A stretch of DNA of 64,000 bases from Roseinatronobacter monicus. Lineage in GTDB: Bacteria > Pseudomonadota > Alphaproteobacteria > Rhodobacterales > Rhodobacteraceae. The translations under genes and the position numbers were made by a program. Below the pieces are notes generated by a model. The model saw nothing but the letters and a program-made list of their open reading frames with translations, did no database searches and had not been told where the DNA came from. Of this stretch, positions 1-64,000 are shown piece after piece. Location of the stretch: positions 3,095,001 through 3,159,000 of the forward strand of contig NZ_VFPT01000001.1 of NCBI RefSeq assembly GCF_006716865.1. The letters are read 5' to 3'. Positions within the stretch are counted from its first letter, which is position 1. The number at the start of each line of letters is the position of its first letter.

Positions 1-411
1 CAGCGTGATACCGGACAGATAGAGCATCGACGCCTCTGAGAAGGCGTCCGTCAGGCGCTGTGGGTCATTGGCCAACCCGCGCGCGGCAGAATTATCGCGC
101 CAATAGCTGAAGCTGCGCTCGCCATCTTTCAGCGTGATCGCATACAGTCCAATCTCGCGGTCTGGATCGCGGCTGACATGGGTGTTCCCGATCCCGGCTG
201 CGTCCAGAAAGTCCAGCATACGCTGTGAAAACGGCCCCGTGCCCACGCGGGACAGATACCCCACATGCCACGCCTCGGGCAGCAATCCGCGCAGATACCA
301 CGCCGTGTTCAGCGTATCGCCTGCAATGCCCAGATGCCACGCATCAGGGGTGTCAGATTGCGAAAGCTCTATCATGGCTTCGCCGATGCAAAGAATGTGG
401 CCAGAGGTCAT
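1..411 (-). CDS. kdgK: 2-keto-3-deoxygluconate kinase, PfkB family (partial, C-terminus outside window)
   Basis: The 137 visible residues are the N-terminal part of a PfkB-type sugar kinase, which would phosphorylate 2-keto-3-deoxygluconate to KDPG in the cytoplasm. Visible family marks are the first beta strand with CIGEAMIEL, the substrate-lid region AGDTLNTAWYLRGLLP, and SRVGTGPFSQRMLDFL. The catalytic GAGD motif lies beyond the left edge. The ATG at 409-411 is chosen because an upstream ATG runs into a stop after two codons. Another PfkB sugar kinase is possible, but the lid sequence resembles KdgK most. Confidence 0.75.
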   Translation of the reverse strand, partial: MTSGHILCIGEAMIELSQSDTPDAWHLGIAGDTLNTAWYLRGLLPEAWHVGYLSRVGTGPFSQRMLDFLDAAGIGNTHVSRDPDREIGLYAITLKDGERSFSYWRDNSAARGLANDPQRLTDAFSEASMLYLSGITL

Positions 412-837
412 GTCATGTCTTTCATTGCGGTTTCAGTCAGTGTCGCCAAAGCGGATCGTTCGGTCTGCACGGATACAGAGTTTCGTCAAATCCCTGCCCC
501 GTTGACGGTGCAGCCCCCTTTTTCTGCCCGCCGCGCGGGTCGGTCGCTTGAGGCTGCTGGAACAGGGGAGAAAAATCATAGCTGTTTCATCATCATTTTA
601 TGCGCGGTCGTCAACACCACCACACGTATAACTGGCATACTAGACGGATAATTTTTCCACCCAAAGCGCCGCTTATCGAATGAATTAGAACAGGCGGCGC
701 TGTTCTGGTTCGGATATGGAACAATTTACACTTGCATTGGCGCAGGGGCGTTCAGGACACCTGCGCCCGCCTGCCCCCCTTGCCCGCGTGGCCGTCATCT
801 GCCAATATCCACCAAACACCCCGACAACAGAGCCAAC
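412..837. other. Non-coding stretch upstream of kdgK
   Basis: About 425 bases without a convincing gene. The part next to kdgK is AT-richer than its surroundings and should hold the leftward kdgK promoter, but I could not settle on a -35/-10 pair. A 43-codon frame starting at ATG 716 ends inside the next gene. It has no recognisable features and is not called. Confidence 0.4.
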
Positions 838-1032
838 GTGCGCCTGATAGACCCCTCTCACCCTTTCTATCGCCCCAAATGGCGCCGCTACCTATTGGTG
901 GCAGTGCCCTTTGTCTGGGCAAGTGTGGAATGGTCTCAGGGCAACACGATCTGGGCATATCTTGCTGCCGCGATTGGCGGGTATCTGGCGTGGCATCTGG
1001 TGTTGAACTGGCGTTCTGACAGCGCAGACTAG
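838..1032 (+). CDS. Small membrane protein, function unknown
   Basis: A 64-residue protein starting at GTG 838. It has a short polar N-terminus containing HPFYRPKWRR and then two hydrophobic stretches (about residues 18-34 and 38-54), as in a two-helix inner-membrane protein. I recognise the pattern as a small conserved Rhodobacteraceae protein but know no function. Its stop TAG (1030-1032) is odd: TA is the insertion target and G is the first base of the adjacent IS element. Before the insertion its stop overlapped that of the convergent iolG in a CTAG. Confidence 0.6.
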   Translation: MRLIDPSHPFYRPKWRRYLLVAVPFVWASVEWSQGNTIWAYLAAAIGGYLAWHLVLNWRSDSAD

Positions 1033-2269
1033 TCCTGCGATTCACTCGATTTGCGGATAAAGCCGGATAAGCTTTGTGCGCGCGTCTTGAGTTGTGAACT
1101 GCCAGTTGGTTTTGGCGCGTTGGGAGTTGCGATTTGTTGTCCATGCATCGACTTCGGCCTTCAGCATAGTTTTGTCCGGGATGCGCCGGGCCAGACATTG
1201 GCGAGCGAGGACGCTGAGTTCACATTCAGCGATGTTGAGCCAAGACCCATGTTTTGGCGTGTAGTGCCATTCGAACCGTTGTGCGATGCGGCGCGCTTGG
1301 GCAGGCGGGAAAGCCTCGTACAGCGATGCAGGGTTGTGGGTGTTCAGATTATCCTGCACGAGATCGATCTTTTCGGCATAGGGAAAGTGGAGATCAGCCA
1401 GATCGCGCAGGATATGGGCATAATCGATGGCAGTGCGTCGATCGCGTATCTCGACGTGGCGCCAGCCCTCCAGAGGAGCGAATAACATGAACAGGCTGGC
1501 GACACCTGCGCGTTCATATTCGTAGTCATGGCGCGCCTCGCGCCCTGGCTGCATGGGAATGGGTGTGCGGGTCTCACGGGTCAATTGTTTGCTGGTCTCG
1601 TCCAGACAAACCAGCGGACGGTTTTGATCGTGTGGACGGGTGTAGACGTCCAGCACATTCTCCATGGCCGCCACGAAACCAGCGTTGGCTTTGGGTGGGA
1701 TTACCCAGTACCGGTTCCGGTGCGGTTTGAGCGCGTTTTTTTAAGCGTGCGTTGGATTGTGGTATCACTGGCCTGCTCAACAATGCCCAGTTCGACAACC
1801 CGCTTTTCCAACAACCTGAGTGTCCAGTGCGTATATCCTTCGGGTGGTTCGGAACAGGCAAGCGCGATCAGCTTGGCCTCGGCTTGCCCATCGAAGATCC
1901 GAGGTTGTGAAAGCGACGCTGGAACTTTGCGCGCTAAAGTCGCCTCAAGCCCTTCCTCCACAAGTTGGCGCCGGGTGCGGAAAACAGTCGAGAGACTGGT
2001 CTCTAATGCCTCGGCAATGCGCGCATCTTCCCATCCCGGGCCATCAGAGGACACATCCGCCTTCAGCAAAATCCGCGCCTTCAGCAGTCTGTAGGCGGCT
2101 TGCCGACCCGTTCTGATCATCCCTTCAAGGTGTTCACGCTCCTCTGTCGTCAGTCGAACTACATACTTCGGCTTGCACCCTCTTGTCATCATCTCACCCC
2201 CAGAAAGCTGCTACGCTCCACAGAGATTCAGAAAAAATCAAAGCTGTCAAATACCCCGAAGCGAGGCAC
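1032..2269 (-). mobile_element. IS630-family insertion sequence, copy 1
   Basis: A 1238-bp element flanked by TA direct repeats (1030-1031 and 2270-2271), the usual IS630 target duplication. The left outer end reads GTCCTGCGATTC. The right outer end, read inward, is GTGCCTCGCTTC, so the inverted repeats are short and imperfect. The ends match those of the copy at 56533-57765 (same internal GGTATTTGAC block at the transposase 5' end). The target is CTAG, which is rebuilt at both junctions. Both flanking genes therefore keep a TAG stop. Confidence 0.88.
1042..2192 (-). CDS. IS630-family transposase, made by -1 frameshift
   Basis: Two overlapping frames encode one transposase of about 383 residues. 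ORF A (2192 to 1701) carries the helix-turn-helix DNA-binding part. ORF B carries the DDE catalytic part, with CLDET, LVQDNLNTH and IAECE supplying the three acidic residues. The join is a run of seven A (T7 on the plus strand, 1736-1742). Slipping back one base there turns the sequence into LKKNALKPHRNRYWVIPP, the typical IS630 joining segment. Both frames are otherwise open, so the element looks capable of activity. Confidence 0.88.
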
Positions 2270-3264
2270 TAGCCTGCGGGCAAATCGACTGGCTGGCCGC
2301 TCTCGCGCGAGGCTGTCGCCGCATCCGCCATAATCTGCGCGCGAAACCCGTCGACAATTCCGGGGTCTGCGCTTGCCCCGCCGGTTGCTGCCGTGATGAA
2401 GGCGCGCATCTCGGCCAGATAGGCGGCCTCGTACCGCTCCAGAAAGAAATGCTGCGCCGGGTCGCGGCGAAACCCCGCATCGGTGGCAATTTCGACAGTG
2501 CTTTGAAGCTGGTTCTCGGCGCGCAGCATACCGTGTGCGCCATGCACCTCGATCCTCTGGTCATAGCCGTAAGATGCCCTGCGGGAATTGGAAACCTGAC
2601 AAATCCGCCCGCTTGCCGTGGTCAGGATCACGGCGGCAGTATCCACATCCCCCGCAGCCCCGATTGCAGGGTCAACGAGCGCGCTGCCCACCGCATGCAG
2701 GCGGATAAATTCTTCCCCCATCAGAAAGCGCGCCATGTCGAAATCATGGATCATCATGTCCCGGAACAACCCGCCGGAACGTTCGATATAGGACACAGGC
2801 GGCGGCGAAGGGTCACGCGAGGTGATGGTGACAAGCTCCACCGCGCCGATATCCCCGGCCCTGATCCGCGCGCGCAGGCTTTCAAAATTCGGGTCAAACC
2901 GGCGGTTGAATCCGGTCATGAAGGGCACGCCTGCGGCACTGACAGCCTTCATACAGGCGCGGATATTGTCGACCGACATATCAATCGGCTTTTCGCAAAA
3001 GATTGCCTTGCCGTGCTTGGCCGCCCCCATGATCTGTTCAAAATGGCTGTCCGTTGGCGTGCCGATGATGACCGCGTCGATATCTGACGCCGACAGGATT
3101 GCATCCACATCGCGCACCTCTGCGCCACGCGTCTTGGCCAGCGCTTGCGCCGCAGCAGGCACAGCATCAGCCACCGCCACCACCCGCGCGCCGTCCAGCG
3201 CCTTGATGCTGCGGGCGTGCACCTGCCCGATACGCCCGCATCCCAACAGACCAATTCTCAGCAT
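2269..3264 (-). CDS. iolG: Inositol 2-dehydrogenase (Gfo/Idh/MocA family)
   Basis: A 331-residue NAD-dependent dehydrogenase that would oxidise myo-inositol to 2-keto-myo-inositol, the first catabolic step. The Rossmann motif GLLGCGRIGQVHA is at the N-terminus, and the family motif FCEKPIDMS contains the lysine of the catalytic CEKP box. MIHDFDMARFLMG matches the IolG substrate site. The internal ATG at 3264 begins right at the Rossmann strand and has GGGAGGG upstream, so the longer frame is rejected. It is the last gene of iolDCBJG, one base after iolJ. Its stop TAG contains the end of IS copy 1. Confidence 0.88.
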   Translation of the reverse strand: MLRIGLLGCGRIGQVHARSIKALDGARVVAVADAVPAAAQALAKTRGAEVRDVDAILSASDIDAVIIGTPTDSHFEQIMGAAKHGKAIFCEKPIDMSVDNIRACMKAVSAAGVPFMTGFNRRFDPNFESLRARIRAGDIGAVELVTITSRDPSPPPVSYIERSGGLFRDMMIHDFDMARFLMGEEFIRLHAVGSALVDPAIGAAGDVDTAAVILTTASGRICQVSNSRRASYGYDQRIEVHGAHGMLRAENQLQSTVEIATDAGFRRDPAQHFFLERYEAAYLAEMRAFITAATGGASADPGIVDGFRAQIMADAATASRESGQPVDLPAG

Positions 3265-3265
3265 C

Positions 3266-4105
3266 TCAGACCCTCCCCGATGCGCCCAGACCCCGGATGA
3301 CCGCGCGCGCGGCCTCCATAACCGGATCATGTGTTTCGCTTAATATTGTCACCCTGTCAAAGCGCGCAGCGTCGGCATTGACCGCAGCGCGCAACGCTGC
3401 CCCAAAGGCCATGCGCAATTCGGTGCCGATGTTGAATTTCGCAATGTTCGAGCCCGCCGCAAGGGCCGCACGCTGCGCATAGGGCACGCCAGAGCCGCCA
3501 TGAATGACCAGCGGCACCTGCGTCAGCGCCTCGATCGCGCGGATGCGGGCCTCGTCCAAGCCCCCCTCATGGTCGGTTTGCAGATGCACATTGCCCACGG
3601 AAATCGCCATGGCATCAACGCCACTATCACGGGCAAAGATCGCGGCTTCTTCAGGGTCGGTTCCGGCAGAGCCTTCGCCGCCCGAATAGCCAACAAAACC
3701 GATCTCGCCCTCGCAGGAGATACCCGCCGCATGGGCCATCGCCGCCACTTGCGCGGTCTCGTTAATGTTCTGCGCCAGGGGCTTGCGCGAGCCGTCATAC
3801 ATCAGCGAGGTGAACCCTGCCTCCAGCGCTTCGCGGCATTCGTCCAATGTATAGCCATGATCCAGATGCGCCACCACGGGCACATCGACACTGGCGGCCA
3901 GATTGCGGAACATCGCGCCCAGCACCGGCAAGGGCGTATGCGCGCGACAGCTTGGCCCGGCTTGCAGGATCACAGGCGCGCGTTCGGCCTGCGCGGCCAT
4001 GACATAAGCGCGCATGTCTTCCCAGCCCAGACAGACCAGACCGGGCACGGCATAGCCCCCTTTTAGCGCGGGTTGCAGCACATCTGACAGAGTTGCGAGG
4101 GTCAT
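3266..4105 (-). CDS. iolJ: Class II aldolase of inositol catabolism (5-dehydro-2-deoxyphosphogluconate aldolase type)
   Basis: A 279-residue class II fructose-bisphosphate-aldolase-family protein. HLDHG (residues 80-84) supplies the catalytic Asp and a zinc His. CEGEIG (131-136), GNVHL (His174) and VIHGGSG (His202) are the other family metal and phosphate sites. In an iol operon this enzyme splits 2-deoxy-5-keto-gluconate 6-phosphate into malonate semialdehyde and dihydroxyacetone phosphate. It overlaps iolB by 4 bases and precedes iolG by one base. A FBP or tagatose-bisphosphate aldolase is the alternative, made less likely by context. Confidence 0.8.
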   Translation of the reverse strand: MTLATLSDVLQPALKGGYAVPGLVCLGWEDMRAYVMAAQAERAPVILQAGPSCRAHTPLPVLGAMFRNLAASVDVPVVAHLDHGYTLDECREALEAGFTSLMYDGSRKPLAQNINETAQVAAMAHAAGISCEGEIGFVGYSGGEGSAGTDPEEAAIFARDSGVDAMAISVGNVHLQTDHEGGLDEARIRAIEALTQVPLVIHGGSGVPYAQRAALAAGSNIAKFNIGTELRMAFGAALRAAVNADAARFDRVTILSETHDPVMEAARAVIRGLGASGRV

Positions 4106-4941
4106 TTGAACTTTGCCACCATATCCATGATTCCGGGGATTGTGTGCAGTTGGGCCGCATGTGTGGGCTGGAAATACTGCTTCAGGCTGCGCTGCGACTG
4201 CCCGCCAAGGATGGTGAAATAATACATCTCATAGCCCGGCAGCACGCAGCAGGGATGATAGCCCTTGTCGATCAGCACGGTTGATCCATTGACGATGTGG
4301 TAGGCATCCCCCGGTTCATTATCGACCCGTTGCAGCATTTGCAGCCCCGACCCATAGTCGGGCTTGAAGCGGAAATTGTAGCATTCGTCATGGCGCGTCT
4401 CGTCCGGCAAGCGATCCGTGTCATGCTTGTGACTGGGAAAGCCCGACCAACCGCCCGCACCCACTGTGAACAGTTCGCTGACCAGCAAACGCCCCACGCG
4501 GTCATGATGCGCAGCCCCAAGGATGTGTTTGATCTTGCGGTGTGTCTTGGTGTCGTCGCTGCCATATTGCACGACGTCCAGATCGCCCGCGCGCACGGCG
4601 AAAGGCGTCATCGTTTCCGCGAATTGCGCGCCTGCAATGAAGACCTCTGTATCCCTCAGCGCGGTGATGCGCGCGCCCGTATCTGTCGGGACATAGACCC
4701 CTTCGGGTTCGCCATCCCAGACATCCGCGCCGCGCTGGCCGATGTCTCTGAATGTATCGCCGCCCGTTTCCACGCTCACCGTGCCAGTAGCCGGAACGAT
4801 GCAGGTTTCATAGCCCGGTACGCGGTAGTCAAACTGCGCGCCTGCGTTCAGCCTGACGATGTTGAAATAGACCAGCGGAACATGGGCGTCATTCACATCG
4901 ACAATCGGTTGGTTCTTGTTGTCATGGGGTGCGATATGCAT
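4102..4941 (-). CDS. iolB: 5-deoxy-glucuronate isomerase, IolB family (copy 1)
   Basis: A 279-residue bicupin of the IolB/KduI family, expected to isomerise 5-deoxy-D-glucuronate to 2-deoxy-5-keto-D-gluconate. The zinc site is visible as SHKHD followed by a Glu in DECYNFRF. The C-terminal HPCCVLPGYEMYYFTILGG is the typical second cupin signature. It lies between iolC and iolJ with a 4-base overlap to iolJ. A second, clearly different IolB is encoded at 15219-16016, so the two may serve different inositol isomers or be expressed separately. Confidence 0.82.
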   Translation of the reverse strand: MHIAPHDNKNQPIVDVNDAHVPLVYFNIVRLNAGAQFDYRVPGYETCIVPATGTVSVETGGDTFRDIGQRGADVWDGEPEGVYVPTDTGARITALRDTEVFIAGAQFAETMTPFAVRAGDLDVVQYGSDDTKTHRKIKHILGAAHHDRVGRLLVSELFTVGAGGWSGFPSHKHDTDRLPDETRHDECYNFRFKPDYGSGLQMLQRVDNEPGDAYHIVNGSTVLIDKGYHPCCVLPGYEMYYFTILGGQSQRSLKQYFQPTHAAQLHTIPGIMDMVAKFK

Positions 4942-4953
4942 GGAAGTGTCCTT

Positions 4954-5922
4954 TCAGGCCGCGTTTGGGTCGGCATGATGCTTGAGGAAATCCTCAAGCT
5001 CTTGGGTTGTGGGCATGGCAGGCGCGCAGCCGACCCGCGCCACCACCATTGCCGCCGCAGCAGAGCCTTGCAGCACAGCCTCGCGCACAGGCAGGCCATC
5101 CGCCAGACCGGCCACAAGCCCGCCCATGAAACTGTCGCCTGCGCCCGTCGGTTTCAGCGCTTCGGTGCGGTAAATGCCGGTTGTGATTTCGCCCTCAGGC
5201 GTGATGGTGATCGCGCCCTTTTCGCCCATCTTGTAGACAGCCAGCCGCGCGCCTTGGGCGACCAGTTCGCGCGCCTTGTCCAGCCCGCGCGCATAGTCAC
5301 CGGCCATGAAGCCGAATTCCACATCATTGCCGACAATCACATCGCACATGGCCCCGGCGCGGGAATAGACCTCTGCCGCCACTTCCGGCGATGGCCATGA
5401 ATAGGGGCGGTAGTCGATATCAAAGATCAGGGGCAGGCTCGCCGCCTTGGCCAGTTCAAACCCCCTGAACGCGGCAGAGCGCGAAGGTTCTGCCGCGAAG
5501 ACTGTGCCTGTAGTGATCAACGCATCATAGCGGCTGTAATCCACCGCCTCGACATCGGCCATCATCATCTCGAAATCAGCCGCCCCGTTGCGGTAGATGA
5601 CCGATTGATGGTCCTCGATCCGGCTCTCCACCACAGCAAGCGAATTGCGCGCCTCGCCGCCCACAGAACGCACATGCGCGCGGCCAATACCGTATTTGTC
5701 CAACTCGTTCAGAGCAAAGCGGCCGATGGCGTCATCCGACACGCAAGTGACAAGGTCCGCGCTGCCCCCAAGCTTGCAGATCGCCACCCCGATATTCGCG
5801 GATGACCCCCCAAGGCAGGCGACGAAATGCGTGGCATCTTCGGTTCTGGTGCCCGGCGGGTCGGGATAAAAATCCATGCCCGCGCGCCCGATGATGACGA
5901 AGCGATTGCCCTTAAGCTGCAT
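4954..5922 (-). CDS. iolC: 5-dehydro-2-deoxygluconokinase
   Basis: A 322-residue PfkB-family kinase, phosphorylating 2-deoxy-5-keto-gluconate in inositol catabolism. CLGGSSANIGVAICKLGG near residue 35 is the substrate-lid motif, and PTGAGDSFMGG carries the catalytic Asp (about residue 263). The start is set at ATG 5922, immediately before MQLKGNRFVIIGR. The longer upstream frame lies inside iolD in another frame and is not used. The iolD stop and this start are separated by one base. Confidence 0.85.
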   Translation of the reverse strand: MQLKGNRFVIIGRAGMDFYPDPPGTRTEDATHFVACLGGSSANIGVAICKLGGSADLVTCVSDDAIGRFALNELDKYGIGRAHVRSVGGEARNSLAVVESRIEDHQSVIYRNGAADFEMMMADVEAVDYSRYDALITTGTVFAAEPSRSAAFRGFELAKAASLPLIFDIDYRPYSWPSPEVAAEVYSRAGAMCDVIVGNDVEFGFMAGDYARGLDKARELVAQGARLAVYKMGEKGAITITPEGEITTGIYRTEALKPTGAGDSFMGGLVAGLADGLPVREAVLQGSAAAAMVVARVGCAPAMPTTQELEDFLKHHADPNAA

Positions 5923-5923
5923 G

Positions 5924-7795
5924 CTACACCCCCTGCCGCTGCTTGGCGCGTGTGGCCTCAATCTCGGCATGTTTGGCGCGCACATTGGCATTGTCAGAGG
6001 TTTGCGGCGTGCCGACCTCCCACCACGCATGGCCTCCGGTCGTCCAGCCCTCGTAAGCGTCCACCTGCATGACGATCACCGTGGTCTTGTCGGACGCTTT
6101 CGCGCGGGTAAAGGCCGCGCCCAACTCGGTCGGGTTGGCGACGGTCACAGCATCGGCCCCCATGGACCGCGCATGCGCCTCAAAATCCACGGCAAACGGC
6201 TCTGGCACTGTCGGGCAATCGGCGATCAGGTTGTTGAAACTGTCTTGTCCGGTGTTGTTTTGCAGCTTGTTGATGACCGCGAAACCGCCATTGTCCAGCA
6301 CCAGAATGATCAGCTTCTTCTGCGTCAGGACAGAGGAGTAGATGTCTGAATTCATCAGCAGATAGCTGCCGTCGCCCACAAGGACGATGGTGTCTTTATC
6401 CGCCTCGCCCTCGGCCTGCGCGATGCGCGCGCCCCAGCCGCCGGCAATCTCGTATCCCATGCAGGAAAAACCGAATTCCACATCTACTGTGCCCACATCC
6501 AGCGTGCGCCAGTTCGCGGTCACTTCGGCGGGCAAACCACCTGCCGCCGTCACCACGCGGTCGCGCGGATCACAGAGCGCGTTCACCACGCCAATGGCCT
6601 GCGCGTAGCTGTTGGGGCGGTTTCCATGCGCCACATTCTCCGCGACATAGGCATCCCATGTGCGCCGCTCACCTTGGGCGCTGCGCGTCCAGCCCTCCGG
6701 CGCGCGATACCCGCCCAAAGCACGGCCCAGCGCCGTCAGTGCCAGCTTTGCATCGCCCACCACCGGCAGGGACAGGTGCTTCATCGCATCATGCCGCCCC
6801 ACATTCAGCCCGATCAGCCGCGCGTCGCCAGCAAAGGCCGTCCATGATCCGGTCGTGAAATCCTGCAACCGCGTGCCCACGGCCAGCACCACATCGGCCT
6901 GTTCAGCGATTGCGTTGGCGCTGTCCGATCCGGTCACGCCGATGGGGCCGATATTCAGCGGATGCGTAGCCAGCAGGTTTGCGCGCCCCGCGATGGTCTC
7001 AACCACCGGAATGCCATGCGCTTCGGCAAAAGCGGTCAGTTCGGCCACAGCGCCGGAATATTGCACGCCCCCGCCTGCGATGATCATGGGGCGCGCAGCA
7101 CCTGCCAGAAGGGCCGCCGCTTCCGCCACCTCGGCCATATCCGGTGCTTGCCTGCGAATGCGGTGCACTCGGCGGTCAAAGAAGCTTTCGGGGTAGTCAT
7201 AGGCCCAGCCCTGCACATCCTGCGGCAGGGCGATAAAGGCAGGGCCGCAATCTGCGGGGTCCAGCATTGTGGCCAATGCGGCAGGCAGCGACTGGATCAC
7301 TTGCGCCGGATGCGTGATCCGGTCCCAGAAGCGGGACACAGCCTTGAACGCATCATTCACGCCCAGCGTCGGATTGCCGAAATGCTCCAATTGTTGCAGC
7401 ACCGGATCAGGCAGGCGCGTCAGGAACGTGTCACCGCACAGCATCAGCAGGGGCAGGCGGTTGGCATGGGCAAGTGCCGCCGCCGTCAGCAGATTGGCCG
7501 TGCCCGGCCCCGCGCTGGCCGTGCAGAACATGAAGCGGCGGCGCAGATGGTATTTCGCATAGGCCGCCGCCGCAAAGCCCATGCTCTGCTCGTTCTGGCC
7601 CCGGTAAAGCGGCATCGTGTCGATATGCGGATACAGCGCTTCGCCCAGACAGGGCACATTGCCATGCCCGAAAATGCCAAAACCGCCGCCGCAAATGCGT
7701 GTCTCGACACCGTCAATCTCGATATACTGGTTCAACAGGTAGCGTGTGATCGCCTGCGCTGCTGTCTGCCGGATGGTGCGGGCTGTCACGGTCAT
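5924..7795 (-). CDS. iolD: 3D-(3,5/4)-trihydroxycyclohexane-1,2-dione hydrolase (ThDP-dependent)
   Basis: A 623-residue thiamine-diphosphate enzyme that opens the inositol ring product to 5-deoxy-glucuronate. Catalytic Glu69 sits in GQNEQSMGFAAAAYAK. The central domain spans about residues 205-345, and the ThDP/Mg site starts at GDGSYLLMNSD (474-484) with DNGGF (501-505) as the second half. Length and motifs fit IolD. It is the first gene of the leftward operon iolD-C-B-J-G, facing a divergent dehydrogenase gene across a 122-base promoter region with a palindromic operator. Confidence 0.88.
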   Translation of the reverse strand: MTVTARTIRQTAAQAITRYLLNQYIEIDGVETRICGGGFGIFGHGNVPCLGEALYPHIDTMPLYRGQNEQSMGFAAAAYAKYHLRRRFMFCTASAGPGTANLLTAAALAHANRLPLLMLCGDTFLTRLPDPVLQQLEHFGNPTLGVNDAFKAVSRFWDRITHPAQVIQSLPAALATMLDPADCGPAFIALPQDVQGWAYDYPESFFDRRVHRIRRQAPDMAEVAEAAALLAGAARPMIIAGGGVQYSGAVAELTAFAEAHGIPVVETIAGRANLLATHPLNIGPIGVTGSDSANAIAEQADVVLAVGTRLQDFTTGSWTAFAGDARLIGLNVGRHDAMKHLSLPVVGDAKLALTALGRALGGYRAPEGWTRSAQGERRTWDAYVAENVAHGNRPNSYAQAIGVVNALCDPRDRVVTAAGGLPAEVTANWRTLDVGTVDVEFGFSCMGYEIAGGWGARIAQAEGEADKDTIVLVGDGSYLLMNSDIYSSVLTQKKLIILVLDNGGFAVINKLQNNTGQDSFNNLIADCPTVPEPFAVDFEAHARSMGADAVTVANPTELGAAFTRAKASDKTTVIVMQVDAYEGWTTGGHAWWEVGTPQTSDNANVRAKHAEIEATRAKQRQGV

Positions 7796-7917
7796 GTCTG
7801 TCCTCCCCTTCTCGATCTGCGCGGGTTCTTGCGATTACCGGTTGCGCGCTGTTGAGTCAGAGGATAACAATTTTGCAACCGGTTGCAAGCCGAGTCACGC
7901 AAAGCGAAGGACGAATC
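7796..7917. promoter_or_regulatory. Divergent promoter region between iolD and a dehydrogenase gene
   Basis: The 122 bases separate the starts of two divergent inositol transcription units. They contain the perfect operator at 7873-7888. A weaker related sequence (ATTACCGGTTGCGCG) lies about 35 bases to the left. Two sites spaced like this could allow LacI-type looping. The promoters themselves are not resolved. Confidence 0.6.
7873..7888. promoter_or_regulatory. LacI-family operator, copy 1
   Basis: Perfect 16-bp palindrome TTGCAACCGGTTGCAA with the central CG typical of LacI/GalR-family sites. The same sequence recurs at 12177-12196 upstream of the ABC importer. The regulator encoded at 11091-12101 is the obvious ligand. 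Confidence 0.85.
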
Positions 7918-9033
7918 ATGCAAGAGATCGGAATCGGCCTTGTGGGCGGGGGCTATATGGGCAAAGCCCATGCAGTGGCCTATGCGGCTGTGGGTGCGGT
8001 TTTCAACACCTCCCTGCGCCCAAGGCTGGAAATGGTGACAGCCTCCAGCCCCGAATCATCTGAACGCTACCGCGCCGCCTTTGGCTTTGCGCGCGCTGCT
8101 GATGACTGGCAAACGCTTGTGGCCGATCCAAAGGTCGAGGCTGTGGTAATCGCCTCGCCGCAAGCCACGCACCGCCAGATTTCGGAAACCGCCTTCGCGC
8201 TGGGCAAGCCGGTATTTTGCGAAAAGCCGCTCGGGGCCTCGGTCGCCGATGCGCAGGCGATGGTCGCGGCGGCTGAAAGCGCGGGCCTGCCCAATATGGT
8301 CGGCTTCAACTATATCCGCACCCCCGCCACGCAATTCGTGCGCCAGCTTCTGACTGACGGTGCAATCGGCGATCTGACATGGTTTCGGGGCGAGCATACC
8401 GAGGATTTTCTGGCCGATCCCGCCATCCCCGCGAACTGGCGCTGTCATGGCCGCGCCAATGGCTGCATGGGCGATCTGGCACCGCATATGGTCAATTGTG
8501 CGCTGGCATTGATGGGGGACATTACAGAGCTGTCGGCACGCGTTGAAACGCTCCACCCTGTGCGTCCCGGCGCTGATGGGCCTACGCCGGTCGATAATGA
8601 CGACCACGGACAGATGATGGTGCGTTTTGCATCCGGCGTGATGGGGCATCTGTACTTCAGCCGCGCGGCGACCGGGCGCAAAATGGGCTATGCCTATGAA
8701 ATTCATGGCACCAAGGGGGCTGTCCGCTTCGATCAGGAAGATCAGAACGCCGTCTGGCTGTACCGGGCTGACGGGCCGGACGCGCAGCGCGGCTTCACGA
8801 AAATCCTGACAGGCCCCGCGCATCCTGATTACCTGCCGTTCTGTCAGGGGCCGGGGCATGGCACCGGCTATCAGGACCAGATCATCATAGAGGCCCGCGA
8901 TTTCCTGCACGCCATCCATTCAGGCCAGCCCGTCTGGCCCACCTTCCGCGACGGGCTGGCCGTGGCGCAGGTGATTGAAACCGCCTTCGCCACGGCCACG
9001 GATGGCCGCTGGCATTCTGTTCCACTTGGCTGA
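7918..9033 (+). CDS. Gfo/Idh/MocA-family dehydrogenase (inositol/sugar oxidoreductase)
   Basis: A 371-residue NAD(P)-dependent dehydrogenase. GLVGGGYMGKAHA is the Rossmann loop, VFCEKPLGASVADA the CEKP box, and DLAPHMVNCALALMG the catalytic His region. The ATG at 7918 is used because the longer frame would run through the operator. The protein differs from the IolG at 2269, so a role on another inositol stereoisomer or a keto-inositol (for instance scyllo-inositol dehydrogenase) is inferred. It heads a rightward unit with the isomerase gene 14 bases downstream. Confidence 0.8.
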   Translation: MQEIGIGLVGGGYMGKAHAVAYAAVGAVFNTSLRPRLEMVTASSPESSERYRAAFGFARAADDWQTLVADPKVEAVVIASPQATHRQISETAFALGKPVFCEKPLGASVADAQAMVAAAESAGLPNMVGFNYIRTPATQFVRQLLTDGAIGDLTWFRGEHTEDFLADPAIPANWRCHGRANGCMGDLAPHMVNCALALMGDITELSARVETLHPVRPGADGPTPVDNDDHGQMMVRFASGVMGHLYFSRAATGRKMGYAYEIHGTKGAVRFDQEDQNAVWLYRADGPDAQRGFTKILTGPAHPDYLPFCQGPGHGTGYQDQIIIEARDFLHAIHSGQPVWPTFRDGLAVAQVIETAFATATDGRWHSVPLG

Positions 9034-9046
9034 AAGGGCCCCAAGC

Positions 9047-9937
9047 ATGACTATTCGTATCGGCAATGCTCCCTGTTCATGGGGTGTCGAGTTTCCCGAC
9101 GATCCGCGCAACCCACCTTGGCGGCGCGTGCTGAAGGAATGCGCGGACGCCGGATATACCGGGATCGAACTGGGGCCCGTGGGCTTCATGCCAGAAGACC
9201 CGGCGCTGCTGGCAGAGGCTTTGACCGAACATCAACTGGAGCTGATCGGCGGCGTCGTGTTCCGCGCGTACCATGACCCCGATCAGTGGGACAATGTGCT
9301 GGATGGCGCGGTGCGCACCTGCAAGGCACTGGTGGCCCATGGTGCGCAGCATCTGGTGTTGATCGATTCCATCTCTCCACGCCGCGCGCCCACAGCCGGG
9401 CGCGCCGATGCCGCCGAACCGATGGACGCCGCCGAATGGGCAGCATTCCGCGACCGCATCGCCCATGTCGCGCGGATGGGGACTGAGGAATACGGCCTGA
9501 CTGTGGGCATTCACGCCCATGCGGCAGGCTTTATGGATTTCGAGCCGGAACTGGAGCGGTTGCTGGAGGAAGTGCCCGAAGACATCCTGAAAATCTGCTT
9601 CGACACAGGCCATCATTCCTATGCGGGCTTTGATCCCGTGGCTTTCATGCGCAGGCATATGGACCGCATTTCTTATATGCATTTCAAGGATATCTCGCCA
9701 AGCGTAAAGGCCGATGTCATCGCAAAGGGCACCGGGTTCTATGAGGCTTGCGGGCAAGGTATTTTCTGCAATCTGGGACAGGGGGATGTCGATTTTCCGG
9801 CGGTGCGCCAACTGCTGCTGGATCATGGCTTCCAAGGCTGGTGCACCGTCGAGCAGGATTGCGACCCGACGCTGGATGTCTCGCCCGTCGATGATGCGCG
9901 CGCCAACCGGGAATACCTGCAAAACATCGGGTTCTAA
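9047..9937 (+). CDS. Sugar isomerase/epimerase-type TIM barrel (IolE/IolI-like)
   Basis: A 296-residue AP-endonuclease-2-type TIM barrel. The N-terminal IGNAPCSWGVEFPDDP, GIHAHAAGFMDFEPELE, FDTGHHSYAGFDPVAFM and MHFKDISP carry the expected metal-binding Glu, Asp and His residues. The operon has no other dehydratase. This protein is therefore the likely 2-keto-myo-inositol dehydratase (IolE role) or an inosose isomerase (IolI role). The sequence alone does not decide between them. ATG 9047 follows the upstream stop by 13 bases. Confidence 0.7.
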   Translation: MTIRIGNAPCSWGVEFPDDPRNPPWRRVLKECADAGYTGIELGPVGFMPEDPALLAEALTEHQLELIGGVVFRAYHDPDQWDNVLDGAVRTCKALVAHGAQHLVLIDSISPRRAPTAGRADAAEPMDAAEWAAFRDRIAHVARMGTEEYGLTVGIHAHAAGFMDFEPELERLLEEVPEDILKICFDTGHHSYAGFDPVAFMRRHMDRISYMHFKDISPSVKADVIAKGTGFYEACGQGIFCNLGQGDVDFPAVRQLLLDHGFQGWCTVEQDCDPTLDVSPVDDARANREYLQNIGF

Positions 9938-9949
9938 GGGGGTTCTGGC

Positions 9950-11080
9950 ATGAAACTGAATTGGGGAATGATCGGAGGCGGCGAAGGCAGCCAGATCGGA
10001 CCTGCGCACCGTCTGGGCGCTTTGGCGGATGGCAACTTCACGCTGTCGGCGGGCGCGCTGGATCATGATGCCGACAAGGGCCGCGCCTATGCGCAGCGCC
10101 TTGGTGTGGCACCTGATCGCGCCTATGGCGACTGGCGCGAGATGCTGGCGGGCGAGCGCGGGCGTAACGACCGGGTGAATCTGGTCACGGTTGCCACACC
10201 GAATGCCACGCATTTCGAGATCACCAAGGCGTTTCTGGAAGCAGGCTTTCATGTGCTGTGCGAAAAGCCCATGACCATGACTGTGGAGGAGGGCGAGGAA
10301 ATCGTGCGCGTGGCGCGGGCCGCTGGCAGGATTTGCGCGGTAAATTACTGCTATTCCGCCTATCCCATGGTGCGCGAAATGCGCGCCCTGGTGCGCAGCG
10401 GTCAGATTGGCCGTGTGCGTCTGGTGGTCACGAATTTCAGCCACGGCCATCATGGCGATGCCACCGATGCCGACAATCCGCGCGTGCGTTGGCGCTATGA
10501 TCCGGCGATGGCGGGGGTGTCGGGGCAATTCGCCGATTGCGGCATTCACGCGCTGCATATGGCCAGTTTCATCACCGGCAATGAGGTGGAAACGGTTTCT
10601 GCGGATTTTGCCTCGACCATCCCCAGCCGCGTGCTGGAAGACGACGCTATGGTGAATTTCCGCATGGCGGGGGGCACGGTCGGGCGGCTTTGGACGTCAT
10701 CCGTGGCGATTGGTCGTCAGCACGGCTTTGATATTCAGGTCTTTGGCGAAACCGGCGGGATGCGATGGGCGTCGGAACAGCCCAATCAGGTGTATTACAC
10801 ACCTGTCGGGGGCCGCACGCAGATCATGGAAAAGGGCGAGGCGGGCCTGAGCAGCGATGCTGCGCGCCTAAGCCGTGTCGCAATTGCCCATCCCGAAGGG
10901 TTCCCGCTGGCTGTGGCGAATATCTATGTCGATCTGGCTGCCGCCATCCGGGGCGAGGCGCGCGACGGGTTGCCTTTGGCCGAGGATGGCCTGCGCTCGA
11001 TGGCGGCGGTCTATGCTGCGGTTGCTTCGGCTCGGGCTGATGGTGCATGGATCGATGCAAGGCCACCCATATTTCGCTAA
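9950..11080 (+). CDS. Gfo/Idh/MocA-family dehydrogenase, second of the rightward unit
   Basis: A 376-residue oxidoreductase. The dinucleotide loop is GMIGGGEGSQIGPAHR, the CEKP box is LCEKPMTMTVEEGEE, and GQFADCGIHALHMASFI holds the catalytic His. The insertion in the Rossmann loop and the length separate it from IolG and from the gene at 7918. It probably oxidises another polyol or inositol derivative. It is 12 bases after the isomerase gene and ends 10 bases before the convergent regulator gene. Confidence 0.78.
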   Translation: MKLNWGMIGGGEGSQIGPAHRLGALADGNFTLSAGALDHDADKGRAYAQRLGVAPDRAYGDWREMLAGERGRNDRVNLVTVATPNATHFEITKAFLEAGFHVLCEKPMTMTVEEGEEIVRVARAAGRICAVNYCYSAYPMVREMRALVRSGQIGRVRLVVTNFSHGHHGDATDADNPRVRWRYDPAMAGVSGQFADCGIHALHMASFITGNEVETVSADFASTIPSRVLEDDAMVNFRMAGGTVGRLWTSSVAIGRQHGFDIQVFGETGGMRWASEQPNQVYYTPVGGRTQIMEKGEAGLSSDAARLSRVAIAHPEGFPLAVANIYVDLAAAIRGEARDGLPLAEDGLRSMAAVYAAVASARADGAWIDARPPIFR

Positions 11081-11090
11081 AGCACCCTGC

Positions 11091-12101
11091 TTAGGCTTGC
11101 GTCATGCCTGCGGGCCGCAACGTGCCGCGTTCAATCACGCGACAAGGGAAAAGGCGCGTTTCGGGGTGGCGGTCAGGGTGCTGTATCGTTTCAACCACCA
11201 GATCAATCGAAGCGCCAATAATCTGGGCCACAGGCTGACGGATCGTAGTCAGGTTGATGTTTTCCCAGCGCGACATTTCCATATCATTCAGCCCGATGAT
11301 GCCAATGTCATCAGGCACGCGCAGCCCCGCGTCGCGGATGGCCGACAGCGCCCCGATTGACAGCACGTCATCCCCGCAGAAATACGCCTCGGCCGACGTG
11401 CTTTGCAAAAGCCGCTGCATTTCCGCGCGGCCTGCATCGAAAGAATAGGCGCTGGCATAGCTGATGCTGACCTCGATTTCGGGGTGGCTGGACAACGCAT
11501 CGAGGAACCCGCCTGCGCGATCCTGGGTCGAAGTCGCCTTTTCGGGACCGCCCAAAAAGGCAACAGACCGATGCCCGCGCGCAATAAGCGCCTCGGCGGC
11601 CATACGACCGCAGGCGATGTTGTCAATGCCGACCACATGCACATGCGGGATTGTGGTGTAGCGGCCAAAGGAGTGCACGACCGGCACGCCTGCATCGCGG
11701 AACGCTTCGGCAAAGCTGGGCGGCAAGGTCGAGGACGCCACGATCACGCCATCGACGGAATATTGCCGCAGCATTCTGACAGAATTTGCGGGATCGGTTT
11801 CATCGCTGAGGTTCACCAGCAATGGCCGCAACCCGCGATCTTGCAGTCCTCGGGTAAAGAGGTCGAACACTTCCAGAAACAACGGGTTGTGAAAGTTGTT
11901 CGAGACAAGCCCGATCAGTTTGGTGCGGCCCGTAGTTAATGACGAGGCAATCGCATTCGGGCTGTAGCGAAGTTCTGCGGCCGCTTTCTCAACCTTGGCG
12001 CGGGTCTTGGCCGACACCGACGCCCCTTCGGTAAAGGTGCGCGAGACCGCAGAGCGCGAGACACCCGCGCGAAGCGCCACGTCTCTCAGAGTCACTGCCA
12101 T
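11091..12101 (-). CDS. LacI-family transcriptional regulator of the inositol region
   Basis: A 336-residue regulator. The helix-turn-helix is at residues 3-25 (TLRDVALRAGVSRSAVSRTF), followed by the hinge helix YSPNAIASSLTTGRT and a periplasmic-binding-protein-like effector domain (about 60-330). ATG 12101 is chosen because the HTH starts immediately after it. It is divergent from the ABC importer. The perfect palindrome at 12177-12196 suggests autoregulation and control of the importer, and the second palindrome suggests control of iolD and the dehydrogenases. The effector is probably an inositol or an early intermediate. Confidence 0.85.
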   Translation of the reverse strand: MAVTLRDVALRAGVSRSAVSRTFTEGASVSAKTRAKVEKAAAELRYSPNAIASSLTTGRTKLIGLVSNNFHNPLFLEVFDLFTRGLQDRGLRPLLVNLSDETDPANSVRMLRQYSVDGVIVASSTLPPSFAEAFRDAGVPVVHSFGRYTTIPHVHVVGIDNIACGRMAAEALIARGHRSVAFLGGPEKATSTQDRAGGFLDALSSHPEIEVSISYASAYSFDAGRAEMQRLLQSTSAEAYFCGDDVLSIGALSAIRDAGLRVPDDIGIIGLNDMEMSRWENINLTTIRQPVAQIIGASIDLVVETIQHPDRHPETRLFPCRVIERGTLRPAGMTQA

Positions 12102-12176
12102 TTTTCCATCCAACTGCTTTGGCACGCCTTCTACTACAGACCACCCTGCCCCGAAATATACCATTTTTCCAATTCT

Positions 12177-12196
12177 TTTTGCAACCGGTTGCAAAA
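12177..12196. promoter_or_regulatory. LacI-family operator, copy 2
   Basis: A perfect 20-bp palindrome with the core TTGCAACCGGTTGCAA, identical over 16 bases to the site at 7873-7888. It lies between the divergent regulator gene and the substrate-binding-protein gene, about 80 bases before the latter's ATG. Confidence 0.87.
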
Positions 12197-12276
12197 TGAT
12201 TGATTCGGGATTACAGTTCGCTCAGGGCTTGAAGGCGAGGACCTGCATTTGCCCAGAACATGTTTGGGAGGACATC

Positions 12277-13224
12277 ATGAAAACAACGATCAAGACGATT
12301 GCGGTCAGCGCCGTTGCGGCGACTGCGCTGATGGGCGCCAGCAGCGCCATGGCCGAGGGAGAGCGTTATGTGCTGGTCAGCCACGCGCCCGACAGTGACA
12401 GCTGGTGGAACACCATCAAGAACGGTCTGGCACTCGCGGGCGAGCAGATGGACGTCACGGTGGAATACCGCAACCCGCCCACAGGTGACTTGGCAGACAT
12501 GGCCCGCATCATTGAGCAGGCAGCAGCAAGCGCGCCAAATGGCATTATCACCACGCTGGCGGACCCCGATGTGCTGTCAGGGCCAATTCGTGCGGCTGTG
12601 GAATCGGGCATTGATGTCATCATCATCAACTCGGGGACACCCGACGCAGCGCGCGAACTCGGCGCGTTGATGTATGTGGGGCAGCCAGAATATGACGCAG
12701 GTTTCGCCGCCGGACAACGCGCAGCGGGGGATGGCATTTCCAGCTTCCTGTGCGTTAACCATTACATCTCGTCGCCCTCTTCGACCGAACGCTGTCAGGG
12801 CTTTGCGGACGGTCTGGGTGTTGATCTGGGCAACCAGATGATCGACAGCGGGCAAGACCCGAGCGAGATTCAGAACCGCGTGACCGCGTATCTCAACTCG
12901 AACCCAGACACGGACGCCGTGCTGACGCTTGGCCCCACATCTGCCGACCCGACCATTCTGGCGCTGGAGCAGATCGGTTTGGCGGGCGATATCTATTTCG
13001 GCACGTTCGATCTGGGCGGGGACATCGTGAATGCAATCCGCGACGGTGTAATTCAGTGGGGCATTGATCAGCAGCCCTTCCTGCAAGCTTATCTGCCGGT
13101 CATCGTGATGACCAACTATCACCGCTACGGCGTGCTTCCGGGCAACAACATCAACTCTGGTCCGGGTTTCGTGACCGCTGATGCGCTGGATCTGGTGGCC
13201 GAACTGGCAGGCGAATACCGCTAG
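12277..13224 (+). CDS. Periplasmic sugar/inositol-binding protein of ABC importer
   Basis: A 315-residue ribose-type substrate-binding protein. Residues 1-26 form a classical signal peptide ending in SSAMA before EGERYVL. The mature part has the two-lobe pattern of the family (VSHAPDSDSWWNTIKNG, GIDVIIINSG, VLTLGPTSADPTI). The ATG is preceded by GGGAGGACATC. Permease and ATPase genes follow, and a LacI operator lies upstream. Inositol or a related polyol is the inferred substrate. Confidence 0.85.
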   Translation: MKTTIKTIAVSAVAATALMGASSAMAEGERYVLVSHAPDSDSWWNTIKNGLALAGEQMDVTVEYRNPPTGDLADMARIIEQAAASAPNGIITTLADPDVLSGPIRAAVESGIDVIIINSGTPDAARELGALMYVGQPEYDAGFAAGQRAAGDGISSFLCVNHYISSPSSTERCQGFADGLGVDLGNQMIDSGQDPSEIQNRVTAYLNSNPDTDAVLTLGPTSADPTILALEQIGLAGDIYFGTFDLGGDIVNAIRDGVIQWGIDQQPFLQAYLPVIVMTNYHRYGVLPGNNINSGPGFVTADALDLVAELAGEYR

Positions 13225-13241
13225 AGGTCTGACGCTTCTTG

Positions 13242-13267
13242 AGTGGGCGCGGACTATCGCGCCCACT
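13242..13267 (+). terminator. Strong intercistronic hairpin between binding-protein and permease genes
   Basis: Perfect 10-bp stem AGTGGGCGCG / CGCGCCCACT with a 6-base loop, followed by TTTC. It lies 17 bases after the binding-protein stop and about 43 bases before the permease start. It could act as a partial terminator or a 3'-stabilising hairpin, giving more binding protein than membrane components. Confidence 0.7.
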
Positions 13268-13310
13268 TTCTCACCTAGGTTCTCTTTCTGCCGAACAGGA
13301 GGCGTGTGCG

Positions 13311-14426
13311 ATGTCTAGTATGGGCGTGGCCGTTGACGAACGTATCAAGGAAACCTCGAAGCTGCGAAAAGCCCTGATCCGGCCAGAGCTGGGTGCCATC
13401 GTGGGCACAATCGCCGTTTTCTCGTTTTTCATCATATTTGCCGGTGACAGCGGTATGTTCAACGCGCAGGGCGTTCTGAACTGGTCAACCGTATCGGCCC
13501 AGTTCATGATCATCGCCGTGGGTGCCTGCATGCTGATGATCGCAGGCGAGTTTGACCTGAGTGTCGGGTCCATGATCGGGTTTGCAGGCATGTCGATCGC
13601 GCTCATCTCGGTCACGTTGCAATGGCCTGTCTGGATTGCGATTCTGCTGACCTTCGTTCTGTGCACCGCTGTGGGAGCGCTGAATGGCATCATTGTTGTG
13701 CGCACGGGCCTGCCTAGCTTCATCGTGACACTGGCGTTCCTGTTCATCCTGCGCGGATTCACGATTTTCTTTCCACAACTGATCGAGCGGCGCACCATTA
13801 TCGGCGGCATTTCCGAAAGGGCCGAGGGCGACTGGCTGGCTCCGCTATTTGGCGGCAAGATCGGCGGCGGCTTTTTCAACTGGCTGGCGGATATGGAGCT
13901 GATCGGTGTCTTCACGCGTGGCACGCGCATGGGCGAGCCCATCGTCAATGGCATTCCGATGCTGATTGTCTGGGCCCTTGGGCTGATGGTTGTCGCCCAT
14001 ATCGTGTTGACGCGGACACAATTCGGCAACTGGATCTTTGCCGCAGGCGGTGACGCACAGGCGGCGCGCTATGTCGGTGTGCCTGTGAACAGAGTGAAAA
14101 TTCAGATGTTCATGTTCACGGCATTCTGCGCCTGTGTGTTTGCCACCTGTCAGGTCATGGAATTCGGCTCTGCCGGGGCGGATCGGGGCCTGCTCAAGGA
14201 GTTTGAGGCAATTATTGCTGTGGTCATCGGCGGCGCGTTGCTGACAGGCGGGTATGGGTCGGTCATCGGGGCGGCACTTGGGGCGTTGATCTTTGGTGTT
14301 GTGCAACAGGGATTGTTCTTTGCCGGTGTGGAATCCAGCCTGTTCCGGGTGTTTCTGGGCGTCATCTTGCTGTTTGCGGTGATCCTGAACACATATATCC
14401 GCCGCATCATCACGGGGGAGCGTTAA
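13311..14426 (+). CDS. ABC sugar/inositol importer, permease
   Basis: A 371-residue RbsC-type permease with about nine hydrophobic segments. AGEFDLSVGSMIGFAGM and GLPSFIVTLAFLFILRGFT are characteristic of ribose/inositol permeases, and EFEAIIAVVIGGALLTGGYGS is the conserved cytoplasmic loop. An insert at about residues 165-215 is longer than in RbsC. ATG 13311 has AGGAGG at good spacing. One base separates it from the ATPase gene. Confidence 0.85.
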   Translation: MSSMGVAVDERIKETSKLRKALIRPELGAIVGTIAVFSFFIIFAGDSGMFNAQGVLNWSTVSAQFMIIAVGACMLMIAGEFDLSVGSMIGFAGMSIALISVTLQWPVWIAILLTFVLCTAVGALNGIIVVRTGLPSFIVTLAFLFILRGFTIFFPQLIERRTIIGGISERAEGDWLAPLFGGKIGGGFFNWLADMELIGVFTRGTRMGEPIVNGIPMLIVWALGLMVVAHIVLTRTQFGNWIFAAGGDAQAARYVGVPVNRVKIQMFMFTAFCACVFATCQVMEFGSAGADRGLLKEFEAIIAVVIGGALLTGGYGSVIGAALGALIFGVVQQGLFFAGVESSLFRVFLGVILLFAVILNTYIRRIITGER

Positions 14427-14427
14427 G

Positions 14428-15219
14428 ATGGAACCCTATGATCACAACCCGATTGTCGAGATGCGCGATATTGAAAAGCATTTCGGCCCGGTCATCGCAC
14501 TGAACGGCGTCAGCTTCGATATTCGCCCCGGCGAGTGTCATTGCCTGCTTGGCGATAACGGCGCTGGCAAATCGACCTTTATCAAAACGATGGCAGGCGT
14601 GCACAAACCCACAAAAGGCGCGATCTTTTTCGAGGGCCGCCAGATGAGTTTCGACAGCCCCCGCGATGCGATGGAAGCGGGCATCGCCACGGTCTATCAG
14701 GATCTTGCCATGATCCCGCTGATGAGTGTCACACGCAATTTCTGGATGGGGCGAGAACCGATCAAACGGGTTGGCCCGTTCAAATTCATGGACTTCAAAA
14801 CCGCCAATGAGGTGACGATGGAGGAGATGCGCAAGATGGGCATCAATCTGCGCTCTCCGGACCAAGCGGTCGGCACCTTGTCGGGCGGCGAGCGGCAGAC
14901 TGTGGCCATCGCGCGCGCAGTGCATTTCGGCGCGAAGGTCCTTATTCTGGACGAGCCGACAAGCGCGTTGGGCGTGCGCCAGACCGCGAATGTGCTGTCC
15001 ACCATCGACAAGGTCCGCAAGACCGGAATCGGAATTGTCTTTATCACCCATAACGTGCGCCATGCTTTGGCCGTTGGCGACAGGTTTACGGTGCTGAACC
15101 GTGGCAAGACGCTGGGCACAGCCCAACGCGGGCAGATCACCCCAGAAGAATTGCAAGACCTGATGGCAGGCGGTCAGGAAATGGTCGCGCTTGAGGGCTC
15201 ACTTGGTGGAACTGTCTGA
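14428..15219 (+). CDS. ABC sugar/inositol importer, ATP-binding subunit
   Basis: A 263-residue single-domain ATPase. Walker A is GDNGAGKST, the signature is LSGGERQ, and Walker B is VLILDEPTSALG. Most ribose-type importers carry a fused double ATPase of about 500 residues. This single-domain version instead resembles the sugar ATPases used as a homodimer in some proteobacterial inositol/xylose systems. It overlaps the following iolB start at the TGATGG junction. Confidence 0.83.
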   Translation: MEPYDHNPIVEMRDIEKHFGPVIALNGVSFDIRPGECHCLLGDNGAGKSTFIKTMAGVHKPTKGAIFFEGRQMSFDSPRDAMEAGIATVYQDLAMIPLMSVTRNFWMGREPIKRVGPFKFMDFKTANEVTMEEMRKMGINLRSPDQAVGTLSGGERQTVAIARAVHFGAKVLILDEPTSALGVRQTANVLSTIDKVRKTGIGIVFITHNVRHALAVGDRFTVLNRGKTLGTAQRGQITPEELQDLMAGGQEMVALEGSLGGTV

Positions 15220-16016
15220 TGGCGCATTTGTTGCGCAAGCCCACCGCGCAGGGTGGGCGCATCCATGCAATCACACCTGAAGATGCAGGCTGGCACTTTG
15301 TCGGGTTCGATCTGTGGCGACTTGCGCCCGGCGACGTGGCGACGGGCCAGCTTGACGGGCGCGAAGCGATCCTTGTGCTGGTCGAGGGCTGCGCCGATCT
15401 CACCGCAGATGGTGTGTGGCTTGGCGAAATGGGCAACCGGCTGGACGTATTCGAGCGCAGCGCGCCCCATTGCCTGTATGTGCCCCCTGCCGCCCCTTGG
15501 CAGGCCCGCGCCACAACGCAGTGCACGCTTGCCGTATGCAGTGCGCCCAGCCCCGGCGGGCGGCCTGTTCAGGTTCTTGGCCCTGACGGCATCGCGCTGG
15601 AAGTACGCGGCACTGGCACCAATACCCGCTACATCAACAATATTGCGATGGAGGGGCGCGATGTGGCCGACAGCCTGCTGGTGACCGAGGTCTTCACACC
15701 TGCCGGTCATTGGTCATCTTACCCGCCCCACCGCCATGACGAAGATGACTATCCCGCGCTGACCTATCTCGAAGAGACATATTATCACCGGCTGAATCCG
15801 TCCGATTGCTTTGGCATTCAGCGGATTTTCACGGATGACCTGAGCCTTGATGAAACCTTGGCCCCAGCGGATCATGATGTCGTTCTGGTCCCAAGGGGGC
15901 ATCATCCATGCGCGGCCCCGCATGGGGTAGAGATGTATTACCTCAACGTTATGGCTGGCCCACGGCGGGCATGGCGCTTCCAGACGCATCCGGCCTTTGC
16001 GCATATGAACACCTAG
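15219..16016 (+). CDS. iolB: 5-deoxy-glucuronate isomerase, IolB family (copy 2)
   Basis: A 265-residue protein with the regular IolB length. The zinc motif is PPHRHDED followed by LEETYYHRL, and GHHPCAAPHGVEMYYLNVMAG forms the C-terminal cupin signature. It is translationally coupled to the ABC ATPase gene. It differs strongly from the IolB at 4102-4941, which argues against a recent duplication. It is the last gene of the importer unit. Confidence 0.85.
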   Translation: MAHLLRKPTAQGGRIHAITPEDAGWHFVGFDLWRLAPGDVATGQLDGREAILVLVEGCADLTADGVWLGEMGNRLDVFERSAPHCLYVPPAAPWQARATTQCTLAVCSAPSPGGRPVQVLGPDGIALEVRGTGTNTRYINNIAMEGRDVADSLLVTEVFTPAGHWSSYPPHRHDEDDYPALTYLEETYYHRLNPSDCFGIQRIFTDDLSLDETLAPADHDVVLVPRGHHPCAAPHGVEMYYLNVMAGPRRAWRFQTHPAFAHMNT

Positions 16017-16390
16017 GGCAGCAGTCAGGCGCTTTGGCACTAGGCCTGTCCCTGCATGGTGGTGCATCAAACGGGGCCCGTGTTGGAGAACCGCCGCTGC
16101 ATGGCTGTGACCAAGAATGCAGATTGGGGCACCCTGCGGCTCCGCCAGCGCTTTGCGCATGTCACACGCGCCAGAGCATGAGGGAATAGGCAAGGCGCGT
16201 CGGCCACGACGTGCAGAAAGCCTTTGCACAGAACGGCGTTGACTGCTTTACTTCTGTGAAATGCCACACAGGCGATCACGCCCCTTTCTCTGCACTAGTC
16301 ATGACAGCACGCAGGGGGGCATCGGCACTGTAGCGCAGCGGCGCTTCGGTTCACCTTGCGACACATACCGGCAGAAAAGGAACCTAACTC
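16017..16390. other. Intergenic stretch with no recognisable gene
   Basis: The 374 bases between the second iolB and the VWA gene show no convincing coding frame, no tRNA-like T-arm and no strong terminator hairpin. The segment directly before 16391 contains a GAAAAGGAAC ribosome-binding sequence for the VWA gene. Confidence 0.5.
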
Positions 16391-18460
16391 ATGCAAAGAC
16401 TGGCAGCGATAGCCCTGAGCGCAGTGATGTTGGGGGCACCGGTTGCGGCGCAGGAAAGTGCCGCCGATGCCATTGCCATCATGGTGTTTGATGCGTCCGG
16501 TTCGATGTGGAACCGGCTGGAAGAAGACCTGACCCGGATCGAGGTTGCACGCGACGTGATGGAGGAATATTTCCACACCCGCGATACATCCGTTCCGCTT
16601 GCGGTCATCGCCTATGGCCATCGCCAGCGCGGTGCCTGTTCCGATATTGAAATGATCGCACCGCTCGCCCAGCATGAGGGGGCGGATTTGGCGGCCAAGC
16701 TGCGCGCGCTCAACCCCCAAGGAATGACACCGCTCACGGACTCTATGGCGATGGCGCGCGATATGATTCCACCGACAGCGGAATCCGCCGACCTGATCCT
16801 TGTCACAGACGGGCTGGAGAATTGCGGCGGTGATCCTTGCGCGCTAGCCGCAGAGCTTGCAGCCCAAGGGATCAACATTCGCGCACATGTGGTGGGCTTC
16901 GGGATGACGGAAGCTGAAATCAATACCCTGTCCTGCCTGCCCGAACAAACCGGCGGCAGGTTGATCCTGACAAATTCGGGGGCCGAACTGGCCGAGGCCA
17001 TGACCGCCGTCTCAACGCCGTCACCACAGCCCGAAGTTGCCGAAGCAGACCCTGTTGAAGAGGTCGCGGAAGCAGGGCCCGCCGAAGAGGGTGCCGAAGC
17101 AGATACCCCAGAGGTTACGATTTCCGGCCCGCGCAGCGTGCGCATTGGCGAGGATTTCCAACTGCAATGGTCCGATACGATCAACGAGCGTGACATCGTT
17201 GCCATTCTGCCGATGGGCGCGGATGAGGACGAGTTGGGCACATGGGCGCGTGTTGGGGAGTCTCGTACCGAGACGGATTTGCGCGCGCCCGCTGATCCGG
17301 GCATGTACGAATTGCGCTACATCCTCGGTCAAGACCGCCGCACACTTGCAACGGCCCCCATCGAGGTAATCACCGCCGACGCCGAAATTTCCGGCCCCAA
17401 CGCTGTGCGCAGCGGTGAGAACTTTCGCGTGCAATGGTCCGAGCCGATCAACAGCCGCGACCTTGTTGCCATTGTGCCAATGGGCGCGGATGAGGGCGAG
17501 TTGGGCACTTGGTCACGCGTCGGCAGTTCTGACACCCAGACATATCTGCGTGCCCCCTCTGATCCGGGCATGTACGAATTGCGCTATATCTTGGACGAGG
17601 GGCGCGGAACACTGGCACGTGCCAGCATCGAAGTGACCACCCCCGAGGCCGAGATTTCCGGCCCCGACAGCGTGCGCATCGGCGAAAGCTTCCGCGTCCA
17701 ATGGTCCGAGCCGATCAATGACCGCGACATCGTTGCCATCGTGCCCATGGGCGCAGAAGAGGGGGAGTTGGGCACGTGGTCGCGTGTGGGCAGTTCTGAC
17801 CCCGAAGGCGACCTGCGCGCCCCCTCTGATCCGGGCATGTACGAGTTGCGCTACATCTTGGACGAGGGGCGCGGGACACTGGCGCGTGCCGCTATCGAAG
17901 TGACAGCGGTGGATATCGACGTCATGGGGCCAGACAAGATACGTGCGGGCGATACGCTGCGGGCCTCGTGGTCCGACAGAGTGAATGACCGCGACATCGT
18001 TGCCATCGTGCCGCTTGGCGCAGATGTGGGCGAGCTTGGCGATTGGACTCGCATCGGCAGTTCAGCGATGCAGAATGATTTTGACGCCCCCGAAGACACC
18101 GGAATGTATGAACTGCGCTATATTCTGGACGAAGGGCGCATCACTCTGGGCCAACATACCTTCGAGGTCGTGGATGCCATGGCCGCATTGGGTGACGGCG
18201 TCATGCTGACCGTGCCAGAAACGGCAACACCCGGCGCGTCGATCACCGTCACATGGAGCGGCAGCACAGATGGGGCCGATCAACGCATCGCGCTGGCGCG
18301 GGCGGATCAGGCGCTTTTCACATGGATATCTGCCGAACCCATCGAAGAGCTGACCGAAATCACGTTCACCATGCCCGAAGAACCGGGATATTACGAAATC
18401 CGCTTCCTTGATCTGAACGCACAGGATGTCCTGAGCAGCGCCCGCATCGAAGTGCGCTGA
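16391..18460 (+). CDS. Secreted VWA-domain protein with tandem Ig-like repeats
   Basis: A 689-residue exported protein. Residues 1-20 are a signal peptide. Residues 27-205 form a von Willebrand A domain with the MIDAS motif DASGSMW (34-40), the Thr of GMTPLTDS and the Asp of LVTDGLENCGG. An acidic Glu/Ala/Pro linker (about 212-240) follows. Then come four repeats of 89 residues starting at 244, 333, 422 and 511, each with the pattern SGP...W...DIVAIVPMGA...GELG.W.R.GS...DPGMYELRYIL. A fifth divergent copy runs to the C-terminus. A role in binding a protein or envelope ligand is inferred. No operon partner is visible. Confidence 0.8.
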   Translation: MQRLAAIALSAVMLGAPVAAQESAADAIAIMVFDASGSMWNRLEEDLTRIEVARDVMEEYFHTRDTSVPLAVIAYGHRQRGACSDIEMIAPLAQHEGADLAAKLRALNPQGMTPLTDSMAMARDMIPPTAESADLILVTDGLENCGGDPCALAAELAAQGINIRAHVVGFGMTEAEINTLSCLPEQTGGRLILTNSGAELAEAMTAVSTPSPQPEVAEADPVEEVAEAGPAEEGAEADTPEVTISGPRSVRIGEDFQLQWSDTINERDIVAILPMGADEDELGTWARVGESRTETDLRAPADPGMYELRYILGQDRRTLATAPIEVITADAEISGPNAVRSGENFRVQWSEPINSRDLVAIVPMGADEGELGTWSRVGSSDTQTYLRAPSDPGMYELRYILDEGRGTLARASIEVTTPEAEISGPDSVRIGESFRVQWSEPINDRDIVAIVPMGAEEGELGTWSRVGSSDPEGDLRAPSDPGMYELRYILDEGRGTLARAAIEVTAVDIDVMGPDKIRAGDTLRASWSDRVNDRDIVAIVPLGADVGELGDWTRIGSSAMQNDFDAPEDTGMYELRYILDEGRITLGQHTFEVVDAMAALGDGVMLTVPETATPGASITVTWSGSTDGADQRIALARADQALFTWISAEPIEELTEITFTMPEEPGYYEIRFLDLNAQDVLSSARIEVR
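17120..18187 (+). repeat. Four tandem 267-bp coding repeats
   Basis: In-frame direct repeats inside the VWA gene encode 89-residue Ig-like units beginning near 17120, 17387, 17654 and 17921. Units 2 and 3 are almost identical at DNA level over long stretches, units 1 and 4 are more diverged, and a fifth remnant follows. Confidence 0.8.
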
Positions 18461-18574
18461 CATACACCGCAGCGGGCTTCATGGCCTGCGATATGTGGAC
18501 GGGACAGAAATTCGTGATGGCTTGGCACCTGTTAGGGCGCGCGGATATGGGCAAAACAGTTTCGGCCGGGCACG

Positions 18575-19261
18575 TCAAAGCAGACGATACACCAGCAGGC
18601 GGTTGTCTGCTGGCATCACATGGACTGCCTCGCAGGCGAAGCCATGCGCGCCAGCGGCGGCGTCCACGTCTTCGCGTGCGCGCAATCCCCAATCCGCGTT
18701 GCGCAGTCGCAAATCGGCGTCAAAGGCAGCATTGCCGGGGCCGGTGAAGCTGCCGCCCTCATTGAAGGGCCCATAGATCAGCAACACCCCGCCGGGGGCC
18801 AGTCGCGCGGCAGCACCTTCGATCAGGCCAAGTGTTGCGGACCACAGGGCGATATGCGTCAAATTCGCGGTGAAGACCGCATCTACCGCCCCACCGGGCC
18901 AAGGCGGTCGGGTAGCATCTATCAGCATTGGCGGCAGGACTCTGCCCGCAAGCTCTGGGCAGAGTGCCCGCCACGCTTTGATCGTGGCACACCCGTCCAG
19001 TGTCGCCTCGCTTGGCATCCATGTGACCTGCGGCAAGCACCGCGCCATCCACAGTGCATGCTCGCCCGTGCCCGACGCCACCTCTAACACGGTGCAGGGC
19101 GTGGGCGGCAACACCTTGGCCAATGCCTGACAGATTGGTGTGCGGTTGCGTGCTGCCGCCGGGGCGTGCCGCAAGTCGGGATAGCGCGCCACAGTTGCGG
19201 CAGGGTCAGCGAGCGGGTCAAATCTATCAGGCACTATCGGACTTTCGGGTTGGGGCAGCAC
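18575..19261 (-). CDS. DUF938 family SAM-dependent methyltransferase
   Basis: A 228-residue protein of the DUF938 family. The family start APAAARNRTPICQAL is at residues 33-47. The SAM-binding loop VLEVASGTGEHALWMA follows, and FTANLTHIALW and GPFNEGGSFTGPGNAAFDADLR are the conserved C-terminal motifs. The substrate is unknown. A GTG start at 19261 is used, since the ATG just upstream is out of frame. It begins 2 bases after the stop of the upstream DUF6880 gene, so the two are probably co-transcribed. Confidence 0.8.
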   Translation of the reverse strand: MLPQPESPIVPDRFDPLADPAATVARYPDLRHAPAAARNRTPICQALAKVLPPTPCTVLEVASGTGEHALWMARCLPQVTWMPSEATLDGCATIKAWRALCPELAGRVLPPMLIDATRPPWPGGAVDAVFTANLTHIALWSATLGLIEGAAARLAPGGVLLIYGPFNEGGSFTGPGNAAFDADLRLRNADWGLRAREDVDAAAGAHGFACEAVHVMPADNRLLVYRLL

Positions 19262-19263
19262 AT

Positions 19264-20700
19264 CTATCCATCAACAAGCGACCAGAACCCGTATTTGCGG
19301 CCATGCTTTTGGCGCAGCGCTTCAAGGAAACGCATATGGGGCAGAACTGCGCCATAGGCACTGATCTCCAGATCCGACATCTGACATTCAGCCAGATGCC
19401 GCGCGGCATGGCGGTAGCGCTTGGACTTCGCGCCATTCAGCGTATCCTCGATCATCGCGCGGCGGATCAATGTGGCCGCAAGCGGGTGGCGGGCGGCCAG
19501 CGTATCGGCAGCGTGGGTCAGCGTGGTATAGTCATTGCCATCCAGATCGGCGGCACGGGCCAGAACCAGCTTTGCCGCGCGGTCATGCGCAGGCCAGTCG
19601 ATCAGAAAGCCCAGCGCCACATTCAGGCGCGGATGATCCATCACCTTGTCGAGCGCCTTTTCTTCGGCCTCGACATCATCAAAATCCGGCAAAAGCCTGA
19701 GGTGTTTTCGCAAAGCGCGCATGCTCAGGCCTTGATCGAATGTTGTCCACAAATGCGACTTTAGCGCGTCCAGCTTGCCCAGCCCCTCAAGGCAATCTTC
19801 ATAAACCTCATCAAGGTCAGCGTTGAGCATCCGAAATGGCGCATCCGCCTCACGCGTCATCGCGCGGCGGGCGATGTCATAGGCGTCTTGCACACGCCCC
19901 GCTGCCAGCAGACGGCGCGCAACCTTGGGGGCGATGGTGCCATAGGTCAGTTGCTCAGGCGAATAGCGCGCCATATAGGCATCCACATCGCCTTGCGCAT
20001 CGGCCACATCCGCCAGAATAACGGAAGCGGTCAACTGCTTGGCGCGCCGCACAGATTCTGCGGGCGCGGATGACAGGCCAAAGCGCTGATAGGCCGCAAC
20101 CTCCGCTGGGGTGGGGGCTGTGTCGGCCCAGAGGGTGGTGATCTGTTTAAGATGCGCCAACCCGTCCGGCCCAAGCGCCTCGGCAGTTGCGGGGATGATC
20201 CCGTCAAAATCGCCATAACCTGCATCAACGACCGCATCGAGAATGCGCTCGGCCAGTGTTTGCGGGTTCACTGCGATCCGTGGCGACAGCTCCGCGATCA
20301 TGTCGACCGCATGGCGAAACACATCACCGACCGCACCATTGCTGTCATCTGTCCGTTCATGGACCGACGGGGCCAGTTGCACGAATGACCACAACAGCTC
20401 GAACGCCTCATCCGCGTCTTGGGGCGCGATACTGCTCTCGATCAAGGCAAGCAGACTGTTAAGGTCTTTGACCAATGCGCGCTGCTTGCGCCAGTCGATA
20501 TAGCTGGTCGCGCGGCGCATGGACGCAAAGCGCTTGCGCAGATCAGCGGCAACATCCTTTGGGCCTTGCGCGGCACTCAATTCCAGTCGTGCGCGCCGTT
20601 GCAAAGCGGCGCTGCCTTGCACCAACTCCATCACCAGCGCCGCCAGCTTCTCAGCGCCGAGCTTTTCAAGATTGGCCGTGTTCAGGGTCTTTTTCGACAT
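19264..20700 (-). CDS. DUF6880 family protein, function unknown
   Basis: A 478-residue soluble, helix-rich protein of a family common in Rhodobacteraceae. The N-terminus MSKKTLNTANLEKLGAEKLA and the segment YIDWRKQRALVKDLNSLLALI are characteristic. The rest looks like TPR/HEAT-type helical repeats (for example RRLLAAGRVQDAYDIARRAM). ATG 20700 is preferred over an in-frame upstream start because family members begin with MSKKTLN. No enzymatic motif is visible. Confidence 0.7.
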   Translation of the reverse strand: MSKKTLNTANLEKLGAEKLAALVMELVQGSAALQRRARLELSAAQGPKDVAADLRKRFASMRRATSYIDWRKQRALVKDLNSLLALIESSIAPQDADEAFELLWSFVQLAPSVHERTDDSNGAVGDVFRHAVDMIAELSPRIAVNPQTLAERILDAVVDAGYGDFDGIIPATAEALGPDGLAHLKQITTLWADTAPTPAEVAAYQRFGLSSAPAESVRRAKQLTASVILADVADAQGDVDAYMARYSPEQLTYGTIAPKVARRLLAAGRVQDAYDIARRAMTREADAPFRMLNADLDEVYEDCLEGLGKLDALKSHLWTTFDQGLSMRALRKHLRLLPDFDDVEAEEKALDKVMDHPRLNVALGFLIDWPAHDRAAKLVLARAADLDGNDYTTLTHAADTLAARHPLAATLIRRAMIEDTLNGAKSKRYRHAARHLAECQMSDLEISAYGAVLPHMRFLEALRQKHGRKYGFWSLVDG

Positions 20701-20786
20701 GGGCGCAACTTGCAATCTGTTTGACCCGCGCGCAAGGCCAAGTGGCACAGTCCATGCAGGCGCGGCATCACATTTTCACACCCCCC

Positions 20787-21047
20787 TCAGGCGGCGGTTG
20801 CGAAAGCCTTTTCAGTCAGGTTGTATCCGCGTGCGGTCGCCCGATGACAAGACCGATCCGCCGCCAGCACCGCGTCGCGCAGATTTGCGAACCATGCGCT
20901 TACATGGCAACCGCGTGACCCGACGCGCCCCCATTCACGAATGACCGTGTATTCGCCAAACAGGTTATAGTTCACCTCAACACGGTAAAAATGCGTGGGA
21001 ACACCCTGCATATCCGGTGCCGTACGATAACAGAGAAGGGTCAGCAT
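20787..21047 (-). CDS. WGR domain protein
   Basis: An 86-residue protein consisting of one WGR domain. The signature REWGRVGSRG is at residues 38-47, preceded by FYRVEVNYNLFGEYTV. In larger proteins WGR binds nucleic acid (PARPs, MolR). Stand-alone copies like this have no established role. It lies upstream of, and in the same direction as, the DUF6880 gene with an 86-base gap. Confidence 0.8.
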   Translation of the reverse strand: MLTLLCYRTAPDMQGVPTHFYRVEVNYNLFGEYTVIREWGRVGSRGCHVSAWFANLRDAVLAADRSCHRATARGYNLTEKAFATAA

Positions 21048-21225
21048 GGGGGCTATCCTTGGTGTCCTTACCTATATCGAGACGATACATGAGAGAGCCG
21101 CAACCACCAATGGCAGATATTGGCAAACATGCGCCGTATCCGGTTGGACAGCGCTTTAGGCTTAATTGAAAATGCCCTTGGCGTGATCATGCGCAGTGCT
21201 TAGATACCCTTGATCGGAGGCATGT

Positions 21226-22233
21226 ATGCAAAATTTCTCACTTCTGGACCTATCCCCCATCGCCGAGGGGAAAACTGCCGCCGACGCATTGGCCGGAACC
21301 GTGGATCTGGCCCGCGCCGCCGAAGGGTTTGGATATCACCGCTACTGGCTGGCAGAGCATCACAACATGCCCGGCATTGCCAGCGCCGCAACAGCGGTGG
21401 TGATTGGCCATGTGGCCGCTGCAACAAAGACGATGCGGATTGGCGCAGGGGGCATTATGCTGCCCAATCATGCGCCGCTTGTCATTGCCGAGCAATTCGG
21501 CACGCTTGCCACGCTTTACCCCGGACGCATCGACCTGGGGCTGGGGCGCGCGCCCGGCACGGATATGCCCACCGCCCGCGCGCTGCGTCGTCATATGGTG
21601 TCGGAAGACAGCTTCCCGCAGGATGTGCAGGAATTGCTGGGCTATTTCAGCGACAGTGCCGAGGGGGCCGCTGTGCGCGCCATTCCCGGTGCAGGCACGC
21701 ATGTTCCGGTGTGGATACTGGGGTCAAGCCTCTATGGCGCGCAACTGGCGGCCTATCTGGGGCTACCATATGCTTTCGCCTCGCATTTCGCCCCGGCGAT
21801 GCTGGAACAGGCTTTGCATATCTATCGCAGCACTTTTCAACCGTCCCAGTATCTGGAGCGCCCCCATGTGATGATGGCCGCAGGCGTTTGCGCCGCCGAA
21901 ACCGATGCAGAGGCGGCGTATCTGCGCTCATCTCAACTGCTTGCCTTCGCGCGGCTGCACTCAGGTCGCCCCGGCAAGCTGCCGATGCCGACAGAGAATA
22001 TCACGCAGGATATTCCGGCCCCTGTTATGGCACAGGTAACGCAAGCCCTGTCCTGTTCTGCCACAGGTTCGGCCAAGACCGTCAAAAACCAACTCAGCGC
22101 GCTGATCGACACCTTTCAGCCCGATGAGGTGATGGTTACAGGCATGATCCATGATCACAGCGCGCGGGTCCGCTCGTTCGAGATTGCGGCCGATATCCTG
22201 ACTGACCTGCGCGAAACGCAGCAAGCGGCGTAA
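21226..22233 (+). CDS. LLM-class flavin-dependent oxidoreductase (luciferase-like)
   Basis: A 335-residue TIM-barrel flavoprotein of the bacterial luciferase superfamily. [41 protein letters not shown] segments and [15 protein letters not shown] identify the subfamily without a known substrate. It carries out FMN-dependent monooxygenation or is a non-catalytic flavin binder. It has its own short upstream region and is 132 bases from the next gene. Confidence 0.83.
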
Positions 22234-22365
22234 GCAACCGGCGTGCCCTGCCCCCTTCGCCGGTGTCCGCAGCGCGCAGGAATTCCACTTACAGCGCTGG
22301 TCTGAAAGCATCTTTCAGGGTATCGAGTGCGATAGACCTGTTTCGCGCAACGCCCGGAGACCGAT

Positions 22366-24027
22366 ATGCCCGCCGCAGAATTCGACTATATTATTATTGG
22401 TGCTGGCACCGCCGGGTGCTTGCTGGCCAATCGCCTGAGTGCGGACCCATCCAAACAGGTTTTGCTGATCGAGGCGGGAAAGAAAGACAATTATATCTGG
22501 ATTCATGTGCCCGTCGGGTACCTTTACTGTATCGGCAATCCGCGCACCGACTGGCTGTACCAGACCGAGGCGACGGCAGGGCTGAACGGGCGGTCCCTGC
22601 GCTACCCGCGCGGCAAGACGTTGGGCGGGTGTTCCTCCATCAATGGCATGATCTACATGCGCGGTCAGGCCCGCGATTACGACACTTGGGCGCAATTGAC
22701 TGGCGATGATGACTGGACATGGACCAACGCTCTGCCCGATTTCAAGGCGCATGAACACCATTACAAACTGGACAACGGGATCGACCCTGCAATCGGCGAC
22801 AACAGCCGCTTTTCCGATCTGCACGGCGGGGACGGTGAATTGCGCGTCGAGAAGCAGCGCCTGCGGTGGGAGGTGCTGGACGCCTTTGCCGCCGCCGCCA
22901 ACGAAGCGGGCATCGAGAGCACCGACGATTTTAACACCGGCGACAATGCCGGGATCGGGTATTTTGAGGTCACGCAGAAATCCGGCTGGCGCTGGAGTTG
23001 CGCCAAAGCGTTCCTGCGCCCGATCAGGCACCGTAAAAACCTGACCGTCTGGACCGAAAGTCAGGTCGAGCGACTAACCTTCGACAAAACCGAGGCAGGG
23101 GCCACCCGCTGCACAGGCGCTATCGTGCGCCAGAGCGGCGGCGCGGTGACTGTCCGCTCAAAGGGTGAGGTGATATTGTCGGCGGGGGCCATCGGCTCGC
23201 CGCAGATATTGCAACTGTCGGGCGTGGGTCCAGCGGCCCTGTCACAGGCGCATGGGATTGATGTGGTCAAGGATTTGCCGGGGGTGGGGGAAAACCTGCA
23301 AGATCACCTGCAAATCCGTGCCGTCTATAAGGTTCAGAACGCCAAGACGCTGAACACGCTTGCAAATTCTCTCTTTGGCAAGGCCATGATCGGGTTGGAA
23401 TACATGCTAAAACGCTCTGGCCCGATGAGCATGGCCCCCAGCCAGTTGGGCGCTTTCACACGCTCGGACCCGAACCGCGCACATGCCAATCTGGAATATC
23501 ATGTCCAGCCGCTCAGCCTTGACGCCTTTGGCGAAGACCTGCACCCGTTTCCGGCCATGACGGCAAGTGTGTGCAACCTTAACCCCACCAGCCGTGGGCA
23601 TGTGCGGATCACGTCAAACCGCTTCGATCTTCCCCCCGAAATCGCACCAAACTACCTGTCCACAGAAGAGGACCGTCTGGTCGCAGCCCAAAGCCTGCGG
23701 CAGGTGCGCGAGATTATGGCCAAGCCCGCGATGCAGAAATACAAACCGCAAGAATGGAAACCGGGGGTCGAGTTTCAGACGGACGAAGAATTGGCGAAGC
23801 TCGCCGGAGATATTGCCAACACCATTTTCCACCCCACCGGAACCGCCAAAATGGGCCGCAACGATGACCCGAGCGCCGTTGTGGACACAAAGCTGCGGGT
23901 TCACGGCATTGAGGGGCTGCGCGTCGTCGATGCCAGCATTATGCCCCAGATCACCAGCGGCAACACCAACGCCCCGACCCTGATGATCGCCGAAAAAGCT
24001 GCGCGCTACATCCAGTCGGGCACCTGA
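22366..24027 (+). CDS. GMC-family FAD-dependent alcohol/choline dehydrogenase
   Basis: A 553-residue flavoprotein. The N-terminal dinucleotide motif is IIIGAGTAGCLLANRLS. GMC signature 1 is seen at RYPRGKTLGGCSSINGMIYMRG, and signature 2 at LSAGAIGSPQILQLSGVGP. The C-terminus has the active-site His in FHPTGTAKMG and the closing Asn/His region MPQITSGNTNAPTLMIAEKAA. It oxidises an alcohol, probably to the aldehyde, passing electrons to the respiratory chain. It resembles AlkJ/BetA-type enzymes, with no clue to the exact substrate. Confidence 0.85.
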   Translation: MPAAEFDYIIIGAGTAGCLLANRLSADPSKQVLLIEAGKKDNYIWIHVPVGYLYCIGNPRTDWLYQTEATAGLNGRSLRYPRGKTLGGCSSINGMIYMRGQARDYDTWAQLTGDDDWTWTNALPDFKAHEHHYKLDNGIDPAIGDNSRFSDLHGGDGELRVEKQRLRWEVLDAFAAAANEAGIESTDDFNTGDNAGIGYFEVTQKSGWRWSCAKAFLRPIRHRKNLTVWTESQVERLTFDKTEAGATRCTGAIVRQSGGAVTVRSKGEVILSAGAIGSPQILQLSGVGPAALSQAHGIDVVKDLPGVGENLQDHLQIRAVYKVQNAKTLNTLANSLFGKAMIGLEYMLKRSGPMSMAPSQLGAFTRSDPNRAHANLEYHVQPLSLDAFGEDLHPFPAMTASVCNLNPTSRGHVRITSNRFDLPPEIAPNYLSTEEDRLVAAQSLRQVREIMAKPAMQKYKPQEWKPGVEFQTDEELAKLAGDIANTIFHPTGTAKMGRNDDPSAVVDTKLRVHGIEGLRVVDASIMPQITSGNTNAPTLMIAEKAARYIQSGT

Positions 24028-24098
24028 CGGTCGAAGGTTTGGGTCGCGCATATGCCCTGCGTGGGTTAAGCTGGAAATCCAGCGAAAAGGAGAGCGTC

Positions 24099-24500
24099 AT
24101 GGACATCAGGCATAGCGGTTCAACACCGTCAAATACGGCGCCAGCAGATTATTTCACCGGCACGGTCTGGCAAGAAGCGATCTGTGACCCGACCGAAACC
24201 AAAGCAGTGATCGCGCTGCTTGTCACCTTCGCACCCAATGCGCGGACAAATTGGCACAAGCATGCCTTGGGCCAGACACTCTATGTGACATCAGGGTCAG
24301 GCCTGATCCAAAGCCGTGGCGGGCCGGTGAACACCATTCGTGCGGGTGATCGCATCTGGATACCTGCGGGCGAAGAGCATTGGCACGGTGCCACCCCCTA
24401 CAACCTGATGAGTCACATTGCGATTCAGGAAGTCGAGGACGGAACGGCCACGCACTGGCTCGAACCCGTCACCGATGCGCAGTATCAAGGGCAAAGCTGA
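24099..24500 (+). CDS. Small cupin-domain protein
   Basis: A 133-residue single-domain cupin. Cupin motif 1 is TNWHKHALGQTLYVTSGSG and motif 2 is AGDRIWIPAGEEHWHGATP, together giving the metal-binding His and Glu residues. The ATG at 24099 has AAGGAGAG upstream. Similar proteins are annotated as carboxymuconolactone-decarboxylase-associated cupins or quercetinase-like proteins. Substrate unknown. It converges on the AMP-ligase operon. Confidence 0.8.
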   Translation: MDIRHSGSTPSNTAPADYFTGTVWQEAICDPTETKAVIALLVTFAPNARTNWHKHALGQTLYVTSGSGLIQSRGGPVNTIRAGDRIWIPAGEEHWHGATPYNLMSHIAIQEVEDGTATHWLEPVTDAQYQGQS

Positions 24501-24570
24501 TACTGGAAGGTTCGCTGCATCCGTTTGCGGCGCGCACCTGCTGACGCCACAGCGCCGCAATCCGTGCCGG

Positions 24571-25992
24571 TCACAGTCGTGCGCGCAGGGCGTTGCGGTC
24601 GATCTTTGAGTGGTGGCGCTTGTCCATCGGCATGCTGGCCACATGAACGACCCGCGCAATGCCCAACGCGCTTGCGCGGGTTTGCCAGAGTGCCGCTTGT
24701 GCCCTGTCCCCCTCGATCACAAGGCAGGCGGCATCTTGGGCAGCCATCAGCGCGCATTGGCGCACACCGGGCCATTGCCGCGCGGCCACTTCGACCGAAA
24801 ACGGATAGCACATGCGACCGCCGATTTTCACATCCGTGCCCATACGCCCCAGCAACCAAAGCCGGCCTTGCGCATCCAGACGGCCCGCATCGCCTGTGCG
24901 GTGCCAGATAATTGCGCCATCACGGATTTTGTTTTGCGCGTCATGGGCGGGGTCAAGATAGCCGCGGTTCACATGCGCACCGGCAACCTGAATTTCATCC
25001 TTGTGAATGCGCAAGTCTATCCCTGCAACAGGGTGGCCGACCAGAAGCCCCTGCCCCCCGTCCATCGCCGCGCGGTCATCAGATGTTATATAAGTGGCGT
25101 CCAGATGGGCAATCGGCTCCGCCTCGGTCGAGCCATAGACACAACACACGCGCAAATCAGGCCGGACCGCGTGCATCCGGTCAATCAGTTCGGGAAATAC
25201 AGGGCCACCGCCGGTAAAGACGGTATGCAGCGACGCATCTGCCCCTGCCTGCACCAACATTTCGCACAGGGATGGCGGCACAAGTGCGCGGGTGACGCGG
25301 TTCTTGTGCATCCAGTCGCGCAATTGCGCGGGGTCCAGCGCATCAAGGCGCGACATCTTCCAGTTCGGCAACACCGATGTCTGCCCGCTGGCAATATTGA
25401 TCAGCACGAACACGGGAAACGCAACCAGATCGCGCTGGGGCTGCGCATTGTGCAGCAGTGGCGCGATGGCGCTATACTGTGCTGCAAGGAAATCATGGCT
25501 GCGCGGAATGGCTTTTGGTGCGCCAGTTGTGCCCGATGTGAAGGAAATAAGCGCCACATCCGTGCCCGCCGGGGGTGGCATATCGGGGCAGTTTGCGGCC
25601 TGCCGGTGTAGTCGCAGATGGTGCAGCCCCCATAATTGGGGCAACACCCAACGCAACAGCCTATACAGGCCAGAACTGCAAAAGGCACGTGGTCTGGTGA
25701 CGCGCGCGGCATGGCGCAGCCCCGCAAGCCCCAATGCCGGTTCTGGCAACACGGCTGTGGCACCCAATGTCCAGAGTGCGGCCAGCGCGGCATAAAGATC
25801 TGCATCCACAGACATGGCCACCAACACCTTGTCGCCCGCACGAATGCCCTTGCGGTGCCACGCCCCCGCAAAACGCACGCGGCGCGCATCCAGTTCGGCA
25901 AACGTCACCGCGCGCCCCTTGCCATCGACCAGCGCCACCTTGTCGGGGTGGCGCACAACAGCGGCCGCAAAGTCGCGCAGCAGGTCAGACAT
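24571..25992 (-). CDS. AMP-forming acyl-CoA synthetase/OleC-like ligase, last gene of the HMGR operon
   Basis: A 473-residue ANL-superfamily enzyme. The P-loop ISFTSGTTGAPKAIPRSH lies at about 150-167, VFTGGGPVFPELIDRM and CVYGSTEAEPI in the centre, WHRTGDAGRLDAQGRLWLLGR is the hinge, and the C-terminal Lys in KIDRNALRARL is the likely catalytic lysine. It activates a carboxylic acid with ATP. The TGGGPVFPEL/YGSTEAEP pair resembles olefin-pathway OleC proteins, but it is shorter (OleC is about 550). It overlaps the GNAT gene by 8 bases. Confidence 0.72.
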   Translation of the reverse strand: MSDLLRDFAAAVVRHPDKVALVDGKGRAVTFAELDARRVRFAGAWHRKGIRAGDKVLVAMSVDADLYAALAALWTLGATAVLPEPALGLAGLRHAARVTRPRAFCSSGLYRLLRWVLPQLWGLHHLRLHRQAANCPDMPPPAGTDVALISFTSGTTGAPKAIPRSHDFLAAQYSAIAPLLHNAQPQRDLVAFPVFVLINIASGQTSVLPNWKMSRLDALDPAQLRDWMHKNRVTRALVPPSLCEMLVQAGADASLHTVFTGGGPVFPELIDRMHAVRPDLRVCCVYGSTEAEPIAHLDATYITSDDRAAMDGGQGLLVGHPVAGIDLRIHKDEIQVAGAHVNRGYLDPAHDAQNKIRDGAIIWHRTGDAGRLDAQGRLWLLGRMGTDVKIGGRMCYPFSVEVAARQWPGVRQCALMAAQDAACLVIEGDRAQAALWQTRASALGIARVVHVASMPMDKRHHSKIDRNALRARL

Positions 25993-26830
25993 CCCATTTC
26001 AGCCCAAGCAATTCATAGCGGCGAAACACCTGCCCGCCTTCCTGACGGCTACGCGCGGCAGAGCGGTTGTCGTCATGGATCAGCGCGTGGATCATTGTCT
26101 TGTAGCCCATCGCAAGGGCGGCAACATGACAGGCATGCACCATATGCCGCCCCGCACCGGGAATGAGACTGGCATAGGTTTTCAGGATTACGGTTTTCGT
26201 GTCCAGCCCTTCGGCATAGTTCGGGATTGCGAACAAAAAGCCCGCCAATGCCCCATCTGGCCGCCGCGCGAAAAAGATCAATTCGGGCTTTAGCATGGGA
26301 AGAACGGGTTTATACATGTCAACGAACGCAGATTCAGGGATCGGGGCATAAAACGCGTTACCTGCAAATGTCACTGATGACAGGGCAAACACCTCTCGCA
26401 GCATGGCGTCCGGGTCGTCGCCCGCCCATGCCTCGACCGTGAAACCGGCGGGGGCGGGCAATGGCGCGGGGTCGCATATGTCCAAGGGCATTCGCGCCGA
26501 AAAATAGCGCGCCACAGGCTGGAAACCGGCGGCGGCAAAAATCAACGGCTCATGCGGGCGATTGGCCGGTTCCATTAAAAAAGCGGGCGTGCCGTCAGTT
26601 TCGCTGACAAAACGGTAACTGTGCCATGTGTCGCCTGCCATTGGCCCCAACACACGGTCGAACCCCGCATCCCGCACGCGCGCCAGCGCCTGTTGCAACA
26701 AATCCGTGCCCGCCTGTGGCGTCTTGAACGACACGTTGCCAAGCGTCGCGGCGCGCACACCGTCCCAATCCGGCCCGTTCAGATGAAGGGTAAGGGACGC
26801 GCTATCGGTTTTCAGTGTCTCAATCGTCAC
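25985..26830 (-). CDS. GNAT-like acyltransferase
   Basis: A 281-residue protein. The C-terminal half (about 130-275) has the GNAT outline: LIFFARRPDGALAGFLFAIPN as the central strands, TVILKTYASLIPGAGRHMVHACHVAALAMG as the acyl-CoA-binding strand and helix, then IHALIHDDNRSAARS. The N-terminal half resembles a degenerate second GNAT fold (VLGPMAGDTWHSYRFV). The acceptor is unknown. It shares a 4-base overlap with the kinase gene upstream and 8 bases with the ligase gene downstream. Confidence 0.62.
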   Translation of the reverse strand: MTIETLKTDSASLTLHLNGPDWDGVRAATLGNVSFKTPQAGTDLLQQALARVRDAGFDRVLGPMAGDTWHSYRFVSETDGTPAFLMEPANRPHEPLIFAAAGFQPVARYFSARMPLDICDPAPLPAPAGFTVEAWAGDDPDAMLREVFALSSVTFAGNAFYAPIPESAFVDMYKPVLPMLKPELIFFARRPDGALAGFLFAIPNYAEGLDTKTVILKTYASLIPGAGRHMVHACHVAALAMGYKTMIHALIHDDNRSAARSRQEGGQVFRRYELLGLKWDV

Positions 26831-28146
26831 AGGCTTCCTCCGGCTGGGGGGGGTGTGCCGCCCTGATCTATGACCGCAAGGGTATAATAGGCCAGCGGCA
26901 GGATCATGGACAACACTGTCAGCTTCAACACCCGATGCCTGAAAAACATGTCAGGCAGGGCCGCACTGGCCGCAGCGCTTAGGGCCAGACACAGGCAGGC
27001 CAGCACCAGCAACGGGTCCGCCCATAAACTATGCGGCGGGTTCAGCCATGTCACAATCTGGCGGAGCGCCAGCAGCGCCGCCGCGATTACCGGCACCCAG
27101 ACCAGATTGCGCCGCAACGCCAGTGTGGCTAGCCCCATGACCAGCCCCATGGCCGTCAGGCCATAGAACTGCACCGCGTTCCAGCCGATAGCATTGCCAA
27201 GCGCCAGCCAGCCGAAACTGAACAACGCCAGCCCTGCCACCATGTCCAGATCGCCAAAATCATCGCCACCGGGGGATCGCGCGCTGGCCCAGGGATAGGC
27301 CACAAGCACCAGCGCGGGCAGGATGGCGTTTTGCAATTCAACTGACGCCAGTATCAGAAACATCGCCACGACATAGACACGCGCGGCATGGGTCGACAGG
27401 CCAAAGCGCGGGCCAATGATGCGCGACGCAATGATTGCCATCACGAACAGCACGGCAATGGGCAGCAGCTCAAACAGGGTGCTGTTGCTGTGAACCTCCA
27501 GAAAGACCAGCAAGCCAAGCGGCAGAAACAGGTTGTCGAACCCCCGCCAGCTTTGGGCCTCGACCAATGCGCCGAAACCGGCGACCAGCAGGGCAAGTGT
27601 CAAAATGTTCAGGGGTGGTTGGTCCGACAGGCACATCAGGCAAATCAGCGCCACCAGAAGCGTGATGACAAAAAACACCACTGTGCCTTCGACACTTTTG
27701 ACGCCCTGTTCTACCTTGAATCGGCGCGTGCCATAGGCGGTTCCCGCCAGCGCCGCCGCCGCATCGGCCAGCGTCAGCACCGCGATTGGCAGCACATAAA
27801 ACAGCGCCACCCCGTCTGAGAAAAAGAAACAAAGCCCCACCGAAATGGCCAGCAGGAAATCCCCGTAGGACCGGCGATCGACACTGTGCACCGCGTCGCC
27901 CAGACGCCCGGAAAGACGCGGCAGGCGCAGTGCAACCATCATCACCAGTGTCAGCGCGACAATCATGTAAACAGGCCAGCGATCAGGGAAAAGCCACGGC
28001 AACCCCATCGCATAGATACCCGTGCCAACATGCACCAGCTTGCGTTTCACTTCGGCGCTGAACGGCAGGCGGCGCACCAGTGCCATCAACACCAAAAGGG
28101 CTGCAACCGACCCGAACACGATGACCAGTTGCGCCGCCATACTCAC
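26827..28146 (-). CDS. Phytol/dolichol kinase-like integral membrane protein
   Basis: A 439-residue protein with about twelve hydrophobic segments. KRKLVHVGTGIYAMGLPWLF (about 34-53), the DRRSYGDFLLAISVGLCFFF segment and LTLADAAAALAGTAYGTRRF with SVEGTVVFF match the SEC59/VTE5 polyprenol and phytol kinase family. These enzymes use CTP to phosphorylate a prenyl alcohol in the membrane. Family members of this kind are usually 200-300 residues. Here about 200 extra residues of membrane segments follow. The C-terminus ends in TPPPAGGSL. It overlaps both neighbours by 4 bases. Confidence 0.72.
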   Translation of the reverse strand: MSMAAQLVIVFGSVAALLVLMALVRRLPFSAEVKRKLVHVGTGIYAMGLPWLFPDRWPVYMIVALTLVMMVALRLPRLSGRLGDAVHSVDRRSYGDFLLAISVGLCFFFSDGVALFYVLPIAVLTLADAAAALAGTAYGTRRFKVEQGVKSVEGTVVFFVITLLVALICLMCLSDQPPLNILTLALLVAGFGALVEAQSWRGFDNLFLPLGLLVFLEVHSNSTLFELLPIAVLFVMAIIASRIIGPRFGLSTHAARVYVVAMFLILASVELQNAILPALVLVAYPWASARSPGGDDFGDLDMVAGLALFSFGWLALGNAIGWNAVQFYGLTAMGLVMGLATLALRRNLVWVPVIAAALLALRQIVTWLNPPHSLWADPLLVLACLCLALSAAASAALPDMFFRHRVLKLTVLSMILPLAYYTLAVIDQGGTPPPAGGSL

Positions 28147-29276
28147 CCGACAACTTCCTCGATCACGAAATCCGAATAGAAGAACGCCTTGTCACGCGCT
28201 TTCAGGTCATCCTCCAGCGCGCGCAGGCGCATCACGCGTGCAGACAGGGGCGCAGGCACGCGGCGCGGGGCCATCATGTTCCAGTAGACCAGCCGCGCAC
28301 CGGGTGCTGCGGCCCCCAGAATGCTGTCATACACCTGCGCAAAAACGGGCGGGGACATATATTCGAAAATATCCGACAGGTTAAAGCCATGCGCCAATTC
28401 GCCGGTTTTGATAAATGCCTCCAGCGAACCGGGGCGAATTTCAATGCGGGCGCTGCGGTCGCGGATCACGTCAAAATTCTCCGCGCGCCATGCCATTGGC
28501 AGGGCCGCGCCATGCGTGCCCTTGATGATCCAGTGCAGATAGGGGTTTTCCGACGGGTCGGTTTGCACCGCTGCGTGATGGATGCGCCGCGCCACATGCT
28601 GCGCGGGACTGCCATCAACATGGTCAAAAAACGCCTTGTCCCGCCCCATACGGCCCATGACAAAGCGCGAGAAAAAGACATTCAGCAACACCCGCCAGCG
28701 CCATGTGTTGAACCGCGTGTCAAAAAAATCCTGACGCCCCTGCCGGTTGCGCGGCACGAATATGGCGTCACGCGTCGCGCGGGAATGCACGAGCGGCAAA
28801 AACCACGTTCGGAATATACGGAAATAGCGTTCGAACTTGCCCACCCCGCCAGCCCCGAACCGCGCGACATCCGTGGCCTGTGCGTTCCAGAATGCCTGTG
28901 TTTCGGGATCAAGCGCGGCCACCACACGCGCCAGCAGCGCCTTGCGCTGCATGGACGCGCGCGCGCCCATAAGTTCCAGAAATTCCGCATGGGTCAGGGT
29001 CGCATAGGCCGCGATCCGCAGCTTCAGGCAGGCGATCTGCGCAGGCGACAGGTCGACCACCACAATTTTGGCGGGGTCCAGCACCAGCATCGCCAGCGCA
29101 TTATCCCCCGCCGCGCAGATCGACACCAGCGTTCGCCCGCTGCAATCGCCCATTGCTGCCGTCAGGATATCCGCATCTTCCCATAGCTGGGCATAGCGGA
29201 TGTGGTCAAAGGCGGCTTTCGCTTCAATCTCGGAATTCGTCAATATGTCTCTCCACCTCGCCGGTTGCGCCGTCAA
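28143..29276 (-). CDS. DUF3419 family (BtaA-like) SAM-dependent aminocarboxypropyl transferase
   Basis: A 377-residue protein. DHIRYAQLWEDADIL at residues 24-38 and SICAAGDNALAMLVLDPAKIVVVDLSP at 51-77 form the SAM-binding core of DUF3419. YWNMMAPRR at the C-terminal side is also typical. The family founder BtaA moves the 3-amino-3-carboxypropyl group of SAM to diacylglycerol, the first step of betaine lipid. No btaB-like N-methyltransferase gene is seen here, so a different acceptor is likely. The start overlaps the previous gene by 53 bases, and a shorter TTG start is possible. Confidence 0.72.
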   Translation of the reverse strand: MTAQPARWRDILTNSEIEAKAAFDHIRYAQLWEDADILTAAMGDCSGRTLVSICAAGDNALAMLVLDPAKIVVVDLSPAQIACLKLRIAAYATLTHAEFLELMGARASMQRKALLARVVAALDPETQAFWNAQATDVARFGAGGVGKFERYFRIFRTWFLPLVHSRATRDAIFVPRNRQGRQDFFDTRFNTWRWRVLLNVFFSRFVMGRMGRDKAFFDHVDGSPAQHVARRIHHAAVQTDPSENPYLHWIIKGTHGAALPMAWRAENFDVIRDRSARIEIRPGSLEAFIKTGELAHGFNLSDIFEYMSPPVFAQVYDSILGAAAPGARLVYWNMMAPRRVPAPLSARVMRLRALEDDLKARDKAFFYSDFVIEEVVG

Positions 29277-31650
29277 CGGTCAGGGTTTCGCCATCTGCAA
29301 CCCATTGCGTCGCCCCCTTCAACCCCACCACGCAAGGAATGCCCAATTCGCGCGCCACAATGGCCGAATGCGACAACAGCGATCCGCGCTCGACAACAAT
29401 GGCCGACGCGTTCGAGAAAACGGCAATCCAGCCCGGATCAGTATGACGCGCCACAAGGATTTCGCCCGCGCCCAGCGATTGCGTGCGCGGGTCGCGGATG
29501 ACGCGGGCCACCGCTGTCACCCGCCCTGCCGAGCAGCCGGTTGCACTGCGGCGCGCGGACTGGTCTTGCGCCACCGGCGCATCGGCCCAGACGGGCGCAA
29601 TGGCGGGGCCGCGCAATTCAATCCGTTCGGGCGGGTCGGGGCGGTTTGCTGCCGCCGCATCTTCGGCCTTGCGCAAGCTGACCTGCGACTTCAGATCGCC
29701 TGACAGCCCATACCCTTCGACCGCGCCAAGCACTTCTGACGTGATCAGGTAAAACACGTCGCGCGGGCTGTCCAGCAACCCGCGCGCGGCAAATTCACGG
29801 CCCAGCCCCAGAAACACACGGCGCGCATAGCCGAAGATGCGCGTGCGCTCAAACCGCAGGTTTTCGCGGTCGCGCACGCGGTTTTTGGTCCATGAAATCA
29901 GGCCCTTTGCAATCATGTGTTTGAACGGGTTGGGAAAAAGCGCGCGCCAGTCGGGGTCTTTGGCCTTGTGCGTATCATGTGCGCCGCGTTGCGCGCTGGC
30001 CAAAATCGCGGCAAGCAGGCTGGACGGGTCATCGCGCAGTGTCAGGCTTTCAAGTTTCAGCTCTTCTGTGCAGCGATCGCCGAACTTATCAAGATAGCTC
30101 TCGACCTCTCGGCGCAGGTCAGGATGGGGGTCAAGGCCGGCCATCCCGTCCGCCATCAGCGCAGCATCCAGACCGGCGGCGCGGGCCATCTGTCCCATTT
30201 TCATGATGCGCTGCGCGGGTTCTGCCGAAATAATGTCGCCCTGCCCGATCATCACATCGTTATGCAGGGCCAGACCATCCGGCCCCAGCCACCGTTCCAA
30301 CAGGTTGCGCGAGGCACCGAACGCAATCATGCAGAGGAAATCATTGACCAGCGGCGCATCCCAACGATCCAGCAAGGTGCTTTCGATCTTGCGGTATTCC
30401 GCCGCAAGCGCGGTTGGCCCGGCGCGCGTCACGTCAAAGCCGCTGTTCAGCGCGGTATTCAGGCGCGCATAAAACCGGCGGCGCGTGCGCGGCAGCATCA
30501 TCGCCTGCCACACCAACCCTGCGCCCGCGCGCCCCATTCGGGCATATTCAAGAATGCGCGCGCCCCCCTTGGCCGGTGGCGGGCCAATGCTGTCTGTCAC
30601 CTCTCGCGGCATGGGCGTGTCCACGCCCATCATGGTTTCCATATAGCCCCTGTTCAGCGAAAACCCGGGCAACAGCGCCAGCGCGCGGTACCAGTTGACA
30701 AGGTTGTAATACACCCGCCCGTCAACACGGCCCAGCATATTGCCAAACACGGCAGATTGCGCGGCGATTGTGCGGTCGGGCACCCCCAGCAAGGCCACGA
30801 AGGCGCGGTAGACGCGGGCATAGACATGAACCGCAAAGGAATAGGTCAGCGGGCTGACCATACCCGGATAGCTTTCGACAATGTTGGAATTGTCGAAAAT
30901 CGTCAGCGCGGTATCATCATTCAGGGGTGGCAACAGTGGCGTGGTGATGGGGCGCGATTGCAAGATATGCAGCCCGTCATCATCTATTGCCCATTCAATA
31001 TCCTGCGGCGCACCAAACACATCTTCTGCGCGCAGCGCCAATGCGGCAATCGCTTCGGCCTGCGCCGCGTTCAGAACGGCAGGCACTGTGGCACAACGCG
31101 CCGTGGTCCCAATCGCCCAGTCCTCGCCGTCTTCTTCGCCTGAAACCAGACGCTCGCCCAATCCGGCAATCGCCGAGATCACAACGCGGTCGCGCCGTCC
31201 TGTCACGGGGTCGGCGGAAAACGCCACACCCGCCGCGCGCGCATCAATCATGCGCTGGACAATAACCGCTGGCCCCTCAGCCCCGGTTTGTGACTTCAGC
31301 GCGCGGTAAGTGGCCACCGTGTCGGAAAAGCCCGATTGCCAGACCTGTCGCGCCGCATCCTCGACCCCGCCCGCAGGCACATTCAGCAGCGTGTCGAACT
31401 GTCCTGCGTGGCTGTGCGCGGCGCCATCTTCCTGCCGCGCCGAACTGCGCACGGCAAACGGCCCTGCGCCAAGATCCGCCAGCGCGTCGGGCAAGCCCTG
31501 AAGTGGCGTGCCAGTGTCGAACGCGTCGGCGCGAATGACAAAAAACGCAGGCGGTGCAAACCCGTTTTCGGCCAGACGCGACAGGGCCGCCGCCTTGCCG
31601 CCGACATCTTCCACGTTGCGCGCCTGATCCTGCGGAACAATAAACCCCAT
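29224..31650 (-). CDS. PEP synthase/PPDK-like phosphotransferase
   Basis: An 808-residue enzyme with the three-part layout of PEP synthase and rifampin phosphotransferase. An ATP-grasp part comes first (GGKAAALSRLAENGF, FAVRSSARQEDGAAHSHAGQ, ADPVTG and ILQSRPITT). A long central domain follows (about 270-700) without the PEP/pyruvate TIM barrel of true PEP synthase. The C-terminal swivelling domain has the phosphohistidine loop GSLLSHSAIVARELGIPCVVG (His near 761). The lack of the PEP domain suggests phosphoryl transfer to a small molecule. ATG 31650 overlaps the UbiA stop as TGATG. Confidence 0.75.
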   Translation of the reverse strand: MGFIVPQDQARNVEDVGGKAAALSRLAENGFAPPAFFVIRADAFDTGTPLQGLPDALADLGAGPFAVRSSARQEDGAAHSHAGQFDTLLNVPAGGVEDAARQVWQSGFSDTVATYRALKSQTGAEGPAVIVQRMIDARAAGVAFSADPVTGRRDRVVISAIAGLGERLVSGEEDGEDWAIGTTARCATVPAVLNAAQAEAIAALALRAEDVFGAPQDIEWAIDDDGLHILQSRPITTPLLPPLNDDTALTIFDNSNIVESYPGMVSPLTYSFAVHVYARVYRAFVALLGVPDRTIAAQSAVFGNMLGRVDGRVYYNLVNWYRALALLPGFSLNRGYMETMMGVDTPMPREVTDSIGPPPAKGGARILEYARMGRAGAGLVWQAMMLPRTRRRFYARLNTALNSGFDVTRAGPTALAAEYRKIESTLLDRWDAPLVNDFLCMIAFGASRNLLERWLGPDGLALHNDVMIGQGDIISAEPAQRIMKMGQMARAAGLDAALMADGMAGLDPHPDLRREVESYLDKFGDRCTEELKLESLTLRDDPSSLLAAILASAQRGAHDTHKAKDPDWRALFPNPFKHMIAKGLISWTKNRVRDRENLRFERTRIFGYARRVFLGLGREFAARGLLDSPRDVFYLITSEVLGAVEGYGLSGDLKSQVSLRKAEDAAAANRPDPPERIELRGPAIAPVWADAPVAQDQSARRSATGCSAGRVTAVARVIRDPRTQSLGAGEILVARHTDPGWIAVFSNASAIVVERGSLLSHSAIVARELGIPCVVGLKGATQWVADGETLTVDGATGEVERHIDEFRD

Positions 31651-32555
31651 CAGACCATCCTTACAATCAGCGGGGCAAACCCCGCCAGCGCATAGCAGGC
31701 AAAGACCCAAAGCCCTGCAACCGTATCAAGGCGCTTTTGCGCCGCAATAGTGGGGGTCGCCGCATAAGCCGCCGCCGCCCGAAGGCACCACAGCGCCCCC
31801 GCCCCGCCCAGCAATACCGCAACCCAGACCACACCAGTTGCCGCCCCCACACCGACCAGCAAGCCCCACGACACCACGACACATGCAGCCCAGATAAAGG
31901 CGGCCTTTCTTGGCCCCCACAGGCCGGAATAGGTGTCGACCCCGTCAATCTCGTTTTGGGGTGCCCAAAGTTTGCGCCCGATTTCCAGCACACAGCCATT
32001 CACAAACGACAGCGCCAGAAACAGCCCCAGCCAGAATGCGGGCGTGCCTGCGGGCAGCCATTCCATTGCGGTCAAAAACAAGTCAATCAACGGCATGATC
32101 GCCATATGACTGACCAGATACAGCACGGGCCGCGCCTTCAGCCACCTTGGCACGCCAAATTCTGCGGTCATGGCCAGCAGCCACAGCCACACAACGCCAA
32201 GCAGCCACAACAGCGGCGGGTGCCATGCCCATGCAGCAAAGGCCGTCACCGGCAAGGACACCAGCCCCAGTGCCAGCACTGCGCGAAGCGAGATCAGGCC
32301 GCGCGGGATGGGGCGGTCCGGGCGATAGCGTTTGTCATCTTCCAGATCCTTGTATTCATCGCAAACCCGCATCTGGAAAAACAGCAGCATTGCCACAGCA
32401 AAGCCTGCCGCAAATGCGCCCCAGCCCGGCAGGGGCCGACCCGCCATTTCAGCCGAGACACTGATGCTGGCTGCGGAAAAAACCGCCAGCAAGGGCACTG
32501 TCCTGACCAGCGGAAAGCGTTCTTTCTGATAGGTCCACAGCGCCGCAGGTGTCAT
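31650..32555 (-). CDS. UbiA-superfamily prenyltransferase
   Basis: A 301-residue membrane protein with about eight hydrophobic segments. The first Asp-rich motif is CDEYKDLEDD (65-74), followed by YRPDRPIPRGLIS, the classical UbiA sequence after the diphosphate site. The second motif is NEIDGVDTYSG (201-211). It should transfer a prenyl chain from prenyl diphosphate to an acceptor within the membrane. Families with this pattern include quinone, chlorophyll, tocopherol and archaeal lipid synthases. The first Asp-rich motif begins CDEY, not the usual NDYxD, so it is not a standard UbiA or BchG. It shares 4 bases with the HMGR gene. Confidence 0.78.
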   Translation of the reverse strand: MTPAALWTYQKERFPLVRTVPLLAVFSAASISVSAEMAGRPLPGWGAFAAGFAVAMLLFFQMRVCDEYKDLEDDKRYRPDRPIPRGLISLRAVLALGLVSLPVTAFAAWAWHPPLLWLLGVVWLWLLAMTAEFGVPRWLKARPVLYLVSHMAIMPLIDLFLTAMEWLPAGTPAFWLGLFLALSFVNGCVLEIGRKLWAPQNEIDGVDTYSGLWGPRKAAFIWAACVVVSWGLLVGVGAATGVVWVAVLLGGAGALWCLRAAAAYAATPTIAAQKRLDTVAGLWVFACYALAGFAPLIVRMV

Positions 32556-33817
32556 CTGTGCCGCGCCAGATTTTCATGTGCGCGCGTGAAATGCCCCGCC
32601 GCAATCGCCGCCACAATCGAGATTTCACCGCACAGGCAGGTTGCGGCCACCACTTCGGCCAGCGCCGCACCATGGCCCGCGCCCTTCAACCCAAGGATGT
32701 TCAGCCCCGCCGACTGGCTGGGCAGCGATGTGCCCCCGCCAACCGACCCAACTAGAATATTCGGCATGGTCACGCTGCAAAACAGATCATTGCCGCGCGC
32801 TTCCATACGGGTGATGCCCATAGCACTTTCGGCAACGCAGGCGGCATCCTGACCGGTTGCAATGTAGATTGCGGCAAGCCCGTTGGCATAATGCGCCTGT
32901 GCGCCCAACTGCCCTGACAGATGCGCGCCAAGATTGGCCACCTGCCCGTAATCAAGCATGTCCTGAACACGTGTCCCCAAGGTGCGTTCGACCACATCTG
33001 CCTTCAGCGTGACCGACGCACTGACCTTGCGCCCGCGTCCCGTGACCAGCCCCAGAAATGATGCTTTCTTGTCACCGGAAAAATTGCCTTCGATATACCA
33101 CGCCTTCAGGGCAACGGGGCAGCGCGCCACAATATCATCGCACAGGGCATTCGTAGCGATTGTCACCATGTTCTGCCCCGCCGCATCGCCGGTTGTATAG
33201 CGGCAGATCAGGAACACCACGTTATTGTCGATCATCGGCTCCACCGACACCAGTTTGCCGTGCCGTGTGGTGGATTCCGCCGCTGCCTTCAACTGGTCCA
33301 CCTCCGTCACGACCCATTCGACGAACAGCCCCGCATTCAGCAGGTTTTCCAGCACAAAGGCCGGTGTACGGATGACCCCTTCATACAGGATTGCCGTGCT
33401 GATGCCCCCTGATTTCGTGGCGGCATAGGCCCCGCGCGCATAGGAGGCGACGAGTGCGGCTTCGGTGGTGGCCATTGGCACATGGTAATCCCCGTGCGCA
33501 TTCAACCCGTTAATCCGCAAGGGGCCAATAATCCCGACAGGCAGTTTCACAGTTCCGATGAAATTTTCGATATTGGCGTTGAACTGCTCTGGCATGGCCA
33601 TTGTCAGCGGGTCGGCGATTGCATCACGATCCGAAGCGTCGGTGGTGTTGGCCAGTCGGGCCCAGTATTTTGCGACAGAGGCCTGCGTTGCCTTGCGCAC
33701 TGGGCGCAGCGTGGTGAACTGCGCATCGCTTGGCAACATGCGTTCATGCAACGGGGATTGAAAAAATCTTGCCCGAATTCTACTCAGCATGTCTTTGACA
33801 TGGGAAGGAACAGTCAT
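32552..33817 (-). CDS. HMG-CoA reductase, class I-like
   Basis: A 421-residue soluble catalytic domain. Recognisable sites are ENFIG (84-88), PMATTEAALVAS with the catalytic Glu at 119, GDAAGQNM (210-217), DKKAS with the catalytic Lys at about 250-251, GQDAAC with the catalytic Asp at 323, GSVGGGTSLPSQS (357-369), and GHFTRAH near the C-terminus with a catalytic His (409 or 414). It reduces HMG-CoA to mevalonate with NAD(P)H. The full set of active-site residues suggests an active enzyme. It is the first gene of the operon. No other mevalonate-pathway gene is visible in the window. Confidence 0.85.
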   Translation of the reverse strand: MTVPSHVKDMLSRIRARFFQSPLHERMLPSDAQFTTLRPVRKATQASVAKYWARLANTTDASDRDAIADPLTMAMPEQFNANIENFIGTVKLPVGIIGPLRINGLNAHGDYHVPMATTEAALVASYARGAYAATKSGGISTAILYEGVIRTPAFVLENLLNAGLFVEWVVTEVDQLKAAAESTTRHGKLVSVEPMIDNNVVFLICRYTTGDAAGQNMVTIATNALCDDIVARCPVALKAWYIEGNFSGDKKASFLGLVTGRGRKVSASVTLKADVVERTLGTRVQDMLDYGQVANLGAHLSGQLGAQAHYANGLAAIYIATGQDAACVAESAMGITRMEARGNDLFCSVTMPNILVGSVGGGTSLPSQSAGLNILGLKGAGHGAALAEVVAATCLCGEISIVAAIAAGHFTRAHENLARHR

Positions 33818-34053
33818 TTACGCATACCATAGCTGAAGTTGCCCGCGCCAAAACACGCATAGGCAACAATGTGTGTCACCATAAGTCATGAATGGCAACA
33901 ATTGGCAGTGATCGGGTTCTTGCCATTGCCTTGAAACGCGCTGTGCGCGGAGGTCTTCAGCCTTGTGCGGCAGCACCCGCATGGCGAGATATTCAAGACC
34001 AATGCATTTATGCTATAGTTGATCGCTCGCAGGTCGTGAGAGGGTTGGCGGCG
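33818..34053. promoter_or_regulatory. Divergent promoter region of the HMGR operon and the DUF2235 gene
   Basis: 236 bases separate two divergent start codons and must hold the promoter of the seven-gene operon. The part nearest HMGR is relatively AT-rich. I do not see a clear palindromic operator, and no good ribosome-binding site precedes the HMGR ATG, so that start is only moderately certain. Confidence 0.5.
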
Positions 34054-35223
34054 ATGAAACGCATAGTGATCTGTTGCGATGGAACATGGAACCGCCTTGA
34101 CGCCGCGCATGTGACGAATGTCGTGCGTCTGGCCGAAGCGGTGGATAGCCACGCAGATGATGGCATACATCAGATCGTATATTACGACGAAGGGGTCGGG
34201 GCCGGCGCTGCGGTTGTTGGCTGGCTTGACCGGGTGCTGGGGGGCGCTTTTGGATCAGGTCTGATGCTGAAGGTGGAACATGCGTACCGCTTTTTGGTGT
34301 TCAATTATGAACCGGGTGATGAGATTTATATTTTCGGCTTCTCGCGCGGTGCCTTTACCGCGCGGTCCTTGGCCGGTCTGATCCGCAATTGTGGGATTGT
34401 TCAGCAATCTCAGGGGCGTCGTCTGCATCAAGCTGTCGCGTTGTATCGCCAGCGGGGGAAGCGCGGGCACCCGGATTCTGATGTCAGCTGTCGCTTTCGG
34501 GCTGAAATGTCCCCTGCGGTGTATCTGAATGATCGTGAACTGGCGTGGCGAAAGAAGAATATTCCTGACTTCAATCCCGAGAACTGCCTGCCGATACGTC
34601 TGCGCTATCTAGGTGTCTGGGACACGGTCGGTGCACTGGGTGTGCCGAACCACTTTTGGATTTCGGGCCTTTTCAACAAAGGTTCGCGCTTTCATGATGC
34701 CGAGCTGTCAAGCGCTGTTGAAAGTGCGCGACATGCTGTTGCGCTGGATGAACATCGGCGCGCGTATGAGCCCACCGTGTGGAGCAATCTTGATTTGCTG
34801 AATGCAGCAACTGCTTCCGATGATCCGCAGGCGGGGCCTTGGTATCAGCAAAGCTGGTTTCCCGGCGATCACAGCTCGATTGGCGGGGGTGGTGACGTAA
34901 CGGGGCATTCGAGTGCGGCCTTGCTTTGGGTAGCCGAGGGCGCACAGGCCGTCGGGATGAAGTTCCGCGAGGGCGCACTGGATGACGCGCGCAAGCAAGT
35001 GGACCACCGGGCCGCGTTGCGCAGTCACAGCAAGTCCGGATGGCTGGCAAAACTGCTGTCCAGAGCTGCGCGCAAAGGGCCGGCATTGCTTGAAGATGTC
35101 TCTCACCACGCGCGATTGCGGTGGCAAGAGCCGCCGGATAACCTGCCCGAGCGCGCCAAATACAGGCCAGACGCGCTCAAGCGACTGAAGGCACAGCTAG
35201 AGCGCCTTAGCACGCGGGAATAA
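34054..35223 (+). CDS. DUF2235 alpha/beta-hydrolase-like protein
   Basis: A 389-residue protein of the DUF2235 family, the fold shared by Tle1-type phospholipase effectors and many uncharacterised hydrolases. The N-terminal KRIVICCDGTWNR is the family signature, FGFSRGAFTARSLAG is the nucleophile elbow (Ser in GFSRG), and the GVWDTVGALG and WFPGDHSSIGGGG segments carry the remaining active-site residues. ATG 34054 starts immediately before the family signature. No VgrG or immunity gene is adjacent, so a type VI effector role is not supported. Confidence 0.82.
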   Translation: MKRIVICCDGTWNRLDAAHVTNVVRLAEAVDSHADDGIHQIVYYDEGVGAGAAVVGWLDRVLGGAFGSGLMLKVEHAYRFLVFNYEPGDEIYIFGFSRGAFTARSLAGLIRNCGIVQQSQGRRLHQAVALYRQRGKRGHPDSDVSCRFRAEMSPAVYLNDRELAWRKKNIPDFNPENCLPIRLRYLGVWDTVGALGVPNHFWISGLFNKGSRFHDAELSSAVESARHAVALDEHRRAYEPTVWSNLDLLNAATASDDPQAGPWYQQSWFPGDHSSIGGGGDVTGHSSAALLWVAEGAQAVGMKFREGALDDARKQVDHRAALRSHSKSGWLAKLLSRAARKGPALLEDVSHHARLRWQEPPDNLPERAKYRPDALKRLKAQLERLSTRE

Positions 35224-35399
35224 CCCGCCTGCCCCAGCGCAAAACCGGAACCTGCACCCCTGCGCCGCAATCCTGATGGCCACACAAGGGTGTGATGTCT
35301 GATGTGGCTTTGTGTCGGAACCATCGGGGCCAAAGTTCATTTCCTAAGCATACGTGAAATGCACCTGTGTTTCGCATCGCAAAAGAAACGGAGCCAACC

Positions 35400-36027
35400 A
35401 TGTTGAAGAAACTTCTTGCCACGACAGCCCTGAGTGCTTTGCTTATCGGACCTGCATTCGCACAGGATACGCAGCCGACAGATGACCCGATTGAGGCCCC
35501 CTGCCGATGCGCCCGATGCCAGCGAAGATCCGATGACCGACCCGCTGGCTGATCCGGCTGATGACCCAATGGCTGATCCAGCCGACGATCCGATGGCTGA
35601 CCCGGCTGACGACCCGATGGCCGGTCCTGTTGACGATCCGCTCGCAGACCCTGCTGACGATCCGATGACCGAGCCTGCTGACGATCCAATGGCTGATCCA
35701 GCCGAAGATCCGATGGCAGACGACATGGATATGGACACGACGCCCAATGGCGATACGGTTCTGGCGGATGACGTGATCGGTGCGGACCTGCTGGGTTTTG
35801 ACGGCGAGGTTATCGCAACTGTCGATGACGTCGTTCTGGACGCAACCGGTGGAATCGAGTCAATTCTTGTGGATGTTGGCGGTTTCCTTGGTCTTGGCGC
35901 GACAACAGTGGAAATCCCATTCGCTGATGTGACAGTCGAAACGGATGACGCTGGTGACACGGTTCTCAGGTCGCAATTTACGTCTGATGACTTGGAAGCA
36001 ATGCCAGAATATGAAGAAGAAGTCTGA
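35400..36027 (+). pseudogene. Secreted PRC-barrel protein with DPMADPAD repeats, one-base frameshift
   Basis: The gene starts with a clear signal peptide (MLKKLLATTALSALLIGPAFA). It then loses its frame in the run of five C at 35497-35501. Removing one C gives a continuous 208-residue protein: signal peptide, a low-complexity acidic stretch with 8-residue repeats ADPADDPM (about 45-110), and a PRC-barrel domain (VLADDVIGADLLGFDGEVIATVDDV and later). As it stands the translation stops after about 50 residues. It is either a real frameshift, a phase-variable homopolymer, or a sequencing error. PRC-barrel proteins with such leaders are common envelope proteins in this group, with unknown role. 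Confidence 0.7.
35536..35720 (+). repeat. 24-bp tandem coding repeats (ADPADDPM)
   Basis: About seven to eight degenerate copies of a 24-base unit encode the Asp/Pro/Ala/Met-rich stretch of the PRC-barrel protein. The copies vary mainly at third codon positions, so selection on the peptide is likely. Confidence 0.75.
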
Positions 36028-36060
36028 AGGTAATTCATATATCTTCACGACCTTAGATAC

Positions 36061-36084
36061 TCCGGGCGGTGCCAGCCGCCCGGA
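36061..36084 (+). terminator. Rho-independent-like terminator after the PRC-barrel gene
   Basis: Perfect 9-bp stem TCCGGGCGG / CCGCCCGGA with a 6-base loop, followed by CTGTTCTGT. It lies 34 bases after the PRC-barrel stop codon. The T-tract is weak. Confidence 0.65.
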
Positions 36085-36245
36085 CTGTTCTGTGCGAAAC
36101 ATGGTATCCAATTTACCTGCCAAGGCCCGGTTTCCGAGCAAGTGATGTGCAGTAATCGGAAACCGATCTGACAGAGGCACATATGCGTCAAGGCGTATCG
36201 GCCCTTCGTTGCGGGGCGCCCCCCTTCGCTTGCACCGCCACAAAG

Positions 36246-36271
36246 GGCAGCGCGAGTGTTCCCGCGCTGCC
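36246..36271 (-). terminator. Hairpin downstream of the haem receptor gene
   Basis: Perfect 9-bp stem GGCAGCGCG / CGCGCTGCC with an 8-base loop, 41 bases after the stop of the leftward receptor gene. There is only a short CTTTG tail on the leftward side, so termination is probable but not certain. Confidence 0.5.
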
Positions 36272-36311
36272 AGTGGCTTGCCTGTATTTCCTGCCTTCCT
36301 TGGAGGGTTTT

Positions 36312-38183
36312 CTACCAGGAAAATTGCCGGGCGACAGACAGTCGAATGTCGCGTCCGCGTCTGGGTTCATTGCTGGTCAGACCGCCATTCAAGACATTTC
36401 GATACTGCTTGTTGAGCACGTTATTGACCGCAAGGTGAACTTCCAGCCCCGCCATCGCGCCCTGATCGGGCCGCCACGTGGCAAACAGGTCATTGACGCC
36501 ATAACCGGGGAACGCATCACCGTTTGCGCGCGTGGCCTGGCGCACGAATGTGCCGCGCCAGCCATATTCCAGCGTCTGATCGAAAGCGCGCGCGCCCAAC
36601 TCCAGAACCAGCTCATCTGCCGGGGTGGAATTCAGCCGTTCGCCGCTGGTCTGATCAGTTCCCAGAATGCGCGAATACGCGAATTTCCCGAAAACCGCGT
36701 CGGCGTCATAGCCGCCTTCCAACTCGATCCCGCGGATATGCGCGCGCGCGATATTGGCATATGTCTCCGGAACTGCTGCTCCTGGCCGTTCAATCTTGTC
36801 CGTCACACGGTTGCTAAAGGCCGTCAGTTTGAAATCCAGACTGTCGCCCTCAGCAAAAAGATCGCGCCCACCGTAGGAGAAGCCCGCTTCCAGCGTGCGC
36901 GCGCGCTCTGGCCGCAGGTCCAGCGAGGTGGTCTTGCCTGCCCCAGAGGCAACATCGAACATCTCATCAATGGATGGCGCGCGTTCGGTTTGCGACACGG
37001 ACCCGAACACTGCCCAGTCTTGCGACAACTTGTAGTGCAGCGCCAATGATGCGACCCGCGCGGTGTGGCTGCGCTTCTCGCCATTCACAACTTCGTCTGA
37101 GGGCATCAGCGTAATCCGGTCGGCGCGCAGGCCCAGCACAGCAGTCTGGCGTTCATCCCAGATAAATTCGTTTTGCAAAAACAGCCCATAGCGACGATCT
37201 GTCCCTTCGGGGTGAAAGGAAATCGCACCGGATTCGCGCTGTGCTTTGCGATCCAGATCAGACGCCGCAACCCCGACAGTCAGGTAGTTCTCCCATCCCG
37301 CACCTTGAAAGGTGAACCGGTTTTGCGCCCGCAAAGCCAGTGTACGATATTCGTAGACCGTATCCTCGAACAGCGGGTTGCCGATAAGCGAGGGCATGCC
37401 GGGTTCGGCATTCTTCTGATCGATCAGCGTGCGCGAATAGGTCAGTGCGACGCGACTGTCCAACCAAGGATTGCCGCTGGCAGGATTGGTCCAGAGCAGA
37501 GTTGCCGTGTCATCCTGTGCCTTGCGGTCCACTGTCCCGAACGCGGGCGCAAGCGCATAGGCGGAGTAATTCGCGCCATCCTCGTCACTCAGCCAGCGCA
37601 ACAATGACAGGCTGAGGGTCTGTTCATTGCCATCCCCGAAGCGGTAAGTCCCCTTCAGCAACCCGGATGTGCCGGCCATGCCCGAACCCTCAACCCGCGT
37701 GCCGTCGCCGGATTTGTAATCACCCTCGCGGCGATGGTTCAGCGCGGCCAGCATCTCGAAACTCTCGCCAAAGCGCTGTGCCAGAATGACCGACCCCAGC
37801 GTACCGGACCCGTTGGTATTGCCAGCGGCTTTCACCCGCACTGTGGTGGTTTCGCCCGGTTGCAGAAAATCGGCAGCATCTTTGGTTTCAAATGCGACAA
37901 CACCCCCCAAAGCGCCCGAACCATGCAGCGCAGACGAGGCCGGACCACGCAGGATTTCCACCCGCTTATACAGCTCCGGTTCACCAAAGAACTGGCCCAG
38001 ACGGTAAAGCTCACCGTATTTTTCGGCCCCGTCCACTGTGATGATGATGCGGTTCTGATCCGACGCGGTGCTGCCGATCCCGCGAATGTTGAAGCTTTGC
38101 CCCGTCATGCGGTCGCCACCAAAGGCTGTCGCGCCCGGAACGGTCCGCAGCAGATCGCCCGGCTTTGCGCCTTTTGTGTGGTG
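36312..38183 (-). pseudogene. hmuR: TonB-dependent haem receptor lacking its N-terminus
   Basis: The open frame covers the plug from KPGDLLRTVPGATAF onward (NIRGIG, VEILRGPASSALHGSGALGGVVAFETKDA) and the complete 22-strand barrel to the final RLSVARQFSW, whose terminal aromatic residue is typical. A TGA lies in frame at 38184-38186, upstream of KPGD. No signal peptide or TonB box is found in any frame. The only in-frame ATG (38108) falls inside the plug. Outer-membrane targeting would fail, so this looks like a 5'-truncated gene. It lies downstream of hmuV and in the same direction, 96 bases away. Confidence 0.72.
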
Positions 38184-38279
38184 TCATCGGTATCCCCTTG
38201 TTTTGCTCTTCTGGCTGGCGATACCGCTGGCATTGTGGTCACTGCGCTAATTAACCCTAGCGAAAGAGTCAAGATTAGT

Positions 38280-39068
38280 TCAGGCTATTTCTGCCGACTG
38301 TGGCAGGATAAATGCCGCACCGGGTTCGGGCAGGCTGGAGACGCGCAAACGGCAGCCATAGGCGCGCGACAGGTTCTGATCGGTCAGCACCTCGGCCACC
38401 GCGCCATGTGCAAGAACGCGCCCGTCCAGCATCAGAACCACGCGGTCGGCAAACATGGCCGTCAGGTTCAGGTCATGCATGACCGCCACCACACCCCCGC
38501 CCGCCCGCGCGAAGCGGCGCGCCAGATGCATGACCTGCAACTGATGCCCGATATCAAGGGCTGCGACGGGTTCATCCAGAAACAGCCAGCGCGGAATGCC
38601 CTCCTGAACCGGCTCCCAGACTTGCAACAGCACGCGGGCCAGTTGCGCGCGGGCCTGTTCGCCGCCCGACAATTCCTGAAAAAAGCGCCCACCATAGCCC
38701 GTCAGCCCGACCCGCTCCAAGGCACGGGCGGGCAGTTGCGCGGCATCCGCGCGCAATGCCAGCCGCCCGATCAACCCCAGCCGCACAACCTCATGCACAG
38801 TAAAGGGAAAGGCAAGCTGGCTTGATTGAGGCAGCACCGCGCGCCGTTCGGCCAGCGCATGGGCCGGCAGAGCGCGCATGTCCAGACCATCCAGCGTGAC
38901 GGTACCACGATAGGCCAGATCGCCAGTGATGGCGCGCAACAATGTGGTCTTGCCGGACCCGTTGGGGCCAACGATCACAGTCATCTCGCCCGCTTTTGCG
39001 TGCAAAAAGGCCCTATCCAGCACGGGGTTGCGCCCAAGGCTTACGGAAATCTCGTGTGCATCCAGCAT
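38280..39068 (-). CDS. hmuV: Haem ABC importer, ATP-binding protein
   Basis: A 262-residue ATPase. Walker A is GPNGSGKTT, the signature is LSGGEQARAQLARVL, Walker B is WLFLDEPVAALD, and the switch His is in AVMHDLNL. The start at 39068 (MLDAHEISV) follows hmuU by 7 bases, and the longer frame lies inside hmuU. Length and the HmuV-like LRVSSLPEPGAAFILPQS end fit. It is the fourth gene of hmuSTUV. Confidence 0.85.
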   Translation of the reverse strand: MLDAHEISVSLGRNPVLDRAFLHAKAGEMTVIVGPNGSGKTTLLRAITGDLAYRGTVTLDGLDMRALPAHALAERRAVLPQSSQLAFPFTVHEVVRLGLIGRLALRADAAQLPARALERVGLTGYGGRFFQELSGGEQARAQLARVLLQVWEPVQEGIPRWLFLDEPVAALDIGHQLQVMHLARRFARAGGGVVAVMHDLNLTAMFADRVVLMLDGRVLAHGAVAEVLTDQNLSRAYGCRLRVSSLPEPGAAFILPQSAEIA

Positions 39069-39075
39069 CCCGGCC

Positions 39076-40155
39076 TCACATATCCACGATGCCGCGCCGG
39101 CGCAGCAATATCCACAGGAAGATCGGCCCGCCCAGAACAGCGGTGACAATGCCGATGGGCAGTTCCGCAGGCGCGATAATCAGGCGCGAGATGATGTCGG
39201 CCAGCAAGAGCAACCCCGCGCCCAGAAGTGCCGCCGCAGGCAGCAAGAAGCGATGATCCGGCCCCATGACCAGCCGCAGCAAATGCGGCACGACAATCCC
39301 GATAAAGCCGATCCCGCCCGACACTGCGACCGCAGCGCCCGTTGCCGCAGCGACTGTCAGAATGGCGAAGTTCTTCATCCGCTGCACTGCGATGCCCAGA
39401 TGCGCCGCCGCCCCTTCGCCCAAGGCAAGCCCGTTGAGTGCGCGCGCCAGCAGGGGGGCGGCCAGCAGCGCCAGAACCATGATCGGTGCCGCCGCTGACA
39501 GCTTGGCCCAGCTTGCGCCCGCCAGTGACCCCAGCCCCCAAAAGGTCAGATCGCGCAGTTGCTGGTCGTCCGCGATATAAACCAGAATACCGGTCAATGC
39601 CCCCGACAGCGCGCCCAGCGCAATGCCCGCCAGCAGCATGGTCGCCACCGATGTGCGCCCTGCCCGCGTAGACACGCGGTACAGGATCAGCGTTGTCGCC
39701 CAGCCCCCCAGAAACGCCGCCAGCGGCACCAGATGCATACCTGCAATCGCCAGCAGGGTCGGGGGCAAAAGCGCGCCCAGTACAATCGCCAGCACAGCCC
39801 CCAGACCCGCACCAGCCCCCACACCCACAATGCCCGGATCGGCCAACGGGTTGCGAAACAGTCCTTGCATGACCGCCCCCGATACAGCCAGTGACGCCCC
39901 GACCAGCAGCCCCGTCAGCAAGCGCGGCAGGCGGATGTCGAACAGCACCACGCGTTCACGCACGCTCAGCGCCTCGCCTGTTATCCATTTGCCCAAGACT
40001 TCGGTCAGGGACACGCCCGCAGCCCCAGTGCCCAAGGATGCAACCGAGGCCATAGCGACAAACCCCACCAGCGCCAGTATCGTAACACGCGCGCGGATCG
40101 AACGGTCCCCGGTTGCGGCCTGCGCGCCGCCGCGCTCCATCGGCATGGCCACCAT
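39076..40155 (-). CDS. hmuU: Haem ABC importer, FecCD-type permease
   Basis: A 359-residue permease with about nine to ten hydrophobic segments. RLPRLLTGLLVGASLAVSG, GLFRNPLADPGIVGVGAGAGLGAV and GFIGIVVPHLLRLVMGPDHR are hallmarks of the FecCD family. ATG 40155 begins four bases after the hmuT stop. It imports haem across the inner membrane with HmuV. Confidence 0.85.
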   Translation of the reverse strand: MVAMPMERGGAQAATGDRSIRARVTILALVGFVAMASVASLGTGAAGVSLTEVLGKWITGEALSVRERVVLFDIRLPRLLTGLLVGASLAVSGAVMQGLFRNPLADPGIVGVGAGAGLGAVLAIVLGALLPPTLLAIAGMHLVPLAAFLGGWATTLILYRVSTRAGRTSVATMLLAGIALGALSGALTGILVYIADDQQLRDLTFWGLGSLAGASWAKLSAAAPIMVLALLAAPLLARALNGLALGEGAAAHLGIAVQRMKNFAILTVAAATGAAVAVSGGIGFIGIVVPHLLRLVMGPDHRFLLPAAALLGAGLLLLADIISRLIIAPAELPIGIVTAVLGGPIFLWILLRRRGIVDM

Positions 40156-40159
40156 GCGC

Positions 40160-41002
40160 TCAGCCCTCTTGCTGCGGCGCGGGGTAGAGGGCGCGGTGCA
40201 GATCTTGCGCGGCTTCCGCCGTGCGCGGACCAAAGCCCAGCAGATAGATGCCATTCATGCGCAGCACCGCTGCATTCTCTGCCGCAGGGGTCAGCCCCAG
40301 CGCAGGATGGGCCAGTATTTCGGCATCTGAAAGCGCGTGATCCCCGCCACGGTCCATCATCAGGATCACATCAGGGGCAGCGGCAGTAATCGCCTCGTCG
40401 CTGAGCAGGCGGTAGCCTGCAAAATCGTCAAAGGCATTGGCACCGCCCGCCAGTTCTATCATCGCACTGGCCCCTGTGTCCCGCCCCGCCGCATTGATGC
40501 GACCGCCCTGCGCCGACAGCACGAACATCACCCGCTTGGGCGTTGTCACAGCACCGGTCGCTTCGGACAGGGCGGCGAACTCGGCCTCTAGCTGTGCGAC
40601 CAGCGCGTCACCCGCTTGTACTGCATCGAGGTGCCGGGCGACGGTTTTCACGCGCTCCAGCACCGCAGACGGGCTTGGGTCTTCGGTCACCTGCACAAAC
40701 GGGACCGCGGCTGCCTGCATGATCTGCACAGTCTCGGACGGGCCAGACCCTTCTGAAGCAAGGATCAGGTCAGGGTCCAGCGCCAACAACCCCTCGGGCG
40801 AGAGGGCGCGCATATAGCCGACATCCGGCAGTGCTTCGACCGCGGGGGGGAAGCTGGCGGTTGTGTCGCGCCCGACAAGGCGGTGGTCCTGCCCCAGCGC
40901 ATAGACGATTTCCGCCAACCCACCGCCGACAACGACAACGCGGTCCTGTGCGCTCAGCGGGGTGGCAAGCGCCGCGAGAAGTAGGGTGTATCGCAGCATC
41001 AT
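40160..41002 (-). CDS. hmuT: Periplasmic haem-binding protein
   Basis: A 280-residue protein with a short signal peptide (MMLRYTLLLAALATPLSA). The mature part has the single-helix-linked fold of metal/haem binding proteins (VVVGGGLAEIVYALGQDHRLVGRD, ALSPEGLLALDPDLILAS, GSGPSETVQIMQ). It delivers haem from the outer-membrane receptor to HmuUV. It starts one codon before the end of hmuS or directly after it, within the tight hmuSTUV operon. Confidence 0.85.
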   Translation of the reverse strand: MMLRYTLLLAALATPLSAQDRVVVVGGGLAEIVYALGQDHRLVGRDTTASFPPAVEALPDVGYMRALSPEGLLALDPDLILASEGSGPSETVQIMQAAAVPFVQVTEDPSPSAVLERVKTVARHLDAVQAGDALVAQLEAEFAALSEATGAVTTPKRVMFVLSAQGGRINAAGRDTGASAMIELAGGANAFDDFAGYRLLSDEAITAAAPDVILMMDRGGDHALSDAEILAHPALGLTPAAENAAVLRMNGIYLLGFGPRTAEAAQDLHRALYPAPQQEG

Positions 41003-42037
41003 TTATTCCCCCGCCTTGCGCGGCAATCCCTCGACCAGTGCCGTAAAGGCAGCGGTATCGGGGTCGCGTTTGCCGAAGATCTGCACGATCAGGGCACCGT
41101 CCGCATCGAATGCCTCGATGGAATGGGCCATGCCGTCGCGGATCGGTTTGATCACATGCCAGGCTTCCGCAATATGATCGGCGCGCAGATGCAGGTTAAA
41201 GCGCGGGTCCAGCACATTGATCCATGGCCCCATCGGCTCTACCCGTGCGACAGGCCCGCCGTGGATCTGGATGCAGCCCTGATTGCCCACAAAGATCATC
41301 AGCGCAATCGCATCCTTGGCCGCCGCGTGCAAAAGCTTCGTGACCGCGCCCGTGGCCAGCTCGAATGCCCAAGGGGCCCCCGCCACGCGATACGCGCCAA
41401 GGCGGTTCATCTTCAGTTTCGAGGCAAGGCGCAGGAATTGGTGGGTATCGGTCAGCGCGCCCCATTCACTGCGCAATTCATCAGCCTTGTCGTGCCGCAG
41501 CTTCGCCGCTTCCACGGGCTTGCGCGCGGCAAGGGTGATGTCATCCGACTGATCGCCCAGCCGCAAATCCTGCACCAACCGATCAAAAGCGGCGCGGTCC
41601 GACACATCGGTCAGAAACACCTTATGAACCGCATCGCCCGCCGCATCGAACACCTGTACCGAGGGGCACGGGCCGTCCAATAGCGCAAAGCCATGCACCC
41701 AATGCTTGGGAAACATCCGCAGGTCGATCTCTGCGCCCAGCACCATCGAGGCATGTGGGCCGGAATGAAAATCTTCATAAGTGCCGGTAAGTTCATGCAC
41801 ACAAGACACATTGCGCGTCAGCGCCATAACATCGCCCAGCGCTTGAATGGCAGGCATCAGCCGGTCCACCGCGGGATCAATCCGCACCACTTTTACGCCA
41901 TCGACATGGGCGGCGACCAGCGCGGCTTCGGTCACGCCCAAAGTGTCGGCCAGATCGCGGGCGCGGGTTTTTGGGGCGTCTGCGCGGGCGCGGCGCAGAT
42001 CGGCGGGGGAAACGGGGGCGAGAGTGTCCAGCGTCAT
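41003..42037 (-). CDS. hmuS: Haem-degrading/chaperone protein
   Basis: A 344-residue HemS/HmuS-type protein with two repeated halves (about 20-175 and 190-340). Recognisable pieces are VMALTRNVSCVHELTGTY, MVLGAEIDLRMFPKHWVHGFAL, and in the second half GNQGCIQIHGGPVARVEPMGPWINVLDPRFNLHLR. It receives haem from HmuUV in the cytoplasm and stores or degrades it. It is the first gene of the leftward operon, divergent from the exbB-tonB unit. Confidence 0.86.
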   Translation of the reverse strand: MTLDTLAPVSPADLRRARADAPKTRARDLADTLGVTEAALVAAHVDGVKVVRIDPAVDRLMPAIQALGDVMALTRNVSCVHELTGTYEDFHSGPHASMVLGAEIDLRMFPKHWVHGFALLDGPCPSVQVFDAAGDAVHKVFLTDVSDRAAFDRLVQDLRLGDQSDDITLAARKPVEAAKLRHDKADELRSEWGALTDTHQFLRLASKLKMNRLGAYRVAGAPWAFELATGAVTKLLHAAAKDAIALMIFVGNQGCIQIHGGPVARVEPMGPWINVLDPRFNLHLRADHIAEAWHVIKPIRDGMAHSIEAFDADGALIVQIFGKRDPDTAAFTALVEGLPRKAGE

Positions 42038-42130
42038 TGAAAAGCTCCTGAGGTTGTCACGGGTCTGATGGGGTCAGGCGCATGTCTGGCTCAGGGCTGG
42101 ATGGCGCATGAAGCGGGGTACGCTTCATTC

Positions 42131-42160
42131 TTGACAGTTTTACTAAGACAATGCTAACGC
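42131..42160 (+). promoter_or_regulatory. Candidate promoter of the exbB-tonB operon
   Basis: TTGACA (42131-42136) is a perfect -35 hexamer, and a weak CTAACG stands about 18 bases later. It is about 80 bases before the first gene, in the 200-base divergent region shared with hmuS. Iron control (Fur/RirA/Irr) is expected for such genes, but I do not see a convincing box. Confidence 0.35.
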
Positions 42161-42237
42161 CCCTGCAAGCAGAAATTCTGCCGACTGCCAGCCTCGTGCC
42201 AGCCTTTCCCAAAATACTGAACCGAGAAGGCAGCGTT

Positions 42238-42630
42238 ATGCGCGTATTGGCTATTTTATTGGGCCTTGGCCTGTCGCCTGTGATGGCGGACACCCTTTCC
42301 ATCCAGCTGGATCAGGCCAATTCCGGCGCGGATCAGTGCCAGTTGGTCTTTGTGTTGGACAACAAGACCGAGACAGAGTTCACGCAGCTTCAGGCCGAAG
42401 TGGTGCTTTTGAACACCGCATCCCGCGTGCTGCGCCTCAGCCTGCTGGATTTCCAGTCCCTGCCTGCACACGGGATGCGGGTGCGCAGTTTCAACCTGCC
42501 CAATCTTGACTGCGCAGATGTCGGGCGGGTGCTGTTCAACGCAATGGGGCCGTGCACACCGCTGGCCGCCAGTGCCTGCACCGCCGCGCTGACCGTCAGC
42601 AGCGAAACGGAAATCGAGGTGCTGAAATGA
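42238..42630 (+). CDS. Small exported protein at the head of the exb-tonB operon
   Basis: A 130-residue protein with a signal peptide (about residues 1-17, ending in SPVMA). The mature part has four Cys (in DQCQL, LDCADV, GPCTP and SACTA) that could form disulphides in the periplasm, and a beta-rich pattern (CQLVFVLDNKTETEFTQLQAEVVLLN). I do not recognise the family. The 4-base ATGA overlap with exbB indicates translational coupling and a role with the TonB system. Confidence 0.65.
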   Translation: MRVLAILLGLGLSPVMADTLSIQLDQANSGADQCQLVFVLDNKTETEFTQLQAEVVLLNTASRVLRLSLLDFQSLPAHGMRVRSFNLPNLDCADVGRVLFNAMGPCTPLAASACTAALTVSSETEIEVLK

Positions 42631-43298
42631 CCGGCATTCTGGACTCCGTACAGGAATTTCTGGCCCTTGGCGGCCCTGTTGTGGCGATTCTTCTGGCCAT
42701 GTCGGTGCTGGCGCTGGCGCTGGTGCTGGTCAAGCTGTGGCAATTCCAGCGCGCGGGGCTGGGTGCGCATGGCCCGATCCTTGCAGCATTGGACCAGTTC
42801 GACCGTGGCGCGCGCACTGCCGCGTTGCAACAGGCGGCAGGGGCGCGCAACCATCTGGCCCCGCTCGCTGTTCTGGCATTGCGCGCCGAGGGCGAAGGCG
42901 AGGCGCTGCGCGCGCGCCTGACGGGCCTTGCAGAAGAGGCCATCGCGCGGTTGCAATCGGGCTTTCGCCTGCTGGATTCCATCGCACAGGTGGCCCCGCT
43001 TCTGGGCTTGTTCGGCACGGTTCTGGGCATGATTACAGCGTTTCAGGCGTTGCAGGAAGCGGGCGCGAATGTGGACCCCTCTGCATTGGCCGGCGGCATT
43101 TGGGTCGCACTGCTGACGACGGCGGTGGGGCTTGGCGTGGCGATGCCCGCAGCTCTTGTGCTGACATGGTTCGAAGCGCGCGTCGCACGCGAGGCGCGGC
43201 TGGCAATCCAGATCGTTGATGTGGCGCTGTGTGCGGGGTTGGCGCAAGAGGTCTGCCCGCTGGAGGCACCCCATAACACCGGTCTTGCCCATGCCTGA
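42627..43298 (+). CDS. exbB: ExbB/MotA/TolQ-type proton channel
   Basis: A 223-residue membrane protein. The first transmembrane segment is about residues 18-38 (VVAILLAMSVLALALVLVKLW). The conserved pair LLDSIAQVAPLLGLFGTVLGMITAFQAL and GIWVALLTTAVGLGVAMPAALVLTWFEARV follows. It forms the energising complex with ExbD and TonB. It overlaps exbD by 8 bases. Confidence 0.88.
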   Translation: MTGILDSVQEFLALGGPVVAILLAMSVLALALVLVKLWQFQRAGLGAHGPILAALDQFDRGARTAALQQAAGARNHLAPLAVLALRAEGEGEALRARLTGLAEEAIARLQSGFRLLDSIAQVAPLLGLFGTVLGMITAFQALQEAGANVDPSALAGGIWVALLTTAVGLGVAMPAALVLTWFEARVAREARLAIQIVDVALCAGLAQEVCPLEAPHNTGLAHA

Positions 43299-43677
43299 GC
43301 GGCTGGACCTTACGCCTCGGCGCAGACGGTTGTCGATGACATCGCTTATCGATGTGATCTTCCTGTTGCTGTTGTTCTTCATGCTCAGTTCCACCTTTGC
43401 GCGGCAGGGCGAATTGCCGCTTGATCTGGCGATGGGCGGGGCTGCAACGCCCCCTGACACCCCGCCTGCCTTTATCCAGTTGCGCCAAGACGGGTTGCGG
43501 CTGGACGCGACCGAGACAACGCCCGAAGCGCTGCGCTCTGAATTGCAAGCGCGCGGCGAAGGGGTGCTGCTGCTAACCTTGGGGGAAGGTGTTGGCGCGC
43601 AGGGATTTGCCGAAATCTTGCACCTGCTGCAAGGGCTGTCCGGCTGGCGGCTGGCCGTGCTGGGGGCCGCACCATGA
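43291..43677 (+). CDS. exbD: ExbD-type protein 1
   Basis: A 128-residue protein with a short cytoplasmic N-terminus (LTPRRRRLSMTSLID), one membrane helix with the proton-path Asp (SLIDVIFLLLLFFMLSSTF) and a periplasmic domain. It overlaps the second exbD by 4 bases. Confidence 0.86.
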   Translation: MPERLDLTPRRRRLSMTSLIDVIFLLLLFFMLSSTFARQGELPLDLAMGGAATPPDTPPAFIQLRQDGLRLDATETTPEALRSELQARGEGVLLLTLGEGVGAQGFAEILHLLQGLSGWRLAVLGAAP

Positions 43678-44060
43678 GGCGCGCATTAGCCCTCACCCCG
43701 CGCAACCGCGCCGAACCCACGATTGCGCTGATCAATATCGTGTTTCTGATGCTGATCTTTTTTCTGATCGCAGGCAGTCTTGCACCGCGTCCGGATGCTG
43801 ACGTGGCGCTGGTCGCCCTCAACGAGATCACGACCGAGCCGCCCTCGGACGCGCTGGTCATGCTGGCCGATGGCAGTTTGCGCCATGCGGGTCAGATGCT
43901 CACCTCCGAAGCGGCCATAGCCGAATTTGCAGGGGCGGCGCGGGTGCGGCTGTTGCCAGACCGCGCAGCACCGGCGACCGATCTGGTCGCCTTGGCCCAA
44001 GGCTTGCGCGCCGCAGGGGTCGCGGAGTTGGTGATCGTGACCGAACGGGGGCTGCCATGA
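43674..44060 (+). CDS. exbD: ExbD-type protein 2
   Basis: A 128-residue second ExbD. In its membrane helix the region is ALINIVFLMLIFFLIAGSL, so Asn takes the place of the proton-carrying Asp of the usual LIDV. It may therefore be a structural partner of the first ExbD and not a proton carrier. It overlaps tonB by 4 bases. Confidence 0.8.
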   Translation: MRRALALTPRNRAEPTIALINIVFLMLIFFLIAGSLAPRPDADVALVALNEITTEPPSDALVMLADGSLRHAGQMLTSEAAIAEFAGAARVRLLPDRAAPATDLVALAQGLRAAGVAELVIVTERGLP

Positions 44061-45034
44061 ACGCCACAAGCCTATTGCGCGCCTGCCCACAACGGGACGG
44101 GTGCCCGCTGGTGCGCCCGCGCGACCTGCGCCGCCTGAACATCACACCGCGCCTGAAAACCGTTGCGTTTGCGGCTGGCGTGTCGGTGTTGGTGCATCTG
44201 GGCGCGATGGCCGCCCTTGCACCGCGCGAAACCGCCCTCATCGCGGGCGGGGGCGAGGATGCGCCCGCCGCCCTTGGCACCAGCTTTGCCGATTTCGCCG
44301 AAGGGTTACTGACCCCGAGCGACTCCGAGCTTGTGGACCCCGACACGGCGGAGATGCCAAAGCCTGAAGCCCTGCCCGAACCCCTATCGCCCGCACCATC
44401 AGCGCCCACGCAACCCGCCCCAGCCCTGCCCATTGCTGCCGACCCAAGCGAAGCGGTGTTGCCTGCCGCACCGGAACAGGACCAGCCTTCGGTCACACTG
44501 GAACTGGCAGAAGCGGCACCACAAATTGACATAGCCGAGGCGACCCGCCCCGAAGCACTTGCCCCGGACACCTCCCCCACCGAGCGCGCGCCCGAGACAA
44601 GCCGCAAGCCGCCACCGCGACCGGACCGCACAGCGCAGGCGCAACCGACCCGCCAGCCCCCCGCGCCGCAAGGCAACGCCCCCCAAACGGCCACACGCGG
44701 CAGCCAGCAAGGCACGCAGGGCCAAGCGGCCAGCGAAGCACCCGCACGCGCGCAGGCCACCGCGCAAGGCAATGCGGCGGCGTCAAACTACCCCGGCGAA
44801 GTGCTGCGGCGCATACAGCGTGTGCGTCAGGCCCGAAGCCCTGCGCGCGGGCAGGTGCTGGTCAGTTTCAGCGTTGGCCAGAATGGAGCCTTGGCCGCCG
44901 TCTCGGTCGCGCGCTCGTCCGGCCATGCGGGCCTTGACCAGACCGCTCTCGACCACATCCGCCGCGCAGCCCCTTTTCCGCCCCCCCCCAATGGCGCGCA
45001 ACGCCAGTTCAGTTTCGAGTTTGTGGGCCGATAG
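44057..45034 (+). CDS. tonB: TonB energy-transducing protein
   Basis: A 325-residue protein. It has a basic N-terminus, one membrane anchor (about residues 34-54), a long Pro/Ala/Glu-rich periplasmic linker (about 80-240) and the C-terminal TonB domain (NYPGEVLRRIQRVRQARSPARGQVLVSFSVGQNG). It links ExbBD to outer-membrane receptors. It closes the five-gene operon and is likely dedicated to haem uptake. Confidence 0.87.
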   Translation: MNATSLLRACPQRDGCPLVRPRDLRRLNITPRLKTVAFAAGVSVLVHLGAMAALAPRETALIAGGGEDAPAALGTSFADFAEGLLTPSDSELVDPDTAEMPKPEALPEPLSPAPSAPTQPAPALPIAADPSEAVLPAAPEQDQPSVTLELAEAAPQIDIAEATRPEALAPDTSPTERAPETSRKPPPRPDRTAQAQPTRQPPAPQGNAPQTATRGSQQGTQGQAASEAPARAQATAQGNAAASNYPGEVLRRIQRVRQARSPARGQVLVSFSVGQNGALAAVSVARSSGHAGLDQTALDHIRRAAPFPPPPNGAQRQFSFEFVGR

Positions 45035-45237
45035 ACAGCGTTTGGGCATCGCCATATTAAGCGCGCATCCCCGCTCGACCCAATCGGTGAAGGGGTCAAG
45101 CCCCGATCTTGGGGCGGATGAATGGACGACATGCAAGACCTGAATTTGCATTCCGCACCCCCAAAGGACTATCATGATATGCAAAAAGGCGATCAAGGGC
45201 ACCGCAACTGGTGCTTGATGCGGACAAGGAGGTAGGG

Positions 45238-45885
45238 ATGGCTGAGGATTCGCGCGATGAACCTCTTACGTCGCTGCGCGCGGGCACGACCGATGCCCAA
45301 GCCGTGCAGACCTATTATGACGACTGGGCCGACAGCTACGATGCAGAACTGGACTCGTGGCACTACCGCGCACCAGAGGATGCAGCCGATCTGCTTCTGC
45401 CGCATCTTGCAGCCGGTCAGCGCGTTCTGGATGTCGGATGCGGCACCGGGTTGCTGGGGCGGGCCTTGTGCGCGCGGGCCAAGGTGTCGGTTGATGGTCT
45501 GGATATCTCCACCGCGTCACTGCAACAGGCGCAAAGGCGCGGCCTGTATCACCAGTTGACGCAGCACGATCTACAAAATCTGCCCTTGCCAGTGCCTGAC
45601 AACGCCTATGATGTCGCTGCATCAATCGGCGTGCTGACTTATATCGCGGATGCCGGGGCCCTGCTGCGCGACCTGTGCCGCGCGGTGCGCAGCGGCGGCA
45701 TGATCGCGTTCACCCAGCGCACCGATCTGTGGCAGGAGCGGCGCTTTGACGACATGATTGCGCGGATCGAGGGGGCGGGCCTTTGGCAGCGGCACCATAT
45801 CAGCACGCCAAAACCCTATCTGCCGCGCAATGCCGAGTTTGCAGACGATATCAGGGTTATTCACACGCTTTGCCGCGTTGTCTGA
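45238..45885 (+). CDS. SAM-dependent methyltransferase (class I)
   Basis: A 215-residue enzyme. TYYDDWADSYDAELDSWHYRAPE at residues 25-47 is the usual start of this subfamily, and VLDVGCGTGLLGRALCARA is the SAM-binding loop. VDGLDISTASLQQA, the LPVPDNAYDVAASIGVLTYI motif and GGMIAFTQR follow. The methyl acceptor is unknown. ATG 45238 has AAGGAGG at good distance. It stands alone between tonB and a convergent ligase gene. Confidence 0.8.
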   Translation: MAEDSRDEPLTSLRAGTTDAQAVQTYYDDWADSYDAELDSWHYRAPEDAADLLLPHLAAGQRVLDVGCGTGLLGRALCARAKVSVDGLDISTASLQQAQRRGLYHQLTQHDLQNLPLPVPDNAYDVAASIGVLTYIADAGALLRDLCRAVRSGGMIAFTQRTDLWQERRFDDMIARIEGAGLWQRHHISTPKPYLPRNAEFADDIRVIHTLCRVV

Positions 45886-45918
45886 GGGCGCCCGCACAAC
45901 GCCGGTCCGCACCGCGTT

Positions 45919-47544
45919 TCACGACCCCTGTTCAGCATCGCGCAACGCGCGGCGCATGATCTTGCCTGTCGCTGTCATGGGCAAGCTGTCACGAAAGACC
46001 ACCTTGCGCGGGGCCAGATGGGGGCTGATGCGACTGCGCACACGTTCAATCAGCGCGGCGTCCAGTCCGGCCTCGTCAGCGCCCGCGCGCAGCACCACAT
46101 AGGCGCAAACGGATTGGGTTCGTATGGGGTCTGGAACACCCACAACAGCGGCCATCACCACATCGGGATGCCCTGTAAGGCAATCCTCAATCTCGCTTGG
46201 GCCGATACGATAGCCAGCCGAGGTGATGACATCATCCTCGCGCGCAACATATCTGAAATTGCCCTGCCCGTCGCGCACCCCAAGATCGCCTGTTCGCATC
46301 CATGCGCCGATAAACTTCTCAGCCGTCTGCGCGGGCTGGTTCCAGTAGCGCAGGAACATCGCCGGAGTGCCTTTGCGCACAGCTATTTCGCCAACCTCAC
46401 CGTCAGGCAGGGCCGTGCCATCATCATGGATAATCGCCACGTCGAACCCCGGTGTGGCCTTGCCCATACACCCCGGCACCGTGTCCATGACACTCGCGCA
46501 GCTTGTGACCATCAGATTGCACTCTGTCTGGCCATAAAATTCGTTGATATGCGTGTTCAGGGCCGTGCGTCCCCACTCCAGCACCTCAACGCCCAGACTC
46601 TCGCCCCCGGACCCGATAGAGCGGATATTCACGGATTGGGGCACGCGCGCATCGCGCATCAGCTTCAGCGCTGTGGGCGGCAGAAACAGATTGCGCACCC
46701 CGTGCCGCGCGATCAGATCAAAGGCCGCATCAGGGTCGAATTTCCGCATACGGTGGCTGACCAGCGGCACCCCGTAATAGAGGCATGGCAGGGCCATATT
46801 CATCAACCCTCCGATCCATGCCCAATCGGCAGGAGTCCAGCCCGTATCGCCGGGCTGGGGGAAGAACGCATGATGCAACTCGACCGAGGGCAGATGCCCG
46901 CTCAGAAAGCGGTGCGCATGCAGCGCGCCCTTGGGCGCACCGGTTGTGCCAGATGTATAGATAATCATCGCCGGATCATCCGGCCCTATATGCACGGGGT
47001 CCAGATGCGGGCTGGCGGCGGCGATTTCCGCCCAGAAATCCCGCACAGGGGCAGCAGCGCCGTTCAGCGCATAGATTTCGCGCAGTTCCGGCAGTTGCGC
47101 GCGCAGGGACATGATCTTGTCCAGATCGCCAATATCCGTGACGATCACGCGCGCGCCACTGTCGCCCAAGCGAAACAACAGCGCGTCCGGCCCGAACAGG
47201 GTGAACAGCGGCAGGACGATTGCGCCCAGTTTCAGGGCGGCGAAATGGCTTATCAGCACGGCTGGCCCTTGCTGCAACAGCACCGCCACACGGTCCCCGC
47301 GCCGCACACCGCGCGCGCGAAATGACTGCGCCAGACGGTCCGAGGCGCGGGCCATCTCGCCATAACTCCAGTGTCGCGCGGTCCCATCGCTGGCCACGTC
47401 AATCAGGGCGGTCTTGTCGGGCGCGCGGGCGGCCCAACTGTCACAACAGCGCAGCGCGATATTGTGCTGCGCAGGGTGCGGCCATTGAAACTGCGCGCGC
47501 AACGCCGCCCAGTCGCGGCCAGCAGGCAAGACCGATCTGCTCAT
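45919..47544 (-). CDS. AMP-dependent acyl-CoA/acetyl-CoA synthetase family enzyme
   Basis: A 541-residue ANL enzyme. IIYTSGTTGAPKGALHAH is the P-loop, FYGQTECNLMV the central motif, WMRTGDLGVRDGQGNFRYVAREDDVI the hinge, and PMTATGKIMRRALRD holds the catalytic Lys. The WGDTGWTPADWAW-like segment (GDTGWTPADWAWIGGL) matches medium-chain and acetyl-CoA synthetase-like proteins. Start ATG 47544 fits the family N-terminus. The upstream in-frame codons lack family similarity. Substrate: a short or medium-chain acid. Confidence 0.8.
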   Translation of the reverse strand: MSRSVLPAGRDWAALRAQFQWPHPAQHNIALRCCDSWAARAPDKTALIDVASDGTARHWSYGEMARASDRLAQSFRARGVRRGDRVAVLLQQGPAVLISHFAALKLGAIVLPLFTLFGPDALLFRLGDSGARVIVTDIGDLDKIMSLRAQLPELREIYALNGAAAPVRDFWAEIAAASPHLDPVHIGPDDPAMIIYTSGTTGAPKGALHAHRFLSGHLPSVELHHAFFPQPGDTGWTPADWAWIGGLMNMALPCLYYGVPLVSHRMRKFDPDAAFDLIARHGVRNLFLPPTALKLMRDARVPQSVNIRSIGSGGESLGVEVLEWGRTALNTHINEFYGQTECNLMVTSCASVMDTVPGCMGKATPGFDVAIIHDDGTALPDGEVGEIAVRKGTPAMFLRYWNQPAQTAEKFIGAWMRTGDLGVRDGQGNFRYVAREDDVITSAGYRIGPSEIEDCLTGHPDVVMAAVVGVPDPIRTQSVCAYVVLRAGADEAGLDAALIERVRSRISPHLAPRKVVFRDSLPMTATGKIMRRALRDAEQGS

Positions 47545-47788
47545 GACATTAGATGCCGCAGCCGTGGTTTTGGGTGGCCCGTATAAATCATGATATGCCC
47601 CTTGCAGACGGTAAGCGCGAGAATAGGCGGAGCGCGCCCTTTCGACAACCACGCCGTACGCGCAACAGCCGCGCATCCGACCCCGACACGCCGCGCCACA
47701 CCAGCTGACATGAGGGTTTCACATTCTGCCCCGATAAATCTAGTCTGGGCACAAACACAGCACACGCGCAGAATGTACAGGATATCAC

Positions 47789-49015
47789 ATGACAGATGAG
47801 GTCGAGCACACCGACCCCCACCCAAAGGACCAAAGCCAAGGCACAGCGGGCGAGGTGTTCTTGGCGTTTCTAAAGCTGGGTCTGACCTCGTTCGGCGGGC
47901 CAATCGCGCATCTGGGCTATTTCCGCGATGAATTGGTCACGCGGCGGCGCTGGCTGAATGACAGTGCTTATGCCGATCTGGTGGCGCTATGCCAGTTCCT
48001 GCCCGGTCCGGCTTCCTCTCAGGTCGGGTTTGCGCTGGGGCTGATGCGCGCGGGCTGGTTGGGGGCACTGGCGGCGTTTGTCGCCTTTACGCTGCCATCC
48101 GCGCTGGTGCTGCTGGTCTTTGCCATGACAGCAACCAACATCGCCGGGCCTGTGGGAACAGGTGCGCTGAACGGGCTGAAGATTGTCGCAGTTGCCATCA
48201 TCGCCCAAGCCGTCTGGGGCATGGCAAAGAACCTCTGCCCCGACAAGGAGCGCGCGTTGATTGCCGTGGCCGCTGTTGCCGTGCTGGCGTTTGTGCCGGG
48301 AGCGTTTGGCATGGTGGGCGCGATTGTGCTGGGCGCAGTGGCGGGGCTGATGCTGGGGCGCGGGGCGGGAACCCCTGTTGGCGGCCATGTCACCATGCCG
48401 GGATCACGCGGGGTGGCACTGGGGGCGCTGGTTGCGTTTTTCGCGCTGCTCGCCTTGCTGCCGCTGCTGGCCGGGCAAGGGCAGGGTTTCGCGGTAATCG
48501 ACAGCTTCTACCGCGCGGGCGCGCTGGTATTTGGGGGCGGGCATGTGGTGCTGCCGCTGTTGCAGGCCGAAGTTGTGTCCCCCGGTTGGGTGTCGCCAGA
48601 TGATTTCCTTGCCGGATACGGGGCGGCTCAAGCGGTGCCGGGGCCGCTTTTCACCTTTGCGGCCTATCTGGGCGCAGTGCTGGGGCCGGACCCAAGCGGC
48701 ATGGCCGGAGCGGCGCTGGCGCTGGGGGCGGTGTTTTTGCCGGGGTTCTTGCTGCTGGTCGGTGTGCTGCCCTATTGGGACCAGTTTCGCGCAATGGCGC
48801 GCGCGCAATCCATCATGCAGGGCGCGAATGCGGCTGTGGTCGGTATTCTGGGGGCGGCGCTGTATTCGCCTGTCTTTACCAGTGCCATTGGCGATATGCG
48901 CGATTTCGCGCTGGCGCTGGTTTGTTTCGTGCTGCTGATGGCATGGAAAGCCCCGCCTTGGGCGGTGGTGATCGTCGCGGCTTTGGGTGGGGTGGGTCTG
49001 GCCTTGGTGGGCTAG
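47789..49015 (+). CDS. chrA: Chromate transporter, ChrA family
   Basis: A 408-residue membrane protein with two homologous CHR halves of about 200 residues. Conserved parts are LKLGLTSFGGPIAHLGYFRDELV in the first half and RAGALVFGGGHVVLPLLQAEVV with FLAGYGAAQAVPGPLFTFAAYLGA in the second. It exports chromate or a similar oxyanion, perhaps sulfate-coupled. No chromate-responsive regulator is adjacent. It ends 9 bases before the convergent fusion regulator gene. Confidence 0.87.
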   Translation: MTDEVEHTDPHPKDQSQGTAGEVFLAFLKLGLTSFGGPIAHLGYFRDELVTRRRWLNDSAYADLVALCQFLPGPASSQVGFALGLMRAGWLGALAAFVAFTLPSALVLLVFAMTATNIAGPVGTGALNGLKIVAVAIIAQAVWGMAKNLCPDKERALIAVAAVAVLAFVPGAFGMVGAIVLGAVAGLMLGRGAGTPVGGHVTMPGSRGVALGALVAFFALLALLPLLAGQGQGFAVIDSFYRAGALVFGGGHVVLPLLQAEVVSPGWVSPDDFLAGYGAAQAVPGPLFTFAAYLGAVLGPDPSGMAGAALALGAVFLPGFLLLVGVLPYWDQFRAMARAQSIMQGANAAVVGILGAALYSPVFTSAIGDMRDFALALVCFVLLMAWKAPPWAVVIVAALGGVGLALVG

Positions 49016-49024
49016 CGGTAGGCG

Positions 49025-50773
49025 CTATTCCAGCAACCCCATGCGGCGCATCTTGTTGTACAGTGTCTTGCGCGACACGCCCAGATAGGCGGCGGTGTCC
49101 CCGCGCCGGAAACGGTTGCGGCGCAGCGCGTCCAGCAACCAGTCCCGCTCGCTCAGCGGTTGAACAAGCGCATCGTCATCCGCGCCGTCACCAGAGGGGC
49201 CATGCCCGATTGCTGCCGACAAGGCCGCCGACCCGATGGTGTTGCCTTCGGTGTGAAGGGCCGCGCGGTCAATGACCGCGCGCAGCTCTGGTGTGTTGCC
49301 GGGCCAGCCATGGGCCAGCAACAGCCGATAGCCATCGGCTGAAATCTGTCGCGTGCCCCCAAGCACCGCCAGCCGGTGGCGGGCAAGGGCAGGCACATCC
49401 TCGGGGCGTTCGCGCAAAGGGGGGATCTCGATCTTGCCTGCCTGAAGGCATTGGGCCAGTGCTGCAATCAGGGCCGGTTCGCCCCCGGCCTCGGGCTGGC
49501 AGACAAGCACCAGCCGCGCGCCATGCTCGGGGCCAGCGGGGTCGCGCAGGCTGCCGACAAGGCCCGGCATGTCTTGCTCCAGCCAATCGGCAAGCCTGGC
49601 TTGCACAACGGTGGAGAGGGCCTCGGCATTCTCGATCACGACGGTTGCGCCCGATCTGGCCAGCATCCCTTGGCGACGCGGCGCTTCACCGAACAAAAGC
49701 GCTTCGGGATCAGCCTTCGGGTTCGCGGCACGCAGCGTCAGCAAGGGGCCAGTGCGCTCGGAAAGCGGATGCAGCGCGCGCGCCAATGCCCCGCGACCCA
49801 GACCCGCCTCGCCACAGATCAGGGCGGGAATGCGCGTAGCCGCCAGCCGTGTGACTTGTTCCAACACCGCCAGCACAAATTCCGACTGCCCCACAATGCC
49901 CGCAATCCGCGCCGTGCGGCCCAACTCGCGCGTTTGCGCGGTGTTGGCTTGCTTCAACAGCCCGAAGGCCTTGAACGCAGAGGTCCGCTCGGTCACCGAA
50001 AATTCCAGCGGCACACGGTCGAGTGTGGAGCCGCCGACATAACCATCGGCGCGCGCCTCGTCGCAGACGCGAAACATGTCATCGGGGTTGATGATCGGCC
50101 CCCCTTCGACAAAGCACAGCGTTTCGGGCGCGCGGGCGCGGATCGAGGTGAAGATACGCCGCGCGCGGTCGGCCGCTTCTGCAATGGTGAAGCTTTGCGC
50201 CACAGATTGCACACCCCCCGCATTCCAGCCAAAATTCAGGCAGATCATGGCCACCTCTGCCTCGATCAGTTGGGCAATCTCGGCGCGGGTTTTGGCATAG
50301 CCAAGGGTCAACAGCCCCGCGCGCCGCGCCAGTGCCAGCATATGCGCCTCGCGGGCGAAACCCAGACCGGCTTCTTCCAGTGACTGGCGGAACCGGCCAT
50401 CAAAATGAATCGAAGACGGAAAGTTGACGATGCCCTGATAGCCGACATCGCAGGCCTGCTGCACAAGCTGCTCAGGGCTGGTCGCCGGATCAAAGCACGA
50501 CGCGCCAAACAGAACCGGCACCGAGACGCGGTCCAGTATCTCGCGGCGCGCAAATGTATCGGTGAACTGGTTTGCATTGCTCAGCGGCAGCAATGCCGCC
50601 AGCGAGGCCGCGCCCATCACCCGGTAGCGCCCCGCATTCAGCGCCAGCAAAAAATCAGCCCCGCCGCGCACAGCCGCCTCGGCGGTCATGCCCACGCCAA
50701 TTGCCCCGCCAATCAACAGCATTCCGCTGCCGGGCGCGCGTTTTTGCAACATGTGGTTCAGTGCAACTGTCAT
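49025..50773 (-). CDS. TIM-barrel (PF09370) - AAA+ - Fis HTH fusion regulator
   Basis: A 582-residue fusion. Residues 1-280 are a Tm-1 C-terminal-type TIM barrel, also called PEP-hydrolase-like (IGGAIGVGMTAEAAVRGGADFLLALNAGRYRVMG, GYQGIVNFPSSIHFDG, FVEGGPIINPDD). Residues about 305-500 are an AAA+ domain like that of sigma-54 activators (VGQSEFVLAVLEQV, GEAGLGRGALARALH). The C-terminus has a Fis-type HTH (RGDTAAYLGVSRKTLYNKMRRMGL). The Walker A is altered (GLGRG in place of GTGKE) and the GAFTGA sigma-54 loop is absent. It therefore probably regulates without sigma-54, sensing a metabolite through the barrel. It is 83 bases downstream of another TIM-barrel gene. Confidence 0.8.
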   Translation of the reverse strand: MTVALNHMLQKRAPGSGMLLIGGAIGVGMTAEAAVRGGADFLLALNAGRYRVMGAASLAALLPLSNANQFTDTFARREILDRVSVPVLFGASCFDPATSPEQLVQQACDVGYQGIVNFPSSIHFDGRFRQSLEEAGLGFAREAHMLALARRAGLLTLGYAKTRAEIAQLIEAEVAMICLNFGWNAGGVQSVAQSFTIAEAADRARRIFTSIRARAPETLCFVEGGPIINPDDMFRVCDEARADGYVGGSTLDRVPLEFSVTERTSAFKAFGLLKQANTAQTRELGRTARIAGIVGQSEFVLAVLEQVTRLAATRIPALICGEAGLGRGALARALHPLSERTGPLLTLRAANPKADPEALLFGEAPRRQGMLARSGATVVIENAEALSTVVQARLADWLEQDMPGLVGSLRDPAGPEHGARLVLVCQPEAGGEPALIAALAQCLQAGKIEIPPLRERPEDVPALARHRLAVLGGTRQISADGYRLLLAHGWPGNTPELRAVIDRAALHTEGNTIGSAALSAAIGHGPSGDGADDDALVQPLSERDWLLDALRRNRFRRGDTAAYLGVSRKTLYNKMRRMGLLE

Positions 50774-50856
50774 GGTTTGGGCCGCCCTCGCACTGGAATG
50801 CCTAGCATATCTGACAGTATCCTTGCCATGTATCGATGCAAACACCGCCATCGCAA

Positions 50857-51564
50857 TCAGGCATAATGCACCAATCCGTCGGCAAGGGCGCGTGCGGGGT
50901 CAAGCTCTGCACCGTAAGCATCGGGACAAAACAGGCGCAGGGGCACTGTGCAGCGCGGGCGCAGCGCTCGCAGCGTGTCGGCGGCGTCGCGCGCGGCGAT
51001 GGTGCGCGCGCGCCAGTCCGCCGATGGCAAACCGGGATGCACCACCAGCACCGACGCCCCATGATCCAGCATACGCTGGCCGTTTTCCGCAGTGGTGCAA
51101 AAGCCCGTCACAGACAAGCCTTGCTCGGCGAAACGCGCCAGCATCTGCGCCTCTCGGCGCAGGCCAAGGTCGGCGCTGTCAAACCCGCGCGCAGCGACAC
51201 CATCAATGATCTGGATGGTCGGAAAATTCGCCACGCCGCCTATTCCGGCGGAAGCCAAAAGCGCCACGACATCGCGCACCCGCAAAAAAGGATCAACGCA
51301 GAGCAATGCGGCACTTATGCCCGGTCGGGCCATTGGCTGGGGGTCGGAATGCGCGCCCTTCAGGGCATCAAACACAGCGCCGTTCACATCCAAAACCGGC
51401 AGCAATGCCAACAGATCGCGCTGTGCTGCGGGAATTTGCGCAAGCCACGGCGCGAATATTTGCGCGCTGTGCGATTCGCGTACCGGTTCGGGCGCAGGCA
51501 AGGCCATGCTGATCGACAGATCCGGCAGCAACTTGCGGTGCAACGCGTCTGATGAGTTACCCAT
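50857..51564 (-). CDS. Divergent PF09370-like TIM-barrel protein
   Basis: A 235-residue protein. GIGGVANFPTIQIIDGVAARGFDSADLGLRREAQMLARF and MLDHGASVLVVHPGL match the middle of PF09370 barrels. The glycine-rich N-terminal motif (IGGGAGTG in the intact copy at 60141) and the C-terminal [14 protein letters not shown] motif are missing. It may be a non-catalytic or degenerating paralogue. It lies upstream of the fusion regulator in the same direction and could be a partner or sensor. The ATG at 51564 is preferred to an upstream TTG. Confidence 0.68.
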   Translation of the reverse strand: MGNSSDALHRKLLPDLSISMALPAPEPVRESHSAQIFAPWLAQIPAAQRDLLALLPVLDVNGAVFDALKGAHSDPQPMARPGISAALLCVDPFLRVRDVVALLASAGIGGVANFPTIQIIDGVAARGFDSADLGLRREAQMLARFAEQGLSVTGFCTTAENGQRMLDHGASVLVVHPGLPSADWRARTIAARDAADTLRALRPRCTVPLRLFCPDAYGAELDPARALADGLVHYA

Positions 51565-51702
51565 TATTACCCATTTATCTGGCAAAATGGCTGTGGAAAC
51601 TTTGCCCTCTGCCCTGCAAAATCCCCTGACAAGACCAATTGATCGTCCGCCGCGCTGAGGGAGGAGCCATGATGGCTGCCAGCGCCTGACGAGGAGGAAA
51701 AC

Positions 51703-52596
51703 GTGTCCTTGCAGTTCATACTGACCGTCACCCTTAACGGGCTGACGCTTGCATCGCTATACTTTATCGTCGCTTGCGGATTCTCGTTGATATTCGGGCT
51801 GATGCGGACTGTGAACATGGCGCATGGTTCGCTTTATATGGTGGGCGCATATGTCGGCTTCGCGGTATACGACCCGCTTTATGCCTCAAGCGCATGGGCC
51901 TCGCAAGCGTGGCTGATCGGCATTGTGGCCGGGATCGGGGCTGCCGCACTGGTGGGCCTGATTATGCAGGTGGCCTTTCTGGGCTGGATGCAGGGGCAGG
52001 AATTGCGCCAAGCTCTGGTGACGATCGGCCTTTCAATTATCATTGCAGATCAGATCCTTGCGACCTTTGGCGGCAATCCGTTCCGGTTCTTCGCACCGGA
52101 TATGCTGTTTGGACCGGTCGAGGTGCCCATCATCGGGCGCTATCCTGTGTTTCGGCTGTTTCAGGTCATTCTGGCCATTGCTGTGGGGGTCGGATTGTGG
52201 CTGCTGCTGAACAAGACCAAGCTGGGCATCATTGTGCGCGCTGGCGTCGATGACCGGCAGATGCTGGCCGCTTGCGGGATCAATGTGCCGCTGGTGGCGG
52301 CCACGGTGTTTGCGCTTGGCGCAGGGCTGGCGGGTCTGGGCGGCGTCATCGGCGCAACCGCGCAGCCCATGTCGCTGGGCGTGGATGTCCGCTTTTTGCT
52401 GATGTCACTCGTGGTGGTGATTGTCGGCGGCATGGGGTCCATCGGCGGCACAGCACTGGGTGCGCTTTTGATCGGACTGGCCGAGCAATGGGGGCAGGTT
52501 CTGTTCCCGACCTATTCGGTGATCCTGACCTTCGTCATCATGGCCACGGTGCTGGCAGTCTGGCCGCAGGGCCTGTTGGGGAGGAAACCCACATGA
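51703..52596 (+). CDS. livH: Branched-chain amino-acid-type ABC importer, permease LivH
   Basis: A 297-residue permease with about eight hydrophobic segments. NGLTLASLYFIVACGFSLIFGLMRTVNMAHGSLYM and VDDRQMLAACGINVPLVAATVFALGAGLAGLGGVIG are LivH signatures. The start is GTG 51703 with GACGAGGAGG upstream. It overlaps livM by 4 bases. The substrate need not be an amino acid. The cluster context points to a compound processed by the Tm-1-like enzymes. Confidence 0.85.
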   Translation: MSLQFILTVTLNGLTLASLYFIVACGFSLIFGLMRTVNMAHGSLYMVGAYVGFAVYDPLYASSAWASQAWLIGIVAGIGAAALVGLIMQVAFLGWMQGQELRQALVTIGLSIIIADQILATFGGNPFRFFAPDMLFGPVEVPIIGRYPVFRLFQVILAIAVGVGLWLLLNKTKLGIIVRAGVDDRQMLAACGINVPLVAATVFALGAGLAGLGGVIGATAQPMSLGVDVRFLLMSLVVVIVGGMGSIGGTALGALLIGLAEQWGQVLFPTYSVILTFVIMATVLAVWPQGLLGRKPT

Positions 52597-53613
52597 TTGT
52601 CATGAGCACACGCCGCTGGGTGATGACTGGTATCGGCATTGCCTTTCTGATGACATTGCCGCTGCTGCTGCCCAATTTCTGGCTGGTCAATATCTTCGGT
52701 CGGGCACTGGTTTACGGGATCGTTGCCTTGTCGCTGACCTTTCTGGCGCATTACGGCGGGTTCGTGTCACTGGCGCAAACCATGATCGCAGGGGTTGCAG
52801 GCTATTCTGTGGCGATGATGGCGCCGACCGCCATTCCCCTTGGCGACGTCGCCTTGCCCTATGCGCTGGCCATACCGCTGGCGGTGCTGGCGGCAAGTTT
52901 CGCAGGCGCAGTGGTGGGCCTGATCGCAGTGAACACCCGCGAGATATACTTGCTGATGATCACCCTTGCGCTGGCCGTCGGATTCAGCCTGTTCGCGCAA
53001 TCCAACATCACATGGTTCAATGGCTATGAGGGCATTCGCAATGTGGTTGGCCCTGAAATATTTGGCCGCCCCTTCCGCACGCCGCTGGTGTTTTACTACA
53101 CCGCCCTGATCGTTGCGGTCCTGCTGTATCTGCTGGTTCTGTATGTGGTGCGCACGCCATTCGGGCTGGTGCTGCAAGCGATCCGCGATTCCGACCGGCG
53201 CACGGCTGCGATTGGCTTTCATGTGGGGCTGCACCGCGTTGCGTCCTTTGCGCTGGCCGGATTTATCGCGGGCTGGGGCGGTGTGCTGATTACCTTCTAC
53301 AATATCGGCATCACCCCCAGTTCAATCGGGCTTTGGGCCACAGTGGGTGTGCTGATTATGGCGGTGATCGGTGGCTTGGGCCATCCGCTGGGCGCATTCA
53401 TTGGCGCGCTGATCTTTGCCATGATGGACACGTTCGCGTCGTCTATCATCGGGCATGATCGGGCATGATCGCTTCAACACACTGATCGGACTTGCTTTTC
53501 TGGCAATCATCCTGCTGTCGCCGGATGGCGTCTGGGGGATGGGTGGCAGACTGGTGGCGGCACTGGGGTGGCGCCGCCGGAACAAGACTGCGGTCAGCGG
53601 GGACACCCGCTGA
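52593..53613 (+). pseudogene. livM: LivM-type permease with frameshift
   Basis: The gene reads as LivM from MIVMSTRRWVMTGI through GGLGHPLGAFIGALIFAMMDTFASS. A 10-bp tandem duplication then moves it out of frame, ending at TGA 53468 (291 residues). In the other frame the normal ending continues: FNTLIGLAFLAIILLSPDG and then VWGMGGRLVAALGWRRR, to a TGA at 53613. Deleting one copy of the duplication gives a complete 336-residue protein, the usual length. The last membrane segment is lost as it stands, so transport is probably impaired. Confidence 0.82.
53451..53470. repeat. 10-bp tandem duplication in livM
   Basis: GGGCATGATC is present twice in a row (53451-53460 and 53461-53470) and extends 3 bases at the left edge (ATC). 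The non-multiple of three shifts the reading frame. Such short perfect duplications arise and revert by slippage. Confidence 0.9.
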
Positions 53614-53723
53614 AACAAGGGGCGCGGCACCCGGACCCGACCGCCCCCACCTGTTGAACAAAGGGTCCAAGACTATCACCGCCGGGGAGGAGGAAACCCG
53701 GCACAACACGGAGGAGAGAATAC

Positions 53724-54995
53724 ATGTCAGTTTCGCGCAGACATTTTACAGCCTGGGCACTGGGCACAACGGCGGCAGTCTTTGCGCTGTCCGGGGCAAT
53801 GGCGCAAGACACGTCGCCAATTCGCATTGGCTCTATCACCACACTGGAAGGACCGTTCGCCACAGGCGGGCAGGATGCCTACCGCGCTATGGAAATGGCG
53901 TTCGAGGCGATTGACTACACCGTCGGGGGGCGTCAGATCGAATGGATCCGCGAATCCTCGAACGCAACGCCGGATGTGGCGCTGGCACGCGCCCGCAAAC
54001 TGATCGAGCAGGACGAGGTGGACATCATCATCGGCCCGCTTTCCGGTGCTGAAGGGATCGCCTTGCGCGACTATTCGCGCACGTTGGACGGCAAGACGAT
54101 CATCAACGGGTCATCAGGGGCCGCCGATACGACCCTGCGCGACCCATCGCCAAATTTCTTCCGCTTCAACACCGAAGGCACACAGTGGATGGCCGGTTTG
54201 GGCACCCATGCCTATGAAGACATGGGCTCGCGCCATGTGGCCCTTGTGGCCGCAGACTACGCGTTCCCATACGCGCAAGTGTTCGGCTTCATGCATGAAT
54301 ATTGCGAATTGGGCGGGGCCGTCACCAAGCTGTGGTCGCCGCTGAACACCACCGACTTCTCGTCGATCATCGCGCAATTCCCTGATGACATCGACGCGGT
54401 GTTGCTTATTCAGGGCGGCACCGATGCGCTGGCCTTCCTGACGCAATATGCCGAAGTGGGGGGCGATCTGCCGATCATCGGCGGGTCTATCACCGCGGAC
54501 CAGACGCTTTTGTCGGCACGCGGCCCACATCAGAGCCTGATGGAAGGCATGGTCGCCGCAGGCCCGATTGCCGACCTGAATGACGACCCAAACTGGGAAG
54601 AGTTCGTTGCAAACTACCGCGAGCGGTGGCCGGACGGGTTTGACTCGCCCTCCATTCACGCGGTGAACTACTACACCAACACCAACACCATCGGCGTGCT
54701 TCAGGCGCTGGAAGAAGTGGGTGGCGATCTGTCCGACAATCAAGAAGCCTTTCAGGCCGCACTCGCATCTATCGAGTTTACGGCTCCGACCGGCGCAAAT
54801 GTCCGTCTTGACGACAACCGTCAGGCCATCTCGGATATTTTCCTGACCCGTATCGTCAATGATGATGGCACGATGCGCACCGAAGCCTTTGGGCGCACCG
54901 AAGATGTCAGCCAGACCCTTGGCATGGAAACGGAAGAGTTTTGGGCGCTGGGTTCGCCCTCGCGTGACAATCCTTCCTGCCCGCCAGCAAACTGA
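53724..54995 (+). CDS. ABC importer substrate-binding protein, LivK/UrtA type
   Basis: A 423-residue periplasmic binding protein of the leucine/urea family. The N-terminus has SRRHFTAW, which resembles a twin-arginine signal, then a hydrophobic stretch ending in SGAMA before QDTSPIRIGS. Family parts are TTLEGPFATGGQDAYRAMEMAF, IIGPLSGAEGIALRDY, VALVAADYAFPYAQVF and LPIIGGSITADQTLL. It lies between livM and livG, an unusual placement in liv operons. The ligand is unknown. Confidence 0.82.
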   Translation: MSVSRRHFTAWALGTTAAVFALSGAMAQDTSPIRIGSITTLEGPFATGGQDAYRAMEMAFEAIDYTVGGRQIEWIRESSNATPDVALARARKLIEQDEVDIIIGPLSGAEGIALRDYSRTLDGKTIINGSSGAADTTLRDPSPNFFRFNTEGTQWMAGLGTHAYEDMGSRHVALVAADYAFPYAQVFGFMHEYCELGGAVTKLWSPLNTTDFSSIIAQFPDDIDAVLLIQGGTDALAFLTQYAEVGGDLPIIGGSITADQTLLSARGPHQSLMEGMVAAGPIADLNDDPNWEEFVANYRERWPDGFDSPSIHAVNYYTNTNTIGVLQALEEVGGDLSDNQEAFQAALASIEFTAPTGANVRLDDNRQAISDIFLTRIVNDDGTMRTEAFGRTEDVSQTLGMETEEFWALGSPSRDNPSCPPAN

Positions 54996-55052
54996 TCTGG
55001 CCCTGCCCGCCCCTTTGACACCATTGGGGCGGGTCCCTCCAAGACAGGACAT

Positions 55053-55826
55053 ATGATGACGTCGTCACCTTCTTCAGCTTCCGATCTGCCCGCGCTGGTT
55101 CTGGACAGTGTTGGCCGCCGTTTTGGCGCACTGCACGCCGTCAGCGACGTGACCCTGACTGTGCACACAGGCGAGCGGCGGGCGATCCTTGGCCCGAACG
55201 GGGCCGGAAAGACCACGTTGTTCAACACAATTTGCGGTGATTACCCGCCAACCTCGGGCAAGATCACCTATTTTGGCGCCGACATATCGCAGCTCAAGCC
55301 ATATCGGCGGGCGCGTATGGGGATCGGGCGCACCTATCAAAGTTCCACATTGTTCAACGGGCTATCTGTGCGCGAAAACCTTTATCTGGCGGTGCGCGCC
55401 GCGAAATTTGGCCGGTTCTCCCTCATCAAGGCGGGGCCGGGGCACCCCGATCTGGCGCGCGTAGACGCGCTGGCGCAGCAGGTGCGGGTGGACCACATTC
55501 TGGACACGCGCATTGACGCGGTGTCACACGGGCAGCGCAGGCAGGTTGAAATCGGCATGGCACTGGCGGGCGACCCGAAACTGCTGATGCTGGATGAACC
55601 CGCCGCAGGCTTGTTCGCCGCTGAACGCCCTGAACTGGTTGCGCTGCTGGCAGACCTGCCGCGCGATCTGACCCTGATTTTGATCGAGCATGACATGGAT
55701 GTGGCACTGGCCAATTCCGAAAAGGTAACGGTCATGAAGGATGGTGTGATTGTGGTGGATTCAACACCGGACAAAGTGGTCGATGACCCTGTTGTTCAAG
55801 CGATTTATCTGGGGGAAAGGCAGTAA
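55053..55826 (+). CDS. livG: ABC importer ATP-binding protein LivG
   Basis: A 257-residue ATPase. Walker A is GPNGAGKTT. The Q-loop region is followed by IGRTYQSSTLFNGLSVREN, typical of LivG. The signature region is SHGQRRQVEIGMAL (a variant signature), and Walker B is LLMLDEPAAGL. Its stop overlaps the livF start at TAATG. Confidence 0.85.
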   Translation: MMTSSPSSASDLPALVLDSVGRRFGALHAVSDVTLTVHTGERRAILGPNGAGKTTLFNTICGDYPPTSGKITYFGADISQLKPYRRARMGIGRTYQSSTLFNGLSVRENLYLAVRAAKFGRFSLIKAGPGHPDLARVDALAQQVRVDHILDTRIDAVSHGQRRQVEIGMALAGDPKLLMLDEPAAGLFAAERPELVALLADLPRDLTLILIEHDMDVALANSEKVTVMKDGVIVVDSTPDKVVDDPVVQAIYLGERQ

Positions 55827-56533
55827 TGGCAGGCCATCTGGATATAAACGATCTGCATGTGCGGTTCGGCAAGGCCACGATCCTTCAGGGGGTCAGCCTG
55901 TCGGTGCGCGACAAGCCGCTCTCGGTGGTCGGGCGCAACGGTATGGGCAAAACCACGATGTGCGCGGCAGTGATGGGCATGGTGCCCGCATCAGGCAGCA
56001 TCACGCTGGACGGGCGCGACATACTGGGCCTGAACACAGGCCGGATTGCGCGGCAAGGTATTGCACTGGTGCCGCAGGGGCGACGCATGTTCCCGTCACT
56101 TACGGTACATGAACATCTGTTGCTGGTGGCCCAACGCGGCACCCCTCCCTGGACGATAGACCGGATTTACGAGACATTCCCAAGGTTGGCGGAACGGCGC
56201 AAGAATGGCGGCAACCAGCTTTCGGGCGGCGAGCAGCAAATGCTGGCCATTTCACGCGCCCTGCTGATGAACCCGCAGCTTGTCATCATGGACGAACCGT
56301 CCGAGGGGCTGGCCCCTGTGATCGTCGACCACCTGATCGAGGTGCTGCGCACGATTGCAGCCGAAGGCATGGGCCTGTTGCTGATCGAGCAAAACCTGCG
56401 TGTGGCCACCTCTGTCGCGGATGAGGTGTCGATCATGGTCACAGGGCGGATCGCGGCGACCGTGGATGCCGCCGAACTTGCCCGTGATCGAGAGATGCAA
56501 AACCGGTATCTGGGGGTCAGCCATGGGCACTAG
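55826..56533 (+). CDS. livF: ABC importer ATP-binding protein LivF
   Basis: A 235-residue ATPase. Walker A is GRNGMGKTT. ALVPQGRRMFPSLTVHEHL is a LivF mark, the signature is LSGGEQQM, and Walker B is LVIMDEPSEGLAP. The stop TAG (56531-56533) is TA from the target plus the first base of the IS element. In the uninterrupted ancestor the same TAG stop lay over the start of the Tm-1-like gene. Confidence 0.86.
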   Translation: MAGHLDINDLHVRFGKATILQGVSLSVRDKPLSVVGRNGMGKTTMCAAVMGMVPASGSITLDGRDILGLNTGRIARQGIALVPQGRRMFPSLTVHEHLLLVAQRGTPPWTIDRIYETFPRLAERRKNGGNQLSGGEQQMLAISRALLMNPQLVIMDEPSEGLAPVIVDHLIEVLRTIAAEGMGLLLIEQNLRVATSVADEVSIMVTGRIAATVDAAELARDREMQNRYLGVSHGH

Positions 56534-57765
56534 TCCCATGTGTCACGGTATTTGACTTCGTTGAGGTTTTCTGAATCACTCTGGGATAACTTTCAGAGGA
56601 GGCTGAAATGGGCAAATGTGGACCCGCTGTGAAATATGTTGTTCGTCTGGATGCTGAAGAGCGCCAACAACTGGAAGGTATAATCCGCACGGGTCGTGGC
56701 GCGGCGTATCGGCTGCTCAAGGCGCGAATATTGTTGAAGGCGGATGTGTCCACGGAAAATTGCGGCTGGGATGACGCGCAGATATCTGAGGCGTTGGAGA
56801 CCAGCCTTTCGACCGTCTATCGCACCCGTCGTCAACTTGTGGAAGAAGGGCTTGAGGCTGCTCTTGCACGCAAGACACAGTCAACACCGCCACCGAGGAT
56901 CTTTGATGGGGAGAAAGAAGCAAAGCTGATCGCTCTGGCTTGCTCCGAACCTCCCAAAGGCTATGCGCGCTGGTCGTTGCGGCTCTTGGAAAAGCGCGTG
57001 GTTGAGTTGGGTATCGTAGATCAGGCCAGTGACAGCACGATCGGGCGCACGCTCAAAAAAACGCTCTCAAACCGCACAAGAGCCGCTATTGGGTGATCCC
57101 CCCCAAAGCCAGCGCTGCTTTTGTCGCGGCCATGGAAGATGTGCTCACCGTCTACACACGCCCATACGACCCTGCGCGTCCGCTGGTCTGCCTGGACGAG
57201 ACTTCCAAACAATTGACCAAAGAAACCCGCGCCCCCATCCCGATGCGACCGGGTCAGCCCGCGCGGTCTGACTATGAATACGAACGCAACGGCGTCGCCA
57301 GCTTGTTCATGGTATTCGCTCCGCATGAGGGCTGGCGCCATGTCGCCGTTCGGGCCAGACGCACCGCCGTCGACTATGCTCATGTTCTCAAAGAGCTGGC
57401 TGACATCCACTTTGCGAAGGCTGACAAGATTGATCTGGTTCAAGACAACTTGAACACCCATAGGCGCGCGTCTCTTTACGAAGCCTTTCCCCCGGCCGAA
57501 GCTAAACGCATCGCTGATCGCTTCGACTGGCATTACACGCCCAAACACGGGTCTTGGTTAAACATCGCGGAGTGCGAACTTAGTGTTCTGGCGCGCCAAT
57601 GCCTCGATCGGCGCATTCCAGATCACGCTACTCTGGAAACAGAGGTTGCTGCTTGGACCCAAAATCGGAACAACGCACAAGCCAAAACCAACTGGCACTT
57701 CACCACCAAAGACGCCAGAACCAAACTCCTTTACCTTTACCCGCAAATCGCCTGAATCAGGGGAC
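56533..57765 (+). mobile_element. IS630-family insertion sequence, copy 2
   Basis: A 1233-bp element with TA duplications at 56531-56532 and 57766-57767. The left outer end is GTCCCATGTGTC, and the right outer end read inward is GTCCCCTGATTC, sharing the first five bases. It inserted in CTAG, as copy 1 did. The transposase shares roughly three quarters of residues with that of copy 1, so the two are related members of one group and not recent copies of each other. Confidence 0.9.
56608..57755 (+). CDS. IS630-family transposase, made by -1 frameshift
   Basis: ORF A (56608-57096) gives the HTH part from MGKCGPAVKYVVRL. The slippery run of seven A is at 57055-57061. A -1 slip joins it to ORF B, giving LKKNALKPHKSRYWVIPPKA and a DDE domain with CLDET, LVQDNLNTH and IAECE, ending at 57755. 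The joined protein has about 382 residues. AGAGGAGGC precedes the start. Confidence 0.88.
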
Positions 57766-57962
57766 TAGGCGCGTCTACGTCATTGGAACCTGCGACACGA
57801 AAGCGGCGGAACTCGGCTATGCCTGCGACAGGGTGCGCGCAGCGGGCGCAGACCCGGTGCTGGTCGATGTCAGCACAGGCGACACAACTCAGCCCGCCGA
57901 TGTGGCCGCTGCTGAGATTGCGGCCAGCCACCCAGAGGGCGCAGATGCGGTGCTGGGTTCTA

Positions 57963-59144
57963 ATACCAAGTCTCGCGAAATCTGACTCTTCTGAGGGTTT
58001 TGGGATTCCCAAATCTATGAAGATCTGACTCAATGGCGTCAGATTTTCTGGGGAGGGCCTCTCTATGGGCGCAGCGCTCGCGTTACGGACAGACTACGAC
58101 GGCATGAAGTTGAGAGAACTTGCGCGAAAGACAAAGGATGCCAACCAAGCCCGCAGGCTTTTGGCGCTGGCGGAGATCTATGATGGCGGTCGGCGCAGCG
58201 ATGCTGCTCGGATTGGTGGTGTTGGCCTACAAATTGTCCGTGACTGGGTGGAGCGGTTTAATGCCCGCGGGCCTGACGGCTTGATCAACGGCAAAGCTCC
58301 TGGTCAGCAGTCTAAGCTTAACGATGAGCAGCGCAGGGCGCTTGCTGCAATTGTTGAGAGCGGTCCGACCTTATCGGTCCATGGGGTCGTCCGCTGGCGC
58401 CTGAGTGATCTGAGGAAATGGATTGCAGACACATTTGGGATTTCACTTCACGAGACGTCGATAAGCCGGGAACTCAGGGCGCTTGGTTATGTCAAACTCA
58501 CAGCACGCCCGCGCCATCACGCGCAAGATACAGCCGCACTGGAGGACTTTAAAAAAAAGGGTTTGCAGCCGCAGTAGCAAAGCTCCGCGCACGGCTCCTG
58601 CAAGGCACTGTGATCGAAGTCTGGTTCCAAGATGAAGCGCGTGTCGGCCAGAAAAACAAGATCACGCGCCGATGGGCGAAGCGCGGTACGCGACCTTCCG
58701 CCCCACATGATCAGCGCACGAGTTCAAGCTACATCTTTGGAGCGATTTGCCCAGCCCTCGGGAAAGCTGCAGGTCTTGTGCTGCCAGCGTGCAATACCGA
58801 AGCGATGGCCCTGCATCTTGCTGAAATCTCCCAAACTGTCGCACCCAAAGCACATGGGGCTGTGCTCGTGGATCAAGCCGCATGGCACATGACTGACAAG
58901 CTGGTCATTCCGGACAACATCACCATCATCCCGATCCCCGCAAAATGCCCAGAACTCAATCCAGTCGAAAACATCTGGCAATTCATGCGAGACAACTGGC
59001 TATCAAACCTCATCTTCGAAACCTATGAAGACATCGTAGATCATTGCTGCAAGGCTTGGAACAAATTGGTCAGCATGCCCGACACAATCACCTCCATTGG
59101 AACCCGCGACTGGGCTCAAGAGTTCTGATCAATGCTGATTGGTA
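57963..59144 (+). mobile_element. Second type of IS630-family insertion sequence
   Basis: About 1182 bp inside the Tm-1-like gene. TACCAA appears at the left end and TTGGTA at the right end as the inverted repeat. The TA flanks can be read as 57961-57962 and 59145-59146, restoring VLGSKDRGE. An alternative boundary three bases to the right on the left side also keeps the frame (VLGSNKDRGE), so the exact left end is uncertain by three bases. It differs from the element at 56533 in ends and transposase. Confidence 0.82.
58065..59128 (+). CDS. IS630-family transposase (second type), made by -1 frameshift
   Basis: ORF A (58065-58577) starts MGAALALRTDYDGMKL and contains a helix-turn-helix with RRSDAARIGGVGLQIVRDW. 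At the run of eight A (58551-58558) a -1 slip gives EDFKKKGFAAAVAKLRARLL, leading into ORF B. That part has the DDE residues WFQDEARVG, LVDQAAWHMT and NPVENIWQFMR. The joined protein is about 354 residues, the standard length for this IS630 subgroup. Confidence 0.87.
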
Positions 59145-60140
59145 TAAGGATCGCGGCGAGGCCGTGACCCGCATGGCCGAAGCGCTGACGCATTGGCTAT
59201 GCGCGCGCGACGATATCGCGGCGGTGCTGGGCCTTGGCGGGTCCGGCAACACTGCGCTGGTCACACAGGCGATGCGGGCGCTGCCTGTCGGCGTGCCCAA
59301 GCTGATGGTATCCACGGTCGCATCGGGGCAGGTCACGCAATATGTGGGCGCCACCGATCTGGGTATGGTCTATTCGGTCACGGATGTGGCGGGCCTGAAC
59401 GCGATCAGCCGCCGTGTAATCGGCAATGCCGCCCATGCGGCAGCGGGCATGGCGCAAAACACCATCCCCGAGGCGTCAGACGATCTGCCCGGTGTCGGGA
59501 TCACGATGTTCGGCGTCACCACCACCTGCGTCGAGCATCTACGCAAAGAACTGGCAGGCAAGATCGAGCCTTATGTGTTCCATGCCACCGGAACAGGCGG
59601 GGCGTCGATGGAGAAGCTGGCGGAGTCCGGCCTTGTCACGGGGCTGCTGGATGTGACCGCGACCGAAATCGCCGATCATCTGGTGGGCGGGGTCATGCCC
59701 TGCTCCGCCGACCGCTACGGCGTTGTTGCGCGCACGGGTATCCCGTGGGTCGGGTCGGTGGGCGCTGTGGATATGGTCAATTTCGCAGGCCGCGAAACAG
59801 TGCCGGACAAGTTCTCTGACCGCCAGCTGTTGGTGCACAATCCGCAGATCACCCTGATGCGCACCACACCATCCGAGAATGCGCAGATCGCGCGCTTTCT
59901 GACCGAGCGCCTGAACCGGTGCGACGGGCCGGTCACGCTGTTCCTGCCGCTGGGCGGGGTTTCGGCGGTCGATGCACCGGGCATGCCGTTTCATGACCCC
60001 GAAGCTGATGAGGCACTGTTCACCACGATCCGGGACACGTTCAAACCCGGCCCGCGCCGCCATCTGATCGAACTTCCACTGCATATCAACGATCCGGCCT
60101 TTGCCTCTGCGATGGCTGATGAACTTCTCAGGATGCTTCC

Positions 60141-60986
60141 ATGACCCAGACCAAGAACGAACACCGCGACCGCGGCGCGCTGATGCGCAAGTTTCAAGAG
60201 ATGGCCAAGCAGCGCATTCCGATCATTGGCGGCGGTGCAGGCACAGGGCTTTCGGCCAAAAGCGAGGAGAGCGGCGGCATTGACCTGATCGTGATCTACA
60301 ACTCTGGCCGCTACCGCATGGCCGGGCGCGGGTCGCTGGCGGGGCTTCTGGCATACGGCAATGCCAATGAGATCGTGTTGGACATGGCGCGCGAAGTGCT
60401 GCCCGTGGTGCACAAAACGCCAGTTCTGGCGGGCGTCAACGGCACTGATCCGTTCGTGATGATGGACCAACATCTGGACCGGCTGAAGGCGCTTGGCTTT
60501 GCGGGCGTGCAGAACTTTCCGACGGTCGGGCTGATTGACGGGGTCTTCCGGCAAAATCTGGAAGAAACCGGCATGAGTTATTCATTGGAAGTCGACATGA
60601 TCCGCATGGCGCAGGAACGCGACCTGCTGACCACGCCATATGTCTTTTCCGCCGATGAAGCCGTGGCCATGGCCAATGCAGGGGCCGATATTCTGGTCAT
60701 GCATATGGGCCTGACTTCGGGCGGGACCATCGGCGCTGAAACTGTCCGTTCGCTGGATGATTGCGTGGACGACATTGATCTGTGGGCAGAAGCGGCGCTG
60801 CGCGTGCGCCCTGATATTCTGATTATCTGCCACGGCGGTCCGATTGCAACGCCGCAAGACGCGGCATACGTTTTGCAAAAGGCGCGGCATTGCCACGGAT
60901 TTTATGGGGCCAGCTCTATGGAGCGGTTGCCCACCGAATCCGCGCTATGCGACACAACCCGCGCGTTCAAGGCGCTCACCTTCTAA
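60141..60986 (+). CDS. PF09370 TIM-barrel protein (Tm-1 C-terminal-like, PEP-hydrolase-like)
   Basis: A 281-residue barrel. It has the motifs missing from the solo copy at 50857: [22 protein letters not shown] (about 29-50), [31 protein letters not shown] and [14 protein letters not shown]. It is coupled by ATGA to the Tm-1-like gene. In tomato Tm-1 the two domains are one protein, so here they probably act as a complex. The reaction is not established. The Pfam name reflects a suggested phosphoenolpyruvate hydrolase. It is 10 bases before the SRPBCC gene. Confidence 0.83.
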
Positions 60987-60996
60987 GGAGGACATC

Positions 60997-61923
60997 ATGG
61001 CCGAGGCCCTTGCCACAACCCTGATCGACGCACCCGTTGAAGCTGTCTGGGCGGTCGCGCGCGATTTCAATGGCCTGCCGCGCTGGAACCCCGGCGTGCG
61101 TGACAGCACCATAGAGGACGGGCGCGATGCCGACAGTGTGGGCTGCATCCGCGCCTTTCATCTGGCCGATGGCAGCTTCGTGCGCGAACGGTTGCTGGAA
61201 CTGGACGACAGCCGCTACCGGATGCGCTATAATTTTGAAACACCCGCCTTTCCGGTGGCGCATTATCTGGCCACGCTGGAGTTGATCCCCGTGACCAATG
61301 GCGACCAGACCTTTGTGCGCTGGCACGCCAGTTTTGACGATGAACCCGCCGATAGCGGGAAATACAGCGCGCTGATCTCGCGCGATGTGTTCGCCGCCGG
61401 ACTGAAGGCACTGGCCGAGTATATCGCCCGCGAACCGGCCCCCGAGGTCGCAGATGCCCGCTGGCAAGGGTTGCGCCCCGCCAAGGTCTTCACCTCCAGC
61501 GTGATCCGCGCGCCGCTGCATGTGGTGTGGGACAAGATGCGCGATTTTGCCGGTATGAAACACTGGCACGAAGATATCCCCGAAATGGAGATGATCGAGG
61601 GTGTGCGCTCAGACAAAGTGTCGGGTGTGCGTGATTTCGTGTTCGGGGACGGGCAGTTGCATGAACAGCTTACGTTCTTATCCGATCATGACCACGCATT
61701 CCGCTACCGGATATTGAAAAGCCCCATGCCTTGGCTGAATTATCATGCCGGTGCGCAGCTTTACCCGCTGACCGACCGCAACCAGACCTTTGCCGTCTGG
61801 ACGGCGGACTGGACCGCCGCACCGCAAGATGATCTGGCGCTGATCCCCAATGTGCATGACAACGTGTTCCAAAAGGCCTTTGACACGCTGGACCAGCAGC
61901 TTGCCCAAAATCGCGGCGCGTAG
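60997..61923 (+). CDS. Protein with two SRPBCC (START-like) domains
   Basis: A 308-residue protein formed from two SRPBCC hydrophobic-ligand-binding domains. The first (about 1-145) begins ALATTLIDAPVEAVWAVARDFNGLPRWNPGV. The second (about 165-308) begins KVFTSSVIRAPLHVVWDKMRDFAGMKHWHEDI. Both keep the characteristic W...F...W spacing. The ATG follows AAGGAGGACATC. It likely binds the cluster's substrate or an intermediate, or catalyses a simple cyclisation or hydrolysis. There are no catalytic residues I can name. Confidence 0.75.
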   Translation: MAEALATTLIDAPVEAVWAVARDFNGLPRWNPGVRDSTIEDGRDADSVGCIRAFHLADGSFVRERLLELDDSRYRMRYNFETPAFPVAHYLATLELIPVTNGDQTFVRWHASFDDEPADSGKYSALISRDVFAAGLKALAEYIAREPAPEVADARWQGLRPAKVFTSSVIRAPLHVVWDKMRDFAGMKHWHEDIPEMEMIEGVRSDKVSGVRDFVFGDGQLHEQLTFLSDHDHAFRYRILKSPMPWLNYHAGAQLYPLTDRNQTFAVWTADWTAAPQDDLALIPNVHDNVFQKAFDTLDQQLAQNRGA

Positions 61924-61925
61924 CA

Positions 61926-63323
61926 TCATTTGGTCAACGCGCCGCCCTGATCTCCTACATCCCAGAACAGCCCTGTCATGATCTGGACCGCCTCGCGCAT
62001 CAGGGGCAGCAAGGCGTGCTCGTCTGGGGCGTGCTGGTTGCAGCCGCCATAGGAATGCGGCACCCAGACGGTTGGCACACCTAGCGTATGGGCAAAGCAT
62101 TCGTTGGGTAGTGAGCCGCCCAGATTGGGCATCAGTGCAGGGGGCTTGCCAGTGGTGGCTAGCAACGACGCCGCGGCGAGTTTCACCCAAGGACTGTTCA
62201 GCGGTGCGCGGGTGGCGTGAAAAATCGTCTCGCGCGTGGCATCGAGTTGCACTTGTTCAAACCCGTTGCGGTCCAGATGGCGACGCAGCGCGGGCAAAAT
62301 GTCATCGGGGTCGGTGCCCACAACATAGCGCAACTGGCAATGGCCGACAGCAGCCCCCGGAATGGCATTGACCGGACGCTCTGGCGTGCCGGCATGTAGT
62401 GCGAGCACCTCAAAGCTGTTCCAGCCGAAAACGCGTTCTTCGGGGCGCAGGTCCGGCTCGCCCCAGTTGCGGTCAATCTGCGGCAGGTCAGGATGATCGG
62501 GCAGGGTGATATCAGCCAAAGCAGCGCGTACTTCGGCGGTCAGGCTGTCGGGGCGCCATTCGGGCACAAGGATTGCGCCGCGCGCATCGGTAATACAGGC
62601 CAACGCCTGCGCCAGTATCACGGCAGGATTGGCCAGCAACCCGCCCCAATTGCCAGAGTGATGTGCGCCTTCGCGCAGATCAACCGTCAGCGAGAAATTC
62701 ACGGCACCGCGCGTGCCCAAAAAGATCGTGGGCCGCGCGGGGTCGATCCGCGGACCGTCAGAGGCGATCAGCACATCTGCCGCCAGCCGCACCTTTTGCG
62801 CAGCGCAAAACTCGGCCAGACCGGGCGAGCCTGTCTCTTCGCCCGTTTCGATCAGAATCTTGGAATTAAAGCCCAGCTTCCCCCCGCGCGCGGCCATCAC
62901 ATGACCCAGCGCGCGGATATTGATGAAATGCTGGCCCTTATTGTCGGCCACACCGCGCCCGTAAACCCGATCTTCGACGCGGTGCAAGGTCCAAGGGTCG
63001 CGGTCGTCTGCCCAGCGCCCCTCATGGCCCATAATCACATCGCCATGCCCGTAGGTCAGCACAGTCGGCAGGTTTTCCCCCTCATGCCGTTCTGCGGTCA
63101 GAAGCGGATAGGGCACGCCAAGAGGGTTGTCATGCAGCGTGACCGTATAGCCCATCGCTTCCAGCATCGGGCGCATGTGCTGATCCAGATAGGTGCGCAA
63201 CTCTGCGCCGCGCTCCGGGTTCTGGCTTTCGGTCGGCACTGCGATCAGTCGCGCAAGATCGTCCAGAAAGCGGCCAGAGTCAAAATCTGACACCGCATGT
63301 TCCACTGCCTGTTGTCTGTCCAT
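61926..63323 (-). CDS. M20-family metallopeptidase/amidohydrolase
   Basis: A 465-residue M20 enzyme of the ArgE/DapE/carboxypeptidase type. YGHGDVIMGHEGRW, VYGRGVADNKGQHF and IETGEETGSPGLAEF supply the two-zinc ligands and the catalytic Glu. LGTRGAVNFSLTVDLREGAHHSGNWGG is the start of the lid domain, and WVPHSYGGCNQHAPDEH the final zinc His region. It cleaves an amide or peptide bond. The start is placed at ATG 63323 with AGGAGG a few bases before, and the longer frame is not used. It converges on the SRPBCC gene with a 2-base gap. Confidence 0.84.
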   Translation of the reverse strand: MDRQQAVEHAVSDFDSGRFLDDLARLIAVPTESQNPERGAELRTYLDQHMRPMLEAMGYTVTLHDNPLGVPYPLLTAERHEGENLPTVLTYGHGDVIMGHEGRWADDRDPWTLHRVEDRVYGRGVADNKGQHFINIRALGHVMAARGGKLGFNSKILIETGEETGSPGLAEFCAAQKVRLAADVLIASDGPRIDPARPTIFLGTRGAVNFSLTVDLREGAHHSGNWGGLLANPAVILAQALACITDARGAILVPEWRPDSLTAEVRAALADITLPDHPDLPQIDRNWGEPDLRPEERVFGWNSFEVLALHAGTPERPVNAIPGAAVGHCQLRYVVGTDPDDILPALRRHLDRNGFEQVQLDATRETIFHATRAPLNSPWVKLAAASLLATTGKPPALMPNLGGSLPNECFAHTLGVPTVWVPHSYGGCNQHAPDEHALLPLMREAVQIMTGLFWDVGDQGGALTK

Positions 63324-63446
63324 TCCTGCCTCCTGACTGTTTGGCATCCATAGGCCGCATCGGGCACGCGGGTGCAACCCCTGACTGTGCAAACCCCCTG
63401 CCTGACAGGTCATGTTGCCTGTATCATTCGCAGCACAGGGCTGGCG

Positions 63447-64000
63447 CTACAGGCTGTCCAGCACCCGCTGATACAGGCGCATCACAGCCTCGGTGGCAGA
63501 ATGGTGCCGGTGCCGGATCACGAAATATGGCTCGACCATAATATTCTCGGCAATATCCAGAACCGCCAAGCGCGCACCAATTCCGGTTTCGGTCAGCAGG
63601 TCCGCCACCTCTTTGGCTTGCGGGGTTATGACGTCACCCGCAGACAGCATCGTCAGCGCCACCAGCAAAGACGAACTGTTCGAGACCTGATCCGGCAGGG
63701 ATTGCCCCGCAAGGAAAAACGCATTCTCGACCGCCTGCCGGATCGGGGTGCCCCGATCCTGCATCACCCATTCAAACTGGCGCAGCTTTTCAAGGGCACC
63801 GCCGCGCTCGGCCGCAAGCGGGTGGTTTTCATTAACCAGAAGTGCCACACGTTCGGTTCTGGCAGGCGTGATTTCCAAATCCGTAGCATCATATCCGGTG
63901 GGCAGACGCGAGATGATGAAATCGAAATTGCGTTCTTCCAGCCCGCGCGCCAACTCTGCCGAGGGGGCGACATGGATCGTTACCTCAATATCCGGGGCGA
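63447..64000 (-). CDS. LysR-type transcriptional regulator (partial, N-terminus outside window)
   Basis: The visible 184 residues are the effector-binding domain of a LysR-type regulator: LARGLEERNFDFIISRLPTGYDATDLEIT, VALLVNENHPLA, QFEWVMQDRGTPIRQAVENAF, SSSLLVALTMLSAGDVITPQ and the end LYQRVLDSL. The DNA-binding domain lies beyond the right edge. It lies upstream of the M20 gene, in the same direction but separated by 123 bases. It is the most likely local regulator of the peptidase and perhaps of the Tm-1-like cluster. Confidence 0.75.
   Translation of the reverse strand, partial: APDIEVTIHVAPSAELARGLEERNFDFIISRLPTGYDATDLEITPARTERVALLVNENHPLAAERGGALEKLRQFEWVMQDRGTPIRQAVENAFFLAGQSLPDQVSNSSSLLVALTMLSAGDVITPQAKEVADLLTETGIGARLAVLDIAENIMVEPYFVIRHRHHSATEAVMRLYQRVLDSL

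Follow-up and report, generated by a model that had tools for sequence, protein, structure and literature searches.

A conserved seven-gene operon, found mainly in Rhodobacterales, with a proposed role in making a membrane lipid not described before

In mycobacteria, the sulfomenaquinone pair cyp128/stf3, a P450 gene beside a sulfotransferase gene, modifies a prenylated molecule of the membrane, and the classical mevalonate route uses three GHMP kinases. Several enzymes of described function offer further points of comparison with the locus considered here. BtaA makes diacylglycerol-O-homoserine from SAM (PMC10685587), and in fungal siderophore synthesis SidI activates and SidF then transfers a mevalonyl or anhydromevalonyl group (PMC3709128). 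OleC makes beta-lactones (PMC7064751). Ser684 and Lys735 are listed among the HMG pocket residues of HMG-CoA reductase (HMGR) in PMC7503714. No published description of the seven-gene set was found in the literature searched for it, in agreement with the original prediction, which knew of no described pathway with this set.

Within a window of 64,000 nucleotides of Roseinatronobacter monicus (the whole stretch of DNA that was analysed, from contig NZ_VFPT01000001.1), seven ORFs span positions 24571..33817, all on the minus strand as had been predicted (Table 1). Every junction overlaps, also as claimed; the extent given ('4 bases at most, 53 at one') was slightly off, the six overlaps being of 1-20 bases when the likeliest starts are used. 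They measure 4 bases at the HMGR/UbiA, DUF3419/kinase and kinase/GNAT junctions and 8 bases at GNAT/ligase. The UbiA/dikinase overlap is 1 base with the ATG at 31650, the more likely start of gene 3, and 61 with the upstream TTG. For the dikinase/DUF3419 junction it is 20 bases with the TTG annotated on the Roseinatronobacter plasmid NZ_CP121116, which corresponds to the likely start of gene 4 at 29243, and 53 with the first TTG.

Table 1. Genes of the operon, in order of transcription
Gene	Assignment	Position	Strand	Length and basis
1	HMGR-like, divergent class I HMG-CoA reductase	32552..33817	-	421 aa; PF00368, residue table
2	UbiA-family membrane prenyltransferase	31650..32555	-	301 aa; PF01040
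3	RPH/PigC-type phosphohistidine dikinase without PEP barrel	29224..31710	-	828 aa from TTG
4	DUF3419 (BtaA-family) SAM-dependent transferase	28143..29276	-	377 aa from first TTG; PF11899
5	Polytopic membrane protein, phytol/dolichol-kinase-like motifs in N-half, no family assigned to C-half	26827..28146	-	439 aa; motifs and homologue names
6	Tandem GNAT acyltransferase	25985..26830	-	281 aa; predicted fold
7	AMP-forming acyl ligase, PRK09274/OleC neighbourhood	24571..25992	-	473 aa; PF00501

When the GNAT profile was run against 84,980 species genomes, 104 relatives were found, of which the best 80 loci were retained. The complete set, on one strand and in identical order, was observed in 72 of these 80; contig ends interrupt seven loci, and L147, itself cut at its 5' end, is missing the ligase with 8.7 kb of downstream sequence visible. 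Likewise, among 15 extended loci from family genomes, the ordered set of seven was seen in 14, and a contig end interrupts the remaining one; these loci overlap with the 80-locus set, 12 of the 14 HMGR copies being identical sequences. The conservation of gene order and strand in the two sets is far beyond chance. The genes, which were found together and not scattered in the loci seen, thus behave as the single unit that had been proposed, and their overlaps recur in relatives: of the 72 loci with the complete set, 54 yielded all seven proteins whole (the other 18 were excluded by length and stop filters), and each junction overlaps in 46 to 51 of these 54. Pairwise-distance correlations among the seven proteins in the 54 loci range from 0.80 to 0.93, values inflated by shared species history. 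Most hosts are Rhodobacterales; the others are further Alphaproteobacteria and a single gammaproteobacterial MAG. Among the genera with a locus are Ruegeria, Roseovarius, Yoonia, Paracoccus, Mameliella, Devosia and Rhizobium, L094 being the locus of Roseovarius nubinhibens ISM. Occurrence is patchy (16 of 295 sampled family genomes), and the copy on NZ_CP121116 is plasmid-borne.

The product of gene 1 matched HMG-CoA_red (PF00368) with 364.6 bits for a cut-off of 27, and scored 317.4 with the equivalog TIGR00533, below the cut-off of 441.8. It has in common with the class I HMGR of the mevalonate pathway its fold family and an intact catalytic tetrad (E84, K250, D324 and H414). When residue positions were mapped by sequence alignment over 73 distinct operon copies, catalytic Lys691, Asp767 and His866 were kept in all of them and Glu559 in 72, one copy having no letter there. 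However, unlike the mevalonate-pathway enzyme, the operon copies have Glu in place of Ser684 in 73/73 (E243 in gene 1), and Ala (71/73; A294 in gene 1) or Ser (2/73) in place of Lys735. Mevalonate is therefore not a safe product for this enzyme, and the original prediction that the HMGR makes it was not secured, both HMG-pocket residues being replaced in every operon copy examined. As judged from these residues, gene 1 encodes an HMGR relative with a putatively altered substrate pocket; it clusters with lone HMGRs from a genus of Gammaproteobacteria. The name hydroxymethylglutaryl-CoA reductase given by the sources invites a mevalonate reading, against which both the replaced residues in the pocket and the absence of further pathway genes caution.

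No HMG-CoA synthase (HMGS) was found in the R. monicus genome, and the single GHMP kinase match there is IspE, indicating that the operon HMGR feeds no mevalonate pathway. The statement that no other mevalonate gene is present thus also holds for the rest of this genome among the genes sought, and an HMGR serving such a pathway in it is refuted at the sensitivity of the searches. That the enzyme feeds an isoprenoid mevalonate pathway encoded elsewhere in its genome, as HMGR homology alone would suggest, is extremely improbable: HMGS was found in 0/22 operon genomes checked, and GHMP kinase matches numbered one in 18 and two in 4 of them, fewer than the three of the classical route.

In the absence of HMGS from the R. 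monicus genome, leucine is the obvious source of HMG-CoA, and methylcrotonyl-CoA carboxylase (MCC) subunits and an HMG-CoA lyase are encoded there. Together with the intact tetrad, these genes would fit a mevalonyl-transfer module, in which the HMGR makes mevalonate from HMG-CoA of leucine breakdown, the ligase activates it and the GNAT puts it on an amine. The fungal SidI/SidH/SidF module (PMC3709128) provides a precedent, with an AMP-forming ligase and an acyltransferase downstream of mevalonate. However, we consider this explanation unlikely, since the pocket replacements argue against mevalonate as a product and since 3/22 operon genomes (G534, G403 and G935) showed neither HMGS nor an MCC match, nor an HMG-CoA lyase scoring above cut-off; G403 is listed as 94% complete and G935 without a completeness figure. 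The same three genomes count against the mevalonate claim of the original prediction. Moreover, the operon differs from the fungal module in being bacterial, in having no SidH-like hydratase among its seven genes and in adding prenyl and SAM enzymes to an HMGR with an altered pocket, and its GNAT is likened to SidF by role and not by established relatedness.

For genes 2, 3, 4, 6 and 7, the predicted families were supported by Pfam or by predicted fold. The product of gene 2 matched UbiA (PF01040) with 45 bits, above the cut-off of 34.2. Its first acidic motif, DEYKDLEDD, has D66, E67, D70 and D74 (DExxDxxxD) in 54/54 loci, and its second acidic region reads ExxRK...E, which looks atypical to us against the canonical form. 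According to Pfam, gene 3 encodes PPDK_N and PEP-utilizers domains and the PEP-binding barrel is absent, in line with the predicted phosphoryl transfer without a PEP domain. Its best solved relatives are 5fbs and 5hv2, listed as phosphoenolpyruvate synthase, which we take to be rifampin phosphotransferases, and H781, presumably the phospho-accepting His, is present in 53/54 loci with one gap. This architecture is shared with the rifampin phosphotransferase and PigC dikinases, whereas the operon protein falls below all equivalog cut-offs (RPH 229/999, PigC 245/1300 and RedH 284/1350).

Gene 4 encodes a member of the BtaA-type SAM-dependent family (189.2 bits with DUF3419, PF11899), as expected from the predicted transfer of a SAM-derived group, and a second DUF3419 gene was not found in its own genome. 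The BtaA precedent could point to a variant betaine or homoserine lipid pathway, with diacylglycerol as the substrate of the DUF3419 enzyme and the remaining gene products altering a common glycerolipid. Both systems have a DUF3419 enzyme and SAM as donor, and a membrane lipid is the product in one and the proposed product in the other. However, neither the seven conserved genes nor the flank families that loci share were found to include a BtaB-like methyltransferase, and of the six further conserved enzymes the UbiA, kinase and HMGR proteins have no role in the betaine pathway, which makes this variant quite improbable.

Genes 5 and 6 had no Pfam match. In its N-half, gene 5 carries RKLVH, DAAAALAG and KSVEG, conserved among operon copies, which we read as motifs like those of phytol/dolichol kinases such as VTE5. 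Some homologues bear the source names phytol, dolichol or polyprenol kinase, and gene 5 has 30-36% identity over partial length to motif-bearing proteins of 212-228 aa; its structure model (pLDDT 87.5) gave no significant fold match. Gene 6 is, by its predicted fold, a tandem GNAT. Gene 7 scored 142 bits with AMP-binding (PF00501), 277 bits with PRK09274, below cut-off, and 150/900 and 145/850 with the OleC models, both below cut-off; its conserved C-terminal lysine motif has K463 in 53/54 loci, with one gap. The families implied by the predicted acylation and acid activation are supported.

Since the named models closest to the ligase include PRK09274 and OleC, the operon might make a diffusible natural product or signal, such as a beta-lactone or acylated amino acid, rather than a membrane lipid. 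Relatives of the dikinase that lie in plasmid clusters of Streptomyces alongside AfsA-like genes, in one case with a P450 as well, point in the same direction, as do the patchy spread with a plasmid copy and the ABC-transporter ATPases flanking 23/80 loci. However, a diffusible product seems doubtful to us. The ligase misses the OleC models by a wide margin, OleA, OleB and OleD are absent from the conserved genes, and the core includes two polytopic membrane enzymes. The ABC ATPases are neither orthologous nor fixed in place (places and strands vary, and median pair identity is 34%); they are probably unrelated to the operon, and product export may occur. Besides P450 and sulfotransferase, every flank family joined at ≥45% identity is confined to at most 6/80 loci, indicating that there is no shared transporter or regulator, which fits a product staying in the membrane.

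The reading that we prefer, tentatively and with somewhat less than even confidence, is that the operon encodes one pathway to a membrane-resident prenylated lipid with a SAM-derived aminocarboxypropyl group, N-acylated by ligase and GNAT and further modified in some species by hydroxylation and sulfation. We infer every reaction, the order of steps and the product from family membership. The HMGR-like enzyme would form a primary alcohol by reducing a CoA thioester, either HMG-CoA or a closely related one, and the dikinase would phosphorylate a hydroxyl via its mobile histidine domain. The kinase-like membrane protein would then phosphorylate a prenol, and UbiA would put the prenyl chain on an acceptor in the membrane. 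The DUF3419 enzyme, acting as BtaA does, would transfer the 3-amino-3-carboxypropyl of SAM to a hydroxyl and so create a head group of the homoserine-ether type. The tandem GNAT would acylate the new amine of this head group with an acid activated by the ligase. In some species, the linked P450 may hydroxylate and the sulfotransferase sulfate the product.

The prenylated-lipid reading is supported by the fixed order, the distance correlations, the two polytopic enzymes, the sole DUF3419 gene, the tandem GNAT and the P450/sulfotransferase linkage. We count against it that no operon enzyme has a close characterised relative, the second UbiA motif, a kinase call made from motifs and names, the ligase being nearest to OleC-type enzymes, whose products are beta-lactones rather than amides, L147 without ligase, the ABC ATPases in the flanks and the R. 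monicus genome without either of the two linked P450 families. The original interpretation stands as to a single unit, the SAM-dependent, dikinase, acyl-activation and acyl-transfer families, the missing mevalonate pathway and the lack of a described one, and not as to mevalonate formation. It is conceivable, though we would put it forward with reserve, that the lipid is a new class of bacterial membrane meroterpenoid amino-lipid, made by a horizontally spread operon with an HMGR-like enzyme repurposed for a different acyl thioester and with optional P450-sulfotransferase sulfation. If true, a lipid class has been missed so far in culturable marine and soil bacteria, and one of the most thoroughly studied enzyme families would gain an HMG-CoA-reductase branch with a changed substrate.

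Finally, neither of two P450 families seen in the flanks was found in the R. monicus genome, the search for the second having no positive control. The sulfotransferase-P450 pair was observed to adjoin the operon in 18/80 loci, with Loktanella salsilacus (L106) among its carriers; it lies divergently upstream of HMGR in 17 of the 69 loci with enough upstream sequence, and is co-directional and downstream of the ligase in L154. This pairing resembles cyp128/stf3 in gene arrangement, and differs from it in being operon-linked in only a subset of loci. The best matches of the first P450 are terpene oxygenase models, all below cut-off. The second P450 family adjoins the operon in four further loci; it immediately follows the ligase in two of them (L082 and L083) and immediately precedes HMGR in the other two (L131 and L134), and its members are 79-88% identical to that of L083.

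The conservation of the seven-gene set is the strongest result of this analysis. In a survey of 295 genomes of the family, 19 gave an HMGR match with an E value of 1e-20 or lower. Sixteen of these, R. monicus included, encode an HMGR of at least 66% identity, with UbiA and the dikinase coming after it. The remaining three HMGRs are only 36-40% identical, and the other six genes were unmatched in their vicinity, which for two of them covered about 1.5 kb on each side. When the loci of the 15 other operon-bearing family genomes were extended, 14 carried the seven genes in identical order, with HMGR split over two frames in one of them (L069), and the fifteenth ends at a contig end. We also searched 84,980 species genomes with a profile of the GNAT protein; 140 stretches matched a pattern, 104 encoded a relative and the best 80 were kept. 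In 72 of these best 80 loci, all seven genes share one strand and an identical order. Scattering of the genes, which the original prediction named as a refutation, is thus not seen in these loci. Seven further loci are interrupted by contig ends. The last, L147 from a MAG, has its 5' end cut and lacks the ligase downstream of GNAT; an unrelated convergent gene follows, with no ligase within 8.7 kb. Since the search started from the GNAT of the operon itself and retained the best 80 loci only, it could have overlooked looser forms of the set. Nor are the two samples independent: 12 of the 14 family HMGR copies recur with identical sequence among the 80.

Of the 72 complete loci, 54 allowed all seven proteins to be extracted whole; length and stop filters removed the other 18. 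Among these 54 loci, pairwise distances of any two of the seven proteins correlate at 0.80 to 0.93, partly reflecting shared species history, motif residues are near invariant, and each junction overlaps in 46 to 51 loci. The seven overlapping, same-direction genes predicted for R. monicus are likewise confirmed: minus-strand ORFs fill the operon interval (see table) and overlap at every junction, by 4, 1, 20, 4, 4 and 8 bases from HMGR to the ligase with the likeliest starts; the most upstream TTG codons give 61 and 53 bases at the second and third junctions. Pfam backs five proteins (HMG-CoA_red, UbiA, PPDK_N with PEP-utilizers, DUF3419 and AMP-binding), and the Pfam search gave no match for the 439-aa and 281-aa proteins. 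The divergent neighbour of the operon encodes a T6SS Tle1-like phospholipase-domain protein, and the genes beyond it are probably involved in heme uptake. On the 244-kb contig C2, the genome also carries a truncated second copy of the operon start, which comprises residues 97-421 of HMGR at 97% identity and UbiA up to residue 69; several transposase-like ORFs lie close by, and no further operon gene was matched in the surrounding 20 kb.

According to record titles, the hosts of the best 80 of the 104 relatives are mostly Rhodobacterales; others are Rhizobium, Devosia, Anderseniella, Dongia, a Sphingomonas MAG, Hyphomonadaceae, Marinicaulis and a Granulosicoccaceae MAG. The HMGR of the latter is placed among rhodobacteral HMGRs, and Roseinatronobacter sp. 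S2 carries a plasmid copy of the operon. Both fit horizontal spread, although the MAG contig may be misbinned.

The operon HMGR stands outside any recognisable mevalonate pathway. In the R. monicus genome (listed as 100% complete), HMG-CoA synthase was sought without a match and the single GHMP kinase is IspE of the MEP route, in agreement, as far as the genes sought go, with the claim that no other mevalonate gene is present. HMG-CoA synthase was matched in none of 22 operon genomes (R. monicus, 13 of the 15 other family carriers and eight hosts from the wider scan chosen for spread), of which 18 have one GHMP kinase match and four have two. Leucine can be a source of HMG-CoA in most of them: HMG-CoA lyase was found above cut-off in 16 and methylcrotonyl-CoA carboxylase in 19, and in R. 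monicus the carboxylase subunits and the lyase lie in one gene run. Neither lyase above cut-off nor carboxylase was matched in three genomes, G534, G403 (listed as 94% complete) and G935 (no completeness figure).

Residue mapping through an alignment with the human chain and a wider alignment shows an altered HMGR active site. The 73 distinct operon HMGRs keep the catalytic residues; the Glu is seen in 72 of them, the remaining copy being blank at that position. All 73 have Glu at the Ser684 position (human numbering), whereas at the Lys735 position 71 have Ala and two have Ser. This lysine is also absent from 11 of 16 other class I relatives, and the operon copies therefore share its loss with other proteobacterial HMGRs. 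The invariant Glu marks the operon copies more sharply, though not uniquely, as the Ser684 position holds 11 Ser, 2 Ala and 3 Glu in the same 16 relatives. In a 64-row tree, a branch with support of 92/83, short of the star threshold, and recovered in 95% of bootstrap trees sets the operon HMGRs apart on one side. They adjoin the lone HMGRs of genus f191, presumably Vibrio, with 100/99 for the joint branch. The f191 clade (L028-L035, L051 and L070) is about 50-53% identical to the operon HMGR; its residue at the Ser684 position is Asp (7/8) or Glu (1/8), and its loci have none of the other six operon genes close by. These pocket changes point, without proof, to a changed substrate. They weaken a module in which HMGR would make mevalonate, the ligase activate it and GNAT place it on an amine, for which SidI/SidF offer a real precedent (PMC3709128). 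Of the original view of HMGR, the missing mevalonate pathway stands in R. monicus for the genes sought; mevalonate as the product is less secure.

Each enzyme belongs in or near a known superfamily. No counterpart of the whole pathway was found, and full-text searches aimed at the gene set or its parts gave no paper on the set, in a library with a minority of subscription-journal papers and no bioRxiv preprints; the claim that no described pathway has this set holds to that extent. Our tentative preference, at somewhat under an even chance, is a membrane-resident prenylated amino-lipid, in keeping with the two polytopic enzymes, the prenyl-related families and the head-group enzyme of BtaA type. 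The BtaA-type DUF3419 enzyme would form the lipid head group, and the ligase and GNAT would N-acylate the amino-lipid; the sequence of these steps is conjectural. A secreted product is possible; ABC ATPases lie near 23 of the 80 loci, but their position and strand vary and their median pair identity is 34%.

Accessory genes give a hint from outside the operon. Of the 69 loci whose sequence extends 2300 bases or more upstream, 17 carry a sulfotransferase (PF13469) and a P450 (PF00067) upstream of HMGR and divergent from it; the models nearest to the P450 are albaflavenone monooxygenase and pentalenene oxygenase, both below cut-off. Unlike these loci, L154 carries the two genes after the ligase. 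Both genes occur in all 18 loci, and their identity to the L057 pair is 45-100% for the P450 and 62-100% for the sulfotransferase. Besides this pair, no flank family was linked at ≥45% identity in more than six of the 80 loci. Five more loci have only a distant P450 (23-28% identity) without sulfotransferase, four of them belonging to a second P450 family. R. monicus matched neither P450 family. In mycobacteria, a P450-sulfotransferase pair decorates a prenylated quinone. Two Streptomyces plasmids carry distant dikinase relatives in what is possibly a signal-type cluster. The first P450 was matched in 7 of 25 operon genomes, in all seven at the operon locus.

Coordinates of the operon, accessory genes and neighbouring features
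Feature	Locus	Coordinates	Strand	Placement
Seven-gene operon	window	24571-33817	minus	
Tle1-like gene (PF09994, 270 bits)	window	33892-35223	divergent	next to operon
TonB-dependent heme receptor family gene (TIGR01785), then ABC transporter-like ORFs	window	36312-40254		
Truncated second copy	contig C2	209553-210536		
Truncated second copy	L026, L050	14347-15536		
GNAT, then convergent gene	L147	4278-6560		
Sulfotransferase and P450	L154	12260-14637	same as operon	after ligase
Second P450	L082	12269-13654	same as operon	just after ligase
Second P450	L083	12413-13807	same as operon	just after ligase
Second P450	L131	1590-2960	same as operon	just before HMGR
Second P450	L134	1578-2960	same as operon	just before HMGR
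Cluster holding a distant dikinase relative	L186	4669-10616		beside AfsA-like and isoprenylcysteine methyltransferase-like genes
Cluster holding a distant dikinase relative	L187	6415-10812		beside AfsA-like and isoprenylcysteine methyltransferase-like genes
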